Positions 1 through 63,710 of a stretch of 63,710 bases of DNA are shown here, piece after piece. Below the pieces are notes generated by a model. That model had not been told where the DNA came from, searched no databases, and was given only the letters and a program-made list of their open reading frames with translations. Where the stretch lies: positions 1 through 63,710 of the forward strand of contig JAUNTM010000004.1 in NCBI GenBank assembly GCA_030538675.1, given 5' to 3'. The DNA comes from Capnocytophaga sp. (GTDB taxonomy: Bacteria; Bacteroidota; Bacteroidia; Flavobacteriales; Flavobacteriaceae). Position numbers and translations under genes: made by a program. Positions within the stretch are counted from its first letter, which is position 1; every line of letters starts with the position of its first letter.

Positions 1-86
1 CAAACAGCGAAGCATTCAAACAAAATCAAACAACGAAGTGTTCAAACAACAAAGCATTCAAATTTTTCAAACGCAAAGCATTTAAA
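1..86. repeat. Four degenerate ~20-bp direct repeats upstream of mlaE
   Basis: Four imperfect copies of a unit close to CAAACAGCGAAGCATTCAAA lie at 1-20, 27-46, 43-62 and 68-86; the second and third overlap by four bases. They end 12 bases before the start codon of the MlaE-like permease gene. The array may begin before the window. No function is known to me; it could be a slipped-strand repeat or a protein-binding array. Confidence 0.6.
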
Positions 87-98
87 CTATAAATAAAA

Positions 99-836
99 AT
101 GAAACACATAGCAGCCATAGGCAGGTATTTCATAATGTTGTACGACATCTTCCGCAAACGCACGCGGTGGACAATTACTAAAGACTTGATAATGAAAGAT
201 ATTGATGATTTGATATTCAATTCGATAGGAATTGTAGCTTTCATCACGTTTTTCGTTGGCGGCGTAGTGGCAGTTCAGACAGCACTTAATATTGACAGCC
301 CGTTCATTCCCAAGTATTTAATAGGATTTACGACCCGCCAGTCGATTATTTTGGAATTTGCCCCGACCTTTACGTCAATTATCCTTGCGGGAAAAGTCGG
401 CTCGTTCATCACCTCAAGCATCGGCACGATGCGCGTTACCGAACAGATTGATGCGCTTGATGTTATGGGCGTAAATTCGTTGAATTACTTGGTATTTCCC
501 AAAATCATATCGCTGATGTTGTTTCCGTTTTTGGTAGCGATGGGCATGTATCTGGGGATTCTCGGCGGTTGGGCATCGGTGGTGGCAAGTGGTTATTCCA
601 CATCGGCAGAATTCATACAGGGCGTACAGTCCGATTTCAAAACGTATGATTTGATTTATGCCTTTTCCAAATCGGTCATTTTTGCCTTCATATTGGCAAC
701 CGTTCCTGCCTATCACGGTTATTATATGAAAGGCGGCGCTCTTGATGTGGGCAAGGCCAGCACCACCTCATTCGTCTGGACGAGCATCGTCATTATTATT
801 GCCAATTCCGTTACTACACAATTATTCTACGCCTGA
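99..836 (+). CDS. MlaE-family ABC transporter permease
   Basis: Inner-membrane permease of an Mla-type ABC transporter, a family that moves phospholipids between the inner and outer membranes. The 245 residues match the family's usual length. Several hydrophobic segments are visible (about 42-62, 135-160, 195-215 and 222-243), and the conserved family signature with EQIDALDVMG is at residues 115-124. The stop codon shares one base with the ATG of the following ATPase gene (TGATG), so the two are probably translationally coupled. No MlaD/MCE-domain gene follows; an orphan peptide-binding lipoprotein gene comes next instead. The MCE partner may lie elsewhere or before the window. The ATG at 99 is preceded by an A-rich leader typical of Bacteroidota. 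The family call is sure; the substrate is inferred from the family. Confidence 0.93.
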   Translation: MKHIAAIGRYFIMLYDIFRKRTRWTITKDLIMKDIDDLIFNSIGIVAFITFFVGGVVAVQTALNIDSPFIPKYLIGFTTRQSIILEFAPTFTSIILAGKVGSFITSSIGTMRVTEQIDALDVMGVNSLNYLVFPKIISLMLFPFLVAMGMYLGILGGWASVVASGYSTSAEFIQGVQSDFKTYDLIYAFSKSVIFAFILATVPAYHGYYMKGGALDVGKASTTSFVWTSIVIIIANSVTTQLFYA

Positions 837-1606
837 TGATTCAAGTTGACAACATACACAAATCGTTCAGTGGCACGCCCGTTCTCAAAGGCATTTCCAC
901 TTCGTTCCACAAAGGAAAAACCAACCTCATTATCGGACAGAGCGGTTCGGGAAAAACCGTTTTCCTGAAAACTTTGTTAGGATTATTTACGCCCGATGAA
1001 GGTGATATTATTTACGATGGCGTGAAGTTTGCCGATATGAGCCGTAACGAACGCATCAATCTTCGGCAGAAAATGGGAATGGTTTTCCAAGGAAGCGCTC
1101 TTTTCGATTCGATGACGGTGCTTGAAAACGTGATGTTTCCGCTGAAAATGTTTTCCAAAAAAACGCCTGACGAAATCCGCGAGCGTGCCGATTTGGTACT
1201 TAACCGCGTAAACCTCGTTGGGGCGGAAAACAAGTTGCCGTCCGAAATTTCGGGAGGGATGCAGAAGCGTGTTGCCATTGCGAGAGCCATCGTGAACCGT
1301 CCGCTATTTCTCTTTTGCGACGAACCCAATTCGGGGCTTGACCCCAAAACGGCCATCGTCATCGACAACCTTATCCAAGAAATTACCGAAGAATACAATA
1401 TCACGACCGTCATCAACACCCACGATATGAACTCGGTCATGGAAATCGGCGAGAAAATTATCTTTTTAAAGAACGGTTACAAAGAGTGGGAAGGCTCAAA
1501 GCACACCATTTTCAAAACCGACAATGAAGCCGTAACCGATTTCGTATATTCATCCGATTTGTTCAAGAAAGTACGGCAGATGTACATCGAAGAAGATAAA
1601 GAATAA
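836..1606 (+). CDS. MlaF-like ABC transporter ATP-binding protein
   Basis: Cytoplasmic ATPase that powers the MlaE-like permease encoded just before it. All ABC motifs are present: Walker A GQSGSGKT at residues 34-41, Q-loop Q85, signature ISGGMQKR at 138-145, Walker B ending in CDE at 161-163, and switch histidine H196. The length of 256 residues is normal for MlaF. The start codon overlaps the stop of the permease gene by one base, which fixes the start. The FCDEPNSGLDP stretch is typical of the Mla/Ttg2A branch rather than of importers. It likely forms an MlaE2F2 core for phospholipid transport. The direction of transport and the MCE partner cannot be told from the sequence. Confidence 0.94.
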   Translation: MIQVDNIHKSFSGTPVLKGISTSFHKGKTNLIIGQSGSGKTVFLKTLLGLFTPDEGDIIYDGVKFADMSRNERINLRQKMGMVFQGSALFDSMTVLENVMFPLKMFSKKTPDEIRERADLVLNRVNLVGAENKLPSEISGGMQKRVAIARAIVNRPLFLFCDEPNSGLDPKTAIVIDNLIQEITEEYNITTVINTHDMNSVMEIGEKIIFLKNGYKEWEGSKHTIFKTDNEAVTDFVYSSDLFKKVRQMYIEEDKE

Positions 1607-1659
1607 TTCATTTTTTATGGAATACTATTCCTTTTTCATCTTATTTTAATAAAAAGTAA

Positions 1660-3267
1660 ATGCGTAGGATTTGCCCCATGAAAAATATTTTTTTTAGTTT
1701 TATTTCGATGTTTTTGGTTAGTTGTCATTCTCCGGAAAACATTTCAGATAAGAAAATATTTCGGTATAACGAGCATTCGGGAATTTCGTCGCTTGACCCT
1801 GCTTTTGCCCGTACACAAAGTAATATTTGGGCTGTCCACCAGCTTTTCAACGGCTTGGTGCAAATGGACGACACCCTGCATGTACGCCCCGACATCGCCA
1901 AGCATTGGGACATCTCTGATGACGGACTTACGTATACATTTTCATTACGGGATGATGTTTATTTTCACAAACACCCCGCTTTTGGCACGCCCGACAGCAC
2001 GCGCACCGTTACTGCCGAAGATTTCAGGTATAGTTTTGCCCGTTTGCAAGATGCTTCAATAGCCGCTCCGGGCAACTGGATTTTGCAAAACGTAGCCCGC
2101 TACACAGCCTTGAACGACACTGTTTTTCAGATACATCTTAAAAAGAATTTCCCGCCTTTCCTTGGGCTGATGACCACCAAGTACGCTTCTGTCGTACCCA
2201 GAGAAGTTGTTGAATATCAAGGAAATGATTTCAGAAAAAATCCTATCGGGACGGGGGCATTTCTGTTTCGCGTGTGGGACGAAAACAACAAACTCATTCT
2301 ACGGCGAAATCCAAAATACCACGAAAGCGACCACCAAGGCAATCCCCTACCCTATTTAGACGGCATCGCCATCTCATTCCTTCCCGAAAAACAAAGTGAA
2401 TTCATGGCACTTTTGCAAAGGAAAATTGATATGGTCAATAGCATTGACGCTTCTTACAAAGACGAATTGCTTACTGCCGAAGGAGTGCTAAACCCAAAAT
2501 ATTCCAAGCAATTTACGATGACCAAAAGTCCGTATCTGAATACCGAATATCTCGGAATCGTATTCGATAAAAGTAACGCACCCTTACAACAACCTGCACT
2601 TCGCAAAGCGATACAAATAGGATTTGACCGGCAAAAAATGATTCGCTATTTGCGTAACAACATAGGTATTCCTGCCTACGGCGGATTTATCCCCCAAGGA
2701 TTGGACGGACACCTGAGCGAGACCTTGTACAGATACGACCCCGAACAAGCCAAACAAATCGTGAGCGAGTACACACTCCAACATCAAAAAGCCCCGGGCA
2801 TCCGTATCGCTACCGATGCCAACTATCTCGATATCTGCGAATACATACAGCGTGAATTGCAAAAAATAGGTTTTGATTGTGCAATAGACCTAATGCCGTC
2901 ATCCGCCTTACGGCAAAGTAGAGCGACCCTTAAACTTCCGCTTTTCAGAGCGAGTTGGATAGCCGATTATCCTGATGCTGAGAATTATTTATCGTTATTT
3001 TACAGTAAAAACTTTGTTCCCGAAGGCAGTAATTATACGCATTTTTCAAATCCTCAATTTGACCGCTGGTACGAACAAAGCTTGCAAACCACCGACCTCG
3101 GCCAACGCACCGCACTCTACCAACGCATGGACAGCCTACTGATGCAGCATCTGCCCGTAATCCCTGTGTATTATGACCAAACGGTGCGTTTTTACACAAA
3201 GGAAATAGAAAATCTCACCCCAAACCCTATCAATTTACTCAATCTGAAATCGGTAAAAAAGAAATAA
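1660..3267 (+). CDS. Family 5 extracellular solute-binding lipoprotein (oligopeptide type)
   Basis: Substrate-binding protein of the DppA/OppA (SBP_bac_5) family, about 535 residues, which is the usual size. The N-terminus carries a short lipoprotein signal with lipobox FLVSC, so the mature protein should be lipid-anchored. A second in-frame ATG at 1678 gives a more typical 15-residue signal (MKNIFFSF...) and is an equally good or better start. Family features include the SLDPAFART segment near the N-terminus, the D-G-L-T-Y-TFSLRDDVYFH block, and the C-terminal PVIPVYY stretch. No permease or ATPase of a peptide importer is next to it; the mlaEF-like genes 50 bases upstream belong to another ABC class. 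It may therefore work with a transporter encoded elsewhere. The ligand is unknown. Confidence 0.88.
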   Translation: MRRICPMKNIFFSFISMFLVSCHSPENISDKKIFRYNEHSGISSLDPAFARTQSNIWAVHQLFNGLVQMDDTLHVRPDIAKHWDISDDGLTYTFSLRDDVYFHKHPAFGTPDSTRTVTAEDFRYSFARLQDASIAAPGNWILQNVARYTALNDTVFQIHLKKNFPPFLGLMTTKYASVVPREVVEYQGNDFRKNPIGTGAFLFRVWDENNKLILRRNPKYHESDHQGNPLPYLDGIAISFLPEKQSEFMALLQRKIDMVNSIDASYKDELLTAEGVLNPKYSKQFTMTKSPYLNTEYLGIVFDKSNAPLQQPALRKAIQIGFDRQKMIRYLRNNIGIPAYGGFIPQGLDGHLSETLYRYDPEQAKQIVSEYTLQHQKAPGIRIATDANYLDICEYIQRELQKIGFDCAIDLMPSSALRQSRATLKLPLFRASWIADYPDAENYLSLFYSKNFVPEGSNYTHFSNPQFDRWYEQSLQTTDLGQRTALYQRMDSLLMQHLPVIPVYYDQTVRFYTKEIENLTPNPINLLNLKSVKKK

Positions 3268-3426
3268 ATCACTGAAAAACAAGCTTTTAAATACATCAAT
3301 CTTACAAAAATAAATATCTCTGACAGGGTATGTTAGTTAAATTGTTGATAACTATTTACGTTTATACATGAAAATTAAAGTAGTTTGAGTACTTTTACCC
3401 TCAAGAAGCAAAAACTGTTTGTATAT

Positions 3427-4806
3427 ATGCCTTTATTTCACGGTGAAGAAGAAAATTATTCCGTATCACGCTTTGAATCAATGCTTAATGAGAATAATAT
3501 CTATTATTTCGACATAGAAGAATTTGAAGAAATAATTGATTATTATTTGGAATGGGGCAAGATGAACAAGGCCAAAAGAGCCCTTGAAATAGGGTTGAAT
3601 CAACATCCTTCGGCAAGTTCGCTAAAATTGTTACATGTCGAAGTATTGATTTTCGAAGACGAACTCCAACATGCAAGCGAACTCATCGCCCAATTAGAAC
3701 ATGTAGAGCCTTCCAATTCCGAAGTTTTCGTACAGAAAGCAAATTTATATTCCAAACTCAACCAGCATCATAAAGCCATCGAAACGCTCCAATACGCTGT
3801 TTCCCTAACAGATGATTTGGTCGATGTGTATTCGCTTATCGCCATGGAATATTTGTTTGTTGAAGACTATCCGAAAGCCATTCAATATTTTAAAATGTGC
3901 CTTGACCAAGACGTACAAGACTATATGTCATTGCAACAATTGCTCTTTTGCTACGATATGCTCGGACAGAATGACGAGGCGATTTCTTACCTCAACGGAT
4001 ATTTGAACAAAAATCCGTATTGCGAGGTAGCTTGGCATTATCTCGGCAAGCAATACACCATAAAAAAAGATTTCACAGAAGCCATCCGCTGTTTTGATTT
4101 TGCCATTATCAGCGATGATACTTTCGCCGGGGCGTATTTTGAAAAAGCCAAGGTACTCGAAAAAATCGGCGAATACGACAAAGCTATCGAAAACTACAAA
4201 ATCACACTCACCCTTGATGATGCTTCGCCCCTGGTGTACTTGCATATCGGCAAGTGCTATGAGAAAAAAACAAACGACCATGCCGCCGAAAAATATTATC
4301 TCAAAGCCGTTCACGAAGACCCGCAACTAAGCAAATCATGGTTCACTTTAGCCGATTTTTATCACCTGAGGGGGATGCACAGCAAGGCGGTAAGTTACAT
4401 CTACAAAGCCGTCCATATCGAAGATGACAATCCTTTCTACTGGAAGCGGTTTGCCGAAATCAACCTCAGCCTTAATGATAACGAACGGGCTACGTACGCA
4501 CTGCAAAGGGCCGTACAGTCAGGCGACTACTCATTGGACACTTTGGTTGCTTGGACGGACATGCTCCTCCTCAGAGGCGATTACGCCCGGGCGACTTTCG
4601 TTATTGATGATATCCGCCGATTTTTCCCCGATGAAAATGCTACATATTGGCGATTGGCGATCGTAAGTGCAGGTAACGGCAATATGATTGCCACCGAAAA
4701 ATACTTGCGCAAAGCCAACGAAATCGCTAAAGAATGGCTGCCTTTCTTTGACAAGAAATTCACTGAATTTTTCCGCAATGAGTTTATTCGGAATATTTTA
4801 AAATAA
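3427..4806 (+). CDS. Tetratricopeptide repeat protein
   Basis: A protein of about 459 residues made almost wholly of TPR helix pairs; roughly ten repeats with the A/G-Y-A spacing can be followed from residue 35 to the C-terminus (for example around EYDKAIENYK and FTEAIRCFDF). No signal peptide or membrane segment is seen, so it is probably cytoplasmic and acts as a protein-protein scaffold. The frame stays open upstream to a TTG at 3385, but the ATG at 3427 begins the acidic stretch MPLFHGEEENYSVSRFE that looks like the natural N-terminus, so 3427 is preferred. It converges on the Lrp-type gene, with only 26 bases between the stops. Partners are unknown. Confidence 0.85.
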   Translation: MPLFHGEEENYSVSRFESMLNENNIYYFDIEEFEEIIDYYLEWGKMNKAKRALEIGLNQHPSASSLKLLHVEVLIFEDELQHASELIAQLEHVEPSNSEVFVQKANLYSKLNQHHKAIETLQYAVSLTDDLVDVYSLIAMEYLFVEDYPKAIQYFKMCLDQDVQDYMSLQQLLFCYDMLGQNDEAISYLNGYLNKNPYCEVAWHYLGKQYTIKKDFTEAIRCFDFAIISDDTFAGAYFEKAKVLEKIGEYDKAIENYKITLTLDDASPLVYLHIGKCYEKKTNDHAAEKYYLKAVHEDPQLSKSWFTLADFYHLRGMHSKAVSYIYKAVHIEDDNPFYWKRFAEINLSLNDNERATYALQRAVQSGDYSLDTLVAWTDMLLLRGDYARATFVIDDIRRFFPDENATYWRLAIVSAGNGNMIATEKYLRKANEIAKEWLPFFDKKFTEFFRNEFIRNILK

Positions 4807-4832
4807 CGCATATGTTATAAAACTCACATTCG

Positions 4833-5303
4833 TTACACTTTTATCTGCCTGTCAATCTGCTGGTTAAGAGAAATAAACGTTTCGGTACGTGATACGCCTT
4901 CAATGATTTGGATTTTATTGCTCAATACGTTCATCAGGTGTTCGTTGTTTTTGCACAAAATTTTTACAAACACGCTCCAATTTCCCGTAGTATAATGGCA
5001 TTCAAGTACTTCGGGGATTTCTTTGAGAAGCCGTACCGCATCGGAATTCCGCATGGCTTTATCGAGATAAATCCCGATAAACGCCATGGTGGTATAACCG
5101 AGAGCCTTGGGGTTGATGACCAGCTTTGTGCCGTCAACCAACCCCGATTGTTCCAATTTGCGGATGCGTTGGTGTATCGCCGTACCCGACACGCCCACTT
5201 TCCGGGCAATTTCCAAAATAGGCTTGCGGGCATCTTCCATAAGAAAACGCAATATCTCCTTATCAATCCCGTCAATTTCGATTTGTTCGGATGTAATCCT
5301 CAT
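4833..5303 (-). CDS. Lrp/AsnC family transcriptional regulator
   Basis: A 156-residue regulator with the two Lrp/AsnC domains: an N-terminal winged HTH (about residues 9-60, with EIARKVGVSGTAIHQRIRKLEQSGLV as its core) and a C-terminal RAM effector-binding fold (about 70-150). Proteins of this family form octamers and sense amino acids. The start lies 12 bases after the stop of the S9 peptidase gene on the same strand, so the two are probably co-transcribed. That pairing suggests the regulator responds to peptide or amino-acid supply, but this is inference from position. Length and domain order are ordinary. Confidence 0.93.
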   Translation of the reverse strand: MRITSEQIEIDGIDKEILRFLMEDARKPILEIARKVGVSGTAIHQRIRKLEQSGLVDGTKLVINPKALGYTTMAFIGIYLDKAMRNSDAVRLLKEIPEVLECHYTTGNWSVFVKILCKNNEHLMNVLSNKIQIIEGVSRTETFISLNQQIDRQIKV

Positions 5304-5315
5304 TATTTGCGAAAG

Positions 5316-7727
5316 CTATTCTTGCTCGTTGTTTTTCAGATATTTATCAAGAAATACATCTTGTTCCCACAACGTGTGCAAGATGCTTTCTTTGGCACGA
5401 TAGCCATGACTTTCCAGAGGTAACAATACCATCCGTACCGGTGCCCCAAGATTTTTTAACGCTTGGAAATACCGTTCCGTCTGGAGGGTAAACGTACCCG
5501 GATTGTTATCGGCGGCGCCGTGGATGAGCAGCATCGGTTTTTTCATTTTATGGGCATTCATGAAAGGCGACATAGTGTTGTACACTTCGGGAGCATCCCA
5601 ATAATTGCGTTGTTCGCGTTGGAAACCGAAAGGCGTGAGCGTACGGTTGTAAGCACCGCTACGGGCGATACCACAAGCGAATAAGTCCGAGTGGGTCAGT
5701 AAGTTAGCCGTCATAAAAGCCCCGTATGAGTGTCCGCCGACCGCCACCCGCTTACGGTCGATATAGCCGAGTTTGTCAACGGCATCAATGGCAGCTTCGC
5801 CGTTTGCCACAAGCTGTTCCACGAAAGTATCGTTAGGTTCTTGACCGCTTTCGCCCACAATCGGGAAAGCCGCATCGTCCAGCACGGCGTATCCTTTGGT
5901 AACCCAATAAATGAACGAACCGTAGCCCGGATACGTAAACTCGTTGGGGTTGGCAGTATTCTGACCGGCCGTGTTGCGACTGTTAAATTCCTGCGGATAT
6001 GCCCAGATAAGCAACGGTAATTTTTCTTTTTTCTTGAAATCGTAGCCTTTCGGCAGATATAAAGTACCGCTGAGTGCCACACCGTCTTTTCGGGTGTAGT
6101 GGATGACTTCCTTGTGGATTCCTTCAAGGGCTTTGAACGGATTTTCAAAGTGGGTAAGCTGTTTTTTGCGGTTGTTTTTGTAATTTTTGATGTAATAATT
6201 CGGGAACTCGCTTTGCGATTCGATACTGACGAGCAATTCGCCTTTTTTGGTGTCCAACAGTTCGTAAATATTCTCTTTTTGGTTTGCCAATCGGGAAGTG
6301 TAGAGGCGTTTTTTGGTCAGATTTGCCAAATCCAATTCGTCCAAAAACGGAAATTGCCCCTCTTTGGTGTGTCCTGCCCCGAGCCAGTAGGTTTTGCCGT
6401 TTTCGATTTGAAGAACGTATCTATTCCATTGGTTTTTAGAAGTTTGCGGGCTTCCGGGGTCGTTATAGCGGTCTTGGTAATTACGGTCAACGATGATTTT
6501 GGACGTTTTTGCTTCCGGGTTGAGCAGATAGATTTTCTGGTTTCGGGTATCGTACCATGACTCGTACACAAGTGCTTGGTTTTTAGTACCCCACACCACA
6601 TTTTGGTAGCGTTGCGGCAACTTCATCAGTTCTTCGGGCTGTGTGCTGAACGGTGCGTCCCAAGTGTATAACGCATCACGGTCTGACGCTTCTTTATATT
6701 GGTCGCCGCCGTCAAGGGCTTCCACAAAATAGAGCGAATGCGGCATATCGCTACGCCAGCCCATACTGCGTTTACCCGTGCGGACAGACGAAAATCCTTT
6801 GGGCAGTATTTCGGTTAGCGGCACGTCATTTACATTGGCAATCAGTTTACCGTCAGCATCATACACGTTATATTTCATCGGAAAGCGGTGGAACGGCACG
6901 ATGTACGAAAACGGCTTCTCCAACGTGGTCAGCATTACATAGTTGCCGTCGGGCGAAAAACTTTCTCCAACGTACATGGCGGCTTCTTTATACGGACTTT
7001 CGTTGCCGTTGAGGTCGATTTTTTTCAATTCGGAAGTCATCATTACTTCAAAATTAAACTCGTCCATCGGATTTTTCAGCAAATCTTGATAGGTACGGTT
7101 TTGCGATACTTCGCCGGTTCCGGTAGAGATGACGGGGCCTTTCGGAAGCGTGTTTTTATCGTCAAGCAATGCCGGACGGTTTTCAACCAATGTTTTTATA
7201 ATCAAATAATTACCGTCGGGCGACCAAGTGTAGGGGCTTCCGAGATTGGCATTGAGCAAACTCTTGCTTAGCTTTTTCGCCGTGGCCGTAGCGAGGTCAA
7301 TACTCCAAAGTTCCACTCCTTTATCGGTAGTATTGGTGAAAACGAAATGCTTTTCGTCGGGCGAAAATCCCATATAAGCAAGTTGCGGATTGGGTGGCAG
7401 ATTTTTTACTTGGACGGCTTCGTTGGCATTGGTACGCTTGATTTTGAGATTGTTAGCGTAAGTCATCGTACTTGCGATGTTGAGGTCGGGGTTCATCCGC
7501 AGTCCGCCGAGCCGTATTTCTTTTTGGTTCAGTTCGTCAAGGCTTCGGTAGGTGGGGCGGGAAACGAGTACCATCCAGTCGCGTTTGCTATTCATCAATA
7601 CCGATGGTGTACGCTCAAAATCAGCCAGTTGCAAAATATCGCCATCGGGCTGTTGATAACCGATATTTTCTTGTGAAAAACCTGCATTCATTGTTAAAAT
7701 CAGAATTAAAGAAGCTATTTTTTTCAT
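5316..7727 (-). CDS. S9 family prolyl-oligopeptidase-type peptidase, exported
   Basis: A serine peptidase of 803 residues with a cleavable signal peptide at the N-terminus (MKKIASLILILTMNAGFS, cut near residue 18), so it works outside the cytoplasm. Residues of about 100-500 form a beta-propeller-like region. The alpha/beta-hydrolase domain follows, with nucleophile S667 in GGHSYG, acid D740 in HGAADNN and H774 in LESHGY: a complete triad. The family cleaves short peptides, often after proline or as dipeptidyl peptidases. It lies 39 bases downstream of mltG and 12 bases upstream of the Lrp-type gene, all minus strand. Specificity cannot be read from the sequence. Confidence 0.92.
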   Translation of the reverse strand: MKKIASLILILTMNAGFSQENIGYQQPDGDILQLADFERTPSVLMNSKRDWMVLVSRPTYRSLDELNQKEIRLGGLRMNPDLNIASTMTYANNLKIKRTNANEAVQVKNLPPNPQLAYMGFSPDEKHFVFTNTTDKGVELWSIDLATATAKKLSKSLLNANLGSPYTWSPDGNYLIIKTLVENRPALLDDKNTLPKGPVISTGTGEVSQNRTYQDLLKNPMDEFNFEVMMTSELKKIDLNGNESPYKEAAMYVGESFSPDGNYVMLTTLEKPFSYIVPFHRFPMKYNVYDADGKLIANVNDVPLTEILPKGFSSVRTGKRSMGWRSDMPHSLYFVEALDGGDQYKEASDRDALYTWDAPFSTQPEELMKLPQRYQNVVWGTKNQALVYESWYDTRNQKIYLLNPEAKTSKIIVDRNYQDRYNDPGSPQTSKNQWNRYVLQIENGKTYWLGAGHTKEGQFPFLDELDLANLTKKRLYTSRLANQKENIYELLDTKKGELLVSIESQSEFPNYYIKNYKNNRKKQLTHFENPFKALEGIHKEVIHYTRKDGVALSGTLYLPKGYDFKKKEKLPLLIWAYPQEFNSRNTAGQNTANPNEFTYPGYGSFIYWVTKGYAVLDDAAFPIVGESGQEPNDTFVEQLVANGEAAIDAVDKLGYIDRKRVAVGGHSYGAFMTANLLTHSDLFACGIARSGAYNRTLTPFGFQREQRNYWDAPEVYNTMSPFMNAHKMKKPMLLIHGAADNNPGTFTLQTERYFQALKNLGAPVRMVLLPLESHGYRAKESILHTLWEQDVFLDKYLKNNEQE

Positions 7728-7766
7728 AGTTGTAAAAGTTAATAAGGGTTTTATTGTATGTAAAAA

Positions 7767-8810
7767 TTAACGTTGTGTTCCTTGTGCATTTATCCATTTT
7801 ATGTACGGTTGCCGGTTGAGGTTGTGTTGTGCCAAAGTCCGGGCAAACTTATGAAATCCGAAGTTTTCAACATCGGCAACAAAATACAGATAATCGTGCG
7901 TTTCGGGATTGAGAACGGCTTCGAGCGAAGACACATCGGGCATGGCAATCGGTCCGGGTGGCAATCCGCTATATTTATAGGTATTGTACGGAGAATCTAT
8001 CTCAAGATGCTTGTATAGCACTCTTTTTATGACAATATCATAATCACCTGTGTGTTCTTTAACACCGTAGATGACAGTCGGGTCGGCTTGCAATAACATG
8101 TTGATTTTCAATCTATTGAGATACACGCCTGCCACACGGCTACGTTCCGACACTTGGGCTGTTTCTTTTTGCACGATAGATGCCAATGTACTGACCTCCA
8201 ACGGCGTAAGTGATTGTGCAGCAGCTTTCGCTTTACGGTCATCATTCCAAAATCGGTGGTATTCTTTGAGCATCCGTTCGCGGAATTTTTCAGCAGAAGT
8301 GTTCCAAAAAAGTTCATACGTATTGGGAATGTACATCGCAAGGGCATTGCGGCCGGTAAATCCGTTTTCTGTCAGAAACTGCGGGTCGGCAAAGGCTTTT
8401 AGAAGCGATGTGCTGTCGGCTTCTATCTGTTCGCTGATGCGTTTTGCCAAATCGGCGAGCGTTTCTTGGTTGTTGAACGATACTTTCACAGGTATATTTT
8501 TACTGCGAAGTGTATTGATGATTTCATTATTATTGCTCCCTTTTTTGAGGCTGTATTTTCCCGGTTTTACGTTGGTTGCGTACCCTTTTTTACTTGCTAC
8601 TTGTGAGAATGATGCCATGTCTTTGATCAGTGGCTGCAACTCCGTTTTCACATCGGCAAAGGTTGCTCCCGTAGGAATAAACACGATGGCTTCTTTGTTT
8701 TCAAAAGCGGTATTAGGCTGAAAAACAGCTTGATAGATACCATACGAAATTACGCCCATAACCACCAAACCGATGAGCAATACTGCAATAAGTATTTTTC
8801 TGATGTACAT
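7767..8810 (-). CDS. mltG: Endolytic transglycosylase MltG
   Basis: MltG (YceG-like) is an inner-membrane endolytic murein transglycosylase that cuts nascent glycan strands and so ends their elongation. The 347-residue protein has one N-terminal membrane anchor (residues about 7-29), a LysM-like middle and the YceG catalytic domain. The catalytic glutamate is E216 in SIVQKETAQVSERSRVAGVY, followed by the conserved LQADPTVIYGV. Length is normal. It is the third gene of a dapF-GNAT-mltG run and precedes the S9 peptidase gene. dapF makes a peptidoglycan precursor, which fits a shared envelope role. Confidence 0.95.
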   Translation of the reverse strand: MYIRKILIAVLLIGLVVMGVISYGIYQAVFQPNTAFENKEAIVFIPTGATFADVKTELQPLIKDMASFSQVASKKGYATNVKPGKYSLKKGSNNNEIINTLRSKNIPVKVSFNNQETLADLAKRISEQIEADSTSLLKAFADPQFLTENGFTGRNALAMYIPNTYELFWNTSAEKFRERMLKEYHRFWNDDRKAKAAAQSLTPLEVSTLASIVQKETAQVSERSRVAGVYLNRLKINMLLQADPTVIYGVKEHTGDYDIVIKRVLYKHLEIDSPYNTYKYSGLPPGPIAMPDVSSLEAVLNPETHDYLYFVADVENFGFHKFARTLAQHNLNRQPYIKWINAQGTQR

Positions 8811-8876
8811 AAATTATAAAATTAAACGAGGGTAAATGTACAAATAATATAATTATTTTTCACCAAAAAATAAAAA

Positions 8877-9398
8877 TCAATCCAAAATTAATTGATATAA
8901 ACTCACATTTTTGTATTTTCCGTCAGAAAAAATCCAATCGGAAAGCGTTCCTTTGGGTTCATATCCCGATTTTTCGAAGAGTTTTCGGCTGGCGGTATTT
9001 TCTTCGGAAATATAGGCGTACAACTGATGCAACCCGAGAAACTTGCGTGCATATTCCGTTACTAATTCCAATACTTCCTTGCCAATTCCTTTACGGCGGA
9101 ACGGTTCGGTTACAACAATCCCTACGCCTGCCCTACGGTTTTTCGGGTCGAAACCGTACAAATCAACGCACCCTGCCAACTGCATCGCATAGGTGGAAAT
9201 CACGAGCCGTAACTGCCGCACTTCGTAAATATCTTTGTGGGCACTGTCAAGATATTGCTGCAACACGTACTTGGAAAAAGGCAGTTGCGTTTCGCTGACT
9301 TCCCATAAGGTAACATCGTTTTCCAAATCGTACAGCGATTGCAAATCATCAGATTCTAACGCTCTCAAAAAAACCGTTTTTCCTTTCAGATTCGGCAT
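8877..9398 (-). CDS. GNAT family N-acetyltransferase (RimJ/RimL-like)
   Basis: A 173-residue acetyltransferase with one GNAT fold. The acetyl-CoA pyrophosphate loop is RRKGIG at residues 101-106, after beta-4 with GVGIVVTEPF, and a C-terminal FEKSGYEPKGTL segment is typical of the RimJ/RimL branch. No signal or membrane segment is seen. The gene overlaps the 3' end of dapF by 13 bases, so coupled translation is likely. The substrate (a protein N-terminus, amino sugar or small amine) cannot be told from the sequence; the position between dapF and mltG hints at, but does not prove, a link to cell-wall metabolism. Confidence 0.9.
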   Translation of the reverse strand: MPNLKGKTVFLRALESDDLQSLYDLENDVTLWEVSETQLPFSKYVLQQYLDSAHKDIYEVRQLRLVISTYAMQLAGCVDLYGFDPKNRRAGVGIVVTEPFRRKGIGKEVLELVTEYARKFLGLHQLYAYISEENTASRKLFEKSGYEPKGTLSDWIFSDGKYKNVSLYQLILD

Positions 9399-10171
9399 GA
9401 AATTTCTCCTTTAAAAACGAAAGTTGCTGCACCTGAAAGCCAGACATTGCGGTAAATACCGTTTTTTTTCTCAAACGAAACCGACAATCCGCCACCGGGC
9501 GTGTGTAGTTTTATTTTATTTTGTTTCGTTTTTCCTAACTCGTACATTGCTATGGCTGTGGCAGTTACGCCTGTACCGCACGAATAGGTTTCGTCTTCTA
9601 CGCCTCGTTCGTACGTTCGTACCCGAAATGCGTCATCAGTAATTTGCGTAACGAAATTCACATTGCTGCCTCCTTTGTCATTGTAAAGCAATCCGTAGCG
9701 GATCGCGGCTCCTTCTTTCTTTACATCAACGGAATTTGTATCGCCAACCAATTGCACGTGGTGGGGCGAACCCGTATTGAGAAATACAAATTTTTCATCT
9801 ACAAGAATATTATGAACCTCTTGCATTTGCAATTCCACAATTCCGTCTGCGTTGATAGAAGCGTGATGTTCGCCGTCGGTAGCGATAAATTTCGTTTGTC
9901 GGTCAATAATTCCCAAGAGCTTGGCAAACGCCACAATACAGCGTCCGCCGTTGCCACACATCGAACTCTGATTGCCATCGGAATTGTAATACACCATTCG
10001 GAAATCATAGCCGGTAGCTTCTTCCAAAAGTATCAGTCCGTCCGCACCGATGCCAAATCGTCGGTGGCATAAATGAGCCACCAAATTGGTATCCCCTTTC
10101 GGGAAATGTCCGCCGCGGTTGTCAATCATCACAAAATCGTTGCCTGTTCCTTGAAATTTGTAAAAAGTCAT
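9386..10171 (-). CDS. dapF: Diaminopimelate epimerase
   Basis: DapF converts LL-diaminopimelate to meso-diaminopimelate, the last step before lysine and a direct peptidoglycan precursor. The 261-residue protein has both catalytic cysteines: C72 in MCGNGGRC and C198 in YSCGTGVTA. It also has the N-terminal FYKFQGTGNDFV signature. Length is slightly under the usual 270-280, without loss of motifs. The ATG is only five bases from a G-rich repeat copy (10177-10272), so the mRNA leader must lie in that repeat. It is followed by the GNAT gene with a 13-base overlap and then mltG. Confidence 0.97.
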   Translation of the reverse strand: MTFYKFQGTGNDFVMIDNRGGHFPKGDTNLVAHLCHRRFGIGADGLILLEEATGYDFRMVYYNSDGNQSSMCGNGGRCIVAFAKLLGIIDRQTKFIATDGEHHASINADGIVELQMQEVHNILVDEKFVFLNTGSPHHVQLVGDTNSVDVKKEGAAIRYGLLYNDKGGSNVNFVTQITDDAFRVRTYERGVEDETYSCGTGVTATAIAMYELGKTKQNKIKLHTPGGGLSVSFEKKNGIYRNVWLSGAATFVFKGEISCRI

Positions 10172-10176
10172 TTTTG

Positions 10177-10272
10177 TTAGGGGTTAGGGTTAGGTTTTAG
10201 GGGATAGCGGGTAGCGGATAGGGAATAGATTGCAGAACAGCCCTATTCCCTGACCCCTATCCCCTATTCCCT
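10177..10272. repeat. G-rich hairpin repeat, copy A, forming the dapF leader
   Basis: Contains GGGGTTAGGGTTAGG, then TTTTAGGGGATAGCGGGTAG, then a 12-base spacer and the inverted C-rich arm. GGGAATAG at 10221-10228 pairs with CTATTCCC at 10243-10250, and GGGGATAG at about 10199-10206 with CTATCCCC at 10257-10264. It fills the gap between the phosphoesterase gene (ending 10278) and dapF (starting 10171), both minus strand. Related copies are at 53229-53340 and 63636-63710. The shared core on the minus strand is CCTAAAACCT. Confidence 0.8.
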
Positions 10273-10277
10273 TTTTT

Positions 10278-13200
10278 TTAAAATCCAAAGCCAAATCCGA
10301 TGGCAAACCGTGCTCCTTCGTTCGTGCCGAATAGCGAGGCGTTGAGCGTCATCATGTTCATTCCGTTGATAAATACGCCACCACCATACGAATTTGCCCA
10401 GCGGTCGGTCGGGTCAAAGTCTGTCCACACCCTGCCGAAATCAAATCCGCCGTAAATTCCGTACGAAAACGGTATGACTCTTGAGTTGAAACTGCCAATC
10501 TGCCAACGCAAATCGGTAGTCTGCGTAAAGGCGTACTGCCCCGCAAAGCGTTCGTTACGATAACCGCGAAGCCCTTTGCTTGCTCCGATATTTGCCATTT
10601 GGTAAAATTCTACGTCTTCCGAGCTGTTGATTTGCCCTTGCCACAACACACCGAACACCACATCGCCGCCGGCATTGAGCCGTTGCGAAAAGCCCAATTT
10701 CGGATTGATATAAAAATAATTGCGTCCGCCACGGTCGATATTGGCGGTATAGCCCGCTTCCAGTTCGGCGGTTAGGGCGAGTGTCGGGAATGCCTTATTG
10801 TCGCTGATGTCATACGCAAATTTGGAATGCACTCCGGCAAACCGCTGGCTCGTGAACGATGCCGGGTCAATCTGCGATGAAATGCCCACGAAGCGGTCGG
10901 GTGTACGGTCGGTTTTGATATTTTGAAACTGCAATCCGAGCGTAACATATTGTCCGTAAAATCCGTTCCATTTGAGTGACGGACGGAAACGGTATTCTTC
11001 CACCAGCGTCCGGTAATAACTGAAATCCAATGACTTATCATACGCCGAACTCATACCGTATCCGAAGAAATTCGAACTGTAAAAAGGGCTTCGGTACCGT
11101 ATGTCCAACACCAGATTGGCATTGCCTGCCACACGGGCAAACTCGCCTGTGTAGCCTGCCTCAACTCCCGCAGTTGCCGTAAGGAATTTGGCATGAATGC
11201 GGTGCCGTTGCGTAAACGGATTTTGTACAAACTTGTTAATGGTATAGGTAAGCTGGGGACCTATCATCACGCCGTTATCGGGATTGTAGCCCAATGCCGG
11301 AATGGCGGAAATCAAGCGGCTGTATTTCGGAAGTTTGTAATCGTAATTGTTGATTTTATAATTATCCGTCAGATGTTTTGTGCCTTTTTTCGTTTCAAAA
11401 GTACTTTCTTTGGATTTGTAATCGTAAATGATTACTTTTTTTCCGTTTTCTATCCGATAGGTATCTTTGTTTTGTCCGCCGATAAGCCTCAGTTTTATGG
11501 ATGTTTTACCGTTGCCCGTAACCTCAAAAACGTCTTTGTCGTCCAATCCGTAGAGCCATATTTCGGCAGTATCTCCGGGGTGGAATTTTTTGTGGTGGTA
11601 ATTGCGTTGTTTTTCTCCTTGGATAATCCGGTATACGGACACATCGGTCGTGCCGTCGCCATTGCGTACGATTTCAAAATAATCGTCTTTGTCCGTACCT
11701 GTGATAACGGATATTTTATTGACAATATGAAAATATTCCATGCCGTATTTTGGCAGATTATCACGCCTTGCCTTCATTACCGAAATGATTTTCTGCATGG
11801 TTTCATCTCTCGCTTCGGGTGGAAAATTCTCGGTAATGGCACGTTCGATGACGGCATCGGTGAGGTTTTGGCGGATAAATGCTATTTCGTTTTCCCAATC
11901 GGTGCGGGTCATGTCGGGCAGAAATGCCACATCGAGCGGATACGGCTCTACGTTGAACCATTTGATGCTTCTCGGTTCGGCTTCAAACCGTTGCATGAGC
12001 CGCAAATCGGGAATGGCAGCCGTGAGGAAACCCATCAGCCAGCCGTCGGCCATATTGGAAAAAACTTGGTCGCGGTCACGCGGAAAGGCTTGGTACAGTT
12101 CGCCTTCGCCATTCTTAATAACCGCCCAACGCCATTGGTCTTGATGCCTGTCCCAATCGCCCAAAACCATATCAAAAAGCCTTGCCCGGAGATAGGCTTT
12201 TTGGTCTACTTTATTCTTGTCGGATTCTTGAATTTTTCTGAAAACATCGGTCGTGCTGATGACTTTGTCCGCATTGGCGAAACTTTCCAAATCGCCGTGT
12301 CCGTCCGTTGCTTTTTCTTCTATCATGTACAATCCTCCGCCGAATACATTGTTAAATTTGCCCAACGATTTCTGTTTTTCCACGTACACCAATTTCGGAT
12401 TGGTATGCAAAATCCCCAATGCGTCCGACATATCGGCGGTGGTAAACGGAGCAAACGGATGCGACCCCGTGAACACGTCCATCAGCAATTCTTCTACTTT
12501 CGTATTTTGAAACGAATCGCCCATATATTGGTTTTTGAAAGCAAATGCCTGTATGTACTGCGTGGCACTTTTTTGCAGCGAACGCATCACGTATTCTTTC
12601 CCTTCCGGATTTTTCAGATGAAGCGACAACGATTGGTTGCCCCCGCCTTTGCGGACAGGCTCAAGTCCGCCCAAATAATTTTCGAGATTCACGGCAGGTG
12701 CCGCAATGTCCATACCGAAATAACGGCGGTAACGCTTGCCCCAACGCTCTTGGTATTTGTCCGATTTGTCAAGAAAACGGTCGGGATATATTTTGGCTTT
12801 GACCGTATCGGCAACGGTAATAAATTCCGTGTAAACGGTATTGTCCAAGGGTTCGAATATCGTTGCCGTGAAGATTGGTTGCTTCGTATCACTGCTGTAA
12901 AACCGCACTACCGAACTGCCGTCGGCAAGCACGTCCAATCGGGCAAATCCCAAGTCGGAACTGCTGAATTGGCTTCCGTTGGTCAATCGGGTTGCCGACT
13001 GCTTCGCTCCTGCCCCGCTGATGATTTGGGTGATGCTGTTCTTTTGGATAAACTGCTGGCTGTGGTCATGCCCCGAAAGGAAAATAACACGGTCGTTAAA
13101 CTGCGAATATGCCGACAAATGCTCGATGAAATCATTGTACATTTTGTTCTGCATATCGGCATTGCTCACACCGCCCGTCTTACGGATGGCGTTCTTGAGC

Positions 13201-13952
13201 GTTCCGAGTACGGGCAACGGCAAAAAATGGCTTTTGGCATCGTACTGACCGCCGTGAGCACCATCGCTGAGCATCGGGTGGTGTACGGCTATCAACGTGG
13301 TTTTGCCTACCGCTTTTTTGATTTCGCTGCTTACTTCGTCCCAAAAATCAGCCCTTGTTTTGATGACACAATCGTCATTCATCGTGGGGTGCTTGTCCCA
13401 ATTGGTGATGTACCACTGCGAATCAATCACTAATAATACAATGTCATTCCCGATTTTGACACGCTGTATGGGGCAACCGTTTTTCGGCAGAAACGAATTT
13501 TTGCCCAACGCATCTTCCACGAATTTTTGCTGGTCTTTGAGTCCTTTAAGCCCCGAATACCAATCGTGGTTGCCCGGAATAAAGATGGCATTGCCTGCAA
13601 AATTTCGGGCGGCGTCTATTTGGTTTTGTAAAATAGTCTCTTTGGCTTTTCGGTCGGGATGCTTTTTGTCGGACATGCCTTTTTCGTAAATATTATCGCC
13701 CAGAAAAAGCAGCGTACTATTTTTCCCTACGGAAGATGCCTCATCCGCCAAATGCCCGAGTACGCGTTCTTGCGTTTGTGCCAAACCTGCATCGCCGACA
13801 AGGAAAAACGTATGCCGTATGTCCGAGGGTTGTATTTTTATTTCTTCAAAAGAATGATTGCCAGTATATTGCGTTTGATATGTTGCACAGCCCGCTACTG
13901 CCGTACAGAGCCAAAACAAACGAAAAACCGTAGTAAAATGATTTTTTCTCAT
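10278..13952 (-). CDS. Lipoprotein: metallophosphoesterase, kinase-like segment and BamA-like barrel
   Basis: A very large protein (1224 residues) with a lipobox ending at C22 (AVAGC). The calcineurin-like phosphoesterase domain spans about 47-360, with all metal motifs: GDAG 53-56, GDN 85-87, GNHD 127-130, HH 224-225 and GHDH 294-297. Residues about 435-740 form a second domain with LGDWDRHQDQW (GDWDRH at 598-603) and PRDRDQVF (624-631). These resemble the DRH catalytic loop and metal-binding Asp of Fam20/CotH-type kinases; that resemblance is by eye only. Residues about 748-850 look like a beta-rich linker with GLDDKDVFEVTG. From about 880 on the sequence alternates like a BamA/TamA-type outer-membrane barrel and ends in FGFGF. 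Phosphoesterase-barrel fusions occur in Bacteroidota; substrates are unknown. Confidence 0.85.
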   Translation of the reverse strand: MRKNHFTTVFRLFWLCTAVAGCATYQTQYTGNHSFEEIKIQPSDIRHTFFLVGDAGLAQTQERVLGHLADEASSVGKNSTLLFLGDNIYEKGMSDKKHPDRKAKETILQNQIDAARNFAGNAIFIPGNHDWYSGLKGLKDQQKFVEDALGKNSFLPKNGCPIQRVKIGNDIVLLVIDSQWYITNWDKHPTMNDDCVIKTRADFWDEVSSEIKKAVGKTTLIAVHHPMLSDGAHGGQYDAKSHFLPLPVLGTLKNAIRKTGGVSNADMQNKMYNDFIEHLSAYSQFNDRVIFLSGHDHSQQFIQKNSITQIISGAGAKQSATRLTNGSQFSSSDLGFARLDVLADGSSVVRFYSSDTKQPIFTATIFEPLDNTVYTEFITVADTVKAKIYPDRFLDKSDKYQERWGKRYRRYFGMDIAAPAVNLENYLGGLEPVRKGGGNQSLSLHLKNPEGKEYVMRSLQKSATQYIQAFAFKNQYMGDSFQNTKVEELLMDVFTGSHPFAPFTTADMSDALGILHTNPKLVYVEKQKSLGKFNNVFGGGLYMIEEKATDGHGDLESFANADKVISTTDVFRKIQESDKNKVDQKAYLRARLFDMVLGDWDRHQDQWRWAVIKNGEGELYQAFPRDRDQVFSNMADGWLMGFLTAAIPDLRLMQRFEAEPRSIKWFNVEPYPLDVAFLPDMTRTDWENEIAFIRQNLTDAVIERAITENFPPEARDETMQKIISVMKARRDNLPKYGMEYFHIVNKISVITGTDKDDYFEIVRNGDGTTDVSVYRIIQGEKQRNYHHKKFHPGDTAEIWLYGLDDKDVFEVTGNGKTSIKLRLIGGQNKDTYRIENGKKVIIYDYKSKESTFETKKGTKHLTDNYKINNYDYKLPKYSRLISAIPALGYNPDNGVMIGPQLTYTINKFVQNPFTQRHRIHAKFLTATAGVEAGYTGEFARVAGNANLVLDIRYRSPFYSSNFFGYGMSSAYDKSLDFSYYRTLVEEYRFRPSLKWNGFYGQYVTLGLQFQNIKTDRTPDRFVGISSQIDPASFTSQRFAGVHSKFAYDISDNKAFPTLALTAELEAGYTANIDRGGRNYFYINPKLGFSQRLNAGGDVVFGVLWQGQINSSEDVEFYQMANIGASKGLRGYRNERFAGQYAFTQTTDLRWQIGSFNSRVIPFSYGIYGGFDFGRVWTDFDPTDRWANSYGGGVFINGMNMMTLNASLFGTNEGARFAIGFGFGF

Positions 13953-13999
13953 GTAAACGATGAATAAACCGCAAAGATACGGTTTTTTTTAGAAAAAAT

Positions 14000-14866
14000 T
14001 CATTCCTGTTTGAGCGGTGTAGCAAACGATACGGTCGTCTGTGCAAACGGAATCTCGATTCCTTCGGCATCAAAGCGTTTTTTGACCGATTTCCGCAAAT
14101 CGCAAAGCATATAAAATCCGTCGGAACGGTTTTTTGTCCAAATCCAAGCCGACAAATTTACGGACGAATCCGCCAGTTCCGTAAGGTAAACCGGCACTAT
14201 AGGACGGTTTTTTTCCTTATCCGACTCGCTGCGGTTATCGGTGCAGTACGGATGGTTTTCGGCTTCTTCACGGATAATGGCAAATGCCTTGTCAATATCC
14301 GACGAATAGCCGATACCGATGTCAAAACGATTCCGCTTGAGCGTATCGTTCATATAACTATTTGTAATTATCTGACCGTTTACCACAGAATTGGGTATGA
14401 CGATGCGGTTGTTTTCGGTATCGCGGAGGACGACCTGCCGCATATTGATGTCTTCCACGTAGCCCGTTTTTCCTTCGATAGAAATATGGTCGTTGATACG
14501 GAATGGTCTGAAAATCACTATCATAACACCGCTGAACAAATTCCCCAACGAAGGCTGTGCTGCCAGCCCGATGACCACCGACACCAATCCTGCTCCTGCC
14601 AACAGCGAATGCCCAATCGTTTTCAAAGGCGGTATTTGCGACAGTGCGGCGGCAATTCCCAAAACGTAGATAATTCCCGTAACCAAATGCTTGAAAAACT
14701 GAAAGCCCGTAACGTCCCGCTCGTGCGAAAGCAGTAAATTGCGGATATAGCGGTTGGTAATGTGGTTGAACAAATATACCACAGCGAACATCACTGCCAG
14801 CGTAACGGCAATAGAAATCAGAATGTGGAAATCCTTAAAGTATTCGATAACAGCTTTTTCTCCCAT
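14000..14866 (-). CDS. MscS-family mechanosensitive ion channel
   Basis: A small-conductance mechanosensitive channel of 288 residues, the size of a minimal MscS. Three membrane segments are visible (about 15-33, 58-78 and 85-115). The third is the pore-lining helix, with AGLVSVVIGLAAQPSLGNLF and then the GVMIVIFRPFRINDHI turn into the beta domain. The beta domain has the VEDINMRQVVLRDTENNRIVIPNS signature, followed by an alpha-beta C-terminal part. The channel would open under membrane tension to release solutes during osmotic downshock. It stands 47 bases downstream-strand of the phosphoesterase-barrel gene start; no operon partner is evident. Confidence 0.94.
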   Translation of the reverse strand: MGEKAVIEYFKDFHILISIAVTLAVMFAVVYLFNHITNRYIRNLLLSHERDVTGFQFFKHLVTGIIYVLGIAAALSQIPPLKTIGHSLLAGAGLVSVVIGLAAQPSLGNLFSGVMIVIFRPFRINDHISIEGKTGYVEDINMRQVVLRDTENNRIVIPNSVVNGQIITNSYMNDTLKRNRFDIGIGYSSDIDKAFAIIREEAENHPYCTDNRSESDKEKNRPIVPVYLTELADSSVNLSAWIWTKNRSDGFYMLCDLRKSVKKRFDAEGIEIPFAQTTVSFATPLKQE

Positions 14867-14922
14867 GCTTTTTAAAAATTTAAGTAGCTATTCTCCTGCA
14901 AAGATACACAAAGCTTGTAATT

Positions 14923-15048
14923 AACGTGAGTTCGACCTAAGAAAATAGTGTAAATCAATGCTTTAATACCCTCATAACCAGACTCTAACGCTTCCTCGCT
15001 TTCGCTCACATAAGGGTGAGGGGCTGGGGTGAGGGCGCCCACGAAAAA
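14923..15048. repeat. Decayed MITE-like element copy (one end intact)
   Basis: Starts with AACGTGAGTTCGA, the terminal repeat of the full element at 35610-35828. By eye 42 of the first 45 bases match the reverse complement of that element's right end. The copy then keeps the AACGCTTCCTCGCTTTCGCTCACATAAG block and a G-rich part up to about 15048, but has an internal deletion, and no second terminus is found before the lipoprotein gene. The rest of the 330-base gap (14867-14922 and 15049-15196) shows no gene. A minus-strand frame of 85 codons through the repeat is not a credible protein. Confidence 0.8.
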
Positions 15049-15196
15049 CGGCATGAAATTAATTCTCCAAAGATAACCGGTTATTTTTGAGACTTTGAAA
15101 GTACACGGAACACCGTCGTAAAGTTCCAATTGATTGTTTTACAGACAAACTGATAGCAGGTGTTTGCGTGGCTATGGGAAAAAGCCGATTTGAAAA

Positions 15197-15679
15197 TCAA
15201 TACACCTGTTGCTTCATAGAAAAATAGTAGGTGCGTTTATCTATTTTCTTTTTATAAAGTTCCTTGTTGTCCAAAATAACTTTTTCTGCTGTAAACCAAA
15301 TAGAAGACTCTTTTTTCCAAAAAACTTTTAAAAAATGGGAGTCTTCATCACCAAAAATAGACTTGTTTTTTATTTTAAATACGGTTTCCGTAACAGCGAT
15401 GTCAAATGACAATAACTCTATGCTTATTAAGGATTCATCTTGGCTCACTATGTTTTTATACAGTACTTTAGGCGTGAAAGTTGGGTCATCAAAACCTATC
15501 AATTCTAAGTCGCGTTCTAATTCCCATTCCTTAATATACCCGGAAACAATCTGCCCTTGATAGTCTGTCATTTCCAAATAAAGAGTATACATATTCGGAT
15601 TGGCACAACATTCATCATCACTACAACCGAGAAGTAATAGCGAACAAATAAAAAGAAAAAGTATGTTTTTTGTTTTCAT
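15197..15679 (-). CDS. Small lipoprotein of unknown function
   Basis: A 160-residue protein with a clear lipoprotein signal: MKTKNILFLFICSLLLLGCS, lipobox LLLGC, mature Cys at residue 19. Directly after the anchor comes the acidic, cysteine-bearing stretch DDECCANPN. The remainder alternates charged and hydrophobic residues and looks beta-rich; no catalytic motif is recognised. The coding region is more AT-rich than its neighbours. It is flanked by two relics of the same mobile-element end in inverted orientation (14923 and 15725), so it may have been moved or enclosed by that element. The start is fixed by the signal peptide. Function is unknown. Confidence 0.75.
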   Translation of the reverse strand: MKTKNILFLFICSLLLLGCSDDECCANPNMYTLYLEMTDYQGQIVSGYIKEWELERDLELIGFDDPTFTPKVLYKNIVSQDESLISIELLSFDIAVTETVFKIKNKSIFGDEDSHFLKVFWKKESSIWFTAEKVILDNKELYKKKIDKRTYYFSMKQQVY

Positions 15680-15724
15680 AACATTTTATTTTTTAGGTTG
15701 AATATGTGGATGAAAGAACCAACA

Positions 15725-15760
15725 CATTGATTTACATTATTCTTTTATATCAATTTCACG
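15725..15760. repeat. MITE-like element end relic
   Basis: An ungapped match of 29 of 36 bases (counted by eye) to positions 35791-35826 of the full element, from CATTGATTTACA to TTCACG. It has lost the last bases of the terminal repeat. It is oriented opposite to the relic at 14923, with the small lipoprotein gene between them. Confidence 0.6.
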
Positions 15761-15892
15761 CATAGGATAATAATTTTTCTCATGATGATTTTGTATATAT
15801 GAGTAATACGGTAAAATTAAAAAATAAATATCTCATTACCAATATCTTAATATTACCAAATTGTTATATTACCCTGCCTGATTACAAGAACG

Positions 15893-18163
15893 CTACTTCC
15901 TCGAAAGCCACGCTTTGTATATCCGCAATACGTCCCAATCATATTTTCCTTCCGTTTCTTCATAAATTTGCGAAAGCGTAACCTCTTCCCTATTGCCAAA
16001 TGCTTCGGCAAGTTCGCTCAAAATATCGTCGGCAATGAGTTCTTCAACGGGAATCAAATCCGCTTCCACCAATTTCCGCAAATGCGAATGGATGGTCGAT
16101 TCGGAGAGCGTGCGTTTTTGGGCAATTTCACTGACCGATTTGGTTTCCAACCACAGCTGATGCGTAATGATGTGGGTGGGTGTTTTCTCTGTTTTCGTTG
16201 TTTTTTTCGGTTTTCGGGAGGCATATTCCACCGATTTTTCATCGGCAAACAGTTTGTTATCTTTCAGATGTTGCAATACATTTTGGTGCAATTGCTCCCT
16301 ATACCGCTGTATGCTTTGCGTTTCTATGATGGTATTATCGAGTTTTTTCCCTTGGCGGACAGCATCTATTATCTGCTTGATTTTGATGAGTTTACTTACG
16401 ATAACCGACACGCTATCATCAAGGTCGCGGAGTTCTTCGAAATACTGCTTTGTTTTTTTGGAATTGAGCAATTCGCCTTGTACTTTCATGATTTCGTACC
16501 ACACGTTTTTCCATTTCGGAAAAAAATAATCGTATGCTTTATCAATGCGTTCGTACAAATACTCAAAATCATATCCTGTCGCAAAATGATGCTGTATCTG
16601 CCCGACAAATTTTTGTCCAACCGCTTGATATTCGTTGATTTGCGCTACGATTTGCGCACACCACGCTTTGTATTCGCTTTTTTTACTGCTTTCGCCTTGA
16701 TAAGAAGCGTAATGTTGGTACCATTGTTTTTGGATTTCTTCCCATCGGAAACAATCGGTAATCATGGAGCGGACGAATGCCGCACTACCGCTTTCGTAAG
16801 CATCCGACAGCTGTTCGCGCGTGGCTTTGTTCAGCGAATACTCAAGTACGTCTTGGCTGCTGCCGATGCCGCCCAAGCGTATCGGGCTTTGCAACACCAG
16901 ACCGTCAAGCGAACGAAGCCGTGATAACGCCACATACGCCTGTCCTGAAGCGAATATTTTGCCGAGGTCAAGCACTGCTTTTTCAAACGTCAACCCTTGA
17001 CTTTTGTGAACGGTAATCGCCCACGCCAGCCGCAACGGATATTGGGTAAACGTTCCAAGCACCTCATCTTCAATATCTTTGGTATCTTCATTGATGCGGT
17101 AGCGGATGTTTTCCCACTCGTAGCGTTCTACCCGGATGGTCTTTCCGCCGTCGAGCGATACCTCTATTTCGTCTTTCGACAAATGGCTCACGGTTCCCAT
17201 TTTCCCGTTGTAGAAAAGTTTTTCGGACGACAAATCGTTCTTGATAAACATCACTCTCGCCCCTTTTTTTAGCACGATAGTACGGTCAATCGGGTGCATA
17301 TATTCGGGAAAATCTTTCATAATATCGGCTTCGTACTGAAATTCTTGTGCCTGTATGCTCCTCATTTCCCGTTGGTTAATGGCATCTGCGGAAGCGTTAT
17401 GCGTGGTCAGGGTAATGTAACCGCTATCGTGCGAGGGCTTGAATGCGGGATTGACATACTTTTGCAGCTGTGCCAAATCGGTATCCGTCAGCGTATCGTG
17501 GCGTAAGTTGTTGAGAATATTGATAAAAACCTGGTCGGACTGCCGGTATATTTTTTCGAGTTCCACATACAATAGCGGATTTTGCTTTATCACGTGCGAA
17601 TGGAAAAAAAACATGCCTTCGTAATACATTCTGAGGATATCCCACTCGTCGTTTTTCACCACGGGCGGCAATTGCAGCAGGTCGCCAATGAAGAGGACTT
17701 GCACCCCCCCGAAAGGCATTTTGTTCTTCCGTACCGATTGCAAGATGTAGTCCATCGCATCAAGCACATCGGCGCGCAGCATACTCACTTCATCGACAAT
17801 CAGCAGTTCGAGCCGTTCTATCACGAGCCGTTTGTTGCGGTGCATCCGGAAGTGTTTCCGTAACGAATTGCGATTTTCAAAACGTGAATTTTCGGTAACT
17901 ACGGGCGGACTTGTCTGGCTTGGGATAAACGAAGCGAACGGCAACTGGAACAGCGAATGTATGGTAACACCGCCGGCATTGAGGGCGGCAATCCCTGTCG
18001 GAGCAACCACTACCGTATTCTTATAAGTATACTTTATGATGTTATGTAACAGCGTGGTTTTGCCCGTTCCTGCTTTTCCCGTAAGGAAAATATTGCGTTG
18101 TGTTTGGTTGATAAGTGCTATTACTTGCTGGTCTAACGGCATCATTCGGTTTTGGATTTTCAT
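15893..18163 (-). CDS. PIF1-like ATP-dependent helicase with C-terminal HTH domain
   Basis: A superfamily 1 helicase of 756 residues in the PIF1/RecD2-like group. Walker A is GKAGTGKTTL at 29-38, motif II is VDEVSM at 123-128, and the UvrD-like C-terminal motif with AWAITVHKSQGLTF and AYVALSRLRSLDGL lies around residues 370-420. After a long helical linker, residues about 670-715 (SVSEIAQKRTLSESTIHSHL) form a helix-turn-helix like the HTH_40 domain seen at the end of some RecQ and helicase proteins. It probably unwinds special DNA structures during replication or repair; that is known for PIF1 relatives, not shown here. It is transcribed away from gldF. A TATTTTTG box at 18169-18176 lies very near the start. 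Confidence 0.9.
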   Translation of the reverse strand: MKIQNRMMPLDQQVIALINQTQRNIFLTGKAGTGKTTLLHNIIKYTYKNTVVVAPTGIAALNAGGVTIHSLFQLPFASFIPSQTSPPVVTENSRFENRNSLRKHFRMHRNKRLVIERLELLIVDEVSMLRADVLDAMDYILQSVRKNKMPFGGVQVLFIGDLLQLPPVVKNDEWDILRMYYEGMFFFHSHVIKQNPLLYVELEKIYRQSDQVFINILNNLRHDTLTDTDLAQLQKYVNPAFKPSHDSGYITLTTHNASADAINQREMRSIQAQEFQYEADIMKDFPEYMHPIDRTIVLKKGARVMFIKNDLSSEKLFYNGKMGTVSHLSKDEIEVSLDGGKTIRVERYEWENIRYRINEDTKDIEDEVLGTFTQYPLRLAWAITVHKSQGLTFEKAVLDLGKIFASGQAYVALSRLRSLDGLVLQSPIRLGGIGSSQDVLEYSLNKATREQLSDAYESGSAAFVRSMITDCFRWEEIQKQWYQHYASYQGESSKKSEYKAWCAQIVAQINEYQAVGQKFVGQIQHHFATGYDFEYLYERIDKAYDYFFPKWKNVWYEIMKVQGELLNSKKTKQYFEELRDLDDSVSVIVSKLIKIKQIIDAVRQGKKLDNTIIETQSIQRYREQLHQNVLQHLKDNKLFADEKSVEYASRKPKKTTKTEKTPTHIITHQLWLETKSVSEIAQKRTLSESTIHSHLRKLVEADLIPVEELIADDILSELAEAFGNREEVTLSQIYEETEGKYDWDVLRIYKAWLSRK

Positions 18164-18254
18164 TTTTACAAAAATAAAAAATTTATTCCTTTACAATAGC
18201 CGAGATTGGTATTTTTTTGTTACTTTTACCGCTTGCATACTTTATATATGGACT

Positions 18255-18974
18255 ATGTTCGCATTGATTAAAAAAGAGATTCGTTATTTTTTCACTTCGC
18301 CGATAGGATATACCGTGATAGGACTTTTTGTGGTTATCAACGGTTTGTTTTTATGGATATTGCATACCGATTACAATATTTTCGATAGTGGATATGCTGA
18401 TATGTTGCCTTTCTTCAGGCTCTCATCATGGGTGTTTGTTTTTTTAATTCCTGCCCTGACGATGCGTTGCATTTCGGAAGAAAAGCGCAGTGGTATGCTC
18501 GACCTGCTTTTCACAAAACCTATCGGCATTCATCACATTGTGTTGGGGAAATATTTCGGAATATTATTTCTGTTGGGCATTTTGTTGCTTCCTTCATTGT
18601 TGTATGTTTTCATGCTATGGACGTTGGGCAATCCCGTCGGCAATCTTGATGTTGCAGGGACTATCGGTTCATACACCGCTTTGTTTTTATTGGGAAGTGC
18701 TTTTGCGGCGGTCGGTGTATGGGCTTCTTCATTGAGCAGTAACCAGGTGATTGCCTTTGTGTTATCGGCTTTTTTGTGTTTTTTTCTGTTTTTCGGACTC
18801 GACCAAACCGCCCGATTACTGCTCCCTGAAAGTATGATAAGCATTGGTTTTCAGTCGCATTTTGACACTATCAGCCGTGGCGTTATCGACAGCGGTAGTG
18901 TCTTTTATTTTATATCGGTCATTGCTTTTTTCATTTATGCCACCGTGCTATCTCTTAAATCGTTTCGTGCATGA
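18255..18974 (+). CDS. gldF: Gliding motility ABC transporter permease GldF
   Basis: GldF is the membrane subunit of the GldA-GldF-GldG ABC transporter, required for gliding in Flavobacterium johnsoniae. Starting at the ATG at 18255 the protein has 239 residues (MFALIKKEIRYFFTSPIGYT...), the usual size; the frame is open further upstream but that part does not resemble GldF. Six hydrophobic segments are visible, and MRCISEEKRSGMLDLLFTKP is the family's characteristic cytoplasmic loop. The last four bases (ATGA) overlap the start of gldG, so translation is coupled. The ATPase gene gldA is not in the window, as is common. Gene order gldF-gldG-dnaN is seen in many Flavobacteriia. Confidence 0.95.
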   Translation: MFALIKKEIRYFFTSPIGYTVIGLFVVINGLFLWILHTDYNIFDSGYADMLPFFRLSSWVFVFLIPALTMRCISEEKRSGMLDLLFTKPIGIHHIVLGKYFGILFLLGILLLPSLLYVFMLWTLGNPVGNLDVAGTIGSYTALFLLGSAFAAVGVWASSLSSNQVIAFVLSAFLCFFLFFGLDQTARLLLPESMISIGFQSHFDTISRGVIDSGSVFYFISVIAFFIYATVLSLKSFRA

Positions 18975-20647
18975 ATACACAACTCAAACATAGTGTCATT
19001 AAAATAAGTCTGGCATTGCTGTGCGTTATCGGATTCAATATGCTGGCAAGCCATTGGAATTTCCGTTGGGATTTGACCAAAGACAAGCGCTATACACTCT
19101 CGCAAACCACACGCGAGGTGCTGGCAGATATCCACACACCTGTACTCATTGATGTGTTGCTCAAAGGCGATATCCCGAGTGATTTCCTAAAATTGCAAAC
19201 CGAAACCCGCCAGTTATTAGACGAGTACACTTCTATCAATAACAAAATTCGTTTTAACTTCGTCAATCCGCTTGAAGGTGAAACCAATACGGAACAGGCA
19301 CTTGCCGAGTTGAGCCAATTCGGTCTGAGTCCGTTGCAAATAGCACAATCCGAAGCAGGGAAAGCCTCCGTAGCTTATATTTTCCCTTGGGCAATGGTCA
19401 GCGATGGCGAACGTTCGGAAAAAGTACCGCTATTTGTCAATAAATTGGGCGCCACCGAGCAAGAGCGGATACAATATTCCGTGGAACGGCTCGAATATCA
19501 TTTTACGGATGCTTTGCGCAAACTCATCCTCCAAAAAGACAAAAAAATCGCAGTCCTGAAAAGTAACGGAACGCTTGATGATATTTACATTGCCGATTTC
19601 TTGCAAACCATACAAACGTACTATCGGGTAGCTCCTTTTACATTGGATTCGGCAGCCACTAACCCTGCCAAAACATTGCAACAACTCAGCGAGTTTGACT
19701 TGCTGCTCGTCGCCAAGCCTACCCTGCCCTTTTCTGACGAACAAAAACAAATCATCGACCAATACGTAATGCAAGGCGGTAAACTATTGTGGCTGATGGA
19801 TGCGGTAAATATTGCTATCGAAGACCTCTACAATCCGACAGGAACAGCCATGGCAATGCCCATGAACCTCAACGTAGGCGATTTGTTTTTCCCATACGGA
19901 ATACGCTTCAACTACAACCTGATAAACGACCTGTATTTCACGCAAATCGTCATCGCAACAGGCGAAGGGAGCCAAACCCGCTATACGCCCATACCTTGGG
20001 TGTACAACCCGATGCTTTTGTCAAAAAACAATACATTGATTAACAATAACTTGGATGCCATGCGGATGCAATTTGCCAACAGCATCGATACGCTTGCCAA
20101 CGGCATCAAAAAAACGATTTTGCTCTCAAGTTCCGAACTTTCAAAAATGGATGGCGTGCCAAGAGAAATCAGCCTGAATGCCGACCCTAACAAATTGGAC
20201 AAAAACGGCTACCTGCACGGCAATATCCCAACAGCCGTACTGCTCGAAGGCGAATTTACATCTATGTACAAAAACCGGGTTACGCCCATTGATTTGCCTT
20301 CGCAGAAAGAACAGAGCGTTCCTACCAAAATGATACTCCTGTCCGACGGCGATTTTATCCGCAATGACATCTCCAACAACGCACCTTTGGAACTCGGATA
20401 CGACAAATGGACTAATAATTTTTATGACAACAAAGCTTTTTTGCTCAATAGCCTCAACTATCTTTTCGATGAAACGGGATTATTGGCGCTTCGTAATAAA
20501 AAAGTACAATTGGCATTCCTTGACAAAGAAAAAGTAGCCGAAACGCAAAACAGCTGGAAAGTCAAAAGCCTCCTCATCCCTCTTTTGATACTGATGCTGA
20601 TAGGGATTGGCACTCATTTTTGGTATAAAAAAACTTTTTCTCGTTAA
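18971..20647 (+). CDS. gldG: Gliding motility ABC transporter component GldG
   Basis: GldG is the second integral component of the Gld ABC transporter. The 558-residue protein has a membrane segment near the N-terminus (about 10-28), a large extracytoplasmic domain and a C-terminal membrane segment (about 533-552). The TKDKRYTLSQTTREVL stretch and LLLVAKPTLPFSDEQKQIIDQYVMQGGKLLWLMD region are characteristic of GldG/ABC-2-associated proteins. It overlaps gldF by four bases and is the last gene of the pair. dnaN follows after 157 bases with its own likely promoter. Confidence 0.95.
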   Translation: MNTQLKHSVIKISLALLCVIGFNMLASHWNFRWDLTKDKRYTLSQTTREVLADIHTPVLIDVLLKGDIPSDFLKLQTETRQLLDEYTSINNKIRFNFVNPLEGETNTEQALAELSQFGLSPLQIAQSEAGKASVAYIFPWAMVSDGERSEKVPLFVNKLGATEQERIQYSVERLEYHFTDALRKLILQKDKKIAVLKSNGTLDDIYIADFLQTIQTYYRVAPFTLDSAATNPAKTLQQLSEFDLLLVAKPTLPFSDEQKQIIDQYVMQGGKLLWLMDAVNIAIEDLYNPTGTAMAMPMNLNVGDLFFPYGIRFNYNLINDLYFTQIVIATGEGSQTRYTPIPWVYNPMLLSKNNTLINNNLDAMRMQFANSIDTLANGIKKTILLSSSELSKMDGVPREISLNADPNKLDKNGYLHGNIPTAVLLEGEFTSMYKNRVTPIDLPSQKEQSVPTKMILLSDGDFIRNDISNNAPLELGYDKWTNNFYDNKAFLLNSLNYLFDETGLLALRNKKVQLAFLDKEKVAETQNSWKVKSLLIPLLILMLIGIGTHFWYKKTFSR

Positions 20648-20685
20648 TTATTGATGAAAAATTTTTCTCACTCCCAAAATTAGAA

Positions 20686-20693
20686 TATATTTG
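20686..20693 (+). promoter_or_regulatory. Putative -7 box of a Bacteroidota promoter for dnaN
   Basis: TATATTTG matches the Bacteroidota -7 consensus TAnnTTTG exactly. A clear -33 TTTG is lacking about 19-20 bases upstream, where only a T-run is present. Transcription from here would give a leader of about 105 bases to dnaN. Confidence 0.4.
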
Positions 20694-20804
20694 TCCTAAA
20701 ATAGAACGGTATATTCTCATGCCTTTGTCGGAAAATGAAAAAATGCAAGAAAAAATCGTTCGTATCCCAATAAAAATAACAGTAAAAAACCTAACCTATT
20801 ACAG

Positions 20805-21929
20805 ATGAAATTCATAGTATCACGTTCGAACCTATTGAAAAAACTTCAAGACATCAATGGTGTTATCAATAGCAATAACACCATGCCTATCTTGGACAAT
20901 TTCTTATTTGAACTTTCCAACAAGACTTTGACCATTACGGCTACCGACTTGGAAACCACCGTAAAAGGAACGCTCGAAGTAGAGTCCGACTCGGAAGGCA
21001 GCATCGCTGTACAAGCCAAACTCTTGGTAGAATCACTCAAGAACTTCGCCGAACAGCCCCTCACTTTTATCACAAAAGAAGGCGGCACCATCGAGATGGC
21101 AGCCACCAACGGTGTGTACTCTTTCAGCTACCTTAGCGGCGACGAATTCCCCAAAGCCGTAGAACTCCCCGAAGCAAGCAGCGTGTCGGTCGTAGGGCAT
21201 GTACTCGCTACTGCCATACAAAAAACTATCTTCGCTGTCGGCAATGATGATTTACGTCCCGTTATGAACGGAATTTTCTTCGAATTCTCGCCTGAAGGCC
21301 TTACTTTCGTAGGAACAGATGCCCACAAACTCGTAAAATACCAACGTTCGGACTACAAAGCCAGCGAAAGTGCCGAATTCATCATCCCTAAAAAACCGCT
21401 CAACCTGCTCAAAGGAATGCTCGCTGCAAGCGAAAGCGAAGTAACTATAGAATACAATCAAAGCAATGCCAAATTTTCTTTTGAAGACATGGAAATCATC
21501 TGCCGATTGATTGACGGAAAATACCCTAACTACGATGCTGTAATCCCGAAAGAAAATCCAAACAAACTGACGCTCAGCAGAGTACAGTTCCTTGGTTCGG
21601 CACGTCGTGTATCGACTTTCTCCAACAAATCAACGCACCAAATTCGCTTGAAAATCGCAGGTGCGGACTTGAAAGTTTCTGCCGAAGATATTGATTTCAG
21701 CAACCGTGCCGAAGAGCGCCTTACGTGCAATTTCCAAGGCGATGATATGGAAATAGGATTCAACTCGCGCTTCCTTATCGAAATGCTCAATAACTTGGAA
21801 GCCGATGAAGTAATGCTCGAGATGTCAATGCCGAACCGCGCGGGAATATTAACCCCCGTAGACGGACTTGACGAAGGCGAACAAGTACTCATGCTCGCAA
21901 TGCCTATCATGCTGAATAACAATGCTTAA
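20805..21929 (+). CDS. dnaN: DNA polymerase III subunit beta (sliding clamp)
   Basis: DnaN forms the dimeric ring that tethers DNA polymerase III to DNA. The 374 residues have the normal length and three-fold domain repeat. The start MKFIVSRSNLLKKLQDINGVI, the first-domain motif NTMPILDNFLFEL, the GDEFP turn near residue 112 and the C-terminal LMLAMPIML match the family. No DnaA-box cluster or dnaA gene is near, so this is not the replication origin type of dnaN locus; the neighbour gldG upstream is the usual flavobacterial arrangement. A strong terminator follows. Confidence 0.98.
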   Translation: MKFIVSRSNLLKKLQDINGVINSNNTMPILDNFLFELSNKTLTITATDLETTVKGTLEVESDSEGSIAVQAKLLVESLKNFAEQPLTFITKEGGTIEMAATNGVYSFSYLSGDEFPKAVELPEASSVSVVGHVLATAIQKTIFAVGNDDLRPVMNGIFFEFSPEGLTFVGTDAHKLVKYQRSDYKASESAEFIIPKKPLNLLKGMLAASESEVTIEYNQSNAKFSFEDMEIICRLIDGKYPNYDAVIPKENPNKLTLSRVQFLGSARRVSTFSNKSTHQIRLKIAGADLKVSAEDIDFSNRAEERLTCNFQGDDMEIGFNSRFLIEMLNNLEADEVMLEMSMPNRAGILTPVDGLDEGEQVLMLAMPIMLNNNA

Positions 21930-21948
21930 TAACAATCATACACGATAC

Positions 21949-21977
21949 AAAAACCGTCTAAAAAGGCGGTTTTTTTT
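21949..21977 (+). terminator. Rho-independent terminator of dnaN
   Basis: AAAACCGTCT and AGGCGGTTTT form a ten-pair stem (one G-T pair) with a short A loop, followed by a run of T. It lies about 20 bases after the dnaN stop codon. Confidence 0.85.
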
Positions 21978-22025
21978 GTTTGTCAAATTTCCTTAAATAC
22001 CTTTTTCGGAATTTTTGAAAGCTAA

Positions 22026-22051
22026 ACTATTTTCTTTACAACGAACTCACG
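22026..22051. repeat. Short relic of the MITE-like element end
   Basis: ACTATTTTCTT at 22026 and CGAACTCACG at 22042-22051 match the terminus of the element (compare the reverse complement of 14923-14950 and the right end of 35610-35828). The spacing is one or two bases off. It ends six bases before the stop codon of the minus-strand hydrolase gene. Confidence 0.5.
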
Positions 22052-22056
22052 ACAGC

Positions 22057-22740
22057 TCAATCTTCATCCGTTGGGGAAATCCCTAAAATCAGTTTGGGCA
22101 GATGTTCGTTAAACCATTTGTAGCGGTTCAATATCATGATGTGTGTACCGTTGCGGATGACGATAGCTTCTTTTATATTTTTAATTGGAAAAACCATATC
22201 ATGGTCGCCGTGTATGTGCACCGTCCGGGGCAACGCCGCACCTTGTTGCCAATTGACAATTTTGTCGATGCTCCATTCCAAATAGTAAGGCGAACGCATC
22301 CCTATATAACGTTCATAAAATTCTATACGCCGGGTAAGATTTTCAAAAAATGAAAATTCTTTCCAATATTCCATAGTGTCAATAAGCGTGATAGGCAATA
22401 ATTTATGCAATTTCGTATAGCGAGCCAGTAGCATATTGGCAGGAAGTTCATGACGGTTTTTGACACTCGAAATTACGAAAATACTATGATAATCAATATG
22501 TTGTGCTATTTCCTGCATAATAATTGCCCCAAATGAAACACCTACAAGGACAGGCCGCTGATGCCTGATATCGCGAGCGATACGAGCCGCATATTCTGAT
22601 AATGTTTCCTCTTTATGGGGTAAAATCCAGTCCAAAAGATGAAGTTCAAACGGTTCCGGAAGCTGTATGCGCTCGAATATCTTGGGACTTGCCGCCATAC
22701 CCGGCATCAAGTATACGTGGATTTTATCAACTATGGTCAT
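22057..22740 (-). CDS. Alpha/beta hydrolase
   Basis: A 227-residue hydrolase when started at the ATG at 22740 (MTIVDKIHVYLMPGMAAS...). The open frame continues 68 codons upstream through AT-rich promoter-like DNA and that part is not believable as protein. The nucleophile is S69 in GVSFGA, the acid is probably in HGDHDMVFP, and the histidine is in RNGTHIMIL: a full triad. No signal peptide is seen, so it is likely cytoplasmic. It resembles small serine hydrolases of the BioH/thioesterase type, but no substrate can be named. It lies alone between dnaN (convergent) and the small GNAT gene (divergent). Confidence 0.8.
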   Translation of the reverse strand: MTIVDKIHVYLMPGMAASPKIFERIQLPEPFELHLLDWILPHKEETLSEYAARIARDIRHQRPVLVGVSFGAIIMQEIAQHIDYHSIFVISSVKNRHELPANMLLARYTKLHKLLPITLIDTMEYWKEFSFFENLTRRIEFYERYIGMRSPYYLEWSIDKIVNWQQGAALPRTVHIHGDHDMVFPIKNIKEAIVIRNGTHIMILNRYKWFNEHLPKLILGISPTDED

Positions 22741-22980
22741 TTTACGTACGAAAAATATATGATTTAAAACAAAGCCGTGTATATTTTTCGTACCTTTGCA
22801 ATACGAAAACCATAAACTATTGTCATTTCGAGAGTAAAGATATACTTTTTTTCGTTTTCGCAAAAAAATATGCAATATATTTATTTTTGAATCGGGACAA
22901 TTTTGCTGTGTATAGAAAGGTGACTGGCTAAAAGTATGGTGCAATGTAGCGAAATGAGTATGAATTAAATATTTTACATA

Positions 22981-23265
22981 ATGGTACAGCTAAAAGATAA
23001 TGAATTTTTGCGACAATTCCAAGCAGAATTTAATGGTGAGGTAGCTTTTATCGAATATTCGGTACAAGAAAGAAAGATTTTTTTAACAAAAATATTCATC
23101 CCTGAATTGGCGGATGAAGTCTTTAGAGACGAATTCATCAAAAGCGTCCTTGCCGAAGCCGAAAGCCGAAGACTGAAAGTAGTACCTACATGTTCGGGAA
23201 TTGTATCATTTTTTCGTCAAAACCGCGAATACAAAGAGATGCTTCCCGTAGGAATACGCATTTGA
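22981..23265 (+). CDS. Small GNAT-like N-acetyltransferase (YjdJ type)
   Basis: A 94-residue protein resembling the minimal acetyltransferases of the Acetyltransf_CG/YjdJ family. The pattern is E-Y-x-V...I.L.K.FIPELADEVFRDEFIKSVLAEAESRRLKVVPTCSGI, where the family usually has a R-G-x-G loop; here that loop has become DEVFRDEF and lacks the glycines. The VVPTCSGIVSFFRQNREYKEML end is typical. Its acetyl-CoA binding may therefore be altered. A -7-like TACCTTTG is at 22791-22798, some 180 bases upstream. Substrate unknown. Confidence 0.75.
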   Translation: MVQLKDNEFLRQFQAEFNGEVAFIEYSVQERKIFLTKIFIPELADEVFRDEFIKSVLAEAESRRLKVVPTCSGIVSFFRQNREYKEMLPVGIRI

Positions 23266-23433
23266 AAATCAAACTAAGGCTTTTTATTTTTTTAACATAT
23301 ATCATGATGTATGATTAGATAAAAATGAGTAACTTCGCTTATCCTATTATAATATACGAACTACGTTGCCGTAGTTTCATTTTTATGATTAACCGTTCAT
23401 TTTTTTTACAACCAAGATAAAGCCAATGCATCC

Positions 23434-24567
23434 ATGAAAAAAGAATATAAAATAGCCGTTTTGGCAGGCGATGGCATCGGTCCGGAGGTGGTCGACCAAT
23501 CCCTGAAAGTGTTAGACGCTGTGGCGGACAAGTACAGCGTTCATTTCAACTACCGCAAAGCTCCCGTGGGCGCTATCGCCATCAAAGAAACAGGCTCACC
23601 ACTTCCTGAGGAAACGCTCGATGTTTGCAAAACCTCTGATGCCGTGCTTTTCGGTGCGATTGGCGACCCCGAATTTGACAACAATCCCGATGCCAAAGTA
23701 CGCCCCGAACAAGGATTGCTAAAGCTCCGTAAAGAACTCGGGCTGTACGCTAACATACGCCCTATCAAGGCGTTTAACTCCGTAGCCGCTCACAGCCCTC
23801 TGAAGTTTGATATCGTCAAAGATACCGATATGGTCATCTACCGAGAGCTTATCAGCGGTATTTATTTCGGCGAAAAATTCACTGCCGAAGACGGAAGTTA
23901 TGCCTATGATATTTGCAAATACCAACGTGATGAAATAGAACGAATCGCACATTTGGCATTCAAAGCCGCCCAAAAAAGAAAGCACAAAGTAACGCTCATC
24001 GACAAAGCTAACGTACTGGATTCGTCACGCTTATGGCGGAAAGTTACCACCGAAATAGCCAAAGAATACACCGATGTTGCGCTCGATTTTCTTTTTGTAG
24101 ACAACGCAGCCATGCAGATGATACTCAACCCGAAGCAATTCGATGTGATTTTAACAGAAAATATGTTTGGTGATATTATTTCGGATGAAGGTAGCGTGAT
24201 CGGCGGCTCGATAGGCCTGCTGCCATCAGCTTCTGTGGGGACAGGAAGTGCGCTCTTTGAACCTATACACGGCTCATTTCCGCAAGGAAAAGGCAAAGGC
24301 ATCGCCAACCCGATAGCCTCCATCCTCAGTACTGCGATGATGCTCGAACATCTTCACATCGATGATGCCGCAAACAAAGTGCGCAAAGCAGTTGACCAAT
24401 GTATCGCTCAAGGCGTTGTTACCCCCGACCTTAAAGGCAAAAAAACATACACAACAACCGAAGTGGGCGACTATATCGTTGATTTTGTGCTCAATGCCGA
24501 AGATTCTGATAATTATTGCTATTTCAATTTTGAGAATTTCCAACAAGGAAGGTCTACCATTGTGTAA
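23434..24567 (+). CDS. leuB: 3-isopropylmalate dehydrogenase
   Basis: LeuB oxidises and decarboxylates 3-isopropylmalate to 2-oxoisocaproate in leucine synthesis, using NAD and Mg or Mn. The 377-residue protein starts with the KIAVLAGDGIGPEVV signature. It has the FGAIGDPEFD stretch, R-P residues for substrate, and the metal-binding region DNAAMQMILNPKQFDVILTENMFGDIISDE. It is about 15-20 residues longer than typical LeuB because of a C-terminal tail after the end of the fold (EDSDNYCYFNFENFQQGRSTIV). No leuA, leuC or leuD is nearby, so the gene stands alone. A 7-bp inverted repeat at 23358-23375 in the leader region has no clear attenuator form. Confidence 0.94.
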   Translation: MKKEYKIAVLAGDGIGPEVVDQSLKVLDAVADKYSVHFNYRKAPVGAIAIKETGSPLPEETLDVCKTSDAVLFGAIGDPEFDNNPDAKVRPEQGLLKLRKELGLYANIRPIKAFNSVAAHSPLKFDIVKDTDMVIYRELISGIYFGEKFTAEDGSYAYDICKYQRDEIERIAHLAFKAAQKRKHKVTLIDKANVLDSSRLWRKVTTEIAKEYTDVALDFLFVDNAAMQMILNPKQFDVILTENMFGDIISDEGSVIGGSIGLLPSASVGTGSALFEPIHGSFPQGKGKGIANPIASILSTAMMLEHLHIDDAANKVRKAVDQCIAQGVVTPDLKGKKTYTTTEVGDYIVDFVLNAEDSDNYCYFNFENFQQGRSTIV

Positions 24568-24597
24568 AACCGATACCATTATAAAGAATATAAATCG

Positions 24598-24628
24598 CCT
24601 TTTGTTGTCGCAAACAAAAGGTTTTTTT
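24598..24628 (+). terminator. Rho-independent terminator of leuB
   Basis: CCTTTTGTT (24598-24606) and AACAAAAGG (24613-24621) form a perfect nine-pair stem with a six-base loop, followed by seven T. It separates leuB from yaaA. Confidence 0.85.
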
Positions 24629-24656
24629 TATTTTTGTTGCTAAAAAGAAGAATCGC

Positions 24657-25418
24657 ATGAAAATAGTCATCTCTCCCGCCAAATCATTGGATTTTGAATC
24701 GTCAATCCCTACTACCGATTTCTCATTGCCTGTTTTTGAAAAGCAAATCGGGAAAATCCATTCGGAATTAAAATCCAAATCGCCCCAACAACTTTCCGAA
24801 TTAATGCATATTTCCGAAAAATTAGCCGATTTGAATTGGCAACGCAACCAAGATTTTTCGATGCCTTTTACGCCTAAAAATGCCCGCCAAGCCATTTATT
24901 CATTCACTGGCGACGTCTATCAAGGCTTAGATGTGCGGACACTCGCTCCGGATAAAATCGAAAAAATGCAACATTCGTTACGAATACTTTCAGGTTTGTA
25001 CGGACTACTTCGCCCGCTTGATTTGATACAACCGTACCGCTTGGAAATGGGAACAAAAATGCCCGTAGGCCCGAAAAAAGATTTGTATGATTTTTGGCAA
25101 AAACATATTACAGACGCGCTGAATTCTCAACTTTCGGACGGCGAATTGTTTGTCAATCTGGCAAGTAACGAATACTTCAAAGCCGTAGATACCAGCAAAT
25201 TAAAAGTTCCTGTAATTACGCCTATCTTCAAAGATTGGAAAAATGACCATCTGAAAATCATCAGTTTTTACGCCAAAAAAGCCCGGGGGCTGATGGTTCG
25301 TTACATCCTACAGAATACGATTCAGACTATCGACGACCTCAAAGGCTTTGATTACGAAGGATACGCATTTAGCGAAAGCGAAAGTTTAAAAAATAACGAA
25401 TTGGTTTTTGTTCGATAG
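24657..25418 (+). CDS. yaaA: Peroxide stress protein YaaA
   Basis: YaaA-family protein (DUF328) of 253 residues, the family's usual length. In E. coli the protein limits free iron and protects DNA under hydrogen peroxide stress. The N-terminal MKIVISPAKSLDFES, the central SGLYGLLRPLDLIQPYRLEMG, the LASNEYFKAVD motif and the C-terminal ending GYAFSESES are all signature segments. It is cytoplasmic and has no signal peptide. The gene converges on the phosphoesterase gene with three bases between the stop codons. The role here is transferred from the family. Confidence 0.96.
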   Translation: MKIVISPAKSLDFESSIPTTDFSLPVFEKQIGKIHSELKSKSPQQLSELMHISEKLADLNWQRNQDFSMPFTPKNARQAIYSFTGDVYQGLDVRTLAPDKIEKMQHSLRILSGLYGLLRPLDLIQPYRLEMGTKMPVGPKKDLYDFWQKHITDALNSQLSDGELFVNLASNEYFKAVDTSKLKVPVITPIFKDWKNDHLKIISFYAKKARGLMVRYILQNTIQTIDDLKGFDYEGYAFSESESLKNNELVFVR

Positions 25419-25421
25419 AAA

Positions 25422-26264
25422 TTAAACACTTTTCATTGTAAAAATCGTAATTTCAGGACGCACATTGAAACGGATTTGCCACGAATGCCCGAGAGCACGG
25501 TTGATGTAAAGCGTCCGTCCGTCATGCAAGTCAATGATTCCCTGCGAGTAACGTTTGTTTTTTACAGGAAGAATGGGAGCCGGCAAGAAAGGCGGTTTAC
25601 ACTGTCCGCCGTGCGTATGCCCTGAAAGTATCCAACCTTGATAGCCGTTCCAAACGGGCAGGTCGCACACATCGGGGTTGTGGCAAAGTACGACAGCCGG
25701 TTTTTGGCGGTCATAGTATTTCATCGCAGTTTCAGGATTGAAATTGACCGCCCAATAATCATCTAATCCTATGATTTTCAAATTATTACATTCGGTTATT
25801 TGATTTCTGAGAACATTAATTCCTGAGCGTTCAAGTTGCTTGCTGATGTGGTCGGCAACGGCAGTTTCCCTCCAATGATGCCCGTAATCGTGATTCCCCA
25901 AAACGGCAAACGTACCGAGTTTTCCCTTAACAAAATATGTTAAAACTTCATCGAGTTGGGCAAATTGGCGTTCGTTTTCATAGCTCACGTAATCGCCTGT
26001 ATACACCACAATATCAGGATTATACTGATTTGCCTTTTGGAGCGAATCTATCAAATATTGGTAATCAAAACGGTTACCGACATGCAAGTCGCTGATTTGC
26101 ATCATCGTTTTACCGTCAAGCGCTGTCGGAAGATTTTTTATAGGCATATCGACATTCGTAAATTCCAAACGGAAAGGCTCCACCTGCCAAGCGTACAAAC
26201 CCGACGAAACCCCAATAGCTGTTGTCGCTAAAAGTGATTTTTTAATAAATTGCCGACGGTTCAT
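25422..26264 (-). CDS. Exported metallophosphoesterase (YkuE-like) with Tat signal
   Basis: A 280-residue calcineurin-like phosphoesterase. The N-terminus MNRRQFIKKSLLATTAIGVS carries a twin-arginine motif (RRQFIK), so the folded, metal-loaded enzyme is probably exported by Tat. Metal-binding motifs are in order: ISDLHVG, YTGDYV, GNHDYG, CHNPD and SGHTHGGQ. YkuE-type relatives act on UDP-linked or lipid-linked phosphates at the membrane; the substrate here is not known. It is the last gene of a compact minus-strand run of M1 peptidase, Fic, PepE and this gene; it starts nine bases after the PepE stop. Confidence 0.92.
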   Translation of the reverse strand: MNRRQFIKKSLLATTAIGVSSGLYAWQVEPFRLEFTNVDMPIKNLPTALDGKTMMQISDLHVGNRFDYQYLIDSLQKANQYNPDIVVYTGDYVSYENERQFAQLDEVLTYFVKGKLGTFAVLGNHDYGHHWRETAVADHISKQLERSGINVLRNQITECNNLKIIGLDDYWAVNFNPETAMKYYDRQKPAVVLCHNPDVCDLPVWNGYQGWILSGHTHGGQCKPPFLPAPILPVKNKRYSQGIIDLHDGRTLYINRALGHSWQIRFNVRPEITIFTMKSV

Positions 26265-26273
26265 ACATTTTAT

Positions 26274-26978
26274 TTACAGTATAATTTTCCCTGCTTCCAA
26301 CTCATACGGCTCTTTTTCCGCCTCAAAAATCCGTGCCGTTAAGTTTCCTTTTAGTATAATTTGTTCATTTTGAAGACGTAACCAACTTCCCTCCCGCAAT
26401 CCAACAACGGGAATATCATTTTGCGAATGAAATTCTTTGATGCGGGTTTCTCGGGTTTCGCCCATGTGTCTGAGCTCGGGGATTGGGTCGAGGTAATGCG
26501 GATTGAGGTTAAACGGTAACAGCTTAAGTGCCTCAAAGCTCGGCGGATAGACAATCGGCATGTCGTTTGTTGTCTGAATGGTCTGCCCGGCAATGTTACT
26601 CCCTGCACTCGTTCCCATATACGGCGTGCCGTTGAGGACGGTTTTACGCAGTACATCTATCAAATCAAACTCATATAACTGTTTGATTAATAGAAATGTA
26701 TTGCCACCACCAGTGAATATTGCCTGTGCATTTCCAATCGCTTCTTTCGGATTATCAAACGTGTGAATGCCCATTATTTTTTTATCAATTTTAGAAAATC
26801 CTCTTTGAGCGGTTTCGGTATATTCATCGTGCGAAATACCGCTCGGACGGGCATACGGAATGAAAAGAACAGTATCAATTCCGCTGAAAAAATCCGTCAT
26901 TTCATCGGTTAAATAGTCCAAATATTGTCCGCCGTAAACGGTTGATGTGCTTGCGATAAGTAATTTTTTACGTGGCAT
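26274..26978 (-). CDS. pepE: Dipeptidase E (S51 family)
   Basis: PepE is a cytoplasmic serine peptidase that cleaves Asp-X dipeptides. The 234 residues match the family's length. The nucleophile is S124 in the GTSAGSN elbow; IFTGGGNTFLL and FNLNPHYLDP are the other family signatures, the latter contributing the active-site histidine. It lies between the Fic gene (three-base gap) and the phosphoesterase gene (nine-base gap) and is very probably in the same operon as the M1 peptidase, with which it would share a peptide-degrading role. Confidence 0.95.
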   Translation of the reverse strand: MPRKKLLIASTSTVYGGQYLDYLTDEMTDFFSGIDTVLFIPYARPSGISHDEYTETAQRGFSKIDKKIMGIHTFDNPKEAIGNAQAIFTGGGNTFLLIKQLYEFDLIDVLRKTVLNGTPYMGTSAGSNIAGQTIQTTNDMPIVYPPSFEALKLLPFNLNPHYLDPIPELRHMGETRETRIKEFHSQNDIPVVGLREGSWLRLQNEQIILKGNLTARIFEAEKEPYELEAGKIIL

Positions 26979-26981
26979 TGA

Positions 26982-27764
26982 TTATTTGTTTATATTTTTT
27001 AAGGATTTAGGAAGCATTAAAAGAAAATCTAAACTAGTATCATAGTTAATTTTTTCGTAAAAAACACCTTGTTTGCTGAGGTTTTTGCAATACATTTCTC
27101 TGTGATTCCAATAATACAATTCAGATTGGATAAACCACGCTTTTTCGCCTAATTTTTCAGCCAAAAACCATTTTTCCAACAACCTTGCACTACGTCCGTT
27201 ACCATCGGCAAAGGGGTGGATATTTACGCAAACCAAATGAAGCAATGAAGCGTAAAAGAAAATTTCATCAATAGAATTTTTCTTTTTGAGCAACGTGGTT
27301 ATATTTTTGAAAAAAGTTGTAAATATTTCATTTACAGTATCTTTAGGGCAAGCCTCATAAAGCACTCGCTGTCTGTCGTCAAGCACAATCATCTCCGAAT
27401 TTCTTGTTTTGCCTTGTTCGGAAGCGACTAAAATATGCTTAGAGATAAGCTTATGAGCTTTCAAAAAATTGCTTTTGCTGAGCTTGTTTTTTTGGGCAAA
27501 TTCGTAAGCCGAAAAAAGGTCATTTGGCTTTTGTGTCAAAGCCTTTTGATATTTGATTTTCATCAATTTATGTTTCACATAACTGTCAATTTCCATAGGT
27601 TCTCCCTCAATTTTTGATGACGAGATTGCCGAAACAGCATTGTAAAACAAAAAAGGAGTACTTGTATATGATGAATTTTCTAACAGTTTAACGTATTTAT
27701 CTATGTTTATTTTTTGTTTTTCTTTATATTGACGATATATTTGATTGTAAATAGAGGCTAACAT
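26982..27764 (-). CDS. Fic family protein, class II self-inhibited
   Basis: A 260-residue Fic protein, an AMP- or other nucleotidyl-transferase that modifies target proteins. The active-site motif HPFADGNGRSAR is at residues 183-194 and intact. The inhibitory motif S-x-x-x-E-G is seen N-terminal to it as SSKIEG (S49 to G54), which places it in class II, where the inhibitory helix is within the same chain before the Fic core. The gene is clearly more AT-rich than its neighbours, with many Lys, Asn and Phe codons, suggesting later arrival, yet it is spaced tightly inside the M1-PepE-phosphoesterase run. The target is unknown. Confidence 0.93.
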   Translation of the reverse strand: MLASIYNQIYRQYKEKQKINIDKYVKLLENSSYTSTPFLFYNAVSAISSSKIEGEPMEIDSYVKHKLMKIKYQKALTQKPNDLFSAYEFAQKNKLSKSNFLKAHKLISKHILVASEQGKTRNSEMIVLDDRQRVLYEACPKDTVNEIFTTFFKNITTLLKKKNSIDEIFFYASLLHLVCVNIHPFADGNGRSARLLEKWFLAEKLGEKAWFIQSELYYWNHREMYCKNLSKQGVFYEKINYDTSLDFLLMLPKSLKNINK

Positions 27765-27770
27765 CGGCTA

Positions 27771-30014
27771 CTAATTTTTCGGGAATTGATAAAAATTATT
27801 TTCCGTATCAATGTCGGTCGTGATTTGGTCGGGGTCGATTATCATCGAGTCGATAGCTTGCTCACTTACAAATAAATACGAAAATTCACGGTCGTTTTTC
27901 CGCCATACCTGCACAGGGAAGTTTTTCATTTCATGAGTGCCATCGGCATAGTTGATGCGTAGCAAAATCGGCATCGGCACCCCCCCCAATCGCTCAAACG
28001 TAACTTCATACAGATAATTCCCCTGCTTGAGTTCCATTTGCTGTGAAAGCGGAACTTTGAAGGCGATATGTTCGCTCAAAACTTCCGAAATTTCCATCGG
28101 ATTTTTTTCGTGATTTTCTTTGTTGTACGCCTCATCGGTGGTGGTGGTTAAAAACACTAACGGACGTAAATTTTCGATTTTCCAACCCCGTTCGGCAAGC
28201 ATTTTTTTGATTTCATCATTTGGTTCGCTGCTCACTTGATATAGTTTAACCTCTTTTATAGATAAATCAACGTTATCGGTGGAATAGAACCACGTCCGCC
28301 AAAACCAATCGAGTTCCACTGCCGAGGCGTCACTCATCGTCCGGAAAAAGTCATCGGGCGTAGGCTGTTTGAACATCCAGCGGCGTGCGTAGGTTTTGAA
28401 AGCAAAGTCAAAAAGCTCTTTTCCCATAATCGTTTCCCGCAAGATTCTAAGCCCGACGGCAGGTTTGAAATAAGCCTCGTAGCCGAGCATCATCACATTT
28501 TCAGGATTGCTCATTATCGGGGCTTTGTACGACGGCTCAAGCTTCATATAATCAATCAGTTCGGCAGGCGTACTTCTTGTGTCGGGAAAATGTTTGTACG
28601 GAGCAACATCCGCCGGGAATTTTTCGGCATATGACTGTTTTGTCAAACTTTCTAAAAATGAATTTAACCCTTCATCAAGCCATGCCCATTGCCGTTCGTC
28701 CGAATTGACAATCATTGGGAAAAAATTATGCCCCACTTCGTGGATAATTACGCCAATCATTCCGAATTTTACTTCATCGGAAAAATCGCCGTTGGCATCT
28801 GCTCTGCCGTGATTCCAACATATCATCGGGTACTCCATTCCCTGATTTTCGGCACTTACCGAGACGGCTTTCGGGTACGGATAGTCAAACGTGAAGCTCG
28901 AATAGCTTTGCAGTGTGTGGGCAACCGTTTTGGTCGAATAGCGTTCCCACAACGGATTTCCTTCCTTCGGATAGAGCGAAAGTGCCATTACGTTTTTGCT
29001 TCCAACCTTGACCGCCATCGCATCGTAAATGAATTTTCGGGAGGTCGAAAAAGCAAAATCACGAACATTTTCGGCTTTAAAACGCCACGTTTTCCGAGCG
29101 GTCGATTTGATTTTTTCTTTGGCTCGGGCTTCCTCCTCGGTAACGATAATGACAGGCTTGTCAAACGATTTTTCGGCTTGGGCATAGCGCTCGAGCATTG
29201 CTTTTGAGAAAACTTCCTTGCGGTTTTGAAGCGCTCCTGTGGCTTCCAAAATATGGTCGGCAGGCACGGTTATCGAGACATCATAATTGCCGAAAGGCAA
29301 CGAAAATTCGCCATTTCCCCAAAATTGTTGGTTTTGCCAACCTTCCACGTCGGTATAATTTGCCATTCGCGGAAAAAACTGTGCGATGACATATATATTA
29401 TTGTTTTCGCCCTCAAAATGTTCGTAGCCCGACCGCCCGTCATCAACCATATAATTGTTAATATTGTAATTCCATTGTATTGAAAATGAGATTTTTCCAC
29501 CTTTTGGAAGCGGTTGTGGCAAGTCGATACGCATCATCGTTTGGTTGATGACATACGGAAGAGGCTGCCCGTTGGACGCAGTAACTTTTTCGATATTGAA
29601 ACCACCGTCAAACTCCGGTTTTAAAATAGTAGCCACAAAATCATCGGGAGTGTAAGCTGGTTCGGCGAACTTGGAATTACGCAAATGCGATGGCGAACAC
29701 GATTTACGGCGGTTTTGGTCAAGCTGCACCCACAGATAAGTAAGCGTTTCGGGGGCGTTGTTATGAAATGTGATGGTCTCGTTTCCACGGATAATATTCT
29801 CATCTTCAATGAGTTCGATTTGCATTACATAATCGGCTTGCTGCTGATAGTATGCCGGACCCGGAGCACCCGAAGCCGAACGATACATATTGGGCGTTGC
29901 CATTTCCTGATACATCCGACGGAAAATATTGTCGCCTTGTGGTTTTTGAAGTGTGTCTTGTGCGGTTATTGTTGCTGAAAGCAGTAAAAAAAAATAAAAA
30001 ATTTGTTTTTTCAT
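27771..30014 (-). CDS. M1 family zinc aminopeptidase, exported
   Basis: A 747-residue metallopeptidase with a signal peptide (MKKQIFYFFLLLSATITA). The zinc site HEVGH is at residues 425-429 with the third ligand E448 in WLDEGLN, and the exopeptidase motif is GMEYP at 392-396 in place of GAMEN. The N-terminal half is the M1 beta domain and the C-terminal part carries the helical end. It likely removes N-terminal amino acids from peptides in the periplasm or outside the cell. It is the first gene of the run that continues with Fic, PepE and the phosphoesterase gene. The gene starts 35 bases downstream of the toxin remnant. Confidence 0.94.
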   Translation of the reverse strand: MKKQIFYFFLLLSATITAQDTLQKPQGDNIFRRMYQEMATPNMYRSASGAPGPAYYQQQADYVMQIELIEDENIIRGNETITFHNNAPETLTYLWVQLDQNRRKSCSPSHLRNSKFAEPAYTPDDFVATILKPEFDGGFNIEKVTASNGQPLPYVINQTMMRIDLPQPLPKGGKISFSIQWNYNINNYMVDDGRSGYEHFEGENNNIYVIAQFFPRMANYTDVEGWQNQQFWGNGEFSLPFGNYDVSITVPADHILEATGALQNRKEVFSKAMLERYAQAEKSFDKPVIIVTEEEARAKEKIKSTARKTWRFKAENVRDFAFSTSRKFIYDAMAVKVGSKNVMALSLYPKEGNPLWERYSTKTVAHTLQSYSSFTFDYPYPKAVSVSAENQGMEYPMICWNHGRADANGDFSDEVKFGMIGVIIHEVGHNFFPMIVNSDERQWAWLDEGLNSFLESLTKQSYAEKFPADVAPYKHFPDTRSTPAELIDYMKLEPSYKAPIMSNPENVMMLGYEAYFKPAVGLRILRETIMGKELFDFAFKTYARRWMFKQPTPDDFFRTMSDASAVELDWFWRTWFYSTDNVDLSIKEVKLYQVSSEPNDEIKKMLAERGWKIENLRPLVFLTTTTDEAYNKENHEKNPMEISEVLSEHIAFKVPLSQQMELKQGNYLYEVTFERLGGVPMPILLRINYADGTHEMKNFPVQVWRKNDREFSYLFVSEQAIDSMIIDPDQITTDIDTENNFYQFPKN

Positions 30015-30048
30015 AAGATGATTGTTGGGATTTTGAATTAGATGCTGT

Positions 30049-30309
30049 CTAATCTTTTCGATAAATATTTTTTCGATGTCCGATGGTTATGATTTCTATA
30101 ACAAGATGATTTTCAAATATTTTGTAGGTAATTCTATAATCGGCTACCCGTATCCGAAAAAAAGAACTTCCTTTTAGTTTTTTGCAACCTGACGGACGCG
30201 GATTTTCCTATAAATCAAACAACGCTTTTATAACAGCGGAATAATAAGGTTCTGAAAGGTTTTCTAAAAATTTCTCTGCCTTTTTCTGTATTTTTACAGT
30301 GAATTTTTT
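30049..30309 (-). pseudogene. RelE/ParE-type toxin remnant with in-frame stop
   Basis: Reading the minus strand from about 30309 gives KKFTVKIQKKAEKFLENLSE, then a short helix ending in ALFDL, an amber codon at 30208-30210, and ENPRPSGCKKLKGSSFFRIR followed by VADYRITYKIFENHLVIEII and TIGHRKNIYRKD. This is a nearly complete RelE/ParE-family toxin: the ENPRP-x-GCKKLKG, R-V-x-D-YRI-Y and GHRK-x-Y motifs are unmistakable. It is broken by the TAG, and no ATG is found at its start; the expected start region reads ACTATAAAAAA. It overlaps the 3' end of the antitoxin gene, as in intact pairs. A sequencing error at one base could explain the TAG but not also the lost start. Confidence 0.8.
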
Positions 30310-30512
30310 ATAGTTTTTTTCTTATTTAATCTTTCTACGACTTCTCTTAACGGAGTTCCTTCTTTTTTATTTTTACTGTATATTTCGATTTCTCTCAAAT
30401 CTTCCAAATATTCAACTAAAGCATTGTATTCATCGGCGGGTATTACAGCCAGAATATCTTTTCCTGAAGTGTCTCGGATAAATTGCGGAGGTGTTAATGT
30501 TGCTATATTCAT
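30294..30512 (-). CDS. Phd/YefM-like antitoxin, probably orphaned
   Basis: A 72-residue protein with the look of a type II antitoxin: the N-terminal PPQFIRDTSGKDILAVIPADEYNALVEYLEDL matches Phd/YefM-like DNA-binding domains, and the charged C-terminal half (YSKNKKEGTPLREVVERLNK) would wrap the toxin. Directly downstream and overlapping is a RelE/ParE-like toxin reading frame that is broken by a stop codon. The antitoxin frame itself is intact. It may persist as a decoy against related toxins or be decaying. It could autoregulate its own promoter, which is not resolved here. Confidence 0.8.
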   Translation of the reverse strand: MNIATLTPPQFIRDTSGKDILAVIPADEYNALVEYLEDLREIEIYSKNKKEGTPLREVVERLNKKKTIKNSL

Positions 30513-30628
30513 AAGGATTATTTTTCTATTTGAATTTTACTTATTGTCTCCAAAAAAACAGTTCATTCATTGAAGCAAATATACAATTTAATTTCCATTT
30601 TTAGTAGCTAAAAAACTTTTTAAAATAA

Positions 30629-30660
30629 TTTTGTCATGTCAAAAATAAATTTTAGTTTTG
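30629..30660 (+). promoter_or_regulatory. Bacteroidota-type promoter of the TonB receptor gene
   Basis: TTTTG at 30629-30633 and TAGTTTTG at 30653-30660 are separated by 19 bases. This is an exact match to the TTTG-N19-TAnnTTTG promoter consensus of Bacteroidota. The predicted start of transcription is near 30667, leaving a leader of about 16 bases. Confidence 0.75.
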
Positions 30661-30682
30661 CCTAAAATTAAATTATACCAAT

Positions 30683-32941
30683 ATGAAAACTTTAATTTCG
30701 ATGACCTTAATTTTACTGTCATTAGGGTCGAAAGCGCAAGAGAACGCTTTCATAGGAGAAGTGTCCCACAACGGAAAACCGGTAGAAAACGCGGTAATTT
30801 CGGTAAACAACAAATTGTTTTGGACGGTAACGGATAGCACAGGAAACTTTGAACTTCGGCTTCCTGACGGCTCTTATTTGCTGGAAATCAGTAGTTTGGG
30901 TTGCGTTCCCATCCGCGAACGTTTGGCATTCCCCGAAAGGGAAAAAATCACACACCGCTACGAATTGCAGACCGACGTGTTGGGCATCGACGAAGTGGTG
31001 GTTACGGCTTCGCGAAATCCTGTTTCGGGTCGGAATTCGCCGGTACGGGTCGGCATTACAGCACAGCGTGAACTTACTGCCGTTAAATCACTGACGCTCA
31101 GAGAAGGACTTAACTTCCAATCGGGACTGCGGACGGAAATCAACTGCCAAAACTGCGGATTTACGCAACTGCGGATAAACGGCTTGGAAGGCTCGTATTC
31201 GCAAATCTTAATCAATGGACGCCCCTCTTTTGGCTCGCTCAACGGGATTTACGGTTTGGAGCAAATCCCAACGGAAATGATTCAACAAATTGAAGTCGTA
31301 AGAGGCGGAGGTTCGGCACTTTACGGCTCAAATGCCATTGCAGGAACAGTCAATGTCATCACCAAAAATCCTACTAAAAATCAATATTCTATCGGTTCGA
31401 CTTTGCAATTTATCGGTGGAAAATCGGCAGATTGGGTCAATGCGGCGAACGGTTCGGTGGTCAGTGAAAATTTTGCAAGAGGGCTTACTTTCTACGCAAT
31501 GCACCGCAACCGGAATCCGTATGATGCCGATGAGGATGGCTTTTCGGAAATCACGAGGCTTCGCAATCGCAATTTTGGATTTAAACTTTTCAACGAATTT
31601 TCATCACGAAAGAAAATAGAAGCCGAAGCGATGTTTGGCGTAGAACGGCGACGAGGCGGAAATCTCTTTCATCTGCCTGAACACCAAGCAGATATAGCAG
31701 AATCGATACAAAGCGATGTGGCGGGTACGAATGTGAATTACGAATATTTTTCGCCTTCACAGCAGCAGAAAATATCGATTTATGGGGCGTATCAAGCAAA
31801 CCGTTCTGATAATTACTACGGAACAAGGCAAGATACTGAAGGCTACGGACTTACGACTGAAAATATTTTTTTGGCAGGCAGCCAGCATACCGTATTTTTT
31901 AATGAAAGCGGTTGGCAACTTACTTCGGGTATTGAATGGAAAAGAGAACAGCTGTCGGAAAACCGACTTCGAGAAAATGTACTTGAAATCAGTCAGTTAG
32001 CAAGTAGTTTAGGGATTTTTACGCAGGCAGATTGGCGGCTTTCACAACGGTTGAAAATGCTTGCAGGGGTGCGTTTGGAGCGTATCGGGTCGGAACATTG
32101 GCAACGAGCGGTAACGGCGGTCAATCCCAGAGCGGGACTGCTTTGGAACGTTACGGACGGTTGGTCGGTGCGGGCTTCGTATGCCCGTGGTTTTCGCGCA
32201 CCGCTGTTCTATTCGGAAGACGTACATTCGGAAATGATACCCGGAGAGGTACGGATGGTACGGATTTCGTCTTCCTTAAAAAAAGAAACATCGGATAGCT
32301 ATACGGCTTCGTTTGAATATTCTAAATCAACTAATAACAGTCAGTTACAAATTATTTTCGAACCGTTTTTGACACGCTTGTACAATCCTTTTGTATATGT
32401 CGATATCGGGAAAGTGAACGGTCTGGCAATCCGCGAAAAGCAAAACGGACAAGCAGCAACCGTGAGGGGCGTTAATTCGGAAGTGAAATACAGCCCTTCG
32501 CCCGAACTGACATTGCAGTGTACGGCTACGGTACAGCGCGGTTCGTATGCTGAAAAGTACAGCCCCGAAGACGGTATTGAAACCGACCGTATTTTGCGTT
32601 CGCCCGATTGGTACGGGAGCTTTATCGTTACTTACGTTCCGTTTCCGAAATGGACACTCAACGCTTCGGCTGTAGCGACCGGCCCGATGCAATTGGTTCA
32701 TTTAGAAGGATATATCGCTGAAAACAGGTTGGTTGAGACCGCTTCGTTTTTTGATTTGTCGTGCAATGTTTCCAAAGAATTTTCCTTCGGAGGATTGCGT
32801 TGCGAGCTTTCGGGCGGGATTAAAAATATCATAAATGATTACCAAAAAGATTTTGATAAAGGTATCGACCGCGACCCAGCTTATATTTACGGTCCCGCAT
32901 TGCCGAGAACGGTTTTCGCAGGAGTAAAAGTTTTTTTATAA
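30683..32941 (+). CDS. TonB-dependent outer-membrane receptor
   Basis: A receptor of 752 residues with a signal peptide (MKTLISMTLILLSLGSKAQ), a carboxypeptidase-regulatory-like beta-sandwich at about 22-98, a TonB-box-like DEVVVTAS at 103-110, a plug domain to about 230, and a 22-strand barrel ending in aromatic FAGVKVFL. The plug holds a CxxC (C155 and C158 in INCQNCGF) and the VVRGGGSALYGSNAIAGTVN motif. This branch usually serves iron-siderophore, heme, cobalamin or other metal uptake. No transport partner genes flank it; a DoxX gene converges from the other side. It has a strong promoter at 30629-30660. Substrate unknown. Confidence 0.92.
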   Translation: MKTLISMTLILLSLGSKAQENAFIGEVSHNGKPVENAVISVNNKLFWTVTDSTGNFELRLPDGSYLLEISSLGCVPIRERLAFPEREKITHRYELQTDVLGIDEVVVTASRNPVSGRNSPVRVGITAQRELTAVKSLTLREGLNFQSGLRTEINCQNCGFTQLRINGLEGSYSQILINGRPSFGSLNGIYGLEQIPTEMIQQIEVVRGGGSALYGSNAIAGTVNVITKNPTKNQYSIGSTLQFIGGKSADWVNAANGSVVSENFARGLTFYAMHRNRNPYDADEDGFSEITRLRNRNFGFKLFNEFSSRKKIEAEAMFGVERRRGGNLFHLPEHQADIAESIQSDVAGTNVNYEYFSPSQQQKISIYGAYQANRSDNYYGTRQDTEGYGLTTENIFLAGSQHTVFFNESGWQLTSGIEWKREQLSENRLRENVLEISQLASSLGIFTQADWRLSQRLKMLAGVRLERIGSEHWQRAVTAVNPRAGLLWNVTDGWSVRASYARGFRAPLFYSEDVHSEMIPGEVRMVRISSSLKKETSDSYTASFEYSKSTNNSQLQIIFEPFLTRLYNPFVYVDIGKVNGLAIREKQNGQAATVRGVNSEVKYSPSPELTLQCTATVQRGSYAEKYSPEDGIETDRILRSPDWYGSFIVTYVPFPKWTLNASAVATGPMQLVHLEGYIAENRLVETASFFDLSCNVSKEFSFGGLRCELSGGIKNIINDYQKDFDKGIDRDPAYIYGPALPRTVFAGVKVFL

Positions 32942-32955
32942 TTTTTGGAAATGAG

Positions 32956-33027
32956 ATAATTTGAGAATTTGGAAATACCGCTCTTGAGGAAGCAAATTAT
33001 TTTCAAATTCTCAAATTCTCAAATTAT
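32956..33027. terminator. Perfect 16-bp inverted repeat between convergent genes
   Basis: ATAATTTGAGAATTTG at 32956-32971 is the exact reverse complement of CAAATTCTCAAATTAT at 33012-33027, with a 40-base loop. It lies between the stops of the TonB receptor gene and the DoxX gene; the right arm covers the DoxX stop codon. It could be a bidirectional terminator, though it lacks a GC-rich stem, or a palindromic repeat relic built from an internally repeated AAATTCTC unit. Confidence 0.55.
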
Positions 33028-33416
33028 TTCTTTTCGGTAAGCGTCGCCAGTGCGAAAGCACCCGCTGAAGCGATGAAAACGGAATAGTCAAAAGCACCTT
33101 TTATACCGGAGGAAAACGTCATCGAAAGGGCGAAAATAAGCAGTAACACTCCCGCCATTTTGGCTGCCAAAGAAGTCTTAAAACCGGTAAGCAACCATAC
33201 TGCTAAAACGACCTCTAACCCTGTCGCCAAAACTCCTATTACCGGAATAGCTACTGCTGGAAACCAAGGATTTATAGTTCCTGTATAGGCTAAAAAATGC
33301 TGCCAATTTCCCCAAGTGGAATTTGCTTCACTCCAAAGTCCGAAGCGGTCGGCAACGGCTGATAAAAATCCAAAGGCAATGGATATTCTCAAAAAAAGAG
33401 GTACGATTTTATTCAT
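33024..33416 (-). CDS. DoxX family membrane protein
   Basis: A 130-residue inner-membrane protein with four hydrophobic segments (about 5-20, 52-75, 80-102 and 108-126), the pattern and size of DoxX/DoxD-like proteins. The start IVPLFLRISIAFGFLSAVADRFGLW and the tryptophan-rich loop are characteristic. Members of this family have been linked to quinone or thiosulfate redox chemistry and to stress resistance, but no role can be set for this one. It converges on the TonB receptor gene and has no close partner on its own strand. Confidence 0.85.
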   Translation of the reverse strand: MNKIVPLFLRISIAFGFLSAVADRFGLWSEANSTWGNWQHFLAYTGTINPWFPAVAIPVIGVLATGLEVVLAVWLLTGFKTSLAAKMAGVLLLIFALSMTFSSGIKGAFDYSVFIASAGAFALATLTEKK

Positions 33417-33571
33417 GCCAAATCATTTATTAGAAAATTAAATACAAATGTATAAAAAAGGAATTTATATCATTTTATTTTATGAAAATTATATGATTTT
33501 CAGCATTGACTGCGTACATATTCTTGAAAATACTTCAAATTTTACTCTTTTTCGGATTGCTCCTTTTAAAA

Positions 33572-35416
33572 TCAAAATGGAAACAGCAAAGGCAATACAA
33601 AAACCATCACAATACCCATGATAATTTGCAAGGGAAGCCCGACTTTTACGTAATCGGAAAACGAATACCGTCCTGCGGACATTACCAGCGCATTGGGAGG
33701 CGTAGAAAAGGGGGAAGCAAAACACATGCTTGCCGCAACAGCCACCGCAAACAGAAAAGAATGCGGTGCTATGCCCATAGCTTGTGCCGATTGTAAGGCG
33801 ATGGGGGCAAGAAGTACGGCGGTTGCTGTATTGCTGATAAACATCGTCATCAGTGATGTGGTAAAATAAATTCCGGCAAGAAGTATATATGGGCTATATT
33901 CTCCCAATCCGCTAACCAAACTTTCGGAAACCCAAAGCGAAACGCCTGTTTTTTCAAGAGCTAATGCCATAGGAAGCATGGCGGCAATCAGTACGATACT
34001 TTCCCAATTAATGGTGTTATAAGCTGCTTCTACATTGCGTAATGCTCCTGCTATAACCATCAAAATTGCAGCTACCATGACGGCTGTAACGGGTTGTATC
34101 GGGATAAAATCGAACATCATGGCAGCGACCATCGCCAGCATGATGAGTGCTGCCACAGGTGCTTTGTGTGTAAGGGTTACTTTGGCGGCTTCGCTCAGTG
34201 GCTGCCCCAGTATGAGCCATTCGCCGCGGTCGTTGGTAATTTTGCCGATGTTGTCCCACGTCCCCTGTACGAGCAGTATATCCCCTGCCTGTATTTTTTC
34301 ATCTTTCAGATTGTCAATAAGATACGTTTGATGCCGTTGAATTCCGATAATATTCAGCCCGAATTTTTTACGAAATCCTGTTACTTTTACGGTTTGGTTT
34401 ATCAATTGTGATGTGGACATTATCAGCACTTCGGCAATACCTATCTCGTTGAAATCCAATACTTCCGACTCATCGCTTGGCAATTGGTACAGCGAGAGTT
34501 TATTGTCCGAAGCAAATCGCTCTATATTGGCTAATGTCCCTTGTAAAAACAATACGTCATCTTGCTGAAATACGGTTTTGGCATGGGCTACTTCGGAATT
34601 TACGGTTTGAAAAGGCTTGGTTTTATTGGGCCTACGGCGTACTTCAAGCACCGAAACGCTATATTCTTTGGTAATATTCGCCTCTTGAAGTGTTTTCCCT
34701 ATGAAATTTGAGTGTTGCGGAATTCGTACACGACGTACATTTTTGGTCAGTTGGTATTCGCCTACCAAATCGGTGAGTGATTTGCCACTTTTTGAAGAAC
34801 TATAGGAAGTAGTACCTTTTTGAGATAAAAGCCATTTGCTTACAGGTATCAAAAAAGTAAATCCCACCAAAAGTGAAATTATCCCTACGGGTGTAAAAGA
34901 GAAAAAATTCAGTTTGGCATATCCATTTTCTACCAACACATTATCAATCACTAAGTTAGGAGGTGTACCTATGAGCGTCATCATCCCGCCCATACTACTC
35001 GCAAAAGCAAGTGGCATCAGCAAACGGCTTGTATTGATTTGGCTGCTCATAGCCATACTTACTACAATGGGAAGCATCAGCGCGACCGTCCCCGTATTGC
35101 TCACAAATGCCCCAATGAAAGCCGTTACCAGCATGATGAGTACCAATAATAATGTTTCATTATTGCCTGCCAAACGCAAAATACGACTGCTGATCATCTT
35201 AGCTAATCCTGTCTGAAAAATAGCACCCCCTACCACAAACAACCCAATCATCATGATGACAATAGGATTCGAAAATCCCGAAAGCCCTTCCTCGGGTGTT
35301 AGAATTCCAAAAAGAATTAGCAACAATAGGGAGCACAGAGCCACCAAATCGGAACGAACTTTGCCGCTCATAAAAAAAACAGCCGAAAGTAATAGTATCG
35401 AAATCGTAATGTACAT
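33572..35416 (-). CDS. SLC13/DASS family permease with two RCK C domains
   Basis: A 614-residue transporter. The N-terminal half has the DASS membrane fold with NTGTVALMLPIVVSMA and the ligand/Na-binding SxxTPPNL-like loop (TLIGTPPNLVIDN). Residues about 200-400 hold two RCK_C/TrkA_C-type regulatory domains (with VRRVRIPQHSNFIGKTLQEA and ALEKTG after), and the second membrane half repeats the pattern (ISNTATAVLLAPIALQSA, FSTPPNALVMSAGRYSF). Such proteins move dicarboxylates, sulfate or similar anions with sodium. It stands alone; the long intergenic region upstream has the MITE. The anion is not predictable. Confidence 0.93.
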   Translation of the reverse strand: MYITISILLLSAVFFMSGKVRSDLVALCSLLLLILFGILTPEEGLSGFSNPIVIMMIGLFVVGGAIFQTGLAKMISSRILRLAGNNETLLLVLIMLVTAFIGAFVSNTGTVALMLPIVVSMAMSSQINTSRLLMPLAFASSMGGMMTLIGTPPNLVIDNVLVENGYAKLNFFSFTPVGIISLLVGFTFLIPVSKWLLSQKGTTSYSSSKSGKSLTDLVGEYQLTKNVRRVRIPQHSNFIGKTLQEANITKEYSVSVLEVRRRPNKTKPFQTVNSEVAHAKTVFQQDDVLFLQGTLANIERFASDNKLSLYQLPSDESEVLDFNEIGIAEVLIMSTSQLINQTVKVTGFRKKFGLNIIGIQRHQTYLIDNLKDEKIQAGDILLVQGTWDNIGKITNDRGEWLILGQPLSEAAKVTLTHKAPVAALIMLAMVAAMMFDFIPIQPVTAVMVAAILMVIAGALRNVEAAYNTINWESIVLIAAMLPMALALEKTGVSLWVSESLVSGLGEYSPYILLAGIYFTTSLMTMFISNTATAVLLAPIALQSAQAMGIAPHSFLFAVAVAASMCFASPFSTPPNALVMSAGRYSFSDYVKVGLPLQIIMGIVMVFVLPLLFPF

Positions 35417-35609
35417 AATAATATGGTTGGATTGAAAACGGACGCTAAGTTACAAAATATTATCGTTTTGACAAAAAACATCCCTAAAAAACAACTCCTT
35501 TTTACATATAGTTCTACAAAAAAAACGATTTTATTGTTATTTTACAAGAGAAACACCGTATTTGAAATTATTAATACTGACGTAATGTTCATTATAGATA
35601 TTTTTCATT
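35417..35609. other. AT-rich intergenic DNA before the MITE
   Basis: Part of a 527-base gap between the SLC13 gene and the DUF2853 gene. No plausible gene, RNA or strong promoter was recognised here. The remainder of the gap holds the MITE-like element (35610-35828) and a terminator (35897-35925). Confidence 0.6.
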
Positions 35610-35828
35610 AACGTGAGTTCGATGTAACAAGTTATTGATTATTAGCATCTTATTTTCGCGGGAACCCTCACCCCCAACCCCTCGCCAAAGGAGAGGGGAG
35701 AAAAAGCACAATGCTATCCGAGTGGCTCCCCGCTCCCTTATGTGAACGAAAGCGAGGAAGTGTTAGGGGTTGGGGGTGAGGGAATTAAAGCATTGATTTA
35801 CACTACTTTCTTATATCGAACTCACGTT
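35610..35828. mobile_element. MITE-like element with terminal inverted repeats and target duplication
   Basis: The 219-base element starts with AACGTGAGTTCGAT (35610-35623) and ends with the exact reverse complement ATCGAACTCACGTT (35815-35828). It is flanked on both sides by the direct repeat TTCATT (35604-35609 and 35829-35834), as expected from a 6-bp target duplication. Inside, CCCTCACCCCCAACCCCT (35665-35682) and AGGGGTTGGGGGTGAGGG (35765-35782) form a perfect 18-bp inverted repeat, so the whole can fold into a long hairpin. It has no coding capacity. Relics of the same element are at 14923-15048, 15725-15760 and 22026-22051. Confidence 0.85.
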
Positions 35829-35896
35829 TTCATTACTTTGGCATATCTGTTTTCAGTCTGAATGAAAAAACTCCGGTAGCTTTTTGGTGAAAAAAG

Positions 35897-35925
35897 AAAA
35901 GCCACTTCATGATAAAGTGGCTTTT
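35897..35925 (-). terminator. Rho-independent terminator after the DUF2853 gene
   Basis: AAAAGCCACTT (35897-35907) and AAGTGGCTTTT (35915-35925) form a perfect 11-pair stem with a seven-base loop, with a T-rich run following on the minus strand. It sits 19 bases beyond the stop codon of the DUF2853 gene and ends the menD operon. Confidence 0.85.
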
Positions 35926-35943
35926 TGATGATAAAATTTTGTT

Positions 35944-36288
35944 TTATTTGTTGTACACACTTTCTTTTTTGAAGTGTTTTGCCAACAAATAGTACACAAC
36001 CGCACGGTGTTTATTTTTGTTGGATTTGCCATATTGCTCTAACACGGCATCAATAGCACTATCCAACTCAGGGCTGTCAGTGAGTCCTAATTTCTTGATA
36101 AGGAAATTCTGCTTCACACGGTCAAGTTCCGATTGGTCAGAACCTGCAACTGTTGATGAATCAGCATTGTAGATAGAAGGTCCTAAGCCAACTGTTACTT
36201 TCGTAAGAAAATCCAAGTCAGGGGTTACGCCACATTTTTCTTTCAAATCGGCAGCGTACTTCTCAATAAGTTCGTCACGTTTACTCAT
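35944..36288 (-). CDS. DUF2853 family protein
   Basis: A 114-residue cytoplasmic protein of the DUF2853 family, whose members have about this length. The N-terminal MSKRDELIEKYAADLKEKCG and the C-terminal NKHRAVVYYLLAKHF are family segments; the whole is predicted helical. Function is unknown in the family. It is the last gene of the menD operon, 38 bases after the menD stop, and is followed by a strong terminator, so co-transcription is likely but a menaquinone role is not shown. Confidence 0.9.
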   Translation of the reverse strand: MSKRDELIEKYAADLKEKCGVTPDLDFLTKVTVGLGPSIYNADSSTVAGSDQSELDRVKQNFLIKKLGLTDSPELDSAIDAVLEQYGKSNKNKHRAVVYYLLAKHFKKESVYNK

Positions 36289-36326
36289 AATTTATTATTT
36301 ATTAGAAATTAATGCCGAAAGGTAAG

Positions 36327-38003
36327 TTATTTTTTTAAATCCTGAAAGTATTCTAATAAAATTTTATCATTTTCTTTTCGAGGCGTAAGTATTTCGAGTA
36401 TTTTCGGACGTGTTGATGCTTCAAAAAAAGTTGCCAATTCGTCATCCAAGCTGTTCATATCATAGGCTTTTTGATAATTCCATTGATACATACCGGCAAG
36501 ATGCCGGGCTGTGAGGGCATGAGGTGTTTCGAAATAAGTTTCGAAGTGCGGGTCGGTTTTGTCCCCCGGCAATATACGAAAAATACCGCCTCCGCCGTTG
36601 TTAATGATGATGATACGGAAATTTTCAGGAACATAATTATTCCACAAAGCATTGCTATCGTAAAAAAAACTAAGGTCGCCCGTGATGAACAGCGTAGGCA
36701 ATGGATTGGCAGTGGCAGCCCCTATAGCGGTCGATGTACTTCCGTCGATACCGCTTGTACCACGATTGCAATATATTTGCCATTCGGGCTGAAATTCAAA
36801 TAGTTGCGTATAGCGTATCGGTGAACTATTGCTTATTTGGATATGATATTTTTCGGGAATACTGCCAACTATTTTTTTGTAAACACTCATGTCCGAATAC
36901 GGTATTTTTTCTAAGTATTCAAAATGACGTTGCTGTATATTATCCTGTATATCAAACCAATAGGCGTGGTAGTTGCTTTCTTGAGTTTTCAACCGTTGCG
37001 AAACAGCCTTCCAAAACGAACGAATATCGGTCGCAAAATGATGCGTCAGGCAAAAATACGAATCATACCCTTTGTATGGGTCTACGTGATAATGATATTT
37101 CGGGCGGAATGTCCGGAGGAATTGTTTTATTTTTTTAGAAACCACCAGCCCACCAAAAGTCAGTAGCAATTCGGGCTGCAAAAGCTCCTTTGCGGATTCG
37201 TCTTTTTCGGTATGCGAAAGTAATTTGTCGATATACGGGACAAATTTCGGATGATGCAGGTTGGAAGTCGTTTCGGTCAGCACAAGTACAGAAGGGTCAT
37301 CGGCAAGGCGCAAAATCATATCCGCTTCAACACTTCCGGGACGCAACACGCCCACAAGTACCATTTTTTTGATGCTTTGATGCCAGTTTTCGATAAAGTT
37401 ACTGAGTTGTTGTCCTCCCAAAGGCGTAATTCTACATTCCGCAGGTTCGTTTTTGAAATGCGAGGTCGCTTCGGTTGTTGTCAAATAAAGCGGTTCTTCG
37501 AACGGCACATTGATATGCACAGGGGCTTGCCGCACGATAGCCGTATTAAGCGCCATATTGAGTTCGTATATATTGCTATCTAACTGATTGTCAGCATCCG
37601 AAAGATTGGCGTTATACGCACTATGGTTGGCAAACACGTTGGTTTGGCGTATGGTTTGTCCGTCCCCGATATCAATTTTGTCCGACGGTCTGTCTGCTGA
37701 GATAACTACCAAGGGAATATCGCTATAAAACGCTTCTGCGAATGCCGGATAATAGTTCAATAACGCCGAGCCCGAGGTACAAATTACCGCCACAGGATGT
37801 TGTTCCTGCTGGGCAATTCCTACTGCAAAAAAAGCCGCACAACGCTCATCTACAACACTATACGTCGTAAAAAAAGGGTCGTTGGAAAACCCAATAGTAA
37901 GTGGTGCATTGCGTGAGCCGGGCGATATGACGATGTGTTTGATATTCTTAGCTTTGCAGGCCTGTATCACAAGTTGTGCAAGAGCGATGGCGGGGTGTTT
38001 CAT
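36327..38003 (-). CDS. menD: SEPHCHC synthase MenD
   Basis: MenD joins 2-oxoglutarate and isochorismate with thiamine diphosphate to make SEPHCHC, the first committed step of menaquinone synthesis. The 558 residues are of normal length. The N-terminal VISPGSRNAPLT and catalytic glutamate E53 in VVDERCAAFFAVG are present, and the ThDP/Mg motif is GDLSFFYDSNALWNN with the later INNGGGGIF. The start codon overlaps the stop of the upstream membrane-protein gene (ATGA), so the two are translationally coupled. ubiE/menG, the last pathway step, is at 61545. Other men genes are not in the window. Confidence 0.96.
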   Translation of the reverse strand: MKHPAIALAQLVIQACKAKNIKHIVISPGSRNAPLTIGFSNDPFFTTYSVVDERCAAFFAVGIAQQEQHPVAVICTSGSALLNYYPAFAEAFYSDIPLVVISADRPSDKIDIGDGQTIRQTNVFANHSAYNANLSDADNQLDSNIYELNMALNTAIVRQAPVHINVPFEEPLYLTTTEATSHFKNEPAECRITPLGGQQLSNFIENWHQSIKKMVLVGVLRPGSVEADMILRLADDPSVLVLTETTSNLHHPKFVPYIDKLLSHTEKDESAKELLQPELLLTFGGLVVSKKIKQFLRTFRPKYHYHVDPYKGYDSYFCLTHHFATDIRSFWKAVSQRLKTQESNYHAYWFDIQDNIQQRHFEYLEKIPYSDMSVYKKIVGSIPEKYHIQISNSSPIRYTQLFEFQPEWQIYCNRGTSGIDGSTSTAIGAATANPLPTLFITGDLSFFYDSNALWNNYVPENFRIIIINNGGGGIFRILPGDKTDPHFETYFETPHALTARHLAGMYQWNYQKAYDMNSLDDELATFFEASTRPKILEILTPRKENDKILLEYFQDLKK

Positions 38004-38476
38004 GTATTTTCTGTCAAAATAGTGGACGACTCTTGCTGCATCGAAGTTGTTCCGACAATTGCTCGAGCTTTCGATTTATTTTTTCGCAAAAATAAGAAAT
38101 ATATACACGTGATAAGCCAACCAACCCAAAAGAGATAAAATCCTATGTGGAAATTCTGTCGCATCAAGCGGTGATTGGTCGTCGTAAAATCATTGTACGT
38201 AAAATAAACGCCCGCGATTCCTGCCACCAAAAGTAGCAATGCCAGCACACGGCCTATCCGGGAATGTATTTTCCTAAAAACAAGCAGCACGACCATTACC
38301 GACAGCTGTACAGCAAGCAATAATAAGGCCGTCTTCCACCATGTTTTTAAAATGAGATATTCTCTGAATTTCAAGCTGATACCTACTCTTCCTATCCATG
38401 ACATTTGCGAAATAAAAATGCCCGACACCACACTAATGAGTGCTTGGAATAATGATAAAATAAGGATATTCTTCAT
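38000..38476 (-). CDS. Small integral membrane protein of unknown function
   Basis: A 158-residue protein with four hydrophobic segments (about 3-22, 48-66, 77-94 and 112-130) and a charged, polar C-terminal tail. No family motif is recognised. Its stop overlaps the menD start by four bases and it begins eight bases after the upstream lipoprotein gene ends, so it belongs to the menD transcript. This setting could suggest a role near respiration or quinones, but there is no motif to support it. Confidence 0.75.
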   Translation of the reverse strand: MKNILILSLFQALISVVSGIFISQMSWIGRVGISLKFREYLILKTWWKTALLLLAVQLSVMVVLLVFRKIHSRIGRVLALLLLVAGIAGVYFTYNDFTTTNHRLMRQNFHIGFYLFWVGWLITCIYFLFLRKNKSKARAIVGTTSMQQESSTILTENT

Positions 38477-38484
38477 CTGAAAAA

Positions 38485-39036
38485 TTATTTTACTACTTTC
38501 CAGCCGCTTTTTTCATCATACTTGAGGCGGAATTTCCGGGTAATGAACTGATGGTTCGGATGTGGGTCTTTGCCAAACTCATAGAAAGGCGTTTTTTCCT
38601 TGTCGAGAACGGCGGTGCATACGGCAGTTTTGTTACTGTTTTTTTCAAGAACAATATCTTTATCATTCAGTTCGTAGACAATCGTTTTGACAGTTACACT
38701 ATTTTTATCATGTTTTACGACATACGGCAAAGCGGCTTTGGTCAGCATTGGCGAAAGTATGAGAACCGTATCTTTGGAAAACCATTTTTTGCGTGTTTTC
38801 TCGTTATTGATTTCGATAAGTCCGTTGTCCGCAAGGGTTTCGAGCGAATTGAGCAACACATGGTCTTTGTTACTATCAAGTTTTTGCTTGTACGTATTAA
38901 AATTGCCCGTTTCGTACAGCGGACTGTTTGCCAAATGGTTTTCAATAATTTTACGGGCTTGTCTGGGTGCTATTTCCCCTTCCGATTTACAGGATACTGC
39001 CACCAATGTAACTAGTATAAGTGTAACGAATCTCAT
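38485..39036 (-). CDS. Lipoprotein of unknown function
   Basis: A 183-residue lipoprotein when started at the ATG at 39036 (MRFVTLILVTLVAVSCKSEG...), lipobox VAVSC with mature Cys at residue 16. The frame is open 11 codons further upstream, but that would place non-signal residues before the signal, so the internal ATG is preferred. The mature part has a helical PRQARKIIENHL start and a beta-rich remainder ending in FRLKYDEKSGWKVVK, similar in feel to small DUF-type envelope lipoproteins. It heads the menD operon. Function unknown. Confidence 0.78.
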   Translation of the reverse strand: MRFVTLILVTLVAVSCKSEGEIAPRQARKIIENHLANSPLYETGNFNTYKQKLDSNKDHVLLNSLETLADNGLIEINNEKTRKKWFSKDTVLILSPMLTKAALPYVVKHDKNSVTVKTIVYELNDKDIVLEKNSNKTAVCTAVLDKEKTPFYEFGKDPHPNHQFITRKFRLKYDEKSGWKVVK

Positions 39037-39178
39037 AACGCTATTTTTTAGTAAATAAATGATACTCACAAAGATACTTATTTTTTTCGTTCGGGCAACT
39101 TATTTAAGAATAAAGATGGCAAACCGTGTCATTTCGTATCATTTTTTTTTCGAAAAATGATTATTCCTCCAAGATTAA

Positions 39179-40375
39179 TTACCGATTTCTATACGCAAGA
39201 AGAAGCACTAAAATTCTATTTTTCAATCTGTTGAATTGAATTCGCCCTAAACGATAGCTATCCCAAACGAAACTTTTGGCTTCTGCCAATGCCAATGCAT
39301 ATTTTTCGGCAACGACAGGTTTGTATTGGTTGTAGCGGAAGGAGAGCCACACGTTGAGCACCACAAAACCGAGAGCGCCCGGGATAACCACATACGGACT
39401 CAAACTGTGATGCCAATAGCGGTAAAACCCAATACCGATAAGGCTTCCGTAAAGCGTCATGTAGTGAATGATATAAATTGAAAGCGTATTCTGACCGACG
39501 GAACGAATCATCGGCGACATGATCACATTGCGAAGCAGCATAAATACCGTGAAAACCAAAAGTACATTCCCCAAACGGCTGAACAAATGATAATCGGTAT
39601 GCAACCAAAACAAATGCCAACCGGTAAAGCCGTGCAACAGGACAAATAACGGCTGCGACCCAAATGACAGTAACAATCCAAAAAACACCGAAAAGCCTAT
39701 GGCATAGCGATATATGTGCGGATTATCTTTGTAAAGATTGAATAATGTCCCTACAAATGCCCCGAATGCCGCATATCCAAACCATGGGAATATCGTAAAA
39801 ACCGAACCGTGGATTTGCGTGAAATAATTCGCTAAAAAAGTGGGCAGAAACTCATACCGGAGCGAACCGTACACAGGTGCAATCACGAATAACAACAGCG
39901 TAGCGGAAAGCAATAATAACGGCATCACATAGCGATTCCGGCGGTACGAATATAAGTAAATAGCTATCAGAAACAATAATGAAAGCCCGATACAATGAAG
40001 CACATCGACCATATAAGCATTCGAATATATTTCTCCGTTAAAAAGAAGCCCTTTCCAATTGATTCGCAATGCGTAAGCGGTCAATACCAGTACTATCCCG
40101 CGGCGAATCCCTTTGGTAACCCGTATATGATTCCACCCTATTTTGGCCGGTTCTTTCTCTTTGGCAAGCAGATACATAAAAATAAATCCCGAAACGGTAA
40201 AGAAAACAGGTGCTGTCAATCCTCTGAAAAACAGCCACGTACTAAAAACAGGGTTGTCCAAATCCCGATATTCGTGAGCCAACAGCCCGTCCACAAAATG
40301 CCCTTGGAGCATCATGCAGATAGCGAAAGCACGCATCACATCTATAAAATAAAGCCTGAAAGCAGGATTTTTCAT
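39179..40375 (-). CDS. Membrane acetyltransferase of the heparan-alpha-glucosaminide N-acetyltransferase type
   Basis: A 398-residue polytopic membrane protein with about ten hydrophobic segments. The N-terminus RLYFIDVMRAFAICMMLQGHFVDGLL is the conserved start of the HGSNAT-like/DUF1624 acyltransferase family, including the histidine thought to carry the acyl group. The family moves acetyl groups across the membrane onto sugars or similar acceptors. The bacterial acceptors are mostly unknown. A hairpin (39138-39161) lies just after its stop. It has no close operon partner; the lipoprotein gene downstream is 142 bases away. Confidence 0.86.
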   Translation of the reverse strand: MKNPAFRLYFIDVMRAFAICMMLQGHFVDGLLAHEYRDLDNPVFSTWLFFRGLTAPVFFTVSGFIFMYLLAKEKEPAKIGWNHIRVTKGIRRGIVLVLTAYALRINWKGLLFNGEIYSNAYMVDVLHCIGLSLLFLIAIYLYSYRRNRYVMPLLLLSATLLLFVIAPVYGSLRYEFLPTFLANYFTQIHGSVFTIFPWFGYAAFGAFVGTLFNLYKDNPHIYRYAIGFSVFFGLLLSFGSQPLFVLLHGFTGWHLFWLHTDYHLFSRLGNVLLVFTVFMLLRNVIMSPMIRSVGQNTLSIYIIHYMTLYGSLIGIGFYRYWHHSLSPYVVIPGALGFVVLNVWLSFRYNQYKPVVAEKYALALAEAKSFVWDSYRLGRIQFNRLKNRILVLLLAYRNR

Positions 40376-40471
40376 GTTGTTTTTTCCCCGTTTGTTTTAA
40401 TGATGGGGCAAAGATACTAAATACTCATTATTTGCCATACATAACTCCCCGATTTATTGGCGATTTTAACA

Positions 40472-40978
40472 TTATCGTTCAAAAATGTTATCTTTCTCAT
40501 TTTCAAAATCTAGACTCGCCGAATTGACACAATACCGCAATCCTGTCTCGGTAGGACCATCGTTGAATACATGTCCTAAATGCCCACCGCATTTCGAACA
40601 AAGAATCTCCACCCTGACCATGCCGTGCGAAGTATCTTTTTGGTAGATAATGGCACTGTCGAGCGGACGGTCAAAACCCGGCCAGCCGCAATCGGTCTGG
40701 AACTTGCTGTCGCTCTCAAAAAGCTTCTGACCGCAACCTTTACAATGATACGCACCTTCCTCAAAATGAGTATTATACAAACCCGTATGCGGATATTCCG
40801 TCCCTTTTTCACGCAAAATATAATATTCTTCTTGCGTGAGTAATTCTCGCCATTGCGCGTCTGTTTTTTGCACAGGATACTTTATTTCATCTGCTCTATC
40901 CATAGTTTTTAGTATTTTTTGAGTATTCCCATTACAAGCCGAAAATAATATCACTCCACTGAGTAAGAGATACTTCAT
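40472..40978 (-). CDS. msrB: Peptide-methionine (R)-S-oxide reductase, lipoprotein form
   Basis: MsrB repairs methionine-R-sulfoxide in proteins. The 168-residue protein, started at the ATG at 40978, has a lipoprotein signal MKYLLLSGVILFSAC (Cys 15), so this copy is probably anchored outside the cytoplasm rather than free in it. The zinc ligands are the two pairs CKGC and CSKC, the substrate-binding TDCGWPGFDRP is present, and the catalytic cysteine is in RYCVNSASL. The frame is open 13 codons further up (to 41017), but that would put MKKYNFLFQANSF before the signal and is less likely. Periplasmic MsrB proteins usually protect exported proteins from oxidants. Confidence 0.92.
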   Translation of the reverse strand: MKYLLLSGVILFSACNGNTQKILKTMDRADEIKYPVQKTDAQWRELLTQEEYYILREKGTEYPHTGLYNTHFEEGAYHCKGCGQKLFESDSKFQTDCGWPGFDRPLDSAIIYQKDTSHGMVRVEILCSKCGGHLGHVFNDGPTETGLRYCVNSASLDFENEKDNIFER

Positions 40979-41050
40979 GAAACTGTTTGCTTGAAATAAG
41001 AAATTGTATTTTTTCATTTTAAAAAGAAATCTATCATTAAAAATGTATTT

Positions 41051-41899
41051 TTAAACAATTTTATTTGTTTTATTTTCGACAAAAGACTGTATTCGTTCCA
41101 TCACTTTTGCATCGGCCATCACCCGTCTATGCCCAAGTCCTTGCGTGATGTATAGTTCGCTATTGGGAGCGTTCTTGTGTATATTATGAGCCGCACTCAC
41201 AGGTACATCCGTATCGTCTTCGTCATGAATGATTAGTATCGGAATCTGTAATTTCCGTATTGCCATTGATGCCGAATAGCGATTGACCGAACTGCCCAAT
41301 TTTTCATTGAGAATACCATGTACTTTACGCCCGACCTCTTTTTTGAGTTCTAATTTATCCGTAAAATCATAAATAATATCTTCAATAATATCGCCGCTAC
41401 CGATGCAAATCAAAAAAGAAGACGACATGCCCATAGCCAATGCATTGATAGACGACATCGCTCCGAGCGAATGCCCGATGATGCCGTAAAAACTGCCCAA
41501 TTGCTTATCTATTTCAATGATACAAGCGATAAATTCTGCCATATAGGTCTTGTTTCCAGATGATTTGCCGTGCGCAGGAGCGTCAAAACTCACTACCGAA
41601 TATCCTTTTGCCAGAAGCGTATCGGCAAGCGTAACCAATTGCGTGCCACGACCACTCCAACCATGTACCAAAAGTATTTTACGGGGTGCATCTCCATATT
41701 CGTACACGTTTATTTTCTTACCGATGGCAGGAATGCTGATGAGCTTTTGGCGGCTCTCTTTGTCCATGTGTTTCTCCCGTTCGGGCATCGCAAACCGTAT
41801 GGGGGTAAAAAATAATCGGGTGGCATACGCCGCTGCCCACGAATGCGAAATAGCTTGTAACACTTTCCCGAAAATCTTATAACCTTTCGGGATTTCCAT
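41051..41899 (-). CDS. Alpha/beta hydrolase
   Basis: A 282-residue hydrolase when started at the ATG at 41899 (MEIPKGYKIFGKVLQ...). The frame is open 77 codons upstream across the promoter region of the divergent epimerase gene, and that part is not credible protein. The nucleophile lies in IGHSLGAM, the acid in IHDEDDTDVP and the histidine in GLGHRRVM. The oxyanion motif is VHGWSGRG. A short hydrophobic or amphipathic N-terminus may touch the membrane. Relatives are annotated only as hydrolases; no substrate can be given. Confidence 0.86.
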   Translation of the reverse strand: MEIPKGYKIFGKVLQAISHSWAAAYATRLFFTPIRFAMPEREKHMDKESRQKLISIPAIGKKINVYEYGDAPRKILLVHGWSGRGTQLVTLADTLLAKGYSVVSFDAPAHGKSSGNKTYMAEFIACIIEIDKQLGSFYGIIGHSLGAMSSINALAMGMSSSFLICIGSGDIIEDIIYDFTDKLELKKEVGRKVHGILNEKLGSSVNRYSASMAIRKLQIPILIIHDEDDTDVPVSAAHNIHKNAPNSELYITQGLGHRRVMADAKVMERIQSFVENKTNKIV

Positions 41900-42118
41900 A
41901 TTTTTCTTTTTTGCCACGCTGTTTTTTTGGGGTAAATATAGACAATTATTTGTATTTAGCGGTTTTTGTTTTTTGTAAAAACGAAAAATTACCTCGAAAA
42001 GCAATCCCAAAAAAATCAAATCAAAGTTTTTAAAAGTATCTGATATACACCAAACTTTTTCTATTTTTGTAATAGAACAACAGATTTCAAAAAACAAATC
42101 CTTTTCCTTGACAAATCC

Positions 42119-43174
42119 ATGACACCTCAAATAAAATTGTCATACGTGCCTTATGATTTACAACTTACGCACGTATTCACGGTTGCGGGCTACAGCCGAA
42201 AAAAAAGCCCCGTAATGTTGGTTGCTCTCGCTTATGACGGAATAGTCGGCTATGGCGAGGCTTCTCTACCGCCTTATTTGGGCGAAAGCCACCATTCGGT
42301 TGCAGCTTTTTACAACAAACTCCATTGGGACGGTTTTACGTATCCTTTCAATATCGAAGAAATACTTGCTTACGTAGACCAAATCGCCCACGGCAATACA
42401 GCTGCCAAAGCGGGTATCGACATTGCCTTGCATGATTTGGTTGGCAAACTGTCTGAACGACCGTGCCGTGAAATAATAGGTTACAGCAAAACTGCCCGCA
42501 ACACATCATTTACCATCGGGATAGATACGCTCGATATGGTTAAACGGAAAACCCAAGAAGCTAAAAATTTCCACCGGTTAAAAATAAAATTAGGAGCAGA
42601 TAACGACCAAGAAATCATTAAATCCATACGGGAAGTAACCCGCGTTGCGCTATGCGTTGATGCCAATCAAGGATGGACGGACAAATACCAAGCTCTCGAC
42701 CAAATAGAATGGATGGCGACCCAAGGTATCGAATTTGTAGAACAACCCATGCCCAAAAGCAGCATCGATGCAATCGCTTGGCTTACAGCACGCAGTCCGT
42801 TACCAATCATAGCCGATGAAGGGGTACAGCGATTGGCTGACATTCCTTCTGCCGTAGGCGTATACTCGGGGATCAACATCAAGCTGATGAAATCAACAGG
42901 TATTGCTGAGGCTGATAAAATGATACGGTTGGCAAAATCTTTAGGATTACAGACCATGCTGGGATGTATGACGGAAACTTCATGTGCCATATCGGCGGCG
43001 GCACAATTGTCATCTGCAGTTGATTGGATTGACCTTGACGGTAATCTACTGATTGACAATGACATATTTGAAGGCGTTAAAGCCACCGAAGGTTTGATAC
43101 AATGCAATGACTTACCCGGTATTGGAGTCGTGCCTTTTCACGATAATTTATTTAGCGAAAGCATAAAACCATAA
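42119..43174 (+). CDS. L-Ala-D/L-Glu-type dipeptide epimerase
   Basis: An enolase-superfamily enzyme of 351 residues. The general bases and metal ligands are recognisable: KIKLG (the KxK lysine pair), CVDANQGW, FVEQPMP, IADEG and the opposite-face lysine in NIKLMKSTGI. This set matches the Ala-Glu dipeptide epimerases that recycle peptidoglycan peptides. The exact dipeptide specificity of such enzymes varies and is not assured here. A TATTTTTG -7-like box at 42062-42069 precedes the gene. A terminator follows, and the SusD gene converges on it from the other side. Confidence 0.88.
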   Translation: MTPQIKLSYVPYDLQLTHVFTVAGYSRKKSPVMLVALAYDGIVGYGEASLPPYLGESHHSVAAFYNKLHWDGFTYPFNIEEILAYVDQIAHGNTAAKAGIDIALHDLVGKLSERPCREIIGYSKTARNTSFTIGIDTLDMVKRKTQEAKNFHRLKIKLGADNDQEIIKSIREVTRVALCVDANQGWTDKYQALDQIEWMATQGIEFVEQPMPKSSIDAIAWLTARSPLPIIADEGVQRLADIPSAVGVYSGINIKLMKSTGIAEADKMIRLAKSLGLQTMLGCMTETSCAISAAAQLSSAVDWIDLDGNLLIDNDIFEGVKATEGLIQCNDLPGIGVVPFHDNLFSESIKP

Positions 43175-43175
43175 A

Positions 43176-43202
43176 AAAAGCTGCCTAATCAAGACAGCTT
43201 TT
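43176..43202. terminator. Terminator between the epimerase and SusD genes
   Basis: AAAAGCTG (43176-43183) pairs with CAGCTTTT (43195-43202), with further CT/AG pairing inside. It sits between two convergent genes and could serve both strands. Confidence 0.7.
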
Positions 43203-43224
43203 ACAAATCAAACGTAAATAATTT

Positions 43225-44757
43225 TTAATTATACCCGGAATTTTGTTCTATTTCTCCTACCGAATTATCAATTTCGAGTTGCGGTACAGGCCAATATTTT
43301 TTGGCTTCCGTCCATCCGGGAAGAATGGTTGCGTTGGCTCTTCCGGTGCGGATAAGGTCGTGATAGCGTTCGTTTTCGCCGGCGAGTTCCAAGCGGCGTT
43401 CGTTGAAAATGGCATCTTTAAGGGCATCGCCTGTCGCGGTTACATCGGCAAGACCTGCACGTGTACGCACTTGGTTCAGTGCTGTTTGTGCATTCGTATC
43501 ATCATTAGTTTCGGCACAGGCTTCGGCATAAATGAGGAGTACTTCTGCGTAACGCATAATGCGGATATTGTTAGCGTTATTCCTGATTTCAGCCGAACGC
43601 TGGTCGGGATATACATACATTTTTTCTTGGTAATATCCCGTGCGGTTGAAAAGCAACCGGTCTTTCCAATCTTGGATAAGTGCGGCATCGCCCGAAGCCC
43701 ACACCGAAGCCGGAATTTCCCGTTCGTACACCTCATCGGTGGTGAGCAAAGTTGCATTTTTGCGGATTACATCGCCTGCGGCATCATACGCATCCGCCAA
43801 ATCTTGCGTAGGCAGATTGATTCCGTAGCCATACGTGATGTTTCGAGGTAACATAAAGAGCGTCTGGAAGTTACCATTATTATTTGTAGCTGCCGTCTCT
43901 GTATTGGAGGTAATAAAATTGATTTCAAATAAGGATTCTATACCATTTTCTCCTGCAAAGGTAAAAATATCAGCATAATTCGCCACCAAACTGTATTCGC
44001 CTGAGTCGATAACTTCTTTAGCCCATGTTTTGGCTTCCGGAAAATTCTTGGCGTACAGATACGTTTTGGCTATCATCGCCTGTGCAAATCCTTGTGTAAC
44101 GTGCCCTATTTCAGTAGGAGCAAGTCCGCTTTTCTTTGGCAAATGTGGCACAGCTTCTTTTAAGTCATTGATAATGAAATCGTAAACGTCGGCTATGTCC
44201 GACTGCCCGATACGCTCCGATGTTGTAATCAAATGGTCAAGTATCGGCACACGCCCGAAGCACCGCACCAAATCAAAATGATGAAACGCCCGAAGTACTT
44301 TTGCTTCCGCTATCAGTCTGTTCTTATACGCAACTGACTGGAAAAGAGCATCATCCATACGTTGTACGCCTTCAATGGTTTGGTTGGCTTTATTGATTCC
44401 CCGATAGTTAAGCCGCCATTTGTTGGTTACTTTGGCGTCATTGGCGGGTGCGTTAAAGGCTTTGGGCAGTGCAAAACCGCCATGGTCGCCATCACTCCCT
44501 CCATAAATGGCATTGTCGCTGAGCGTTTCGCCGAAAGCCCAATAACTCCACCCGAAACGGTAATCTTTCACATCGGAATAAGCTGCCGTGAGCGAGGCAA
44601 CGGCTTTGGCTTGGCTGTTGAAATACACTGCGGACGTTTCTTCGCCGAGTTTATCTTGATTTAAGAAATCGGTGCTACAATTCGTTGCAAGCAAGCCTAC
44701 GGAAACCAATGTAGCTGCTTTTGTTATTTTTGATAGATACGTATTCATGATTTTCAT
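43225..44757 (-). CDS. SusD/RagB-family nutrient-binding outer-membrane lipoprotein
   Basis: A 510-residue surface lipoprotein with lipobox LATNC. The start may be at the first ATG or four residues on (MNTYLSKI...). Family features include the SAVYFNSQAKAVASLTAAYSDV N-terminal helix, the RAFHHFDLVRCFGRVPIL segment and the C-terminal end with RRLELAGENERYHDLIRTG and VPQLEIDNSVGEIEQN. It would bind the ligand of its SusC partner at the cell surface. The susC-like gene ends 10 bases upstream of its start on the same strand, so they form one transcript. No glycoside hydrolase, protease, sensor or anti-sigma gene accompanies the pair, so the ligand cannot be guessed. Confidence 0.95.
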   Translation of the reverse strand: MKIMNTYLSKITKAATLVSVGLLATNCSTDFLNQDKLGEETSAVYFNSQAKAVASLTAAYSDVKDYRFGWSYWAFGETLSDNAIYGGSDGDHGGFALPKAFNAPANDAKVTNKWRLNYRGINKANQTIEGVQRMDDALFQSVAYKNRLIAEAKVLRAFHHFDLVRCFGRVPILDHLITTSERIGQSDIADVYDFIINDLKEAVPHLPKKSGLAPTEIGHVTQGFAQAMIAKTYLYAKNFPEAKTWAKEVIDSGEYSLVANYADIFTFAGENGIESLFEINFITSNTETAATNNNGNFQTLFMLPRNITYGYGINLPTQDLADAYDAAGDVIRKNATLLTTDEVYEREIPASVWASGDAALIQDWKDRLLFNRTGYYQEKMYVYPDQRSAEIRNNANNIRIMRYAEVLLIYAEACAETNDDTNAQTALNQVRTRAGLADVTATGDALKDAIFNERRLELAGENERYHDLIRTGRANATILPGWTEAKKYWPVPQLEIDNSVGEIEQNSGYN

Positions 44758-44766
44758 AGTTTTTTG

Positions 44767-47700
44767 TTAAAAATCGAGTTTTAAGCCTACTACATAGGTA
44801 ACGGCTTGCGGATACACGCCCAAATCAACACCTCTGCTAAGGTAGTTGGTGGAGGTTACTTGCCCGATTTCGGGGTCGGCACCCGAATATTTTGAAAGCG
44901 TGATAAGGTTTTGTGCCGAAAAATACAGCTTCAATTGGTTTACATTAATTTTCTGCAACACATTGGAAGGGATATTGTACGCCAAGGTCAGATTTTTGAG
45001 CCGTACATACGAACCGTCTTCCACAAATCGGTCGGAAGTGCGGTTGGTATTATTACGGTCGTTACCGCTGAGCCGCGGCATATCGGTCTGCGTGTTGGTC
45101 GGTGTCCACGAATTGAGCATATCCTTGTGTTTGTTCGTTTCATCAAAGTTGTACAAGTGAGTTTTCATGGCATTGAATATTTCATTGCCTTGCGAGCCTT
45201 GTATGAACGCATTGAGCTCCCAATTTTTATAATTGACTCCGAGATTAATTCCGTAGATAAAATCAGGGTCCGGACTGCCTATTTTGGTACGGTCATTATC
45301 ATTGACTACGCCATCGCCGTTAACATCCACAAACTTCAAATCGCCGGGCTGGAGTGCGGCATTATTAGTTCCTTGCTGTACTGCCCAATTATCAATTTCG
45401 GCTTGCGATTGGAACACGCCTGCCGTTTTATATCCGAAGAAATATCCGATAGACTCGCCCACTTCGGTACGGGTAGCACTTCCGCCGTAATACGCACCGC
45501 CCGTGATAGGATTTCCGTTACCGATGCTCACCATTTTATTTTTGTAAGTCGAAACGTTGACTCCTATATTGTATCCGAAATTTTCTGTGATATTGTCAGC
45601 CCATTGCACACTGAGTTCCAAGCCTTTGTTGTTTGCCTCCCCGACATTGACAGTCGGACCTGTTTCATATCCGTAATATAAAGGAATAGGTACGCTCAGC
45701 AGCATATTTTTGGTGTCTTTGGTAAACCAATCCAGCGTTACGCCCAAGCGTTTGTCGAAAAATTCGGCATCGACACCTACATTGAGTGATTCTACCGTTT
45801 CCCACTTGATGTTTTGGTCACGCATGGCAGTTACTACGTATCCTTGCCACACTTCTTCGGCTATGCCAAATATGTAGCGATACTGTGCCGCCCCGTTCAT
45901 CGTGGTTTGATACGGATAGGTGCTGATATTTTGATTTCCGATTTGCCCCCACCCTGCTCTGAGTTTGAGCGATGAAAGCCAGTCAGCATTGCTCAAAAAC
46001 GCTTCTTCGGACAGCTTCCATCCCAGAGCGACCGACGGGAAATAGCCCCAACGATTGCCGGGCGAGAAGCGTGACGAACCGTCCGCACGAAATGTCGCTG
46101 TCAACAAATATTTATCGGCATACGAATAGTTAATCCGTCCGAGATACGACATGAGCGTAAACTCCGATGCCGACCCTCTGGCTTGGTCGCCGTCAACCGC
46201 CGAATCCAAAAACCACAAGGCTCGGTCCTCATTAGGAACATTATTACGGCTGCCCGACAGCCACTCGAAACGGCTTTTTTCTTTCGTAAATCCGTATAAT
46301 GCCGCTATGTTATGCTCGCCGAACTGCCGTGAATAATTAATCGTGTTTTCCCACGTTTGGTACAATGATTTGCTATTGTAGCGGTACACATTGTTTATCA
46401 AATTACGCTGATTGGTATTCACTTCATAAACAGGGGTAAAATTGTAATTGTCGGTATTGGTTCTGTTCCAGCCGTAACTTGTCCGGAATTTCAAATTTTT
46501 GATGAGTTCCAATTCAGCAAAGGCATTCGCCAAGATGTTCAGCCGTTCCGTACGGTTGTTGTTATAAGCGATTTGAGCCACCGGATTGGGGTAATCGGTA
46601 AATTTGGAATAATCGTATACGCCTGCCTGCTGGTCTATCCACACGGGGAATGTCGGTTCGAGTTTGATAGCCGTATTGATAGTTCCAAGATTGACATTCG
46701 CTTCCGAAACGCTATTCTTGGTATTGCTATTTTGAAGAATGGTATTTACGCCTATTTTCAGATACTCTTTGGCTTGATATTCGGATTTGAAACGGGCTGT
46801 GATACGGTCAAAATCCGTCCCGATAATCGTTCCTTCTTCGTCATAATAACCGCCGCCTACCGAATAAATGAGTTTTTCTGCACCACCCGAAAAATTAACA
46901 TTCACATCTTGCACATACGCCGTCCTGCTGATTTCGTCCAGCCAGTTGGTTGAAATATTGCTATTGGCAAGAGCGAGATTAATCGGGCTCGTGCGGGTTT
47001 GGTTGAGCGTTTGCTGTATGCTTAGCCACTCCGCTCCGTTGGTTGTTTCCCAATTATTGATAAGGTTTTTTACACCTGCATACGTATCAACCGTTATCTT
47101 AGTAGGCATATTGATTTTTCCGCTTTTGGTGGAAACGATAACCACGCCGTTCGCTCCCCTCGACCCGTAAATTGCCGATGCCGATGCGTCTTTAAGCACC
47201 TCAATGGAAGCGATGTCATTCGGATTTAAGAAATTAATATCCGACGTCGGGATTCCGTCCACCACATAAAGCGGGTCGGCATTGTTGACCGTACCGATAC
47301 CTCGCACACGTACCGAAATAGAACCGCCCGGTGCCCCGCTGTTGGAAAATACCTGCACCCCCGCAATGCGTCCTTTGAGGGCATCGCTGATGTTGTTCAC
47401 GGGTTGGGTGGCAAGTTCTTCATAATTCACGGAAGCCACTGCTCCCGTTACGTCGCTCCGGCGTTGCGTGCCGTAGCCCACCACAACCACATCGTCCAGT
47501 TGTTGTGCATCTTCCGCCATGCTGACATCCAGCGTGTTATTACCGCCCATTTCCGCCAGCCGGTGCGTTTGCGTAATGTAGCCCACATAGCTGAACTCCA
47601 ACACATCGCCCTGCCTGACCGCTGCGAGCCTGTAAAAACCCTCAAAATCGGTCGAAGTGCCTATCTGCGTTCCTCTCACGACAATGTTTACTCCTGCCAA

Positions 47701-47805
47701 CGGACTGCCGTCTTGAGAAGTAACCCTACCGGTTATCGTCCGTTCTTGTGCGAAAGCTGCCAAGCCGACGAACAAAACTATCCATGTCAATACAAGTTTC
47801 TTCAT
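44767..47805 (-). CDS. SusC/RagA-family TonB-linked outer-membrane protein
   Basis: A 1012-residue outer-membrane transporter. Signal peptide MKKLVLTWIVLFVGLAAFA; then the carboxypeptidase-regulatory-like domain (ITGRVTSQDGSPLAGVNIVV), a TonB-box region LDDVVVVGYGTQRRSDVTGA, the plug with VDGIPTSDINFLNPNDIASI and VLKDASASAIYGSRGANGVV, and a C-terminal barrel ending VTYVVGLKLDF. These are all standard for SusC-type proteins, which import ligands held by SusD. It is first in the two-gene unit with the SusD-like gene. A consensus promoter at 47846-47877 would drive it. Ligand unknown. Confidence 0.95.
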   Translation of the reverse strand: MKKLVLTWIVLFVGLAAFAQERTITGRVTSQDGSPLAGVNIVVRGTQIGTSTDFEGFYRLAAVRQGDVLEFSYVGYITQTHRLAEMGGNNTLDVSMAEDAQQLDDVVVVGYGTQRRSDVTGAVASVNYEELATQPVNNISDALKGRIAGVQVFSNSGAPGGSISVRVRGIGTVNNADPLYVVDGIPTSDINFLNPNDIASIEVLKDASASAIYGSRGANGVVIVSTKSGKINMPTKITVDTYAGVKNLINNWETTNGAEWLSIQQTLNQTRTSPINLALANSNISTNWLDEISRTAYVQDVNVNFSGGAEKLIYSVGGGYYDEEGTIIGTDFDRITARFKSEYQAKEYLKIGVNTILQNSNTKNSVSEANVNLGTINTAIKLEPTFPVWIDQQAGVYDYSKFTDYPNPVAQIAYNNNRTERLNILANAFAELELIKNLKFRTSYGWNRTNTDNYNFTPVYEVNTNQRNLINNVYRYNSKSLYQTWENTINYSRQFGEHNIAALYGFTKEKSRFEWLSGSRNNVPNEDRALWFLDSAVDGDQARGSASEFTLMSYLGRINYSYADKYLLTATFRADGSSRFSPGNRWGYFPSVALGWKLSEEAFLSNADWLSSLKLRAGWGQIGNQNISTYPYQTTMNGAAQYRYIFGIAEEVWQGYVVTAMRDQNIKWETVESLNVGVDAEFFDKRLGVTLDWFTKDTKNMLLSVPIPLYYGYETGPTVNVGEANNKGLELSVQWADNITENFGYNIGVNVSTYKNKMVSIGNGNPITGGAYYGGSATRTEVGESIGYFFGYKTAGVFQSQAEIDNWAVQQGTNNAALQPGDLKFVDVNGDGVVNDNDRTKIGSPDPDFIYGINLGVNYKNWELNAFIQGSQGNEIFNAMKTHLYNFDETNKHKDMLNSWTPTNTQTDMPRLSGNDRNNTNRTSDRFVEDGSYVRLKNLTLAYNIPSNVLQKINVNQLKLYFSAQNLITLSKYSGADPEIGQVTSTNYLSRGVDLGVYPQAVTYVVGLKLDF

Positions 47806-47845
47806 AATTAAAAATTAATTTTAAGTTTTCAATTTACAATCACTT

Positions 47846-47877
47846 CAAAAGTATGCATAAAATAAATAAAAAACAAG
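47846..47877 (-). promoter_or_regulatory. Bacteroidota-type promoter of the SusC gene
   Basis: On the minus strand, CTTG (complement of 47874-47877) and TACTTTTG (complement of 47846-47853) are separated by 20 bases. This closely fits the TTTG-N19-TAnnTTTG consensus. It gives a leader of about 35 bases before the ATG at 47805. Confidence 0.7.
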
Positions 47878-48082
47878 CACAAAACAGCGTACAATTTAGT
47901 TGTTATTTAATATTTTAATTTATAAAAGTTAAAATTATAATTTTACAATGCAATTACTTATTTTTAATGCCAAAATATTAAATATAAAATATTTTTTTAT
48001 GACACAAAATTGCTGTAAAATTCCGTTTTCAAAAACCTGTTTTGCCGTTTTTTGCCGTTATGGAGTGTTGGAAACGCACAAA

Positions 48083-48114
48083 AAAACCCGTCAAAACAAT
48101 TTCCAACGGGTTTT
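48083..48114 (-). terminator. Rho-independent terminator of the DUF4132 gene
   Basis: AAAACCCGT (48083-48091) and ACGGGTTTT (48106-48114) form a nine-pair stem with a 14-base loop, followed by a T-run on the minus strand. It lies 27 bases beyond the stop codon. Confidence 0.8.
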
Positions 48115-48140
48115 CAAGTGATTTTATTCCGATTTTACGC

Positions 48141-51100
48141 TTACTTCAACTGCTCCAAAATGGTCGGGTCTTTGAGGTCTTTGTCATTGGCAAGCATCAG
48201 TATTTTCGACATAATTTCCGCCGATTTTGGGTCTTCATCTACAAACGGTAGGAATAACCGCCCCCGATGTTGCGAATGTACCGGCAAGATATACAGGCTT
48301 TTACCCGGACGAAGATGTGTTACGCCGCTTCCCAAATGTACGCTATACTCGGCACGGCTTCCGTTGATGAGAGCGTGGTGCCCTTGCAGTTGCACGTTCG
48401 TAAGTTTGAAAAGTTGCAACGTCTCCCGAATGATTGCCGACCGCAACTCAATACTCGACTGGCTGGCTTCGGGGTCAACACCGCCCACGTGGGCTACGCT
48501 GACTACCAAATCCAAATCACGCATTACTTCACTGAAAATCAACGGGTTAATTTCTTTAAAAGGAATGCCTTTGTAATTTTCCCTGCTGATAAATTCCACC
48601 GTTTCCAAGGTCGGGCTTTCCACGTCGGCAGGCGAAAACCAATCCGCCATAGCGTAAATTTTGGCAATAAATCCTTCTTTGTGGAAAACTTTTTGCAAGC
48701 CTTCTTCATAATCTGCTTTCCAGCCTCGCGACTTGAGCAATGCCACTGTTTTTTGCGGCTGCACTTGGTGTCCGGCGTAGCGTTTCGATACCGTTACGGC
48801 TTCGAGTTCATCGGCAGTAGGAACATATAACTCTCTGAAAATCTGCTTGAAAGGCTGTATTATTTTTTCGGTAAAACAATAATGTTGATAGGCTTGCCAT
48901 TGTCCCGATGCGTACAAATCGCAACAGTGGGCAATGCGGATTTCACCCTTGATTTCTGCCGAAGCTCCGTTGGGATTGACCAGTTTTCCGTCAAGGAAAA
49001 ATCCGGATGAGATACCGTCGGTCAGCACTAATTTTTTGAGCATCGGTGCGATGACGGGGTGCGACATCAGCAGCATGAGTTCGTCTTTCAGAAAGGCATC
49101 GCCCCGAACCATCGCTTCTTCCAATGATTTGCGGCTGCGGCTGTATTGTTTTTTCAAGCGTGAATGAAAATCTTTGAGTTGGACAACGGCTTTTTCGCTG
49201 TTGAGTTTCGGCGGAATGCTTTTCAGTTTTTTGCCGTTGCTGTGTGTTACTATTTCCGATTTTCCTTGTTCATCTATCTGTAATTCAACGGTATATTCAT
49301 CAAAAGTCAATACTTCGGAATTGGCGAGAATGGTTTTGGCTTCTTCGGTTTCCATAGCCCACGTAAGCCGAATCGGGTCGGGGTAGCCTGCCGTGAAAGC
49401 GAGGTTGTCCATCGCAATTTCAACCGCCAATTTTTCGCTTGCCTGCCGTTGTGCGCCAAACTGTTTGCTTTCATTGGCAAATTCTAACAAATAATTATAG
49501 CGGTTCAGCACATCTTTTTGCGGTGCTGTTTTGCTTAGCGGCACCAGCCCGTACACACGTACGTAATCTTGGTTTCGTTTTTCTTTCACGCGTTGGGCAA
49601 CTTCACGGATTTTGGTTTCGCCTGTCATCACATCGGCGTAGAGCTTGGCACGGCTGTGTCCCGTTCCTTCCGAGATATATTTGGCGGCATCATAAAGCAG
49701 TTTCCAACGCTGTTTTCCGATTGCCGAATACGCCTGTTGAAACCAATGATAATCCACCACGCCGTCGGAAAATTGCCGTATACTGATGTTGGAAAACTGA
49801 GCGATTTCACTTTCCGTTTCCGCCGAATGATAGCTGTTCGTATGTGCGTGAAGCCACCACACGGCACTACCCAATCCTTTCCAATTCAAATAGTTCTGCA
49901 CGAAAGGAAGCCACTGCGGTGCGTACATTGCCACCTCGATAAGCCGTTGTTCTGTAATGCCGGCTTCGTTGATTTTTTCGGCAAAAACGGCATCGGTGTC
50001 GTCCGTGGAAGGATAACAACATTTTAACAATTTGCTGAGGATTTCTTTTTTGCTGTACGTTCGTTCGCCATACGCATAAACATAGCCGCGATTGAGCGTA
50101 TCATTGCCCAATCCGTTGAGGATTTGCAGTAAAACATGGATGCCGTACACCGACTGCAAATGCCCTGCAAACCGGGTTACAGGCGTACTGCTGTCGCCCC
50201 GCTTGAGCTCGATTTCAAGGATTCGGTTGCGGACTTTTTCCGTCCAACCGGCAAGGAACGGATATTCGGCAAACAGCCGTTCTTGTTCCTTTTTGTTATG
50301 TTTGTAACGGCTGTCGGCGGTCAATATCCGCAGGACGTTATCATCACTAAAAAACTGCTGCATCAGTTCGTCATCGGTACACAGCCCCATTTTGTGCGCT
50401 TTCAGATATTCTCCAAAAGAAATTTTGCGGGAATTTTCGTAATCCGCAGGTATATTTTGTTCTGTAAAGCGCCATAAGTGCCACTTTTTCGTAAATTTTT
50501 CTACATTATCATCCAGATGCAAAGTGATGCAACTGTAATAAAAATTACTCAAAACACTCAATTCAAAAACAACATACGTTTGCACATAATAGTCGGATTT
50601 GATTTCGGCAACTTTATGCAGCTCTCTTTCATCTATCTGACTTACAGCATATTGCCAACCATCGAGTAGGTATTCCGCCTTTTTGTCATACGGATACAGG
50701 TCGCCGAGCAGCCTGATGATGTTCAGGGTGCTACTGGCAACAGCTCTGTTTTCATTTCCCGGGAATGGCACTCTCGGAAACAGGGTCTTGGTTTTGGCAT
50801 GTGTTTTTGGGAAAAGTTTCTCTTTTTCGTCGTCTGCACTTCCGGAATAATAAAAATCGTAATTCCACGAAAGCCCGAGCAAGAAAAGGTCAAAAACCGT
50901 AAGCCCCGATGTTTTGTACCAATTTTCCCACACATCGGGAAGCGGATGGTTTTCAAAAATTTCTCGCGGACTGTATTTTTTTTCGGGGTCGTTCTGCCTT
51001 TCTTTTCCCATGAAAACGTTCCCCAACAGCACTTTTTCCACCGAACCGTCCCAATTTTCCGATTCGTATTCGTAATCTCGGTACTGCCAGATGAGGTCTT

Positions 51101-53228
51101 GCAATTTTTTAATTTTTAGCAATAATTCCTTTTCAGAAATTGAAAATCCGTATTTATTTTTGGCATTTACCACATTTTCATAAAACACACCCGATGTTGG
51201 TTTTTCGGGTTTTCCGTACACGGTTTTATTTTCAGGATTGTACAACCCAAAACCGTTTGACGCGTCATATTGCGGTGCGTTGCTTTGTAATATCTTGTCA
51301 ATCAGAATTTTCTCTTTGCTATTCAATTTTCGGTTTTCCTGAAAATCCGTAGCAATGGCTTGTGCTTGGCGCTGGTTTTCTTTTTCTTGATTGAGAAAAT
51401 CGAGCAAATCCAATCCTGCCAACCGCTGTTCGGCTTGTGCGGACGACAGCAACCGCCCTGCACTCTCAAAAATCTGCGAAACGCTTCGTTTTTGAATGGT
51501 TTCCAACACAAACTGACGGAAATCCGATGATTTTCGTTTGAGCATTTCTTCAAAAATCAAAATTTCGCTGTCGCTGATTTCCGATTTTTTCAGCACGTTC
51601 ATCGCTGCCGAACGGATGTACGACGAGCGGTCGGAAATAATTTGCAAAGCAAAATCACGTTGCACTACCGTCGGTACGGCTTCTTTATCTTGCGAATACG
51701 GCAAGAAACCGCGCAGCATTTTCCGTACCAAAGATTCACGATTTTCAATTGGTAAAAATTCGTAATATTTTAACATTCTAATGCGTTCATCTGCATCGTC
51801 AAAATCTGCAAAATCAAGCATCGCCGAAGCAATTAGCTTTTTGGAATAAGTGTATTGCAACCACGAAAACACCTTGCCTTTTGTTATGATTTCCTTTTCG
51901 GGGAATGCCTCATAGAGTGTCTCCAAGCGGTCGATAATTTCCGCAGGATTTGCAAAACAACTTCGGGAAGGAAGCAAAATCACGCCCCAATAATGCACCG
52001 CTGGCACCGTATCGAACAAGGCTTTTTCTACAAAATATTGTTTCCATTCGGTTATATTTGTCTGATTTACAAAGTATAAAACCAGTATTTTCTTTTCGGT
52101 ATTTCCTTTTTCGTAAAGCGTTTTCAATATCGGGAAACAGACATCAACATCGTGTACGCCCTGCCCCCAGAGTGCCATATACAACTCGGCATTGTCGGGA
52201 CTTGAAAGCATACCGTTCAGCAGCGAAGGTGTGGTTACGTATTTTTCTGCCAATTCGGCAAACCGCTTGACGGTGCTTTGCTTTTCGGCGCCCCACGCAA
52301 AACCAGCCCAAACATCCATCGCTCTGACAACAGACGAAAATCGGGTTAAATTTTCAGAATTTATTAGCTGTAACATATATTGAAATGCTCCTACGGAAGT
52401 TTCGTCAAGGCTTTCAAGAATGGTCTGCCGAAGCCCTTCCTGCCGCTGTGCCGCCAACAGCAAATTCCCGACTTGTTGCCACGCAGGCTGGTAATCCGTC
52501 AGTAATAACGACTTGATGAGCAACCTCGACACGTGTCCGTTTTCGGCATTTCCTTGCAGAATGTCGCATGCCAATTGGTACAGTTTTGGGTCGTTCTCAA
52601 GGGCAGCTGCCACAAGCAGTTCGCATCCGCCAAGAGCGACATCATATTGCAAACATTCCGCCAGCGTAAACGGATGCACACTGTAAGCGTTTATTAATTC
52701 TATGAAAAAATTAATTTGCAGCAATTGCCCTGTAAGCTCATCATTCGGACGGCGGAACGAACGGCGGTAATAGCCTTTTTGGTACATCAGTTGCGGGGCT
52801 TTTTCCCACGCTTTTTTGACCAAAGGGGCATCATTTTTCCCGAAAACCAGCACCAAAAGGTCGTAATGCTCGCCGTCCCAAAGATGTTCGATATCGAAAT
52901 GCTGTTGAAAAACAGGTAATCGTTTGCTGCCGGGATACACGGTGTCGGCACAGTTATAATATTCGGAATCGGCATAATCGGGATAACAGTTGAGGAACAG
53001 AAGCCCCAACTCGGCAGTTTTTTTCGAGAGGCGGAACGTTTTTTCTTTTGACCCGAAAATTTTTCCGAGTATATTTTGGGGTTCGCCTGACATTTCGGGA
53101 GGAAACGCATTGAATCGCAACAGTTTACTCAAATCGGGTGTTTTTCCGTCTTGAATGTCGTACAGAATACCGTGCAACGCTCGCGGCTGCTCGTAATCCA
53201 TTTTTTTGTCGATGTCGTCTTGGAGCAT
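48141..53228 (-). CDS. DUF4132 (MolR/YehI-like) giant protein
   Basis: A protein of about 1695 residues when started at the ATG at 53228 (MLQDDIDKKMDYEQPRAL...). The open frame continues 42 codons upstream, but those codons are the translated G-rich repeat and should be left out. The first two thirds look like alpha-helical HEAT/ARM-type repeats. The C-terminal third is the DUF4132 domain, recognised from LTWAMETEEAKTILANSEV, the KSIPPKLN and LEEAMVRGDAFLKDELMLLM segments, and SKRYAGHQVQPQKTVALLKS. The extreme end FVDEDPKSAEIMSKILMLAN is also typical. In E. coli the DUF4132 proteins YehI/MolR lie next to a MoxR-type ATPase and a VWA protein; no such genes are here. Only the small gene at 53344-53760 accompanies it. 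Biochemical function is unknown. Confidence 0.85.
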   Translation of the reverse strand: MLQDDIDKKMDYEQPRALHGILYDIQDGKTPDLSKLLRFNAFPPEMSGEPQNILGKIFGSKEKTFRLSKKTAELGLLFLNCYPDYADSEYYNCADTVYPGSKRLPVFQQHFDIEHLWDGEHYDLLVLVFGKNDAPLVKKAWEKAPQLMYQKGYYRRSFRRPNDELTGQLLQINFFIELINAYSVHPFTLAECLQYDVALGGCELLVAAALENDPKLYQLACDILQGNAENGHVSRLLIKSLLLTDYQPAWQQVGNLLLAAQRQEGLRQTILESLDETSVGAFQYMLQLINSENLTRFSSVVRAMDVWAGFAWGAEKQSTVKRFAELAEKYVTTPSLLNGMLSSPDNAELYMALWGQGVHDVDVCFPILKTLYEKGNTEKKILVLYFVNQTNITEWKQYFVEKALFDTVPAVHYWGVILLPSRSCFANPAEIIDRLETLYEAFPEKEIITKGKVFSWLQYTYSKKLIASAMLDFADFDDADERIRMLKYYEFLPIENRESLVRKMLRGFLPYSQDKEAVPTVVQRDFALQIISDRSSYIRSAAMNVLKKSEISDSEILIFEEMLKRKSSDFRQFVLETIQKRSVSQIFESAGRLLSSAQAEQRLAGLDLLDFLNQEKENQRQAQAIATDFQENRKLNSKEKILIDKILQSNAPQYDASNGFGLYNPENKTVYGKPEKPTSGVFYENVVNAKNKYGFSISEKELLLKIKKLQDLIWQYRDYEYESENWDGSVEKVLLGNVFMGKERQNDPEKKYSPREIFENHPLPDVWENWYKTSGLTVFDLFLLGLSWNYDFYYSGSADDEKEKLFPKTHAKTKTLFPRVPFPGNENRAVASSTLNIIRLLGDLYPYDKKAEYLLDGWQYAVSQIDERELHKVAEIKSDYYVQTYVVFELSVLSNFYYSCITLHLDDNVEKFTKKWHLWRFTEQNIPADYENSRKISFGEYLKAHKMGLCTDDELMQQFFSDDNVLRILTADSRYKHNKKEQERLFAEYPFLAGWTEKVRNRILEIELKRGDSSTPVTRFAGHLQSVYGIHVLLQILNGLGNDTLNRGYVYAYGERTYSKKEILSKLLKCCYPSTDDTDAVFAEKINEAGITEQRLIEVAMYAPQWLPFVQNYLNWKGLGSAVWWLHAHTNSYHSAETESEIAQFSNISIRQFSDGVVDYHWFQQAYSAIGKQRWKLLYDAAKYISEGTGHSRAKLYADVMTGETKIREVAQRVKEKRNQDYVRVYGLVPLSKTAPQKDVLNRYNYLLEFANESKQFGAQRQASEKLAVEIAMDNLAFTAGYPDPIRLTWAMETEEAKTILANSEVLTFDEYTVELQIDEQGKSEIVTHSNGKKLKSIPPKLNSEKAVVQLKDFHSRLKKQYSRSRKSLEEAMVRGDAFLKDELMLLMSHPVIAPMLKKLVLTDGISSGFFLDGKLVNPNGASAEIKGEIRIAHCCDLYASGQWQAYQHYCFTEKIIQPFKQIFRELYVPTADELEAVTVSKRYAGHQVQPQKTVALLKSRGWKADYEEGLQKVFHKEGFIAKIYAMADWFSPADVESPTLETVEFISRENYKGIPFKEINPLIFSEVMRDLDLVVSVAHVGGVDPEASQSSIELRSAIIRETLQLFKLTNVQLQGHHALINGSRAEYSVHLGSGVTHLRPGKSLYILPVHSQHRGRLFLPFVDEDPKSAEIMSKILMLANDKDLKDPTILEQLK

Positions 53229-53340
53229 GAGGGTAGGTTTTAGGGGGTTAGGTTTAGGGGGGCAGGGGATAGCGGATAGGGGATAGTAAATGAAAAGTTC
53301 GGAAAGCCACTGTTCGCTATCCGCTATCCGCTCCCCCCTA
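53229..53340. repeat. G-rich hairpin repeat, copy B, against the DUF4132 start codon
   Basis: Begins one base from the ATG of the DUF4132 gene. It has TAGGTTTTAGGGGGTTAGG, then GGGGATAGCGGATAGGGGAT, a spacer of about 28 bases, and the inverted arm CGCTATCCGCTATCCGCT before CCCCCC. It fills the gap to the small partner gene and forms a stem of AGCGGATAG/CTATCCGCT units. It creates a false 42-codon extension of the DUF4132 frame. Other copies are at 10177-10272 and 63636-63710. Confidence 0.8.
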
Positions 53341-53343
53341 CTT

Positions 53344-53760
53344 TCACCTTCCACTAAGAAAGGTAAGCCTTACAAAGGTAAAAATACTTTCGGGATTGGG
53401 ATTGATTTTTTCTGACAGATTTTCGAGCGGTTTTTCGTCCATAAAAACGCAGAAAAGACCGTCTTTGAAGGCTAACAATGCGTTTTCAACGGCTTTTTCT
53501 TCAACGGCTTTTTCGGGATTGTGAACGCTTCCGAAACCGATTTTCCCCGAATGGGAAAGCGTTTCAATATCCGAATTTGTCAAAAAAGGAATGATAGCAC
53601 TACTTTCCGTCCGCTTATTGAAGGCGGTTACTTGCTGCTTTACAATATTGGTAATCAACTCTTTGAGTGTATTTTCTTTCAAATCGGCAATTTCCAACGC
53701 TTGTGTAGCAACGGCGGGCTTTTTCTTTCCTAATTGTTTTACGTTTACTTGTATCTGCAT
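53344..53760 (-). CDS. Small conserved-looking protein paired with DUF4132
   Basis: A 138-residue protein when started at the ATG at 53760 (MQIQVNVKQLGKKKPAVATQ...). The frame is open upstream to 53856, but a TATATTTG -7 box lies inside that part (53781-53788, minus strand), so the shorter form is right. The first 50 residues (a beta strand, then LEIADLKENTLKELITNIVK) have the order of a beta-grasp, ubiquitin-like start, which is only a fold guess. A central KIGFGSVHNPEKAVEEKAVENALLAFKDGLFCVFMDEK segment and the hydrophobic end FTFVRLTFLSGR look conserved. I believe similar small proteins neighbour DUF4132 genes elsewhere, but this was not checked. It is the first gene of a two-gene unit. Confidence 0.75.
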   Translation of the reverse strand: MQIQVNVKQLGKKKPAVATQALEIADLKENTLKELITNIVKQQVTAFNKRTESSAIIPFLTNSDIETLSHSGKIGFGSVHNPEKAVEEKAVENALLAFKDGLFCVFMDEKPLENLSEKINPNPESIFTFVRLTFLSGR

Positions 53761-53780
53761 AAAAGTAATTTTGTTTTGCA

Positions 53781-53788
53781 CAAATATA
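53781..53788 (-). promoter_or_regulatory. Putative -7 box for the DUF4132 two-gene unit
   Basis: TATATTTG on the minus strand matches TAnnTTTG. No clear -33 TTTG is present at the right distance. It would give a leader of about 15 bases to the ATG at 53760 and supports that start. Confidence 0.45.
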
Positions 53789-53921
53789 AACAGATAATTT
53801 GTAGAAAAAAAGATACATTTAAAACATTTATTCTTTACCTCTTTTTCAAAACCCAAAAAAGTTAAAATACTTTCTTTTATAAATAAATATCTTCATTTTT
53901 GCAGACAAAATCACTTCTACC

Positions 53922-54839
53922 ATGAAAAATCTAATGCAAAACATATTGAGTATTTTAGGAATATTCTTTTTGGGCGGATTGCTCATCAATGCAAGCAGCA
54001 CCCCCGCTGACGAAACGCCTGATAATGACGAAGACCGCCCCGTAAAAGGCTACAACATATACGCCGTAGACCTTCCTACCGAAATTTCATTTGCCGGCGA
54101 AGCAGCCCCTCTGACGATTCCCGATGTTCGCGAACGCCTCGACAGAGAGTTGCTCGTCAATACCTATTGGCAATCCAACGGACTGTTGCTCATCAAGCGT
54201 GCCAACAAATATTTTCCTATCATCGAGCCTATCCTCAAACGTAATGGCATTCCTGATGATTTCAAATATCTGGCACTCATCGAAAGCGGATTTCTCAACG
54301 TGGTTTCGCCTGCAGGTGCGAGTGGTTTTTGGCAATTTATGAAAACTGCCGGCAAAGAATACGGACTCGAAATAACAGACACGGTCGACGAACGCTATCA
54401 TCTTGAAAAAGCCACCCAGGCAGCTTGCGATTATCTCAACAAAGCTAAGCAAAGCACCGGTAACTGGACACTTGCCGCCGCTGCCTACAATGCAGGAATT
54501 GCGGGCGTAAACCGGCAACTTTCCGCCCAACAGTCCAAGGATTATTACGATTTGTGGCTCAATACCGAAACTTCGCGCTACGTATTCCGCATTCTTGCCC
54601 TGAAAGAAATCATGAGCGACCCTGCCCGATACGGATTCAATTACTCACAAGACCAGCTCTATACCGAAGAACCTACCTATGAAGTGAGAGTAGATAGCAG
54701 TATCGCAAGCCTTGCCGATTTTGCAAAATTGTACGGCATCAATTATAAAGAACTCAAAATCCACAATCCGTGGTTGAGAGATACTAAACTTACAAACACC
54801 TCAGGGAAAATTTATTATATAAAAATCCCTAAAAAATAA
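53922..54839 (+). CDS. MltD-like lytic transglycosylase with LysM-like end
   Basis: A 305-residue exported enzyme. A hydrophobic N-terminus (about 6-25) acts as signal or anchor. The SLT domain (about 95-230) has the catalytic glutamate in ALIESGF, followed by SPAGASGFWQFMKTAGKEYGL and AAAYNAGIAGVNR, the three family signatures. Residues about 255-303 (YEVRVDSSIASLADFAKLYGINYKELKIHNPWL) resemble one LysM peptidoglycan-binding module. It cleaves murein between MurNAc and GlcNAc to give anhydro-ends. It is divergent from the DUF4132 unit and converges on murI with one base between the stops. Confidence 0.92.
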   Translation: MKNLMQNILSILGIFFLGGLLINASSTPADETPDNDEDRPVKGYNIYAVDLPTEISFAGEAAPLTIPDVRERLDRELLVNTYWQSNGLLLIKRANKYFPIIEPILKRNGIPDDFKYLALIESGFLNVVSPAGASGFWQFMKTAGKEYGLEITDTVDERYHLEKATQAACDYLNKAKQSTGNWTLAAAAYNAGIAGVNRQLSAQQSKDYYDLWLNTETSRYVFRILALKEIMSDPARYGFNYSQDQLYTEEPTYEVRVDSSIASLADFAKLYGINYKELKIHNPWLRDTKLTNTSGKIYYIKIPKK

Positions 54840-54840
54840 T

Positions 54841-55644
54841 TCAAAACGAACATTTTTGAATGTTCAAACATGCGTTTGATTTTGGCCGGAACTGCTGTAG
54901 CACTTCTATAGTACCATTGGCAAACCACTGATGTACGGCTTGCGAGCGATTCGCTTTACGCAAAAGTCCTTGTGTTGAAAGAACTTTATGCGTCTGGCGA
55001 GCTACTGCGTAGCCCGAATCAATTACCCGAATATGTGGTGGAATAATTTTCTGAATCTGCGGAAGCAAATACGGATAATGCGTGCAACCTAGTACAAGAT
55101 AATCAATATTTTCGGACACCATCGGCAGCAAATATTCTTGAAGAAGTTGGAACATTTCGGGGCTTTCCAAGCGACCGCTTTCGATAAGTTCTATCAACCC
55201 CTCTCCCACTCTTTCAACAATCTGTATGCCCGTTTGCTGTGCGGAAGTGTAGCTTGTTTTCAAAAAAAGTTCGCTGGAGAGCGTTCCTTTGGTAGCCAAC
55301 ACCCCTACTTTGCCTGTTACGCTTGAGAGTGCTGCGGGCTTTATCGCTGGTTCGATGCCGATAAATGATATGTCTTCAAATTTATTTCGCAAATACGAGA
55401 TAGCATTCGTTGTAGCCGTATTGCAAGCTACTATGACTATTTTCACTTGATTTTCTAATAAAAAACGAGTGTTTTTTTCGCACAAACGGGTGATTTCTTC
55501 TTTTGATTTTTGTCCATACGGAGCATTCAGATTATCTGCCAAAAACAATGTATTCTCATTCGGAAGGAATGCAACGATTTCTTTCCAAATGGTTGTTCCT
55601 CCTACGCCTGAGTCAAAAAGTCCTATGGGATTATCCTGTATCAT
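54841..55644 (-). CDS. murI: Glutamate racemase
   Basis: MurI makes D-glutamate for peptidoglycan. The 267 residues hold both catalytic cysteines, C74 in IVACNTATT and C187 in VLGCTHYPYL, and the N-terminal LFDSGVGG signature. Length is normal. It follows the ompH genes on the same strand, but a strong terminator (55659-55686) separates them, so it is probably transcribed on its own. Next to bamA, ompH and uppS this is the usual envelope gene group of Bacteroidota. Confidence 0.97.
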   Translation of the reverse strand: MIQDNPIGLFDSGVGGTTIWKEIVAFLPNENTLFLADNLNAPYGQKSKEEITRLCEKNTRFLLENQVKIVIVACNTATTNAISYLRNKFEDISFIGIEPAIKPAALSSVTGKVGVLATKGTLSSELFLKTSYTSAQQTGIQIVERVGEGLIELIESGRLESPEMFQLLQEYLLPMVSENIDYLVLGCTHYPYLLPQIQKIIPPHIRVIDSGYAVARQTHKVLSTQGLLRKANRSQAVHQWFANGTIEVLQQFRPKSNACLNIQKCSF

Positions 55645-55658
55645 ATTGCAAAAATAAA

Positions 55659-55686
55659 AAAAGTGTCTGCATACACAGACACTTTT
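55659..55686 (-). terminator. Rho-independent terminator after the second ompH gene
   Basis: AAAAGTGTCTG (55659-55669) and CAGACACTTTT (55676-55686) form a perfect 11-pair stem with a six-base loop. On the minus strand a T-run follows. It ends the uppS-bamA-ompH-ompH transcript before murI. Confidence 0.85.
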
Positions 55687-55722
55687 CTACATAATATTTT
55701 AAAAAACTATCGTTCGTTTTTA

Positions 55723-56259
55723 TTAGAATCCTAATTCTTTTTTCACACTGCTGTACAAATCTGTACCTTGTGCCACAATCACGCCCGAACCGCTACTTGA
55801 GTTCAATACGTACTGTATGCCTTGTGCTTTAGCTACTTTATCAACCGCATTTTTGATTTTGTTCAAAATAGGCTCGATAAGTTCTTGCTGTTTTTTCTGG
55901 ATTTCTTGCGCAGCTGTTTGTTGGGCTTGGCGGATGTTGTTCTCCATTGACTGGATTTCTTCCGATTTTCTCATAAATTCGCTTTCGCGAGCTCTCAATT
56001 GGTCATCAGTCAAAGCGGCAGCCTCATTTTGATAGGTCTGAGCTTTGGCTTGCAATTCTTTGATAGAAGCCTCAATATCAGCAGTGTATGTTTGTTGTAA
56101 TTTTTTCAACTGTGCGTCAGCTGACTTCATATCAGGCATCTCTTCCAACAGTTTTTGCATATCAATATGAGCTACTTTTGTCTGGGCAGTCATCATTGAA
56201 GTAGCACCGAATACGAGCGCCAATGCAATCAAAATAGTCTTAATGTTTCTCATCATCAT
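55723..56259 (-). CDS. OmpH/Skp-family periplasmic chaperone
   Basis: A 178-residue protein with a signal peptide (cut after about MMTA) and then the Skp/OmpH pattern: a short beta strand KVAHIDMQKLLEEMPD, a long coiled-coil from about residue 45 to 140 rich in Gln, Lys and Glu, and a beta end GIQYVLNSSSGSGVIVAQGTDLYSSV. Trimeric Skp holds unfolded outer-membrane proteins for the Bam complex. Two ompH genes in tandem after bamA are common in Bacteroidota. This one is second, 38 bases after the longer copy. A terminator follows. Confidence 0.94.
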   Translation of the reverse strand: MMMRNIKTILIALALVFGATSMMTAQTKVAHIDMQKLLEEMPDMKSADAQLKKLQQTYTADIEASIKELQAKAQTYQNEAAALTDDQLRARESEFMRKSEEIQSMENNIRQAQQTAAQEIQKKQQELIEPILNKIKNAVDKVAKAQGIQYVLNSSSGSGVIVAQGTDLYSSVKKELGF

Positions 56260-56297
56260 CTTTGTAATTAAAATTAAAATGTTAGTATTTAAAATAT

Positions 56298-57080
56298 TTA
56301 GTTATTATTCTTTTTGTTAGCTGCCCGTTCTTCGAGCAGTTTCAGCCGTGCCTCTTCACGGGCTTTGGCTTTTTCTTCTCTCTCTTTGAGAATCATCTGC
56401 CGCCGTTCTTCTCTAAGTTTTTCTTGTTCTTCTATCCGTTTTTGCCGTTCTTGTTCTAATTGAGCTCTTCGCTGAACCCGCTCATCGACGACTTCAAAAT
56501 CATAATTTTCTTTGAGCAACTCGCTGATGTCTTTATTGCGGTCATCGGCATTGTTCTTTTTATTAAGAATTCTCAATATCAGATGGCTCAAATTATGCTG
56601 TTTATTAGAAAATAACATCGATACATCATTTTTCTCAAATATAAAATCGTACTTACGTAATTTTCCTATTTCTTGAGCTGCATTGAATACTTGGTCTTGA
56701 ATCGGTTTGGTGAGCATGAACTTTTGTTTGATATACTCGCCTTCGGTTGCTCCAAATTTTTTTTCCTGATACGCCCTCAAATTATATTCCAGCAAGGCTA
56801 TTTCTTCTTCTTTATCTTTGATAAGCTCGGGCGTGAGCAATGGTTTTTCTGCTTCGAGTTTTTCTTTTTCGTCTGTTATTTGTTTACTTTTTTTTTCTAT
56901 TTCGGTTCGCCATTGTTCTACTTGGATATCAAACTGCTCGTTGGCTATTTTATATTCTTCTACATTAGCTAATACAAAATCCATATCTACATATCCTATA
57001 CGCATATTCTTTTGGGCGATGCTTAGTGCTGTTCCCAATAAGAACACCGACAAGACGTACTGTAAGCGTATGAAATTCAT
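56298..57080 (-). CDS. OmpH/Skp-family protein, long form
   Basis: A 260-residue OmpH-family protein with a signal peptide (MNFIRLQYVLSVFLLGTALSIA). It has the GYVDMDFVLANVEEY start, a coiled-coil of about residues 45-110, the closing beta region KYDFIFEKNDVSMLFSNKQHNLS, and an extra C-terminal tail of about 60 charged residues (QERQKRIEEQEKLREERRQM and on) not found in the shorter copy. The tail is likely a second coiled-coil. It is the first of the two chaperone genes, 105 bases after the bamA stop. Confidence 0.93.
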   Translation of the reverse strand: MNFIRLQYVLSVFLLGTALSIAQKNMRIGYVDMDFVLANVEEYKIANEQFDIQVEQWRTEIEKKSKQITDEKEKLEAEKPLLTPELIKDKEEEIALLEYNLRAYQEKKFGATEGEYIKQKFMLTKPIQDQVFNAAQEIGKLRKYDFIFEKNDVSMLFSNKQHNLSHLILRILNKKNNADDRNKDISELLKENYDFEVVDERVQRRAQLEQERQKRIEEQEKLREERRQMILKEREEKAKAREEARLKLLEERAANKKNNN

Positions 57081-57185
57081 TTTTTATATGGTATTAATTA
57101 TTGCAAATGTACTATTTTCTTTTAATATCTTAGTTTGTTATTTTTTTTATTACACATTTACTATAGAAAATATCATGCCAAAATA

Positions 57186-59720
57186 TTAAAATTGTTGTCC
57201 AAATATAAAATGAGTCTGCCATCCGCTAGGTCCTGTACGCCCGATTTGGTTGTCAAATCCGTAACCGAAATCAATTCCCAACATACCGAATGCCGGCATG
57301 AAAATCCGCATTCCCAATCCTGCCGAGCGCTTGAGTTCAAACGGATTATAGCGTGAAAATCCTGAGTACGCATTTCCGCCTTCGGCAAATACCAATCCGT
57401 AGATAGATGCCATCGGTTTGAGCGTGATAGGATAGCGGAGTTCAAGTGAAAATTTATTGAATATCGCATCCCCGTCCGATGATGAAAGGGATTGGTTTTC
57501 GTATCCGCGCAGCTGTATATTCTCACGTCCGTCAAGTGCGTAATACGCAAGTCCGTCTCCTCCGACAAAGAATCGCTCAAAGGGAACTAATCCTCTATCG
57601 CCGTTATACGCTCCCAAATAACCGAAATCGGCTGCCGTTTTCAACACAAACTTATCGAACAAATTGGTGTACCATGTGCCACTGGCTTTGAGTTTGTAGA
57701 ACTCCAACCAATTGAATCGCTGTTGGTCTATCGTGGCAATCGCATCTGCATCATTATTGCTTACTGCGGTGGCTCGCTCTGCCATGAGTGCTTTATAGTC
57801 CGTATTATTGAACAATGAATATGGCGGTGTGAGTTTGGCACTAATATTAAAATTACTTCCCGTCATCGGGTAAATAGGGTTCGGACCGCTGGAATTGCGT
57901 GTCAATCCGATGGTATAGGTAAGTGAGTTGGAATGTCCATCTCCAAAGGTAAACAGACCTGTGTTATAGTTCTTCAGGTTATAGTGCTGAAATCCGAGTG
58001 TATGCGAAATCTGGAAATAATCATCCGGAACTCTCAATCGCTTGGCGAGCCCCAACATAATTCCCGAAATAAGAAAACGACGACTTCTATCTACATTATA
58101 GGTATACGCATTGTAGCTGTATTGTTCTGTACGGGAGAGTGATACCGAGAACTGTACCGGCTGTTTGCCTCCCATCCAAGGTTCTGAAAATGAGAAACTG
58201 TACGTTCTGTAATAGCGGCTGGCTTGAAGTCTCAACGCCAAACTCTGCCCATCGCCCATCGGCACGGGTGTATAAGCTTCTTTATTGAATATATTACGGA
58301 TTGAAAAATTGTTAAATGACAACCCGAGTGTTCCGATGAAGCTACCACCACCGTAACCGCCCTGCAATTCTATTTGGCTCGAGCCTGTTTCGGCTACTTG
58401 GTATTCAATATCCACTGTTCCTGCGTTGGGGTCGGCATTTTTGAATTCGGGATTGATATTTTGTGCGTCAAAAAATCCCATTTGGCTCAACTCCCTTACG
58501 GTACGTACTACGGCATCTTTGGTGTACAGATATCCGGGGCGCGTACGCAACTCACGATAGATGACATGGTCATTGGTTTTTTCGTTTCCTACTACCGAAA
58601 TATTATTAAAATATGCGGGTTTTCCTTCCACTACTCTTATCTCAAAATTAATCGTATCGTTGACTACCGATGTTTCGACAGGCATGATGCGTGAGAACAA
58701 ATAACCGCTGTTTTGGTATAAATTGGTAATGTCTTCCGCATCGGGTTTTGAGGCATCGGCAATACGTTTTTTGAGCAATACCCCATTGTATACATCGCCC
58801 TTTTTTATTCCCAGAACCTGATTTAAAATGCGGTCGTTATACACCGAATTTCCTAAGAAACGAATATCTCCAAAATAATACCTGTCGCCTTCTTCTACAT
58901 TGATATTGAGGCTTATACGTCCGTCATTGTTATATATCAGAGTGTCATTAACCACACGTGCATCGCGGTAGCCGTTTTCTTTATAAAAATCAATAAGCGA
59001 CACGAGGTCTTCGGTATAGTCATTCGCTACGTATTTGGAGCGTTTCCAGAAACGCCCGAGTATACGTTGCTTCGTTTTTTTGAGTTTGCTACGCAGCTTC
59101 GCATCGGTATATTTTTCATTCCCTCCAAACGTTATTTTGTCTATCTTTACCTTATCCCCTTGGTCGATATGCACAAGCATTTTCACACCGTTAGCATCGG
59201 TTGTATCTACCTTAGTATCAATGGTTACTTTGGCATTTAGATAGCCTTCCTTACGATATTTGTTGACGAGGTAATTACGCGTATTGGCGATAAAACTTTC
59301 ATTGACTTTTGCTCCTTTTTTGAGTTCGGCATCTTTGATAATTCCTTCGGCTTTCTTGGCTCTGATGCCTGTAATGGTAACATCGGTCAACGAAGGTATC
59401 TCCCGGATTGCCAATTCGAGAAATGCCGTATTTCCTTCGGTACGGGTAATGTATATATTGACATCACTGAAGAGCTTATAGCTCCAGAGTTTATGGATAA
59501 TATTACTGAATTTTTCTCCCGGAATGGTTATTTCGTCGCCTACTTTGAGCCCTGAAGTAGTCAAAATAGTCTGCTCATTATATCGTTTGGCTCCGGTTAC
59601 TTCAATCCCACCGATGGTATATTTTCTCCCTTGTTCGAGCGATAGTCTTTCTTCTTCCTGAGCACTTACTACACTTACTACCGCAAATAATACGATGGAT
59701 AAAAATCTTTTCAAAGTCAT
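57186..59720 (-). CDS. bamA: Outer-membrane protein assembly factor BamA
   Basis: BamA is the essential barrel that inserts proteins into the outer membrane. The 844-residue protein has a signal peptide (MTLKRFLSIVLFAVVSVVSA), a series of POTRA domains to about residue 430 (first one IGGIEVTGAKRYNEQTILTTSGL), and a C-terminal 16-strand barrel with the conserved VRGY-type loop as IQLRGYENQSLS. It ends with TGPSGWQTHFIFGQQF, the terminal aromatic signal. The start is three bases after uppS. Length and arrangement are normal. It heads the two ompH genes. Confidence 0.97.
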   Translation of the reverse strand: MTLKRFLSIVLFAVVSVVSAQEEERLSLEQGRKYTIGGIEVTGAKRYNEQTILTTSGLKVGDEITIPGEKFSNIIHKLWSYKLFSDVNIYITRTEGNTAFLELAIREIPSLTDVTITGIRAKKAEGIIKDAELKKGAKVNESFIANTRNYLVNKYRKEGYLNAKVTIDTKVDTTDANGVKMLVHIDQGDKVKIDKITFGGNEKYTDAKLRSKLKKTKQRILGRFWKRSKYVANDYTEDLVSLIDFYKENGYRDARVVNDTLIYNNDGRISLNINVEEGDRYYFGDIRFLGNSVYNDRILNQVLGIKKGDVYNGVLLKKRIADASKPDAEDITNLYQNSGYLFSRIMPVETSVVNDTINFEIRVVEGKPAYFNNISVVGNEKTNDHVIYRELRTRPGYLYTKDAVVRTVRELSQMGFFDAQNINPEFKNADPNAGTVDIEYQVAETGSSQIELQGGYGGGSFIGTLGLSFNNFSIRNIFNKEAYTPVPMGDGQSLALRLQASRYYRTYSFSFSEPWMGGKQPVQFSVSLSRTEQYSYNAYTYNVDRSRRFLISGIMLGLAKRLRVPDDYFQISHTLGFQHYNLKNYNTGLFTFGDGHSNSLTYTIGLTRNSSGPNPIYPMTGSNFNISAKLTPPYSLFNNTDYKALMAERATAVSNNDADAIATIDQQRFNWLEFYKLKASGTWYTNLFDKFVLKTAADFGYLGAYNGDRGLVPFERFFVGGDGLAYYALDGRENIQLRGYENQSLSSSDGDAIFNKFSLELRYPITLKPMASIYGLVFAEGGNAYSGFSRYNPFELKRSAGLGMRIFMPAFGMLGIDFGYGFDNQIGRTGPSGWQTHFIFGQQF

Positions 59721-59723
59721 AAA

Positions 59724-60449
59724 TTATTTAAGTTGTTCACTTGTTTTTCCAAATCTTCTTTCTCTCTTCTGATAGCTTTCTATCGCCTGTTGCAAATGTT
59801 CTTTCCGAAAATCAGGCCATAATACTTCTGTAAAATACAGCTCTGCATAGGCTATCTGCCATAACAAGAAATTGCTTATACGACACTCTCCGCTGGTACG
59901 GATTAGCAAATCCACATCGGGCAAATCGTGCGTGTAAAGATGCTTATTTATTATTGTTTCATCAATATGCGCTACCAAAATTGTGTCGGATTTAACTTTA
60001 GTGGCGATGGCTTTCACCGCATGTAGTAACTCCTCACGAGCTCCATACCCGAGGGCAAGAGTGAGTGTTGTACCGCTGTTATCTGCCAGCGTATCAATGG
60101 TCTCTTTTAAAGTTTGCGACACATTTTTGGGCAATCTTGACAAATCGCCGATGGCGTTGAGCCGGACATTATTCTTAGCAAGCGACTTCGCTTCTTTTTT
60201 TAGAAATTTGACCAAAAGTTCCATCAATTTATTGACTTCACTCTCGGGTCTTTTCCAATTTTCGGTCGAAAAAGCGTACAACGTCAGGTACTTAATGCCT
60301 TTTTCCACACAATATTCTACGGATTGGCGTACCGCATCCACCCCTTTTTCGTGTCCGAATACGCGTAGCAATCCTTGCTTTTGTGCCCAACGACCGTTGC
60401 CGTCCATGATGATAGCTAGGTGGGTAGGATATGTGATAGGTATTTCCAT
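59724..60449 (-). CDS. uppS: Isoprenyl transferase (undecaprenyl pyrophosphate synthase)
   Basis: UppS adds isopentenyl units in cis to give undecaprenyl diphosphate, the lipid carrier for peptidoglycan and surface glycans. The 241 residues are normal. The catalytic aspartate is D16 in the IIMDGNGRWA signature; the YLTLYAFSTENWKRP segment and the C-terminal LIRTSGECRISNFLLWQIAYAEL are conserved. It is 12 bases after the DUF6089 gene and three bases before bamA, in one transcript. Confidence 0.97.
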   Translation of the reverse strand: MEIPITYPTHLAIIMDGNGRWAQKQGLLRVFGHEKGVDAVRQSVEYCVEKGIKYLTLYAFSTENWKRPESEVNKLMELLVKFLKKEAKSLAKNNVRLNAIGDLSRLPKNVSQTLKETIDTLADNSGTTLTLALGYGAREELLHAVKAIATKVKSDTILVAHIDETIINKHLYTHDLPDVDLLIRTSGECRISNFLLWQIAYAELYFTEVLWPDFRKEHLQQAIESYQKRERRFGKTSEQLK

Positions 60450-60461
60450 TGAGCTGATTTT

Positions 60462-61160
60462 CTAATTACAATAACACGGCTTTTCTCCAAAAGTGTACGT
60501 AAGCGTAAAGCCTGTAAACGTATACCAATCATTCGAAGTTTTATTTCCAAAAGTGAATGACAAATCATCGGGCAAGCTTCCGTCGAGATTATTGATAAAT
60601 GTAAAACGCGTACCCACTTCAAAAGCAGCGACCAAACGCATGCTTACTTTTGCTTTAACTCCCAAAACCAAAGGTATGGCAAATGATTTATTACGCCTGA
60701 GTGTTGCCGTAGCTCCCAGCGGACGTGCCGCAACGTTTCTGTCAAAATACAAATCGTCGTACCAAAAATACGATATTCCTGTAAACAAATACGGCGTATA
60801 CGGCCTATCAAGACGATTGTGCATACTGTACTCAAAAAAATTATATTCCGCGCCTACGGCAAGCTCCGTAAGTTCGTTCGTAAAATGAAACTGACGATTG
60901 CGTTTGCCCGCAATATCCGAATCAATATCATTAGCGGCAAGCGTAGTTTTTGTTACTTGCGCCCGTAATGACATGCGTTCGTGGAAATTCCATTTGTACA
61001 AAGCTCCCAATGCTAACTTATTGGGATACACGTAGTAAGTACGCCCTACATCACTTATGGGATTGCTCCCTCCGACAAACACTCCCAACTCGTGTATCTG
61101 TGCTGTCGCTGCTTGTCCTCCTATTATCAATAACGATATGATGAATATTCTTATATACAT
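60462..61160 (-). CDS. DUF6089 family outer-membrane protein
   Basis: A 232-residue protein with a signal peptide (MYIRIFIISLLIIGGQAATA) and alternating strands expected of a small outer-membrane barrel (IHELGVFVGGSNPISDVGRTYYVYP start, FTLTYTFGEKPCYCN end). Such DUF6089 proteins lie just upstream of uppS-bamA in many Bacteroidota, which fits what is seen here. Function is unknown, although the constant neighbourhood suggests a link with outer-membrane biogenesis. A TATATTTG box at 61181-61188 (minus strand) lies close to the start. Confidence 0.9.
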   Translation of the reverse strand: MYIRIFIISLLIIGGQAATAQIHELGVFVGGSNPISDVGRTYYVYPNKLALGALYKWNFHERMSLRAQVTKTTLAANDIDSDIAGKRNRQFHFTNELTELAVGAEYNFFEYSMHNRLDRPYTPYLFTGISYFWYDDLYFDRNVAARPLGATATLRRNKSFAIPLVLGVKAKVSMRLVAAFEVGTRFTFINNLDGSLPDDLSFTFGNKTSNDWYTFTGFTLTYTFGEKPCYCN

Positions 61161-61180
61161 TTACATTTTCGGATAAAGTG

Positions 61181-61188
61181 CAAATATA
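61181..61188 (-). promoter_or_regulatory. Putative -7 box for the DUF6089-uppS-bamA operon
   Basis: TATATTTG on the minus strand fits TAnnTTTG. A clear -33 TTTG is missing. Transcription would start about 15 bases before the ATG. Confidence 0.45.
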
Positions 61189-61512
61189 TGAGTTTTTAGA
61201 AAAAGACATTTGTTTTTATTGTGATAATCTCATTTTTAACCGAAAGTCATATTATTTTCTTTTTAAATTCTTAATTTTTCAATCAACTAATATATTGATT
61301 TACAGATATTTATTTGTGAAATAGAAATTATTTAATCAAATATTATTTTTTGCTGCGTTATCGTTTATTTTTAGCCAAACATGGTTTCCGAAATCAGTTT
61401 TCGTAAAAAATAAATACTTTTAGTGAGGTGAACATTAAAAGTTATTAACGATTATCAAGATTTATTTAAATTTGTTTTTGAATAAAAAAAATGTCCATGT
61501 GCGATGAATGTG

Positions 61513-61520
61513 TATCTTTG
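61513..61520 (+). promoter_or_regulatory. Putative -7 box for ubiE-porT
   Basis: TATCTTTG matches TAnnTTTG. The expected -33 TTTG is not at 19-20 bases. It lies inside the upstream extension of the ubiE frame and favours the start at 61545, with a leader of about 18 bases. Confidence 0.5.
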
Positions 61521-61544
61521 CAAAAAATGTGTACCTATTCATTT

Positions 61545-62279
61545 ATGAAAAAAAAAGTTACTCCTTATAAAGATTCCAATGCGGGCAAGAAAGCGCAAGT
61601 TACGCAAATGTTTGACACCATATCAGACACGTATGATGGTCTGAACCGCGTTATATCATGGGGTTCTGATATCAAATGGCGAAAAAAAGTCGTGCAGAAA
61701 ATAGCCGAAATAGCTCCCGAACGCATCCTCGATGTAGCTACCGGCACGGGCGATTTGGCAATTGCGTTGACCGAAATCAAAAACGCTCACGTTACAGGAT
61801 TGGACATTTCTGAGGGAATGCTGGGCGTAGGTAAAGAAAAAATAATCAACCAAAATCTGCAAGATAGGGTACAAATGGTACTTGGCGACAGCGAAAACCT
61901 GCCGTTTGCCGATGCAAGTTTTGATGCGGCAACGGTGTCGTTTGGCGTTCGGAATTTTGAAGATTTGGAAAAAGGACTTTCGGAAATATTGAGAGTCATC
62001 CGCCCCGGTGGCAGGCTCGTTGTATTAGAAACCTCTGTCCCTGAGCATTTTCCATTCCGACAAGGCTATTTTGCTTATACAAAATTTGTGATGCCGCTCA
62101 TCGGGAAAATTTTCTCGAAAGACCGCTCGGCGTATGCGTACCTGTCAAAATCAGCACAAGAGTTCCCATACGGGAAACGCTTCACAACCATTCTCGACAA
62201 AGTGGGCTACGCCGACACTTCATACCTGCCCCAAACGCTCGGCGGAGTCGCTACTATATATATAGGTAATAAAAAATAA
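61545..62279 (+). CDS. ubiE: Demethylmenaquinone methyltransferase UbiE/MenG
   Basis: A SAM-dependent C-methyltransferase of 244 residues when started at the ATG at 61545 (MKKKVTPYKDSNAGKKAQVT...). The frame is open to 61491, but a promoter box lies in that part. The family motifs are present: NRVISWGSDIKWR near the N-terminus, the SAM loop VATGTGDLAI, and SFGVRNFEDLEKGLSEILRV with RPGGRLVVLE. In Bacteroidota, which make menaquinone, it does the last methylation of that pathway; menD of the same pathway is in the window. porT follows after 23 bases, a pairing kept in many Flavobacteriia. Confidence 0.96.
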   Translation: MKKKVTPYKDSNAGKKAQVTQMFDTISDTYDGLNRVISWGSDIKWRKKVVQKIAEIAPERILDVATGTGDLAIALTEIKNAHVTGLDISEGMLGVGKEKIINQNLQDRVQMVLGDSENLPFADASFDAATVSFGVRNFEDLEKGLSEILRVIRPGGRLVVLETSVPEHFPFRQGYFAYTKFVMPLIGKIFSKDRSAYAYLSKSAQEFPYGKRFTTILDKVGYADTSYLPQTLGGVATIYIGNKK

Positions 62280-62302
62280 TTAAAAACGGAACAAATTCGT
62301 CT

Positions 62303-63022
62303 ATGAATAGATTTTTGAAAAACATTTTGCTGTGTGCCGTAGCAGTTGCAGGCATTACGCAAGCTGCCGCCCAACGCAAAGATCCTTTGTACAATATGGA
62401 ACATTTTGATGATAACCGCATCCAATGGGGGTATTATTTCGGTATCAACATGCTCGATTTCAAATTCGATTACGAAAATTTGGATTACACTAATCCTTTG
62501 ACAACCGAAATTCAAATAAAGAAAAACTACGGTTTCAATGTAGGACTTTCGGGCGACTTACGTCTGATGAAATATTTTAATCTGCGTATCGAACCCGGGT
62601 TGGTGTACAACCAGCGCGATTTGTATTTCCCCGGATTTCAAGATGAAAGAGATTATATCCGGGAAGTCCGTTCCACCTACGTTTATATACCGGTGTTACT
62701 CAAAATCAGTAGTAAACGCTGGTATAATTTCAAACCTTATGTTACTGTCGGGGCTTCAACCACCATCAATCTCAGTAGCAACGAAAAACTCAATATAGAT
62801 AATTCGGAAAACAAATTCCGAATGAAAAAAAATACGTATTTCTACGAGCTCGGTGTAGGTCTTGATGTTTATACGCCTTACTTCCGCTTTTCGCCTTCTA
62901 TCCGAGGACTTTTCTCGCTCAACGACGAGCTTATCCCCGATATGAATGCTAACAGCCAGTGGACAGGCAATCTCAATCGTATCCAAACGCGAGGATTTTT
63001 AATCAATCTGACATTTGAATAA
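62303..63022 (+). CDS. porT: Type IX secretion system protein PorT
   Basis: PorT (SprT in Flavobacterium) is a small outer-membrane barrel needed for type IX secretion and, in gliders, for moving adhesins to the surface. The 239-residue protein has a signal peptide ending near AAAQ, then NMEHFDDNRIQWGYYFGINMLDFKF, which is characteristic of the family. Alternating strands follow, and it ends in FLINLTFE. The place behind ubiE supports the name. Its presence with gldF and gldG fits a gliding cell. The rest of the system is outside the window. Confidence 0.92.
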   Translation: MNRFLKNILLCAVAVAGITQAAAQRKDPLYNMEHFDDNRIQWGYYFGINMLDFKFDYENLDYTNPLTTEIQIKKNYGFNVGLSGDLRLMKYFNLRIEPGLVYNQRDLYFPGFQDERDYIREVRSTYVYIPVLLKISSKRWYNFKPYVTVGASTTINLSSNEKLNIDNSENKFRMKKNTYFYELGVGLDVYTPYFRFSPSIRGLFSLNDELIPDMNANSQWTGNLNRIQTRGFLINLTFE

Positions 63023-63038
63023 TTTTATAACAAAAACT

Positions 63039-63638
63039 ATGAAACCGTTATATTTTTTTATTTTACTACTGTTTTCTTTAGAAATCATCTCTGCCCAAGA
63101 GTTTCATTACCCGATGGCGAGCCCGAAACAGAGCATCACACAGCAATTCTCCGTGAGCGAAATATCCGTCAATTACAGCCGTCCTGCCGTGCGCGAACGC
63201 AAAATATTCGGCGAGCTTGTCCCTTTCGGGAAAATATGGCGTGCCGGAGCGAATGACGCTACCAATATTACCTTCGGACAAGATATACTCTTCGGTGGAA
63301 AACCCGTAAAAAAAGGAACGTATGCCATATTCATCACACCGCAAGAAAGAGAATGGACGGTCGTCTTGAACTATGATGCCGATGCGTGGGGAGCTTTCAG
63401 CTATGACCCCAACGATAATATCATCGAAATAAAAGTTCCTGTCATCACCTCTAAGGAAATACAAGAGCGTTTGGAATATTCGTTTGAAGGTATTGACAAC
63501 GAAAAAGTGCATCTGACTATCAAATGGGAATATTCAATGATAGAAATCCCTATCGAAGTAGATAAAAAAGAACAAATAAATAAAATTATTGACTATCTAA
63601 AAGAAATCCAACAAATAGAACGCGAAATGGAAATATAG
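63039..63638 (+). CDS. DUF2911 family exported protein
   Basis: A 199-residue protein started at the ATG at 63039 (MKPLYFFILLLFSLEIISAQ...), with a cleavable signal peptide. The frame also begins at a TTG at 63015, inside porT, but the signal peptide favours 63039. DUF2911 signature parts are SPKQSITQQFSVSEISVNYSRP, REIFGELVPFG-like ERKIFGELVPFGKIWRAGAN, and KGTYAIFITPQEREWTVVLN. The family is common in Bacteroidota and its function is unknown. It lies 16 bases after porT and is probably co-transcribed with ubiE-porT. Confidence 0.93.
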   Translation: MKPLYFFILLLFSLEIISAQEFHYPMASPKQSITQQFSVSEISVNYSRPAVRERKIFGELVPFGKIWRAGANDATNITFGQDILFGGKPVKKGTYAIFITPQEREWTVVLNYDADAWGAFSYDPNDNIIEIKVPVITSKEIQERLEYSFEGIDNEKVHLTIKWEYSMIEIPIEVDKKEQINKIIDYLKEIQQIEREMEI

Positions 63639-63710
63639 GGGGAGGTTTTAGGAGTTAGGGGGCAGGGAATAGCGAATAGAAAATAGCCATTAGCCAATAG
63701 GAAATAGTTT
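63636..63710. repeat. G-rich repeat, copy C, at the window end
   Basis: Starts at the stop codon of the DUF2911 gene and contains TAGGGGGGAGGTTTTAGGAG, then GGGGGCAGGGAATAGCGAAT and degenerate ATAG units. It is cut off by the end of the window. It shares order and motifs with copies A and B but is more diverged. Confidence 0.65.

Follow-up and report, generated by a model that had tools for sequence, protein, structure and literature searches.

A gene in the window (the whole stretch of 63,710 nucleotides analysed, from Capnocytophaga sp.) encodes a lipid-anchored outer-membrane protein whose middle domain, termed KIN, is probably an atypical extracytoplasmic PKL domain of the CotH/Fam20/HipA type, held between a phosphatase and a barrel and perhaps serving phosphotransfer to an envelope substrate. 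Judged from sequence, this may be an outer-membrane barrel protein of Bacteroidota, bearing a widespread conserved domain, in which one molecule both adds and removes phosphate. The domains and motifs are listed in Table 1; the ORF was confirmed, and the motif positions in the translation (DWDRH 599-603, RDRD 625-628 and the calcineurin motifs) agree with the initial annotation.

Table 1 Features of the gene, with positions in the window, strand, and basis or remark
Feature	Position	Strand	Basis or remark
Whole gene, 1224 aa, ATG start	10278..13952	-	ORF call
Signal peptide bearing a lipobox, Cys22 (aa 1-22)	13887..13952	-	Sequence and alignment
MPE, purple-acid-phosphatase-like metallophosphoesterase domain (aa 45-365)	12858..13820	-	Pfam and family profile
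KIN, kinase-like domain (aa 395-745)	11718..12770	-	Profiles, conservation, AF2 model
Gly-rich loop GGGNQS (aa 436-441)	12630..12647	-	Between model strands 1 and 2
MRSLQK (aa 456-461)	12570..12587	-	Arg457 in model strand 3, Lys461 just after
Glu545, hinge position	12318..12320	-	Near end of model strand 540-546; kept in 213/221
Catalytic-loop candidate DWDRHQDQW (aa 599-607)	12132..12158	-	Asp601, with Gln606 five residues on
Metal-binding candidate PRDRDQVF (aa 624-631)	12060..12083	-	Directly after model strand 618-624
REP, linker domain with repeated Asp-rich motifs (aa 746-870)	11343..11717	-	
BAR, Omp85/BamA-type barrel (aa 871-1224)	10281..11342	-	
LRGYRNERF (aa 1128-1136)	10545..10571	-	Fits the Omp85 loop-6 signature, (V/I/L)RG(F/Y)

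Phosphatase and barrel

Both the complete phosphoesterase motifs and the BamA-like barrel described in the initial annotation are borne out. MPE scores 32.3 bits against Pfam Metallophos (cut-off 21.5) and carries VGDAG from residue 52, GDNIY at 85, GNHDW at 127, HHPM at 224 and GHDH at 294, which is the complete set of dinuclear metal-ligand motifs of purple acid phosphatases. These motifs (GDAG, GDNxY, GNHD, H and GHxH) are conserved in 65 full-length rows, and the full-length profile of 65 relatives, compared with solved structures, gave best E-values of 2.5e-11 for purple acid phosphatases and 1.6e-8 for BamA. The metal-ligand motifs are common to MPE and purple acid phosphatase/TRAP, but unlike the latter MPE is lipid-anchored and fused to KIN and a barrel. 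Across 120 aligned rows, 90% or more retain the residues C-A-T at aa 22-24; this alignment column was used instead of an automatic lipobox count (103 of 165 full fusions), which was unreliable owing to guessed start codons.

The barrel assignment rests on the family profile, because the window protein by itself scores 50.7 bits against NCBIfam Omp85, under the cut-off of 200, and has no Pfam Omp85 match. The PF00149 domain lies N-terminal to the Omp85 barrel, and no POTRA domain was found. Since the N-terminus of an Omp85 barrel faces the periplasm, MPE and KIN are both more likely periplasmic than exposed at the surface, and we infer the periplasm as the compartment of KIN; the surface location proposed originally is not supported.

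Fusions of a phosphatase to Omp85 are already known. The whole window protein resembles the Omp85 ‘Metallo’ subfamily (Heinz and Lithgow 2014, PMC4104836), in which PF00149 is fused to an Omp85 barrel, although the accessible part of that paper names PF00149 a metalloprotease and does not mention a middle domain corresponding to KIN. The word ‘kinase’ has no occurrence in the text of PMC4104836, and no description of the KIN domain was found in the accessible parts of the open-licence literature (PMC9758233, PMC12189002, PMC4104836).

Conservation of the KIN motifs

Among 221 distinct Bacteroidota KIN domains, that of the window included, almost no variation is seen in the Gly-rich loop, Arg457, Lys461, DWDRHxDQ or PRDRD. 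The DRH and DRD residues, whose lack of conservation among homologues would have refuted the original kinase suggestion, are kept throughout most of the set (D601 in 209, H603 in 205, D626 in 211 and D628 in 209 of the 221), and the motifs of the middle domain are not due to chance. Position 606 is Q or N in 215/221, so that KIN contains a candidate PKL-type catalytic Asp with an Asn/Gln five residues later (Asp601, Gln/Asn606), as well as a candidate DFG-equivalent Asp directly after strand 8 (Asp626/Asp628). In strand 3 the conserved residue is Arg457 and not the usual kinase Lys that forms a salt bridge with a helix-C Glu, with Lys461 just beyond the strand.

The motifs tend to vanish together in degenerate members: of the 221 domains, 208 retain Arg457 together with Asp626/628 and 12 lack both. 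Of the 166 phosphatase-fused KIN domains, 164 retain all seven of the active-site positions tested, vs. 40 of the 55 others. Independent losses supported by the tree number only 4 (sign test p 0.125). We consider it unlikely that KIN serves only for binding or as a scaffold, without catalysis, beside a phosphatase that works alone, e.g. in phosphate scavenging. Dead-looking relatives without the phosphatase do exist, some in which Arg591 and Gly637 persist although the Gly loop, Arg457, DRH and DRD are gone, and residue 601 is Gly in two phosphatase-fused members; nevertheless, every active-site position is intact in the window protein, and such retention, there and in nearly all phosphatase-fused domains, is not easily accounted for unless the domain is catalytic or binds a ligand.

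Predicted structure of KIN

Structure prediction, suggested in the initial annotation as a check on the middle region, gave a very confident AF2 model for residues 385-760, with a mean pLDDT of 96.8, a pTM of 0.94 and every residue at 70 or above. Its elements run as three strands, helices, strand, helix, strand, two helices, GDWDRHxDQ, two strands and RDRD, which is the kinase order of three N-lobe strands, helix C, strands 4-5, helices D-E, catalytic loop and strands 7-8. Extra helices relative to this order occur at 463-470, after strand 3, and at 528-537, between strands 4 and 5.

Remote similarity to kinase families

Single-sequence searches returned no Pfam or NCBIfam name for KIN, a PDB sequence search likewise named nothing, and searching PDB sequences with the KIN profile yielded only noise (best E 0.3). 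In profile comparison KIN-CotH scored 38.0 vs. 37.9 for CotH-HipA, CotH and HipA both being counted in the Pfam PKinase clan. Controls scored lower against CotH, at most 25.1 among 24 control families and at most 19.2 among 14 that were reversed, shuffled or taken from other domains. The KIN-CotH probability was 41%, dropping to 7% and 0.2% when the CotH alignments were left untrimmed. In the alignment, which spans the C-lobe only, GDWDRH falls opposite GNWDNY and PRDRDQAF opposite PYDYDNTFG, or their consensus. KIN shares with CotH kinases (PF08757) the aligned catalytic loop and D-x-D motif and a Trp near the active site, but differs in its unaligned N-lobe, its fusion to phosphatase and barrel, and the lack of a family-level match, the PF08757 model having none for the window KIN and 0 in genome G000.

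KIN-HipA (25.1) and KIN-APH (22.8) both score below the best control for KIN, 29.4; a relation to APH is not claimed, and the sequence comparison suggests a weak one to HipA. HipA kinases (PF07804) have a D-x4-N/Q catalytic loop at the aligned KIN position, but the match is weak and HipA is a cytosolic toxin, unlike KIN. Of the Pfam kinase models run against 93 KIN members, HipA_C hit three (best E 0.2, none significant; 0 matches in genome G000), CotH one (0.013) and Fam20C one (7e-4). A KIN-REP score of 40.7 was dismissed as an artefact, both alignments containing residues 746-760.

Fam20C secretory kinases (PF06702) act outside the cytosol and share a DRH catalytic-loop motif with KIN, although KIN falls below the family cut-off and has no full-length alignment. 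A Fam20C HMM scan of 296 genomes, 0 of which gave a hit above the cut-off, returned two sub-threshold matches, both within KIN domains and both from one genus (about 0.3 expected by chance at E 1e-3 over the 296 genomes); in the member checked, DWDRH forms the end of the match. CotH is itself described as similar to Fam20C in the accessible part of PMC12189002.

The kinase idea originally put forward for the middle region, shorn of its surface placement, is largely supported by a distinct, confidently modelled domain with kinase-like element order and kinase-like active-site motifs, by the remote CotH similarity and by the sub-threshold Fam20C match ending on DRH. That KIN is unrelated to kinases, with another hydrolase or binding fold and DRH and DRD by coincidence, would agree with the missing Pfam match and the noise from PDB sequences, but is very improbable in view of the element order and motif placement in the model and a CotH profile match exceeding all controls run.

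Proposed function

As an atypical kinase, KIN would be held, most likely on the periplasmic side, between the lipid-anchored purple-acid-phosphatase-like domain and the Omp85 barrel. A nucleotide would bind under the Gly-rich loop with Arg457/Lys461, Asp601 (with Gln606) would act as catalytic base and metal ligand, and Asp626/Asp628 would be the DFG-like metal ligands. Phosphate, or another nucleotide-derived group, would presumably be transferred to an envelope substrate, and the adjoining phosphatase may work on related phospho-substrates, perhaps in one shared pool.

To our knowledge ATP is not known in the periplasm, which we count against the kinase reading. It is conceivable that KIN has a kinase fold but transfers AMP or another group, or targets a small molecule or lipid, like other divergent PKL families: chemistry and substrate are not readable from sequence, ordinary ATP-dependent phosphorylation of proteins fits a periplasmic site poorly, and four novel families clustering with FAM20/CotH are suggested, in the accessible part of PMC9758233, to phosphorylate lipids. 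Nothing specific indicates AMP transfer, however, and comparison of neighbours gave no substrate.

Returning to phosphotransfer by KIN, a more speculative extension is that a previously undescribed extracytoplasmic kinase family and a purple acid phosphatase on one lipid-anchored barrel, widespread in Bacteroidota, write and erase phosphate on an envelope substrate, the degenerate paralogues being pseudokinases. If true, this would give bacteria an equivalent of the Fam20 kinases of the secretory pathway, and a periplasmic nucleotide or phosphate donor would still have to be found. An active kinase outside the cytosol would raise the question of regulated phosphorylation in the Bacteroidota envelope and of the source of its donor.

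Distribution and gene arrangements

Of the 296 genomes sampled from the phylum, 112 gave a KIN match, the window's own among them. Contamination of the contig was rejected, as the adjacent MltG-like gene is 70% identical to that of a congener. Conserved neighbours of the full fusion look like plain synteny, with no functional link. KIN also occurs without the phosphatase, or alone with a hydrophobic anchor, and in two loci (L129, L130) separate genes lying next to one another encode KIN, phosphatase and barrel; the fusion and these split-gene loci make the three candidate partners.

Protein organization and novelty of the middle domain

On the minus strand, 10278-13952 codes for a protein of 1224 aa, in which the motifs of the initial annotation were found at the residues it had named. 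A lipobox (AVAGC) with Cys22 lies at the N-terminus; in an alignment of 120 rows, where the window protein occurs twice and a few other entries are repeated, at least 90% retain C-A-T at 22-24. Residues 45-365 form a metallophosphoesterase, with a Pfam Metallophos score of 32.3 bits (cut-off 21.5), and a profile built from 65 full-length relatives matched the solved structures of purple acid phosphatases (1war, E 2.5e-11) and, with its C-terminal part, BamA (4k3c, E 1.6e-8). The barrel end carries LRGYRNERF, conserved in the family, which we take to be a motif of the Omp85 loop-6 type. Since a second BamA-like protein, with POTRA domains, is encoded at 57186-59720, this is not the ordinary BamA of the cell. 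The linker domain between middle domain and barrel (REP) has three Asp-rich motifs at 11457-11699 (aa 752-832; GTDKDDYF, GLDDKDVF and GGQNKDTY), which are conserved in the family and reminiscent of RTX calcium repeats.

The middle domain (KIN, residues 395-745) matched no named family in Pfam or NCBIfam searches, and no description of it was found in the open-licence literature. Fusions of PF00149 with Omp85 were named the 'Metallo' subfamily by Heinz and Lithgow (2014; PMC4104836), who term PF00149 a metalloprotease; the word 'kinase' does not occur in the text of PMC4104836. As such fusions are already named and the literature searched gave no description of the middle domain, the barrel-phosphatase kind is known and the kinase-like third part is the new element.

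Predicted fold and similarity to known kinases

AlphaFold2, run on a 93-sequence KIN alignment, gave a confident model (mean pLDDT 96.8, pTM 0.94, a pLDDT of at least 90 for 366 of the 376 residues). Except for helices 463-470 and 528-537, the modelled elements follow the order of the protein-kinase fold, and the motifs are predicted to lie at the positions of the nucleotide loop, strand 3, hinge, catalytic loop and DFG segment.

Secondary-structure elements of the KIN model
Element	Residues	Remark
Strands	431-436, 443-447, 453-458	Gly-rich loop follows the first; Arg457 within the third
Helices	463-470, 485-494, 501-512
Strand	520-524
Helix	528-537
Strand	540-546	Glu545 near its end
Helices	567-576, 584-597
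Loop	598-606	GDWDRHQDQ
Strands	607-613, 618-624
RDRD	625-628
C-terminal part	after RDRD	mostly helical

Asp601 to Gln606 matches the D-x4-N spacing. According to PMC12189002, CotH retains equivalents of PKA D166, N171 and D184, and its adenine is sandwiched between a Tyr and a Trp; the nearly invariant Trp607 and Trp609 beside the KIN loop are suggestive of the latter.

In hhalign, the KIN alignment matched 30 trimmed CotH domains of the same phylum with a score of 38.0 (probability 41%) over the C-lobe only, pairing GDWDRH with GNWDNY and PRDRDQAF with the PYDYDNTFG/PWDxDxxFG segment. As a calibration, CotH against HipA, both placed in the Pfam PKinase clan by PMC9758233, scored 37.9. KIN scored 25.1 with HipA and 22.8 with APH, from profiles for which 28 of 30 and 27 of 30 loci, respectively, gave a usable domain. 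Among 14 reversed, column-shuffled or other-domain controls, the highest scores were 19.2 with CotH and 16.2 with HipA; among 24 neighbour-gene families they were 25.1 with CotH, 21.2 with HipA and 29.4 with KIN; the top control against CotH (25.1) is by eye a SelO-like family, and SelO has a kinase fold. The KIN-CotH match hinges on trimming, because untrimmed CotH alignments scored lower (probabilities 0.2% and 7%). A Fam20C model searched against 296 genomes gave two sub-threshold matches (E about 5e-4), which belong to a single genus and fall within KIN domains; one (in locus L158) spans aa 581-655, with DWDRH at 650-654. Since about 0.3 such matches are expected by chance, they hint at kinship rather than prove it. 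The proposed kinase-like fold of KIN is based on the confident order of secondary structure and the profile similarity.

A SelO-like gene (by eye) lies near the KIN gene in 24 of 81 neighbourhoods, some of which also have msrA/msrB-like genes; this is probably plain synteny. In one genome (G057:C15:16534-20000, within L257), a true CotH-family gene lies about 1.5 kb from a KIN gene.

Occurrence and architectures of the KIN family

With the middle domain alone as query, matches, a few of them partial or weak, were obtained in 112 of the 296 genomes searched from the phylum, and further ones in five plasmid records (Hymenobacter, Persicobacter and Parabacteroides). The fetched loci and the window yielded 224 KIN domains, 221 of them distinct, which represent part of the genome matches and are weighted to Flavobacteriaceae by one relative set, in which the best 80 of 475 confirmed stretches were kept. 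The architecture is phosphatase-KIN-REP-barrel for 165 of the 221, KIN-REP-barrel for 40, KIN-REP for eight, KIN alone for five (with a hydrophobic stretch at the start), KIN-barrel for two and phosphatase-KIN-REP for one. The last, from Flavobacterium luminosum (L071:5998-8358), has a shortened frame that stops after REP, yet its tblastn match continues through the barrel, so either a frameshift or an assembly error may be responsible.

In two loci (L129:4629-8594 and L130:1841-5793), three successive genes of the same strand, no more than about 20 bases apart, encode KIN-REP, phosphatase and barrel; they are preceded by ABC-exporter-like genes (in L130 with one gene in between) and followed by an mgtE-like gene, both assigned by eye. 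This natural split into adjacent genes suggests a joint role for the three parts. Two and three adjoining KIN-REP genes in L127 and L128 represent local expansion, with Asp601 replaced by Ser in one copy per locus.

Conservation and joint loss of the motifs

Among the 221 domains, the glycine loop (Gly436 209, Gly437 211), Arg457 (209), Lys461 (214) and Glu545 (213) are mostly kept, as are Arg591 and Asp594 (219 each), Asp599 (217), Asp601 (209), His603 (205), Gln/Asn606 (215), Trp607 and Trp609 (217 each), Asp626 (211), Asp628 (209) and Gly637 (221). Of the 19 sites tested, 14 members deviate at three or more. Ten of these have simultaneously lost one residue or more from every one of the four motifs (Gly436/437, Arg457, DRH and DRD), and all 14 have Arg591 and Gly637. 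Losses include gaps, L140, L141 and L142 being gapped at some or all N-lobe sites. Arg457 and Asp626/628 are both kept in 208 domains, both lost in 12 and mixed in one; for Asp601 and Asp626/628 the numbers are 204, eight and nine, and Fisher values for such co-loss are overstated because the sequences are related. On a 121-row tree built without the motif columns, DRD was lost in at least four events. Over four independent pairs, DRH followed DRD on average in 4.0, Arg457 in 3.9 and the glycine loop in 3.4, never in the opposite direction; p is 0.125 at best, four pairs placing significance out of reach.

Of the 166 phosphatase-fused domains (window included), 164 keep all seven active-site positions, vs. 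40 of 55 others; the two exceptions among the fused domains (L267 and L272) have Gly at 601. Several active-site motifs are lost in L136-L142, L153, L156 and L276-L279, which are KIN-REP-barrel or KIN-barrel proteins that lack the phosphatase and keep the barrel; judged by sequence, these are likely pseudokinases.

Location, function and distribution

By eye, and uncounted, the N-termini inspected in the KIN family (starts uncurated; the two KIN-barrel members ambiguous) mostly have a signal peptide, lipobox or anchor, which suggests an extracytosolic site of action for KIN. The initial annotation had proposed a surface lipoprotein. The N-terminus of Omp85 barrels is periplasmic, so that a periplasmic location is more likely than surface exposure for both phosphatase and KIN, the lipid anchor not being decisive. 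The likely role of KIN is to transfer phosphate to an envelope molecule, or to carry out a similar nucleotide-dependent transfer, and the phosphatase would act close by. The donor is the weak point of this function, because the periplasm is not known to contain ATP. The conserved neighbours of the KIN gene gave no clue to the substrate.

The gene at 10278-13952 is present in the genome of the window and had no match in 19 other genomes of the genus; the adjoining MltG-like gene is common to congeners (up to 70% identity). Among the matches listed, the closest by identity are from Profundicola chukchiensis and Flavobacteriaceae bacterium Ap0902 (59-60%). Both (multiple) loss in the genus and lateral gain are possible explanations for this patchiness. 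Elsewhere in the window, 48141-53354 encodes a 1737-aa protein composed of DUF5724, DUF4132 and DUF7737.
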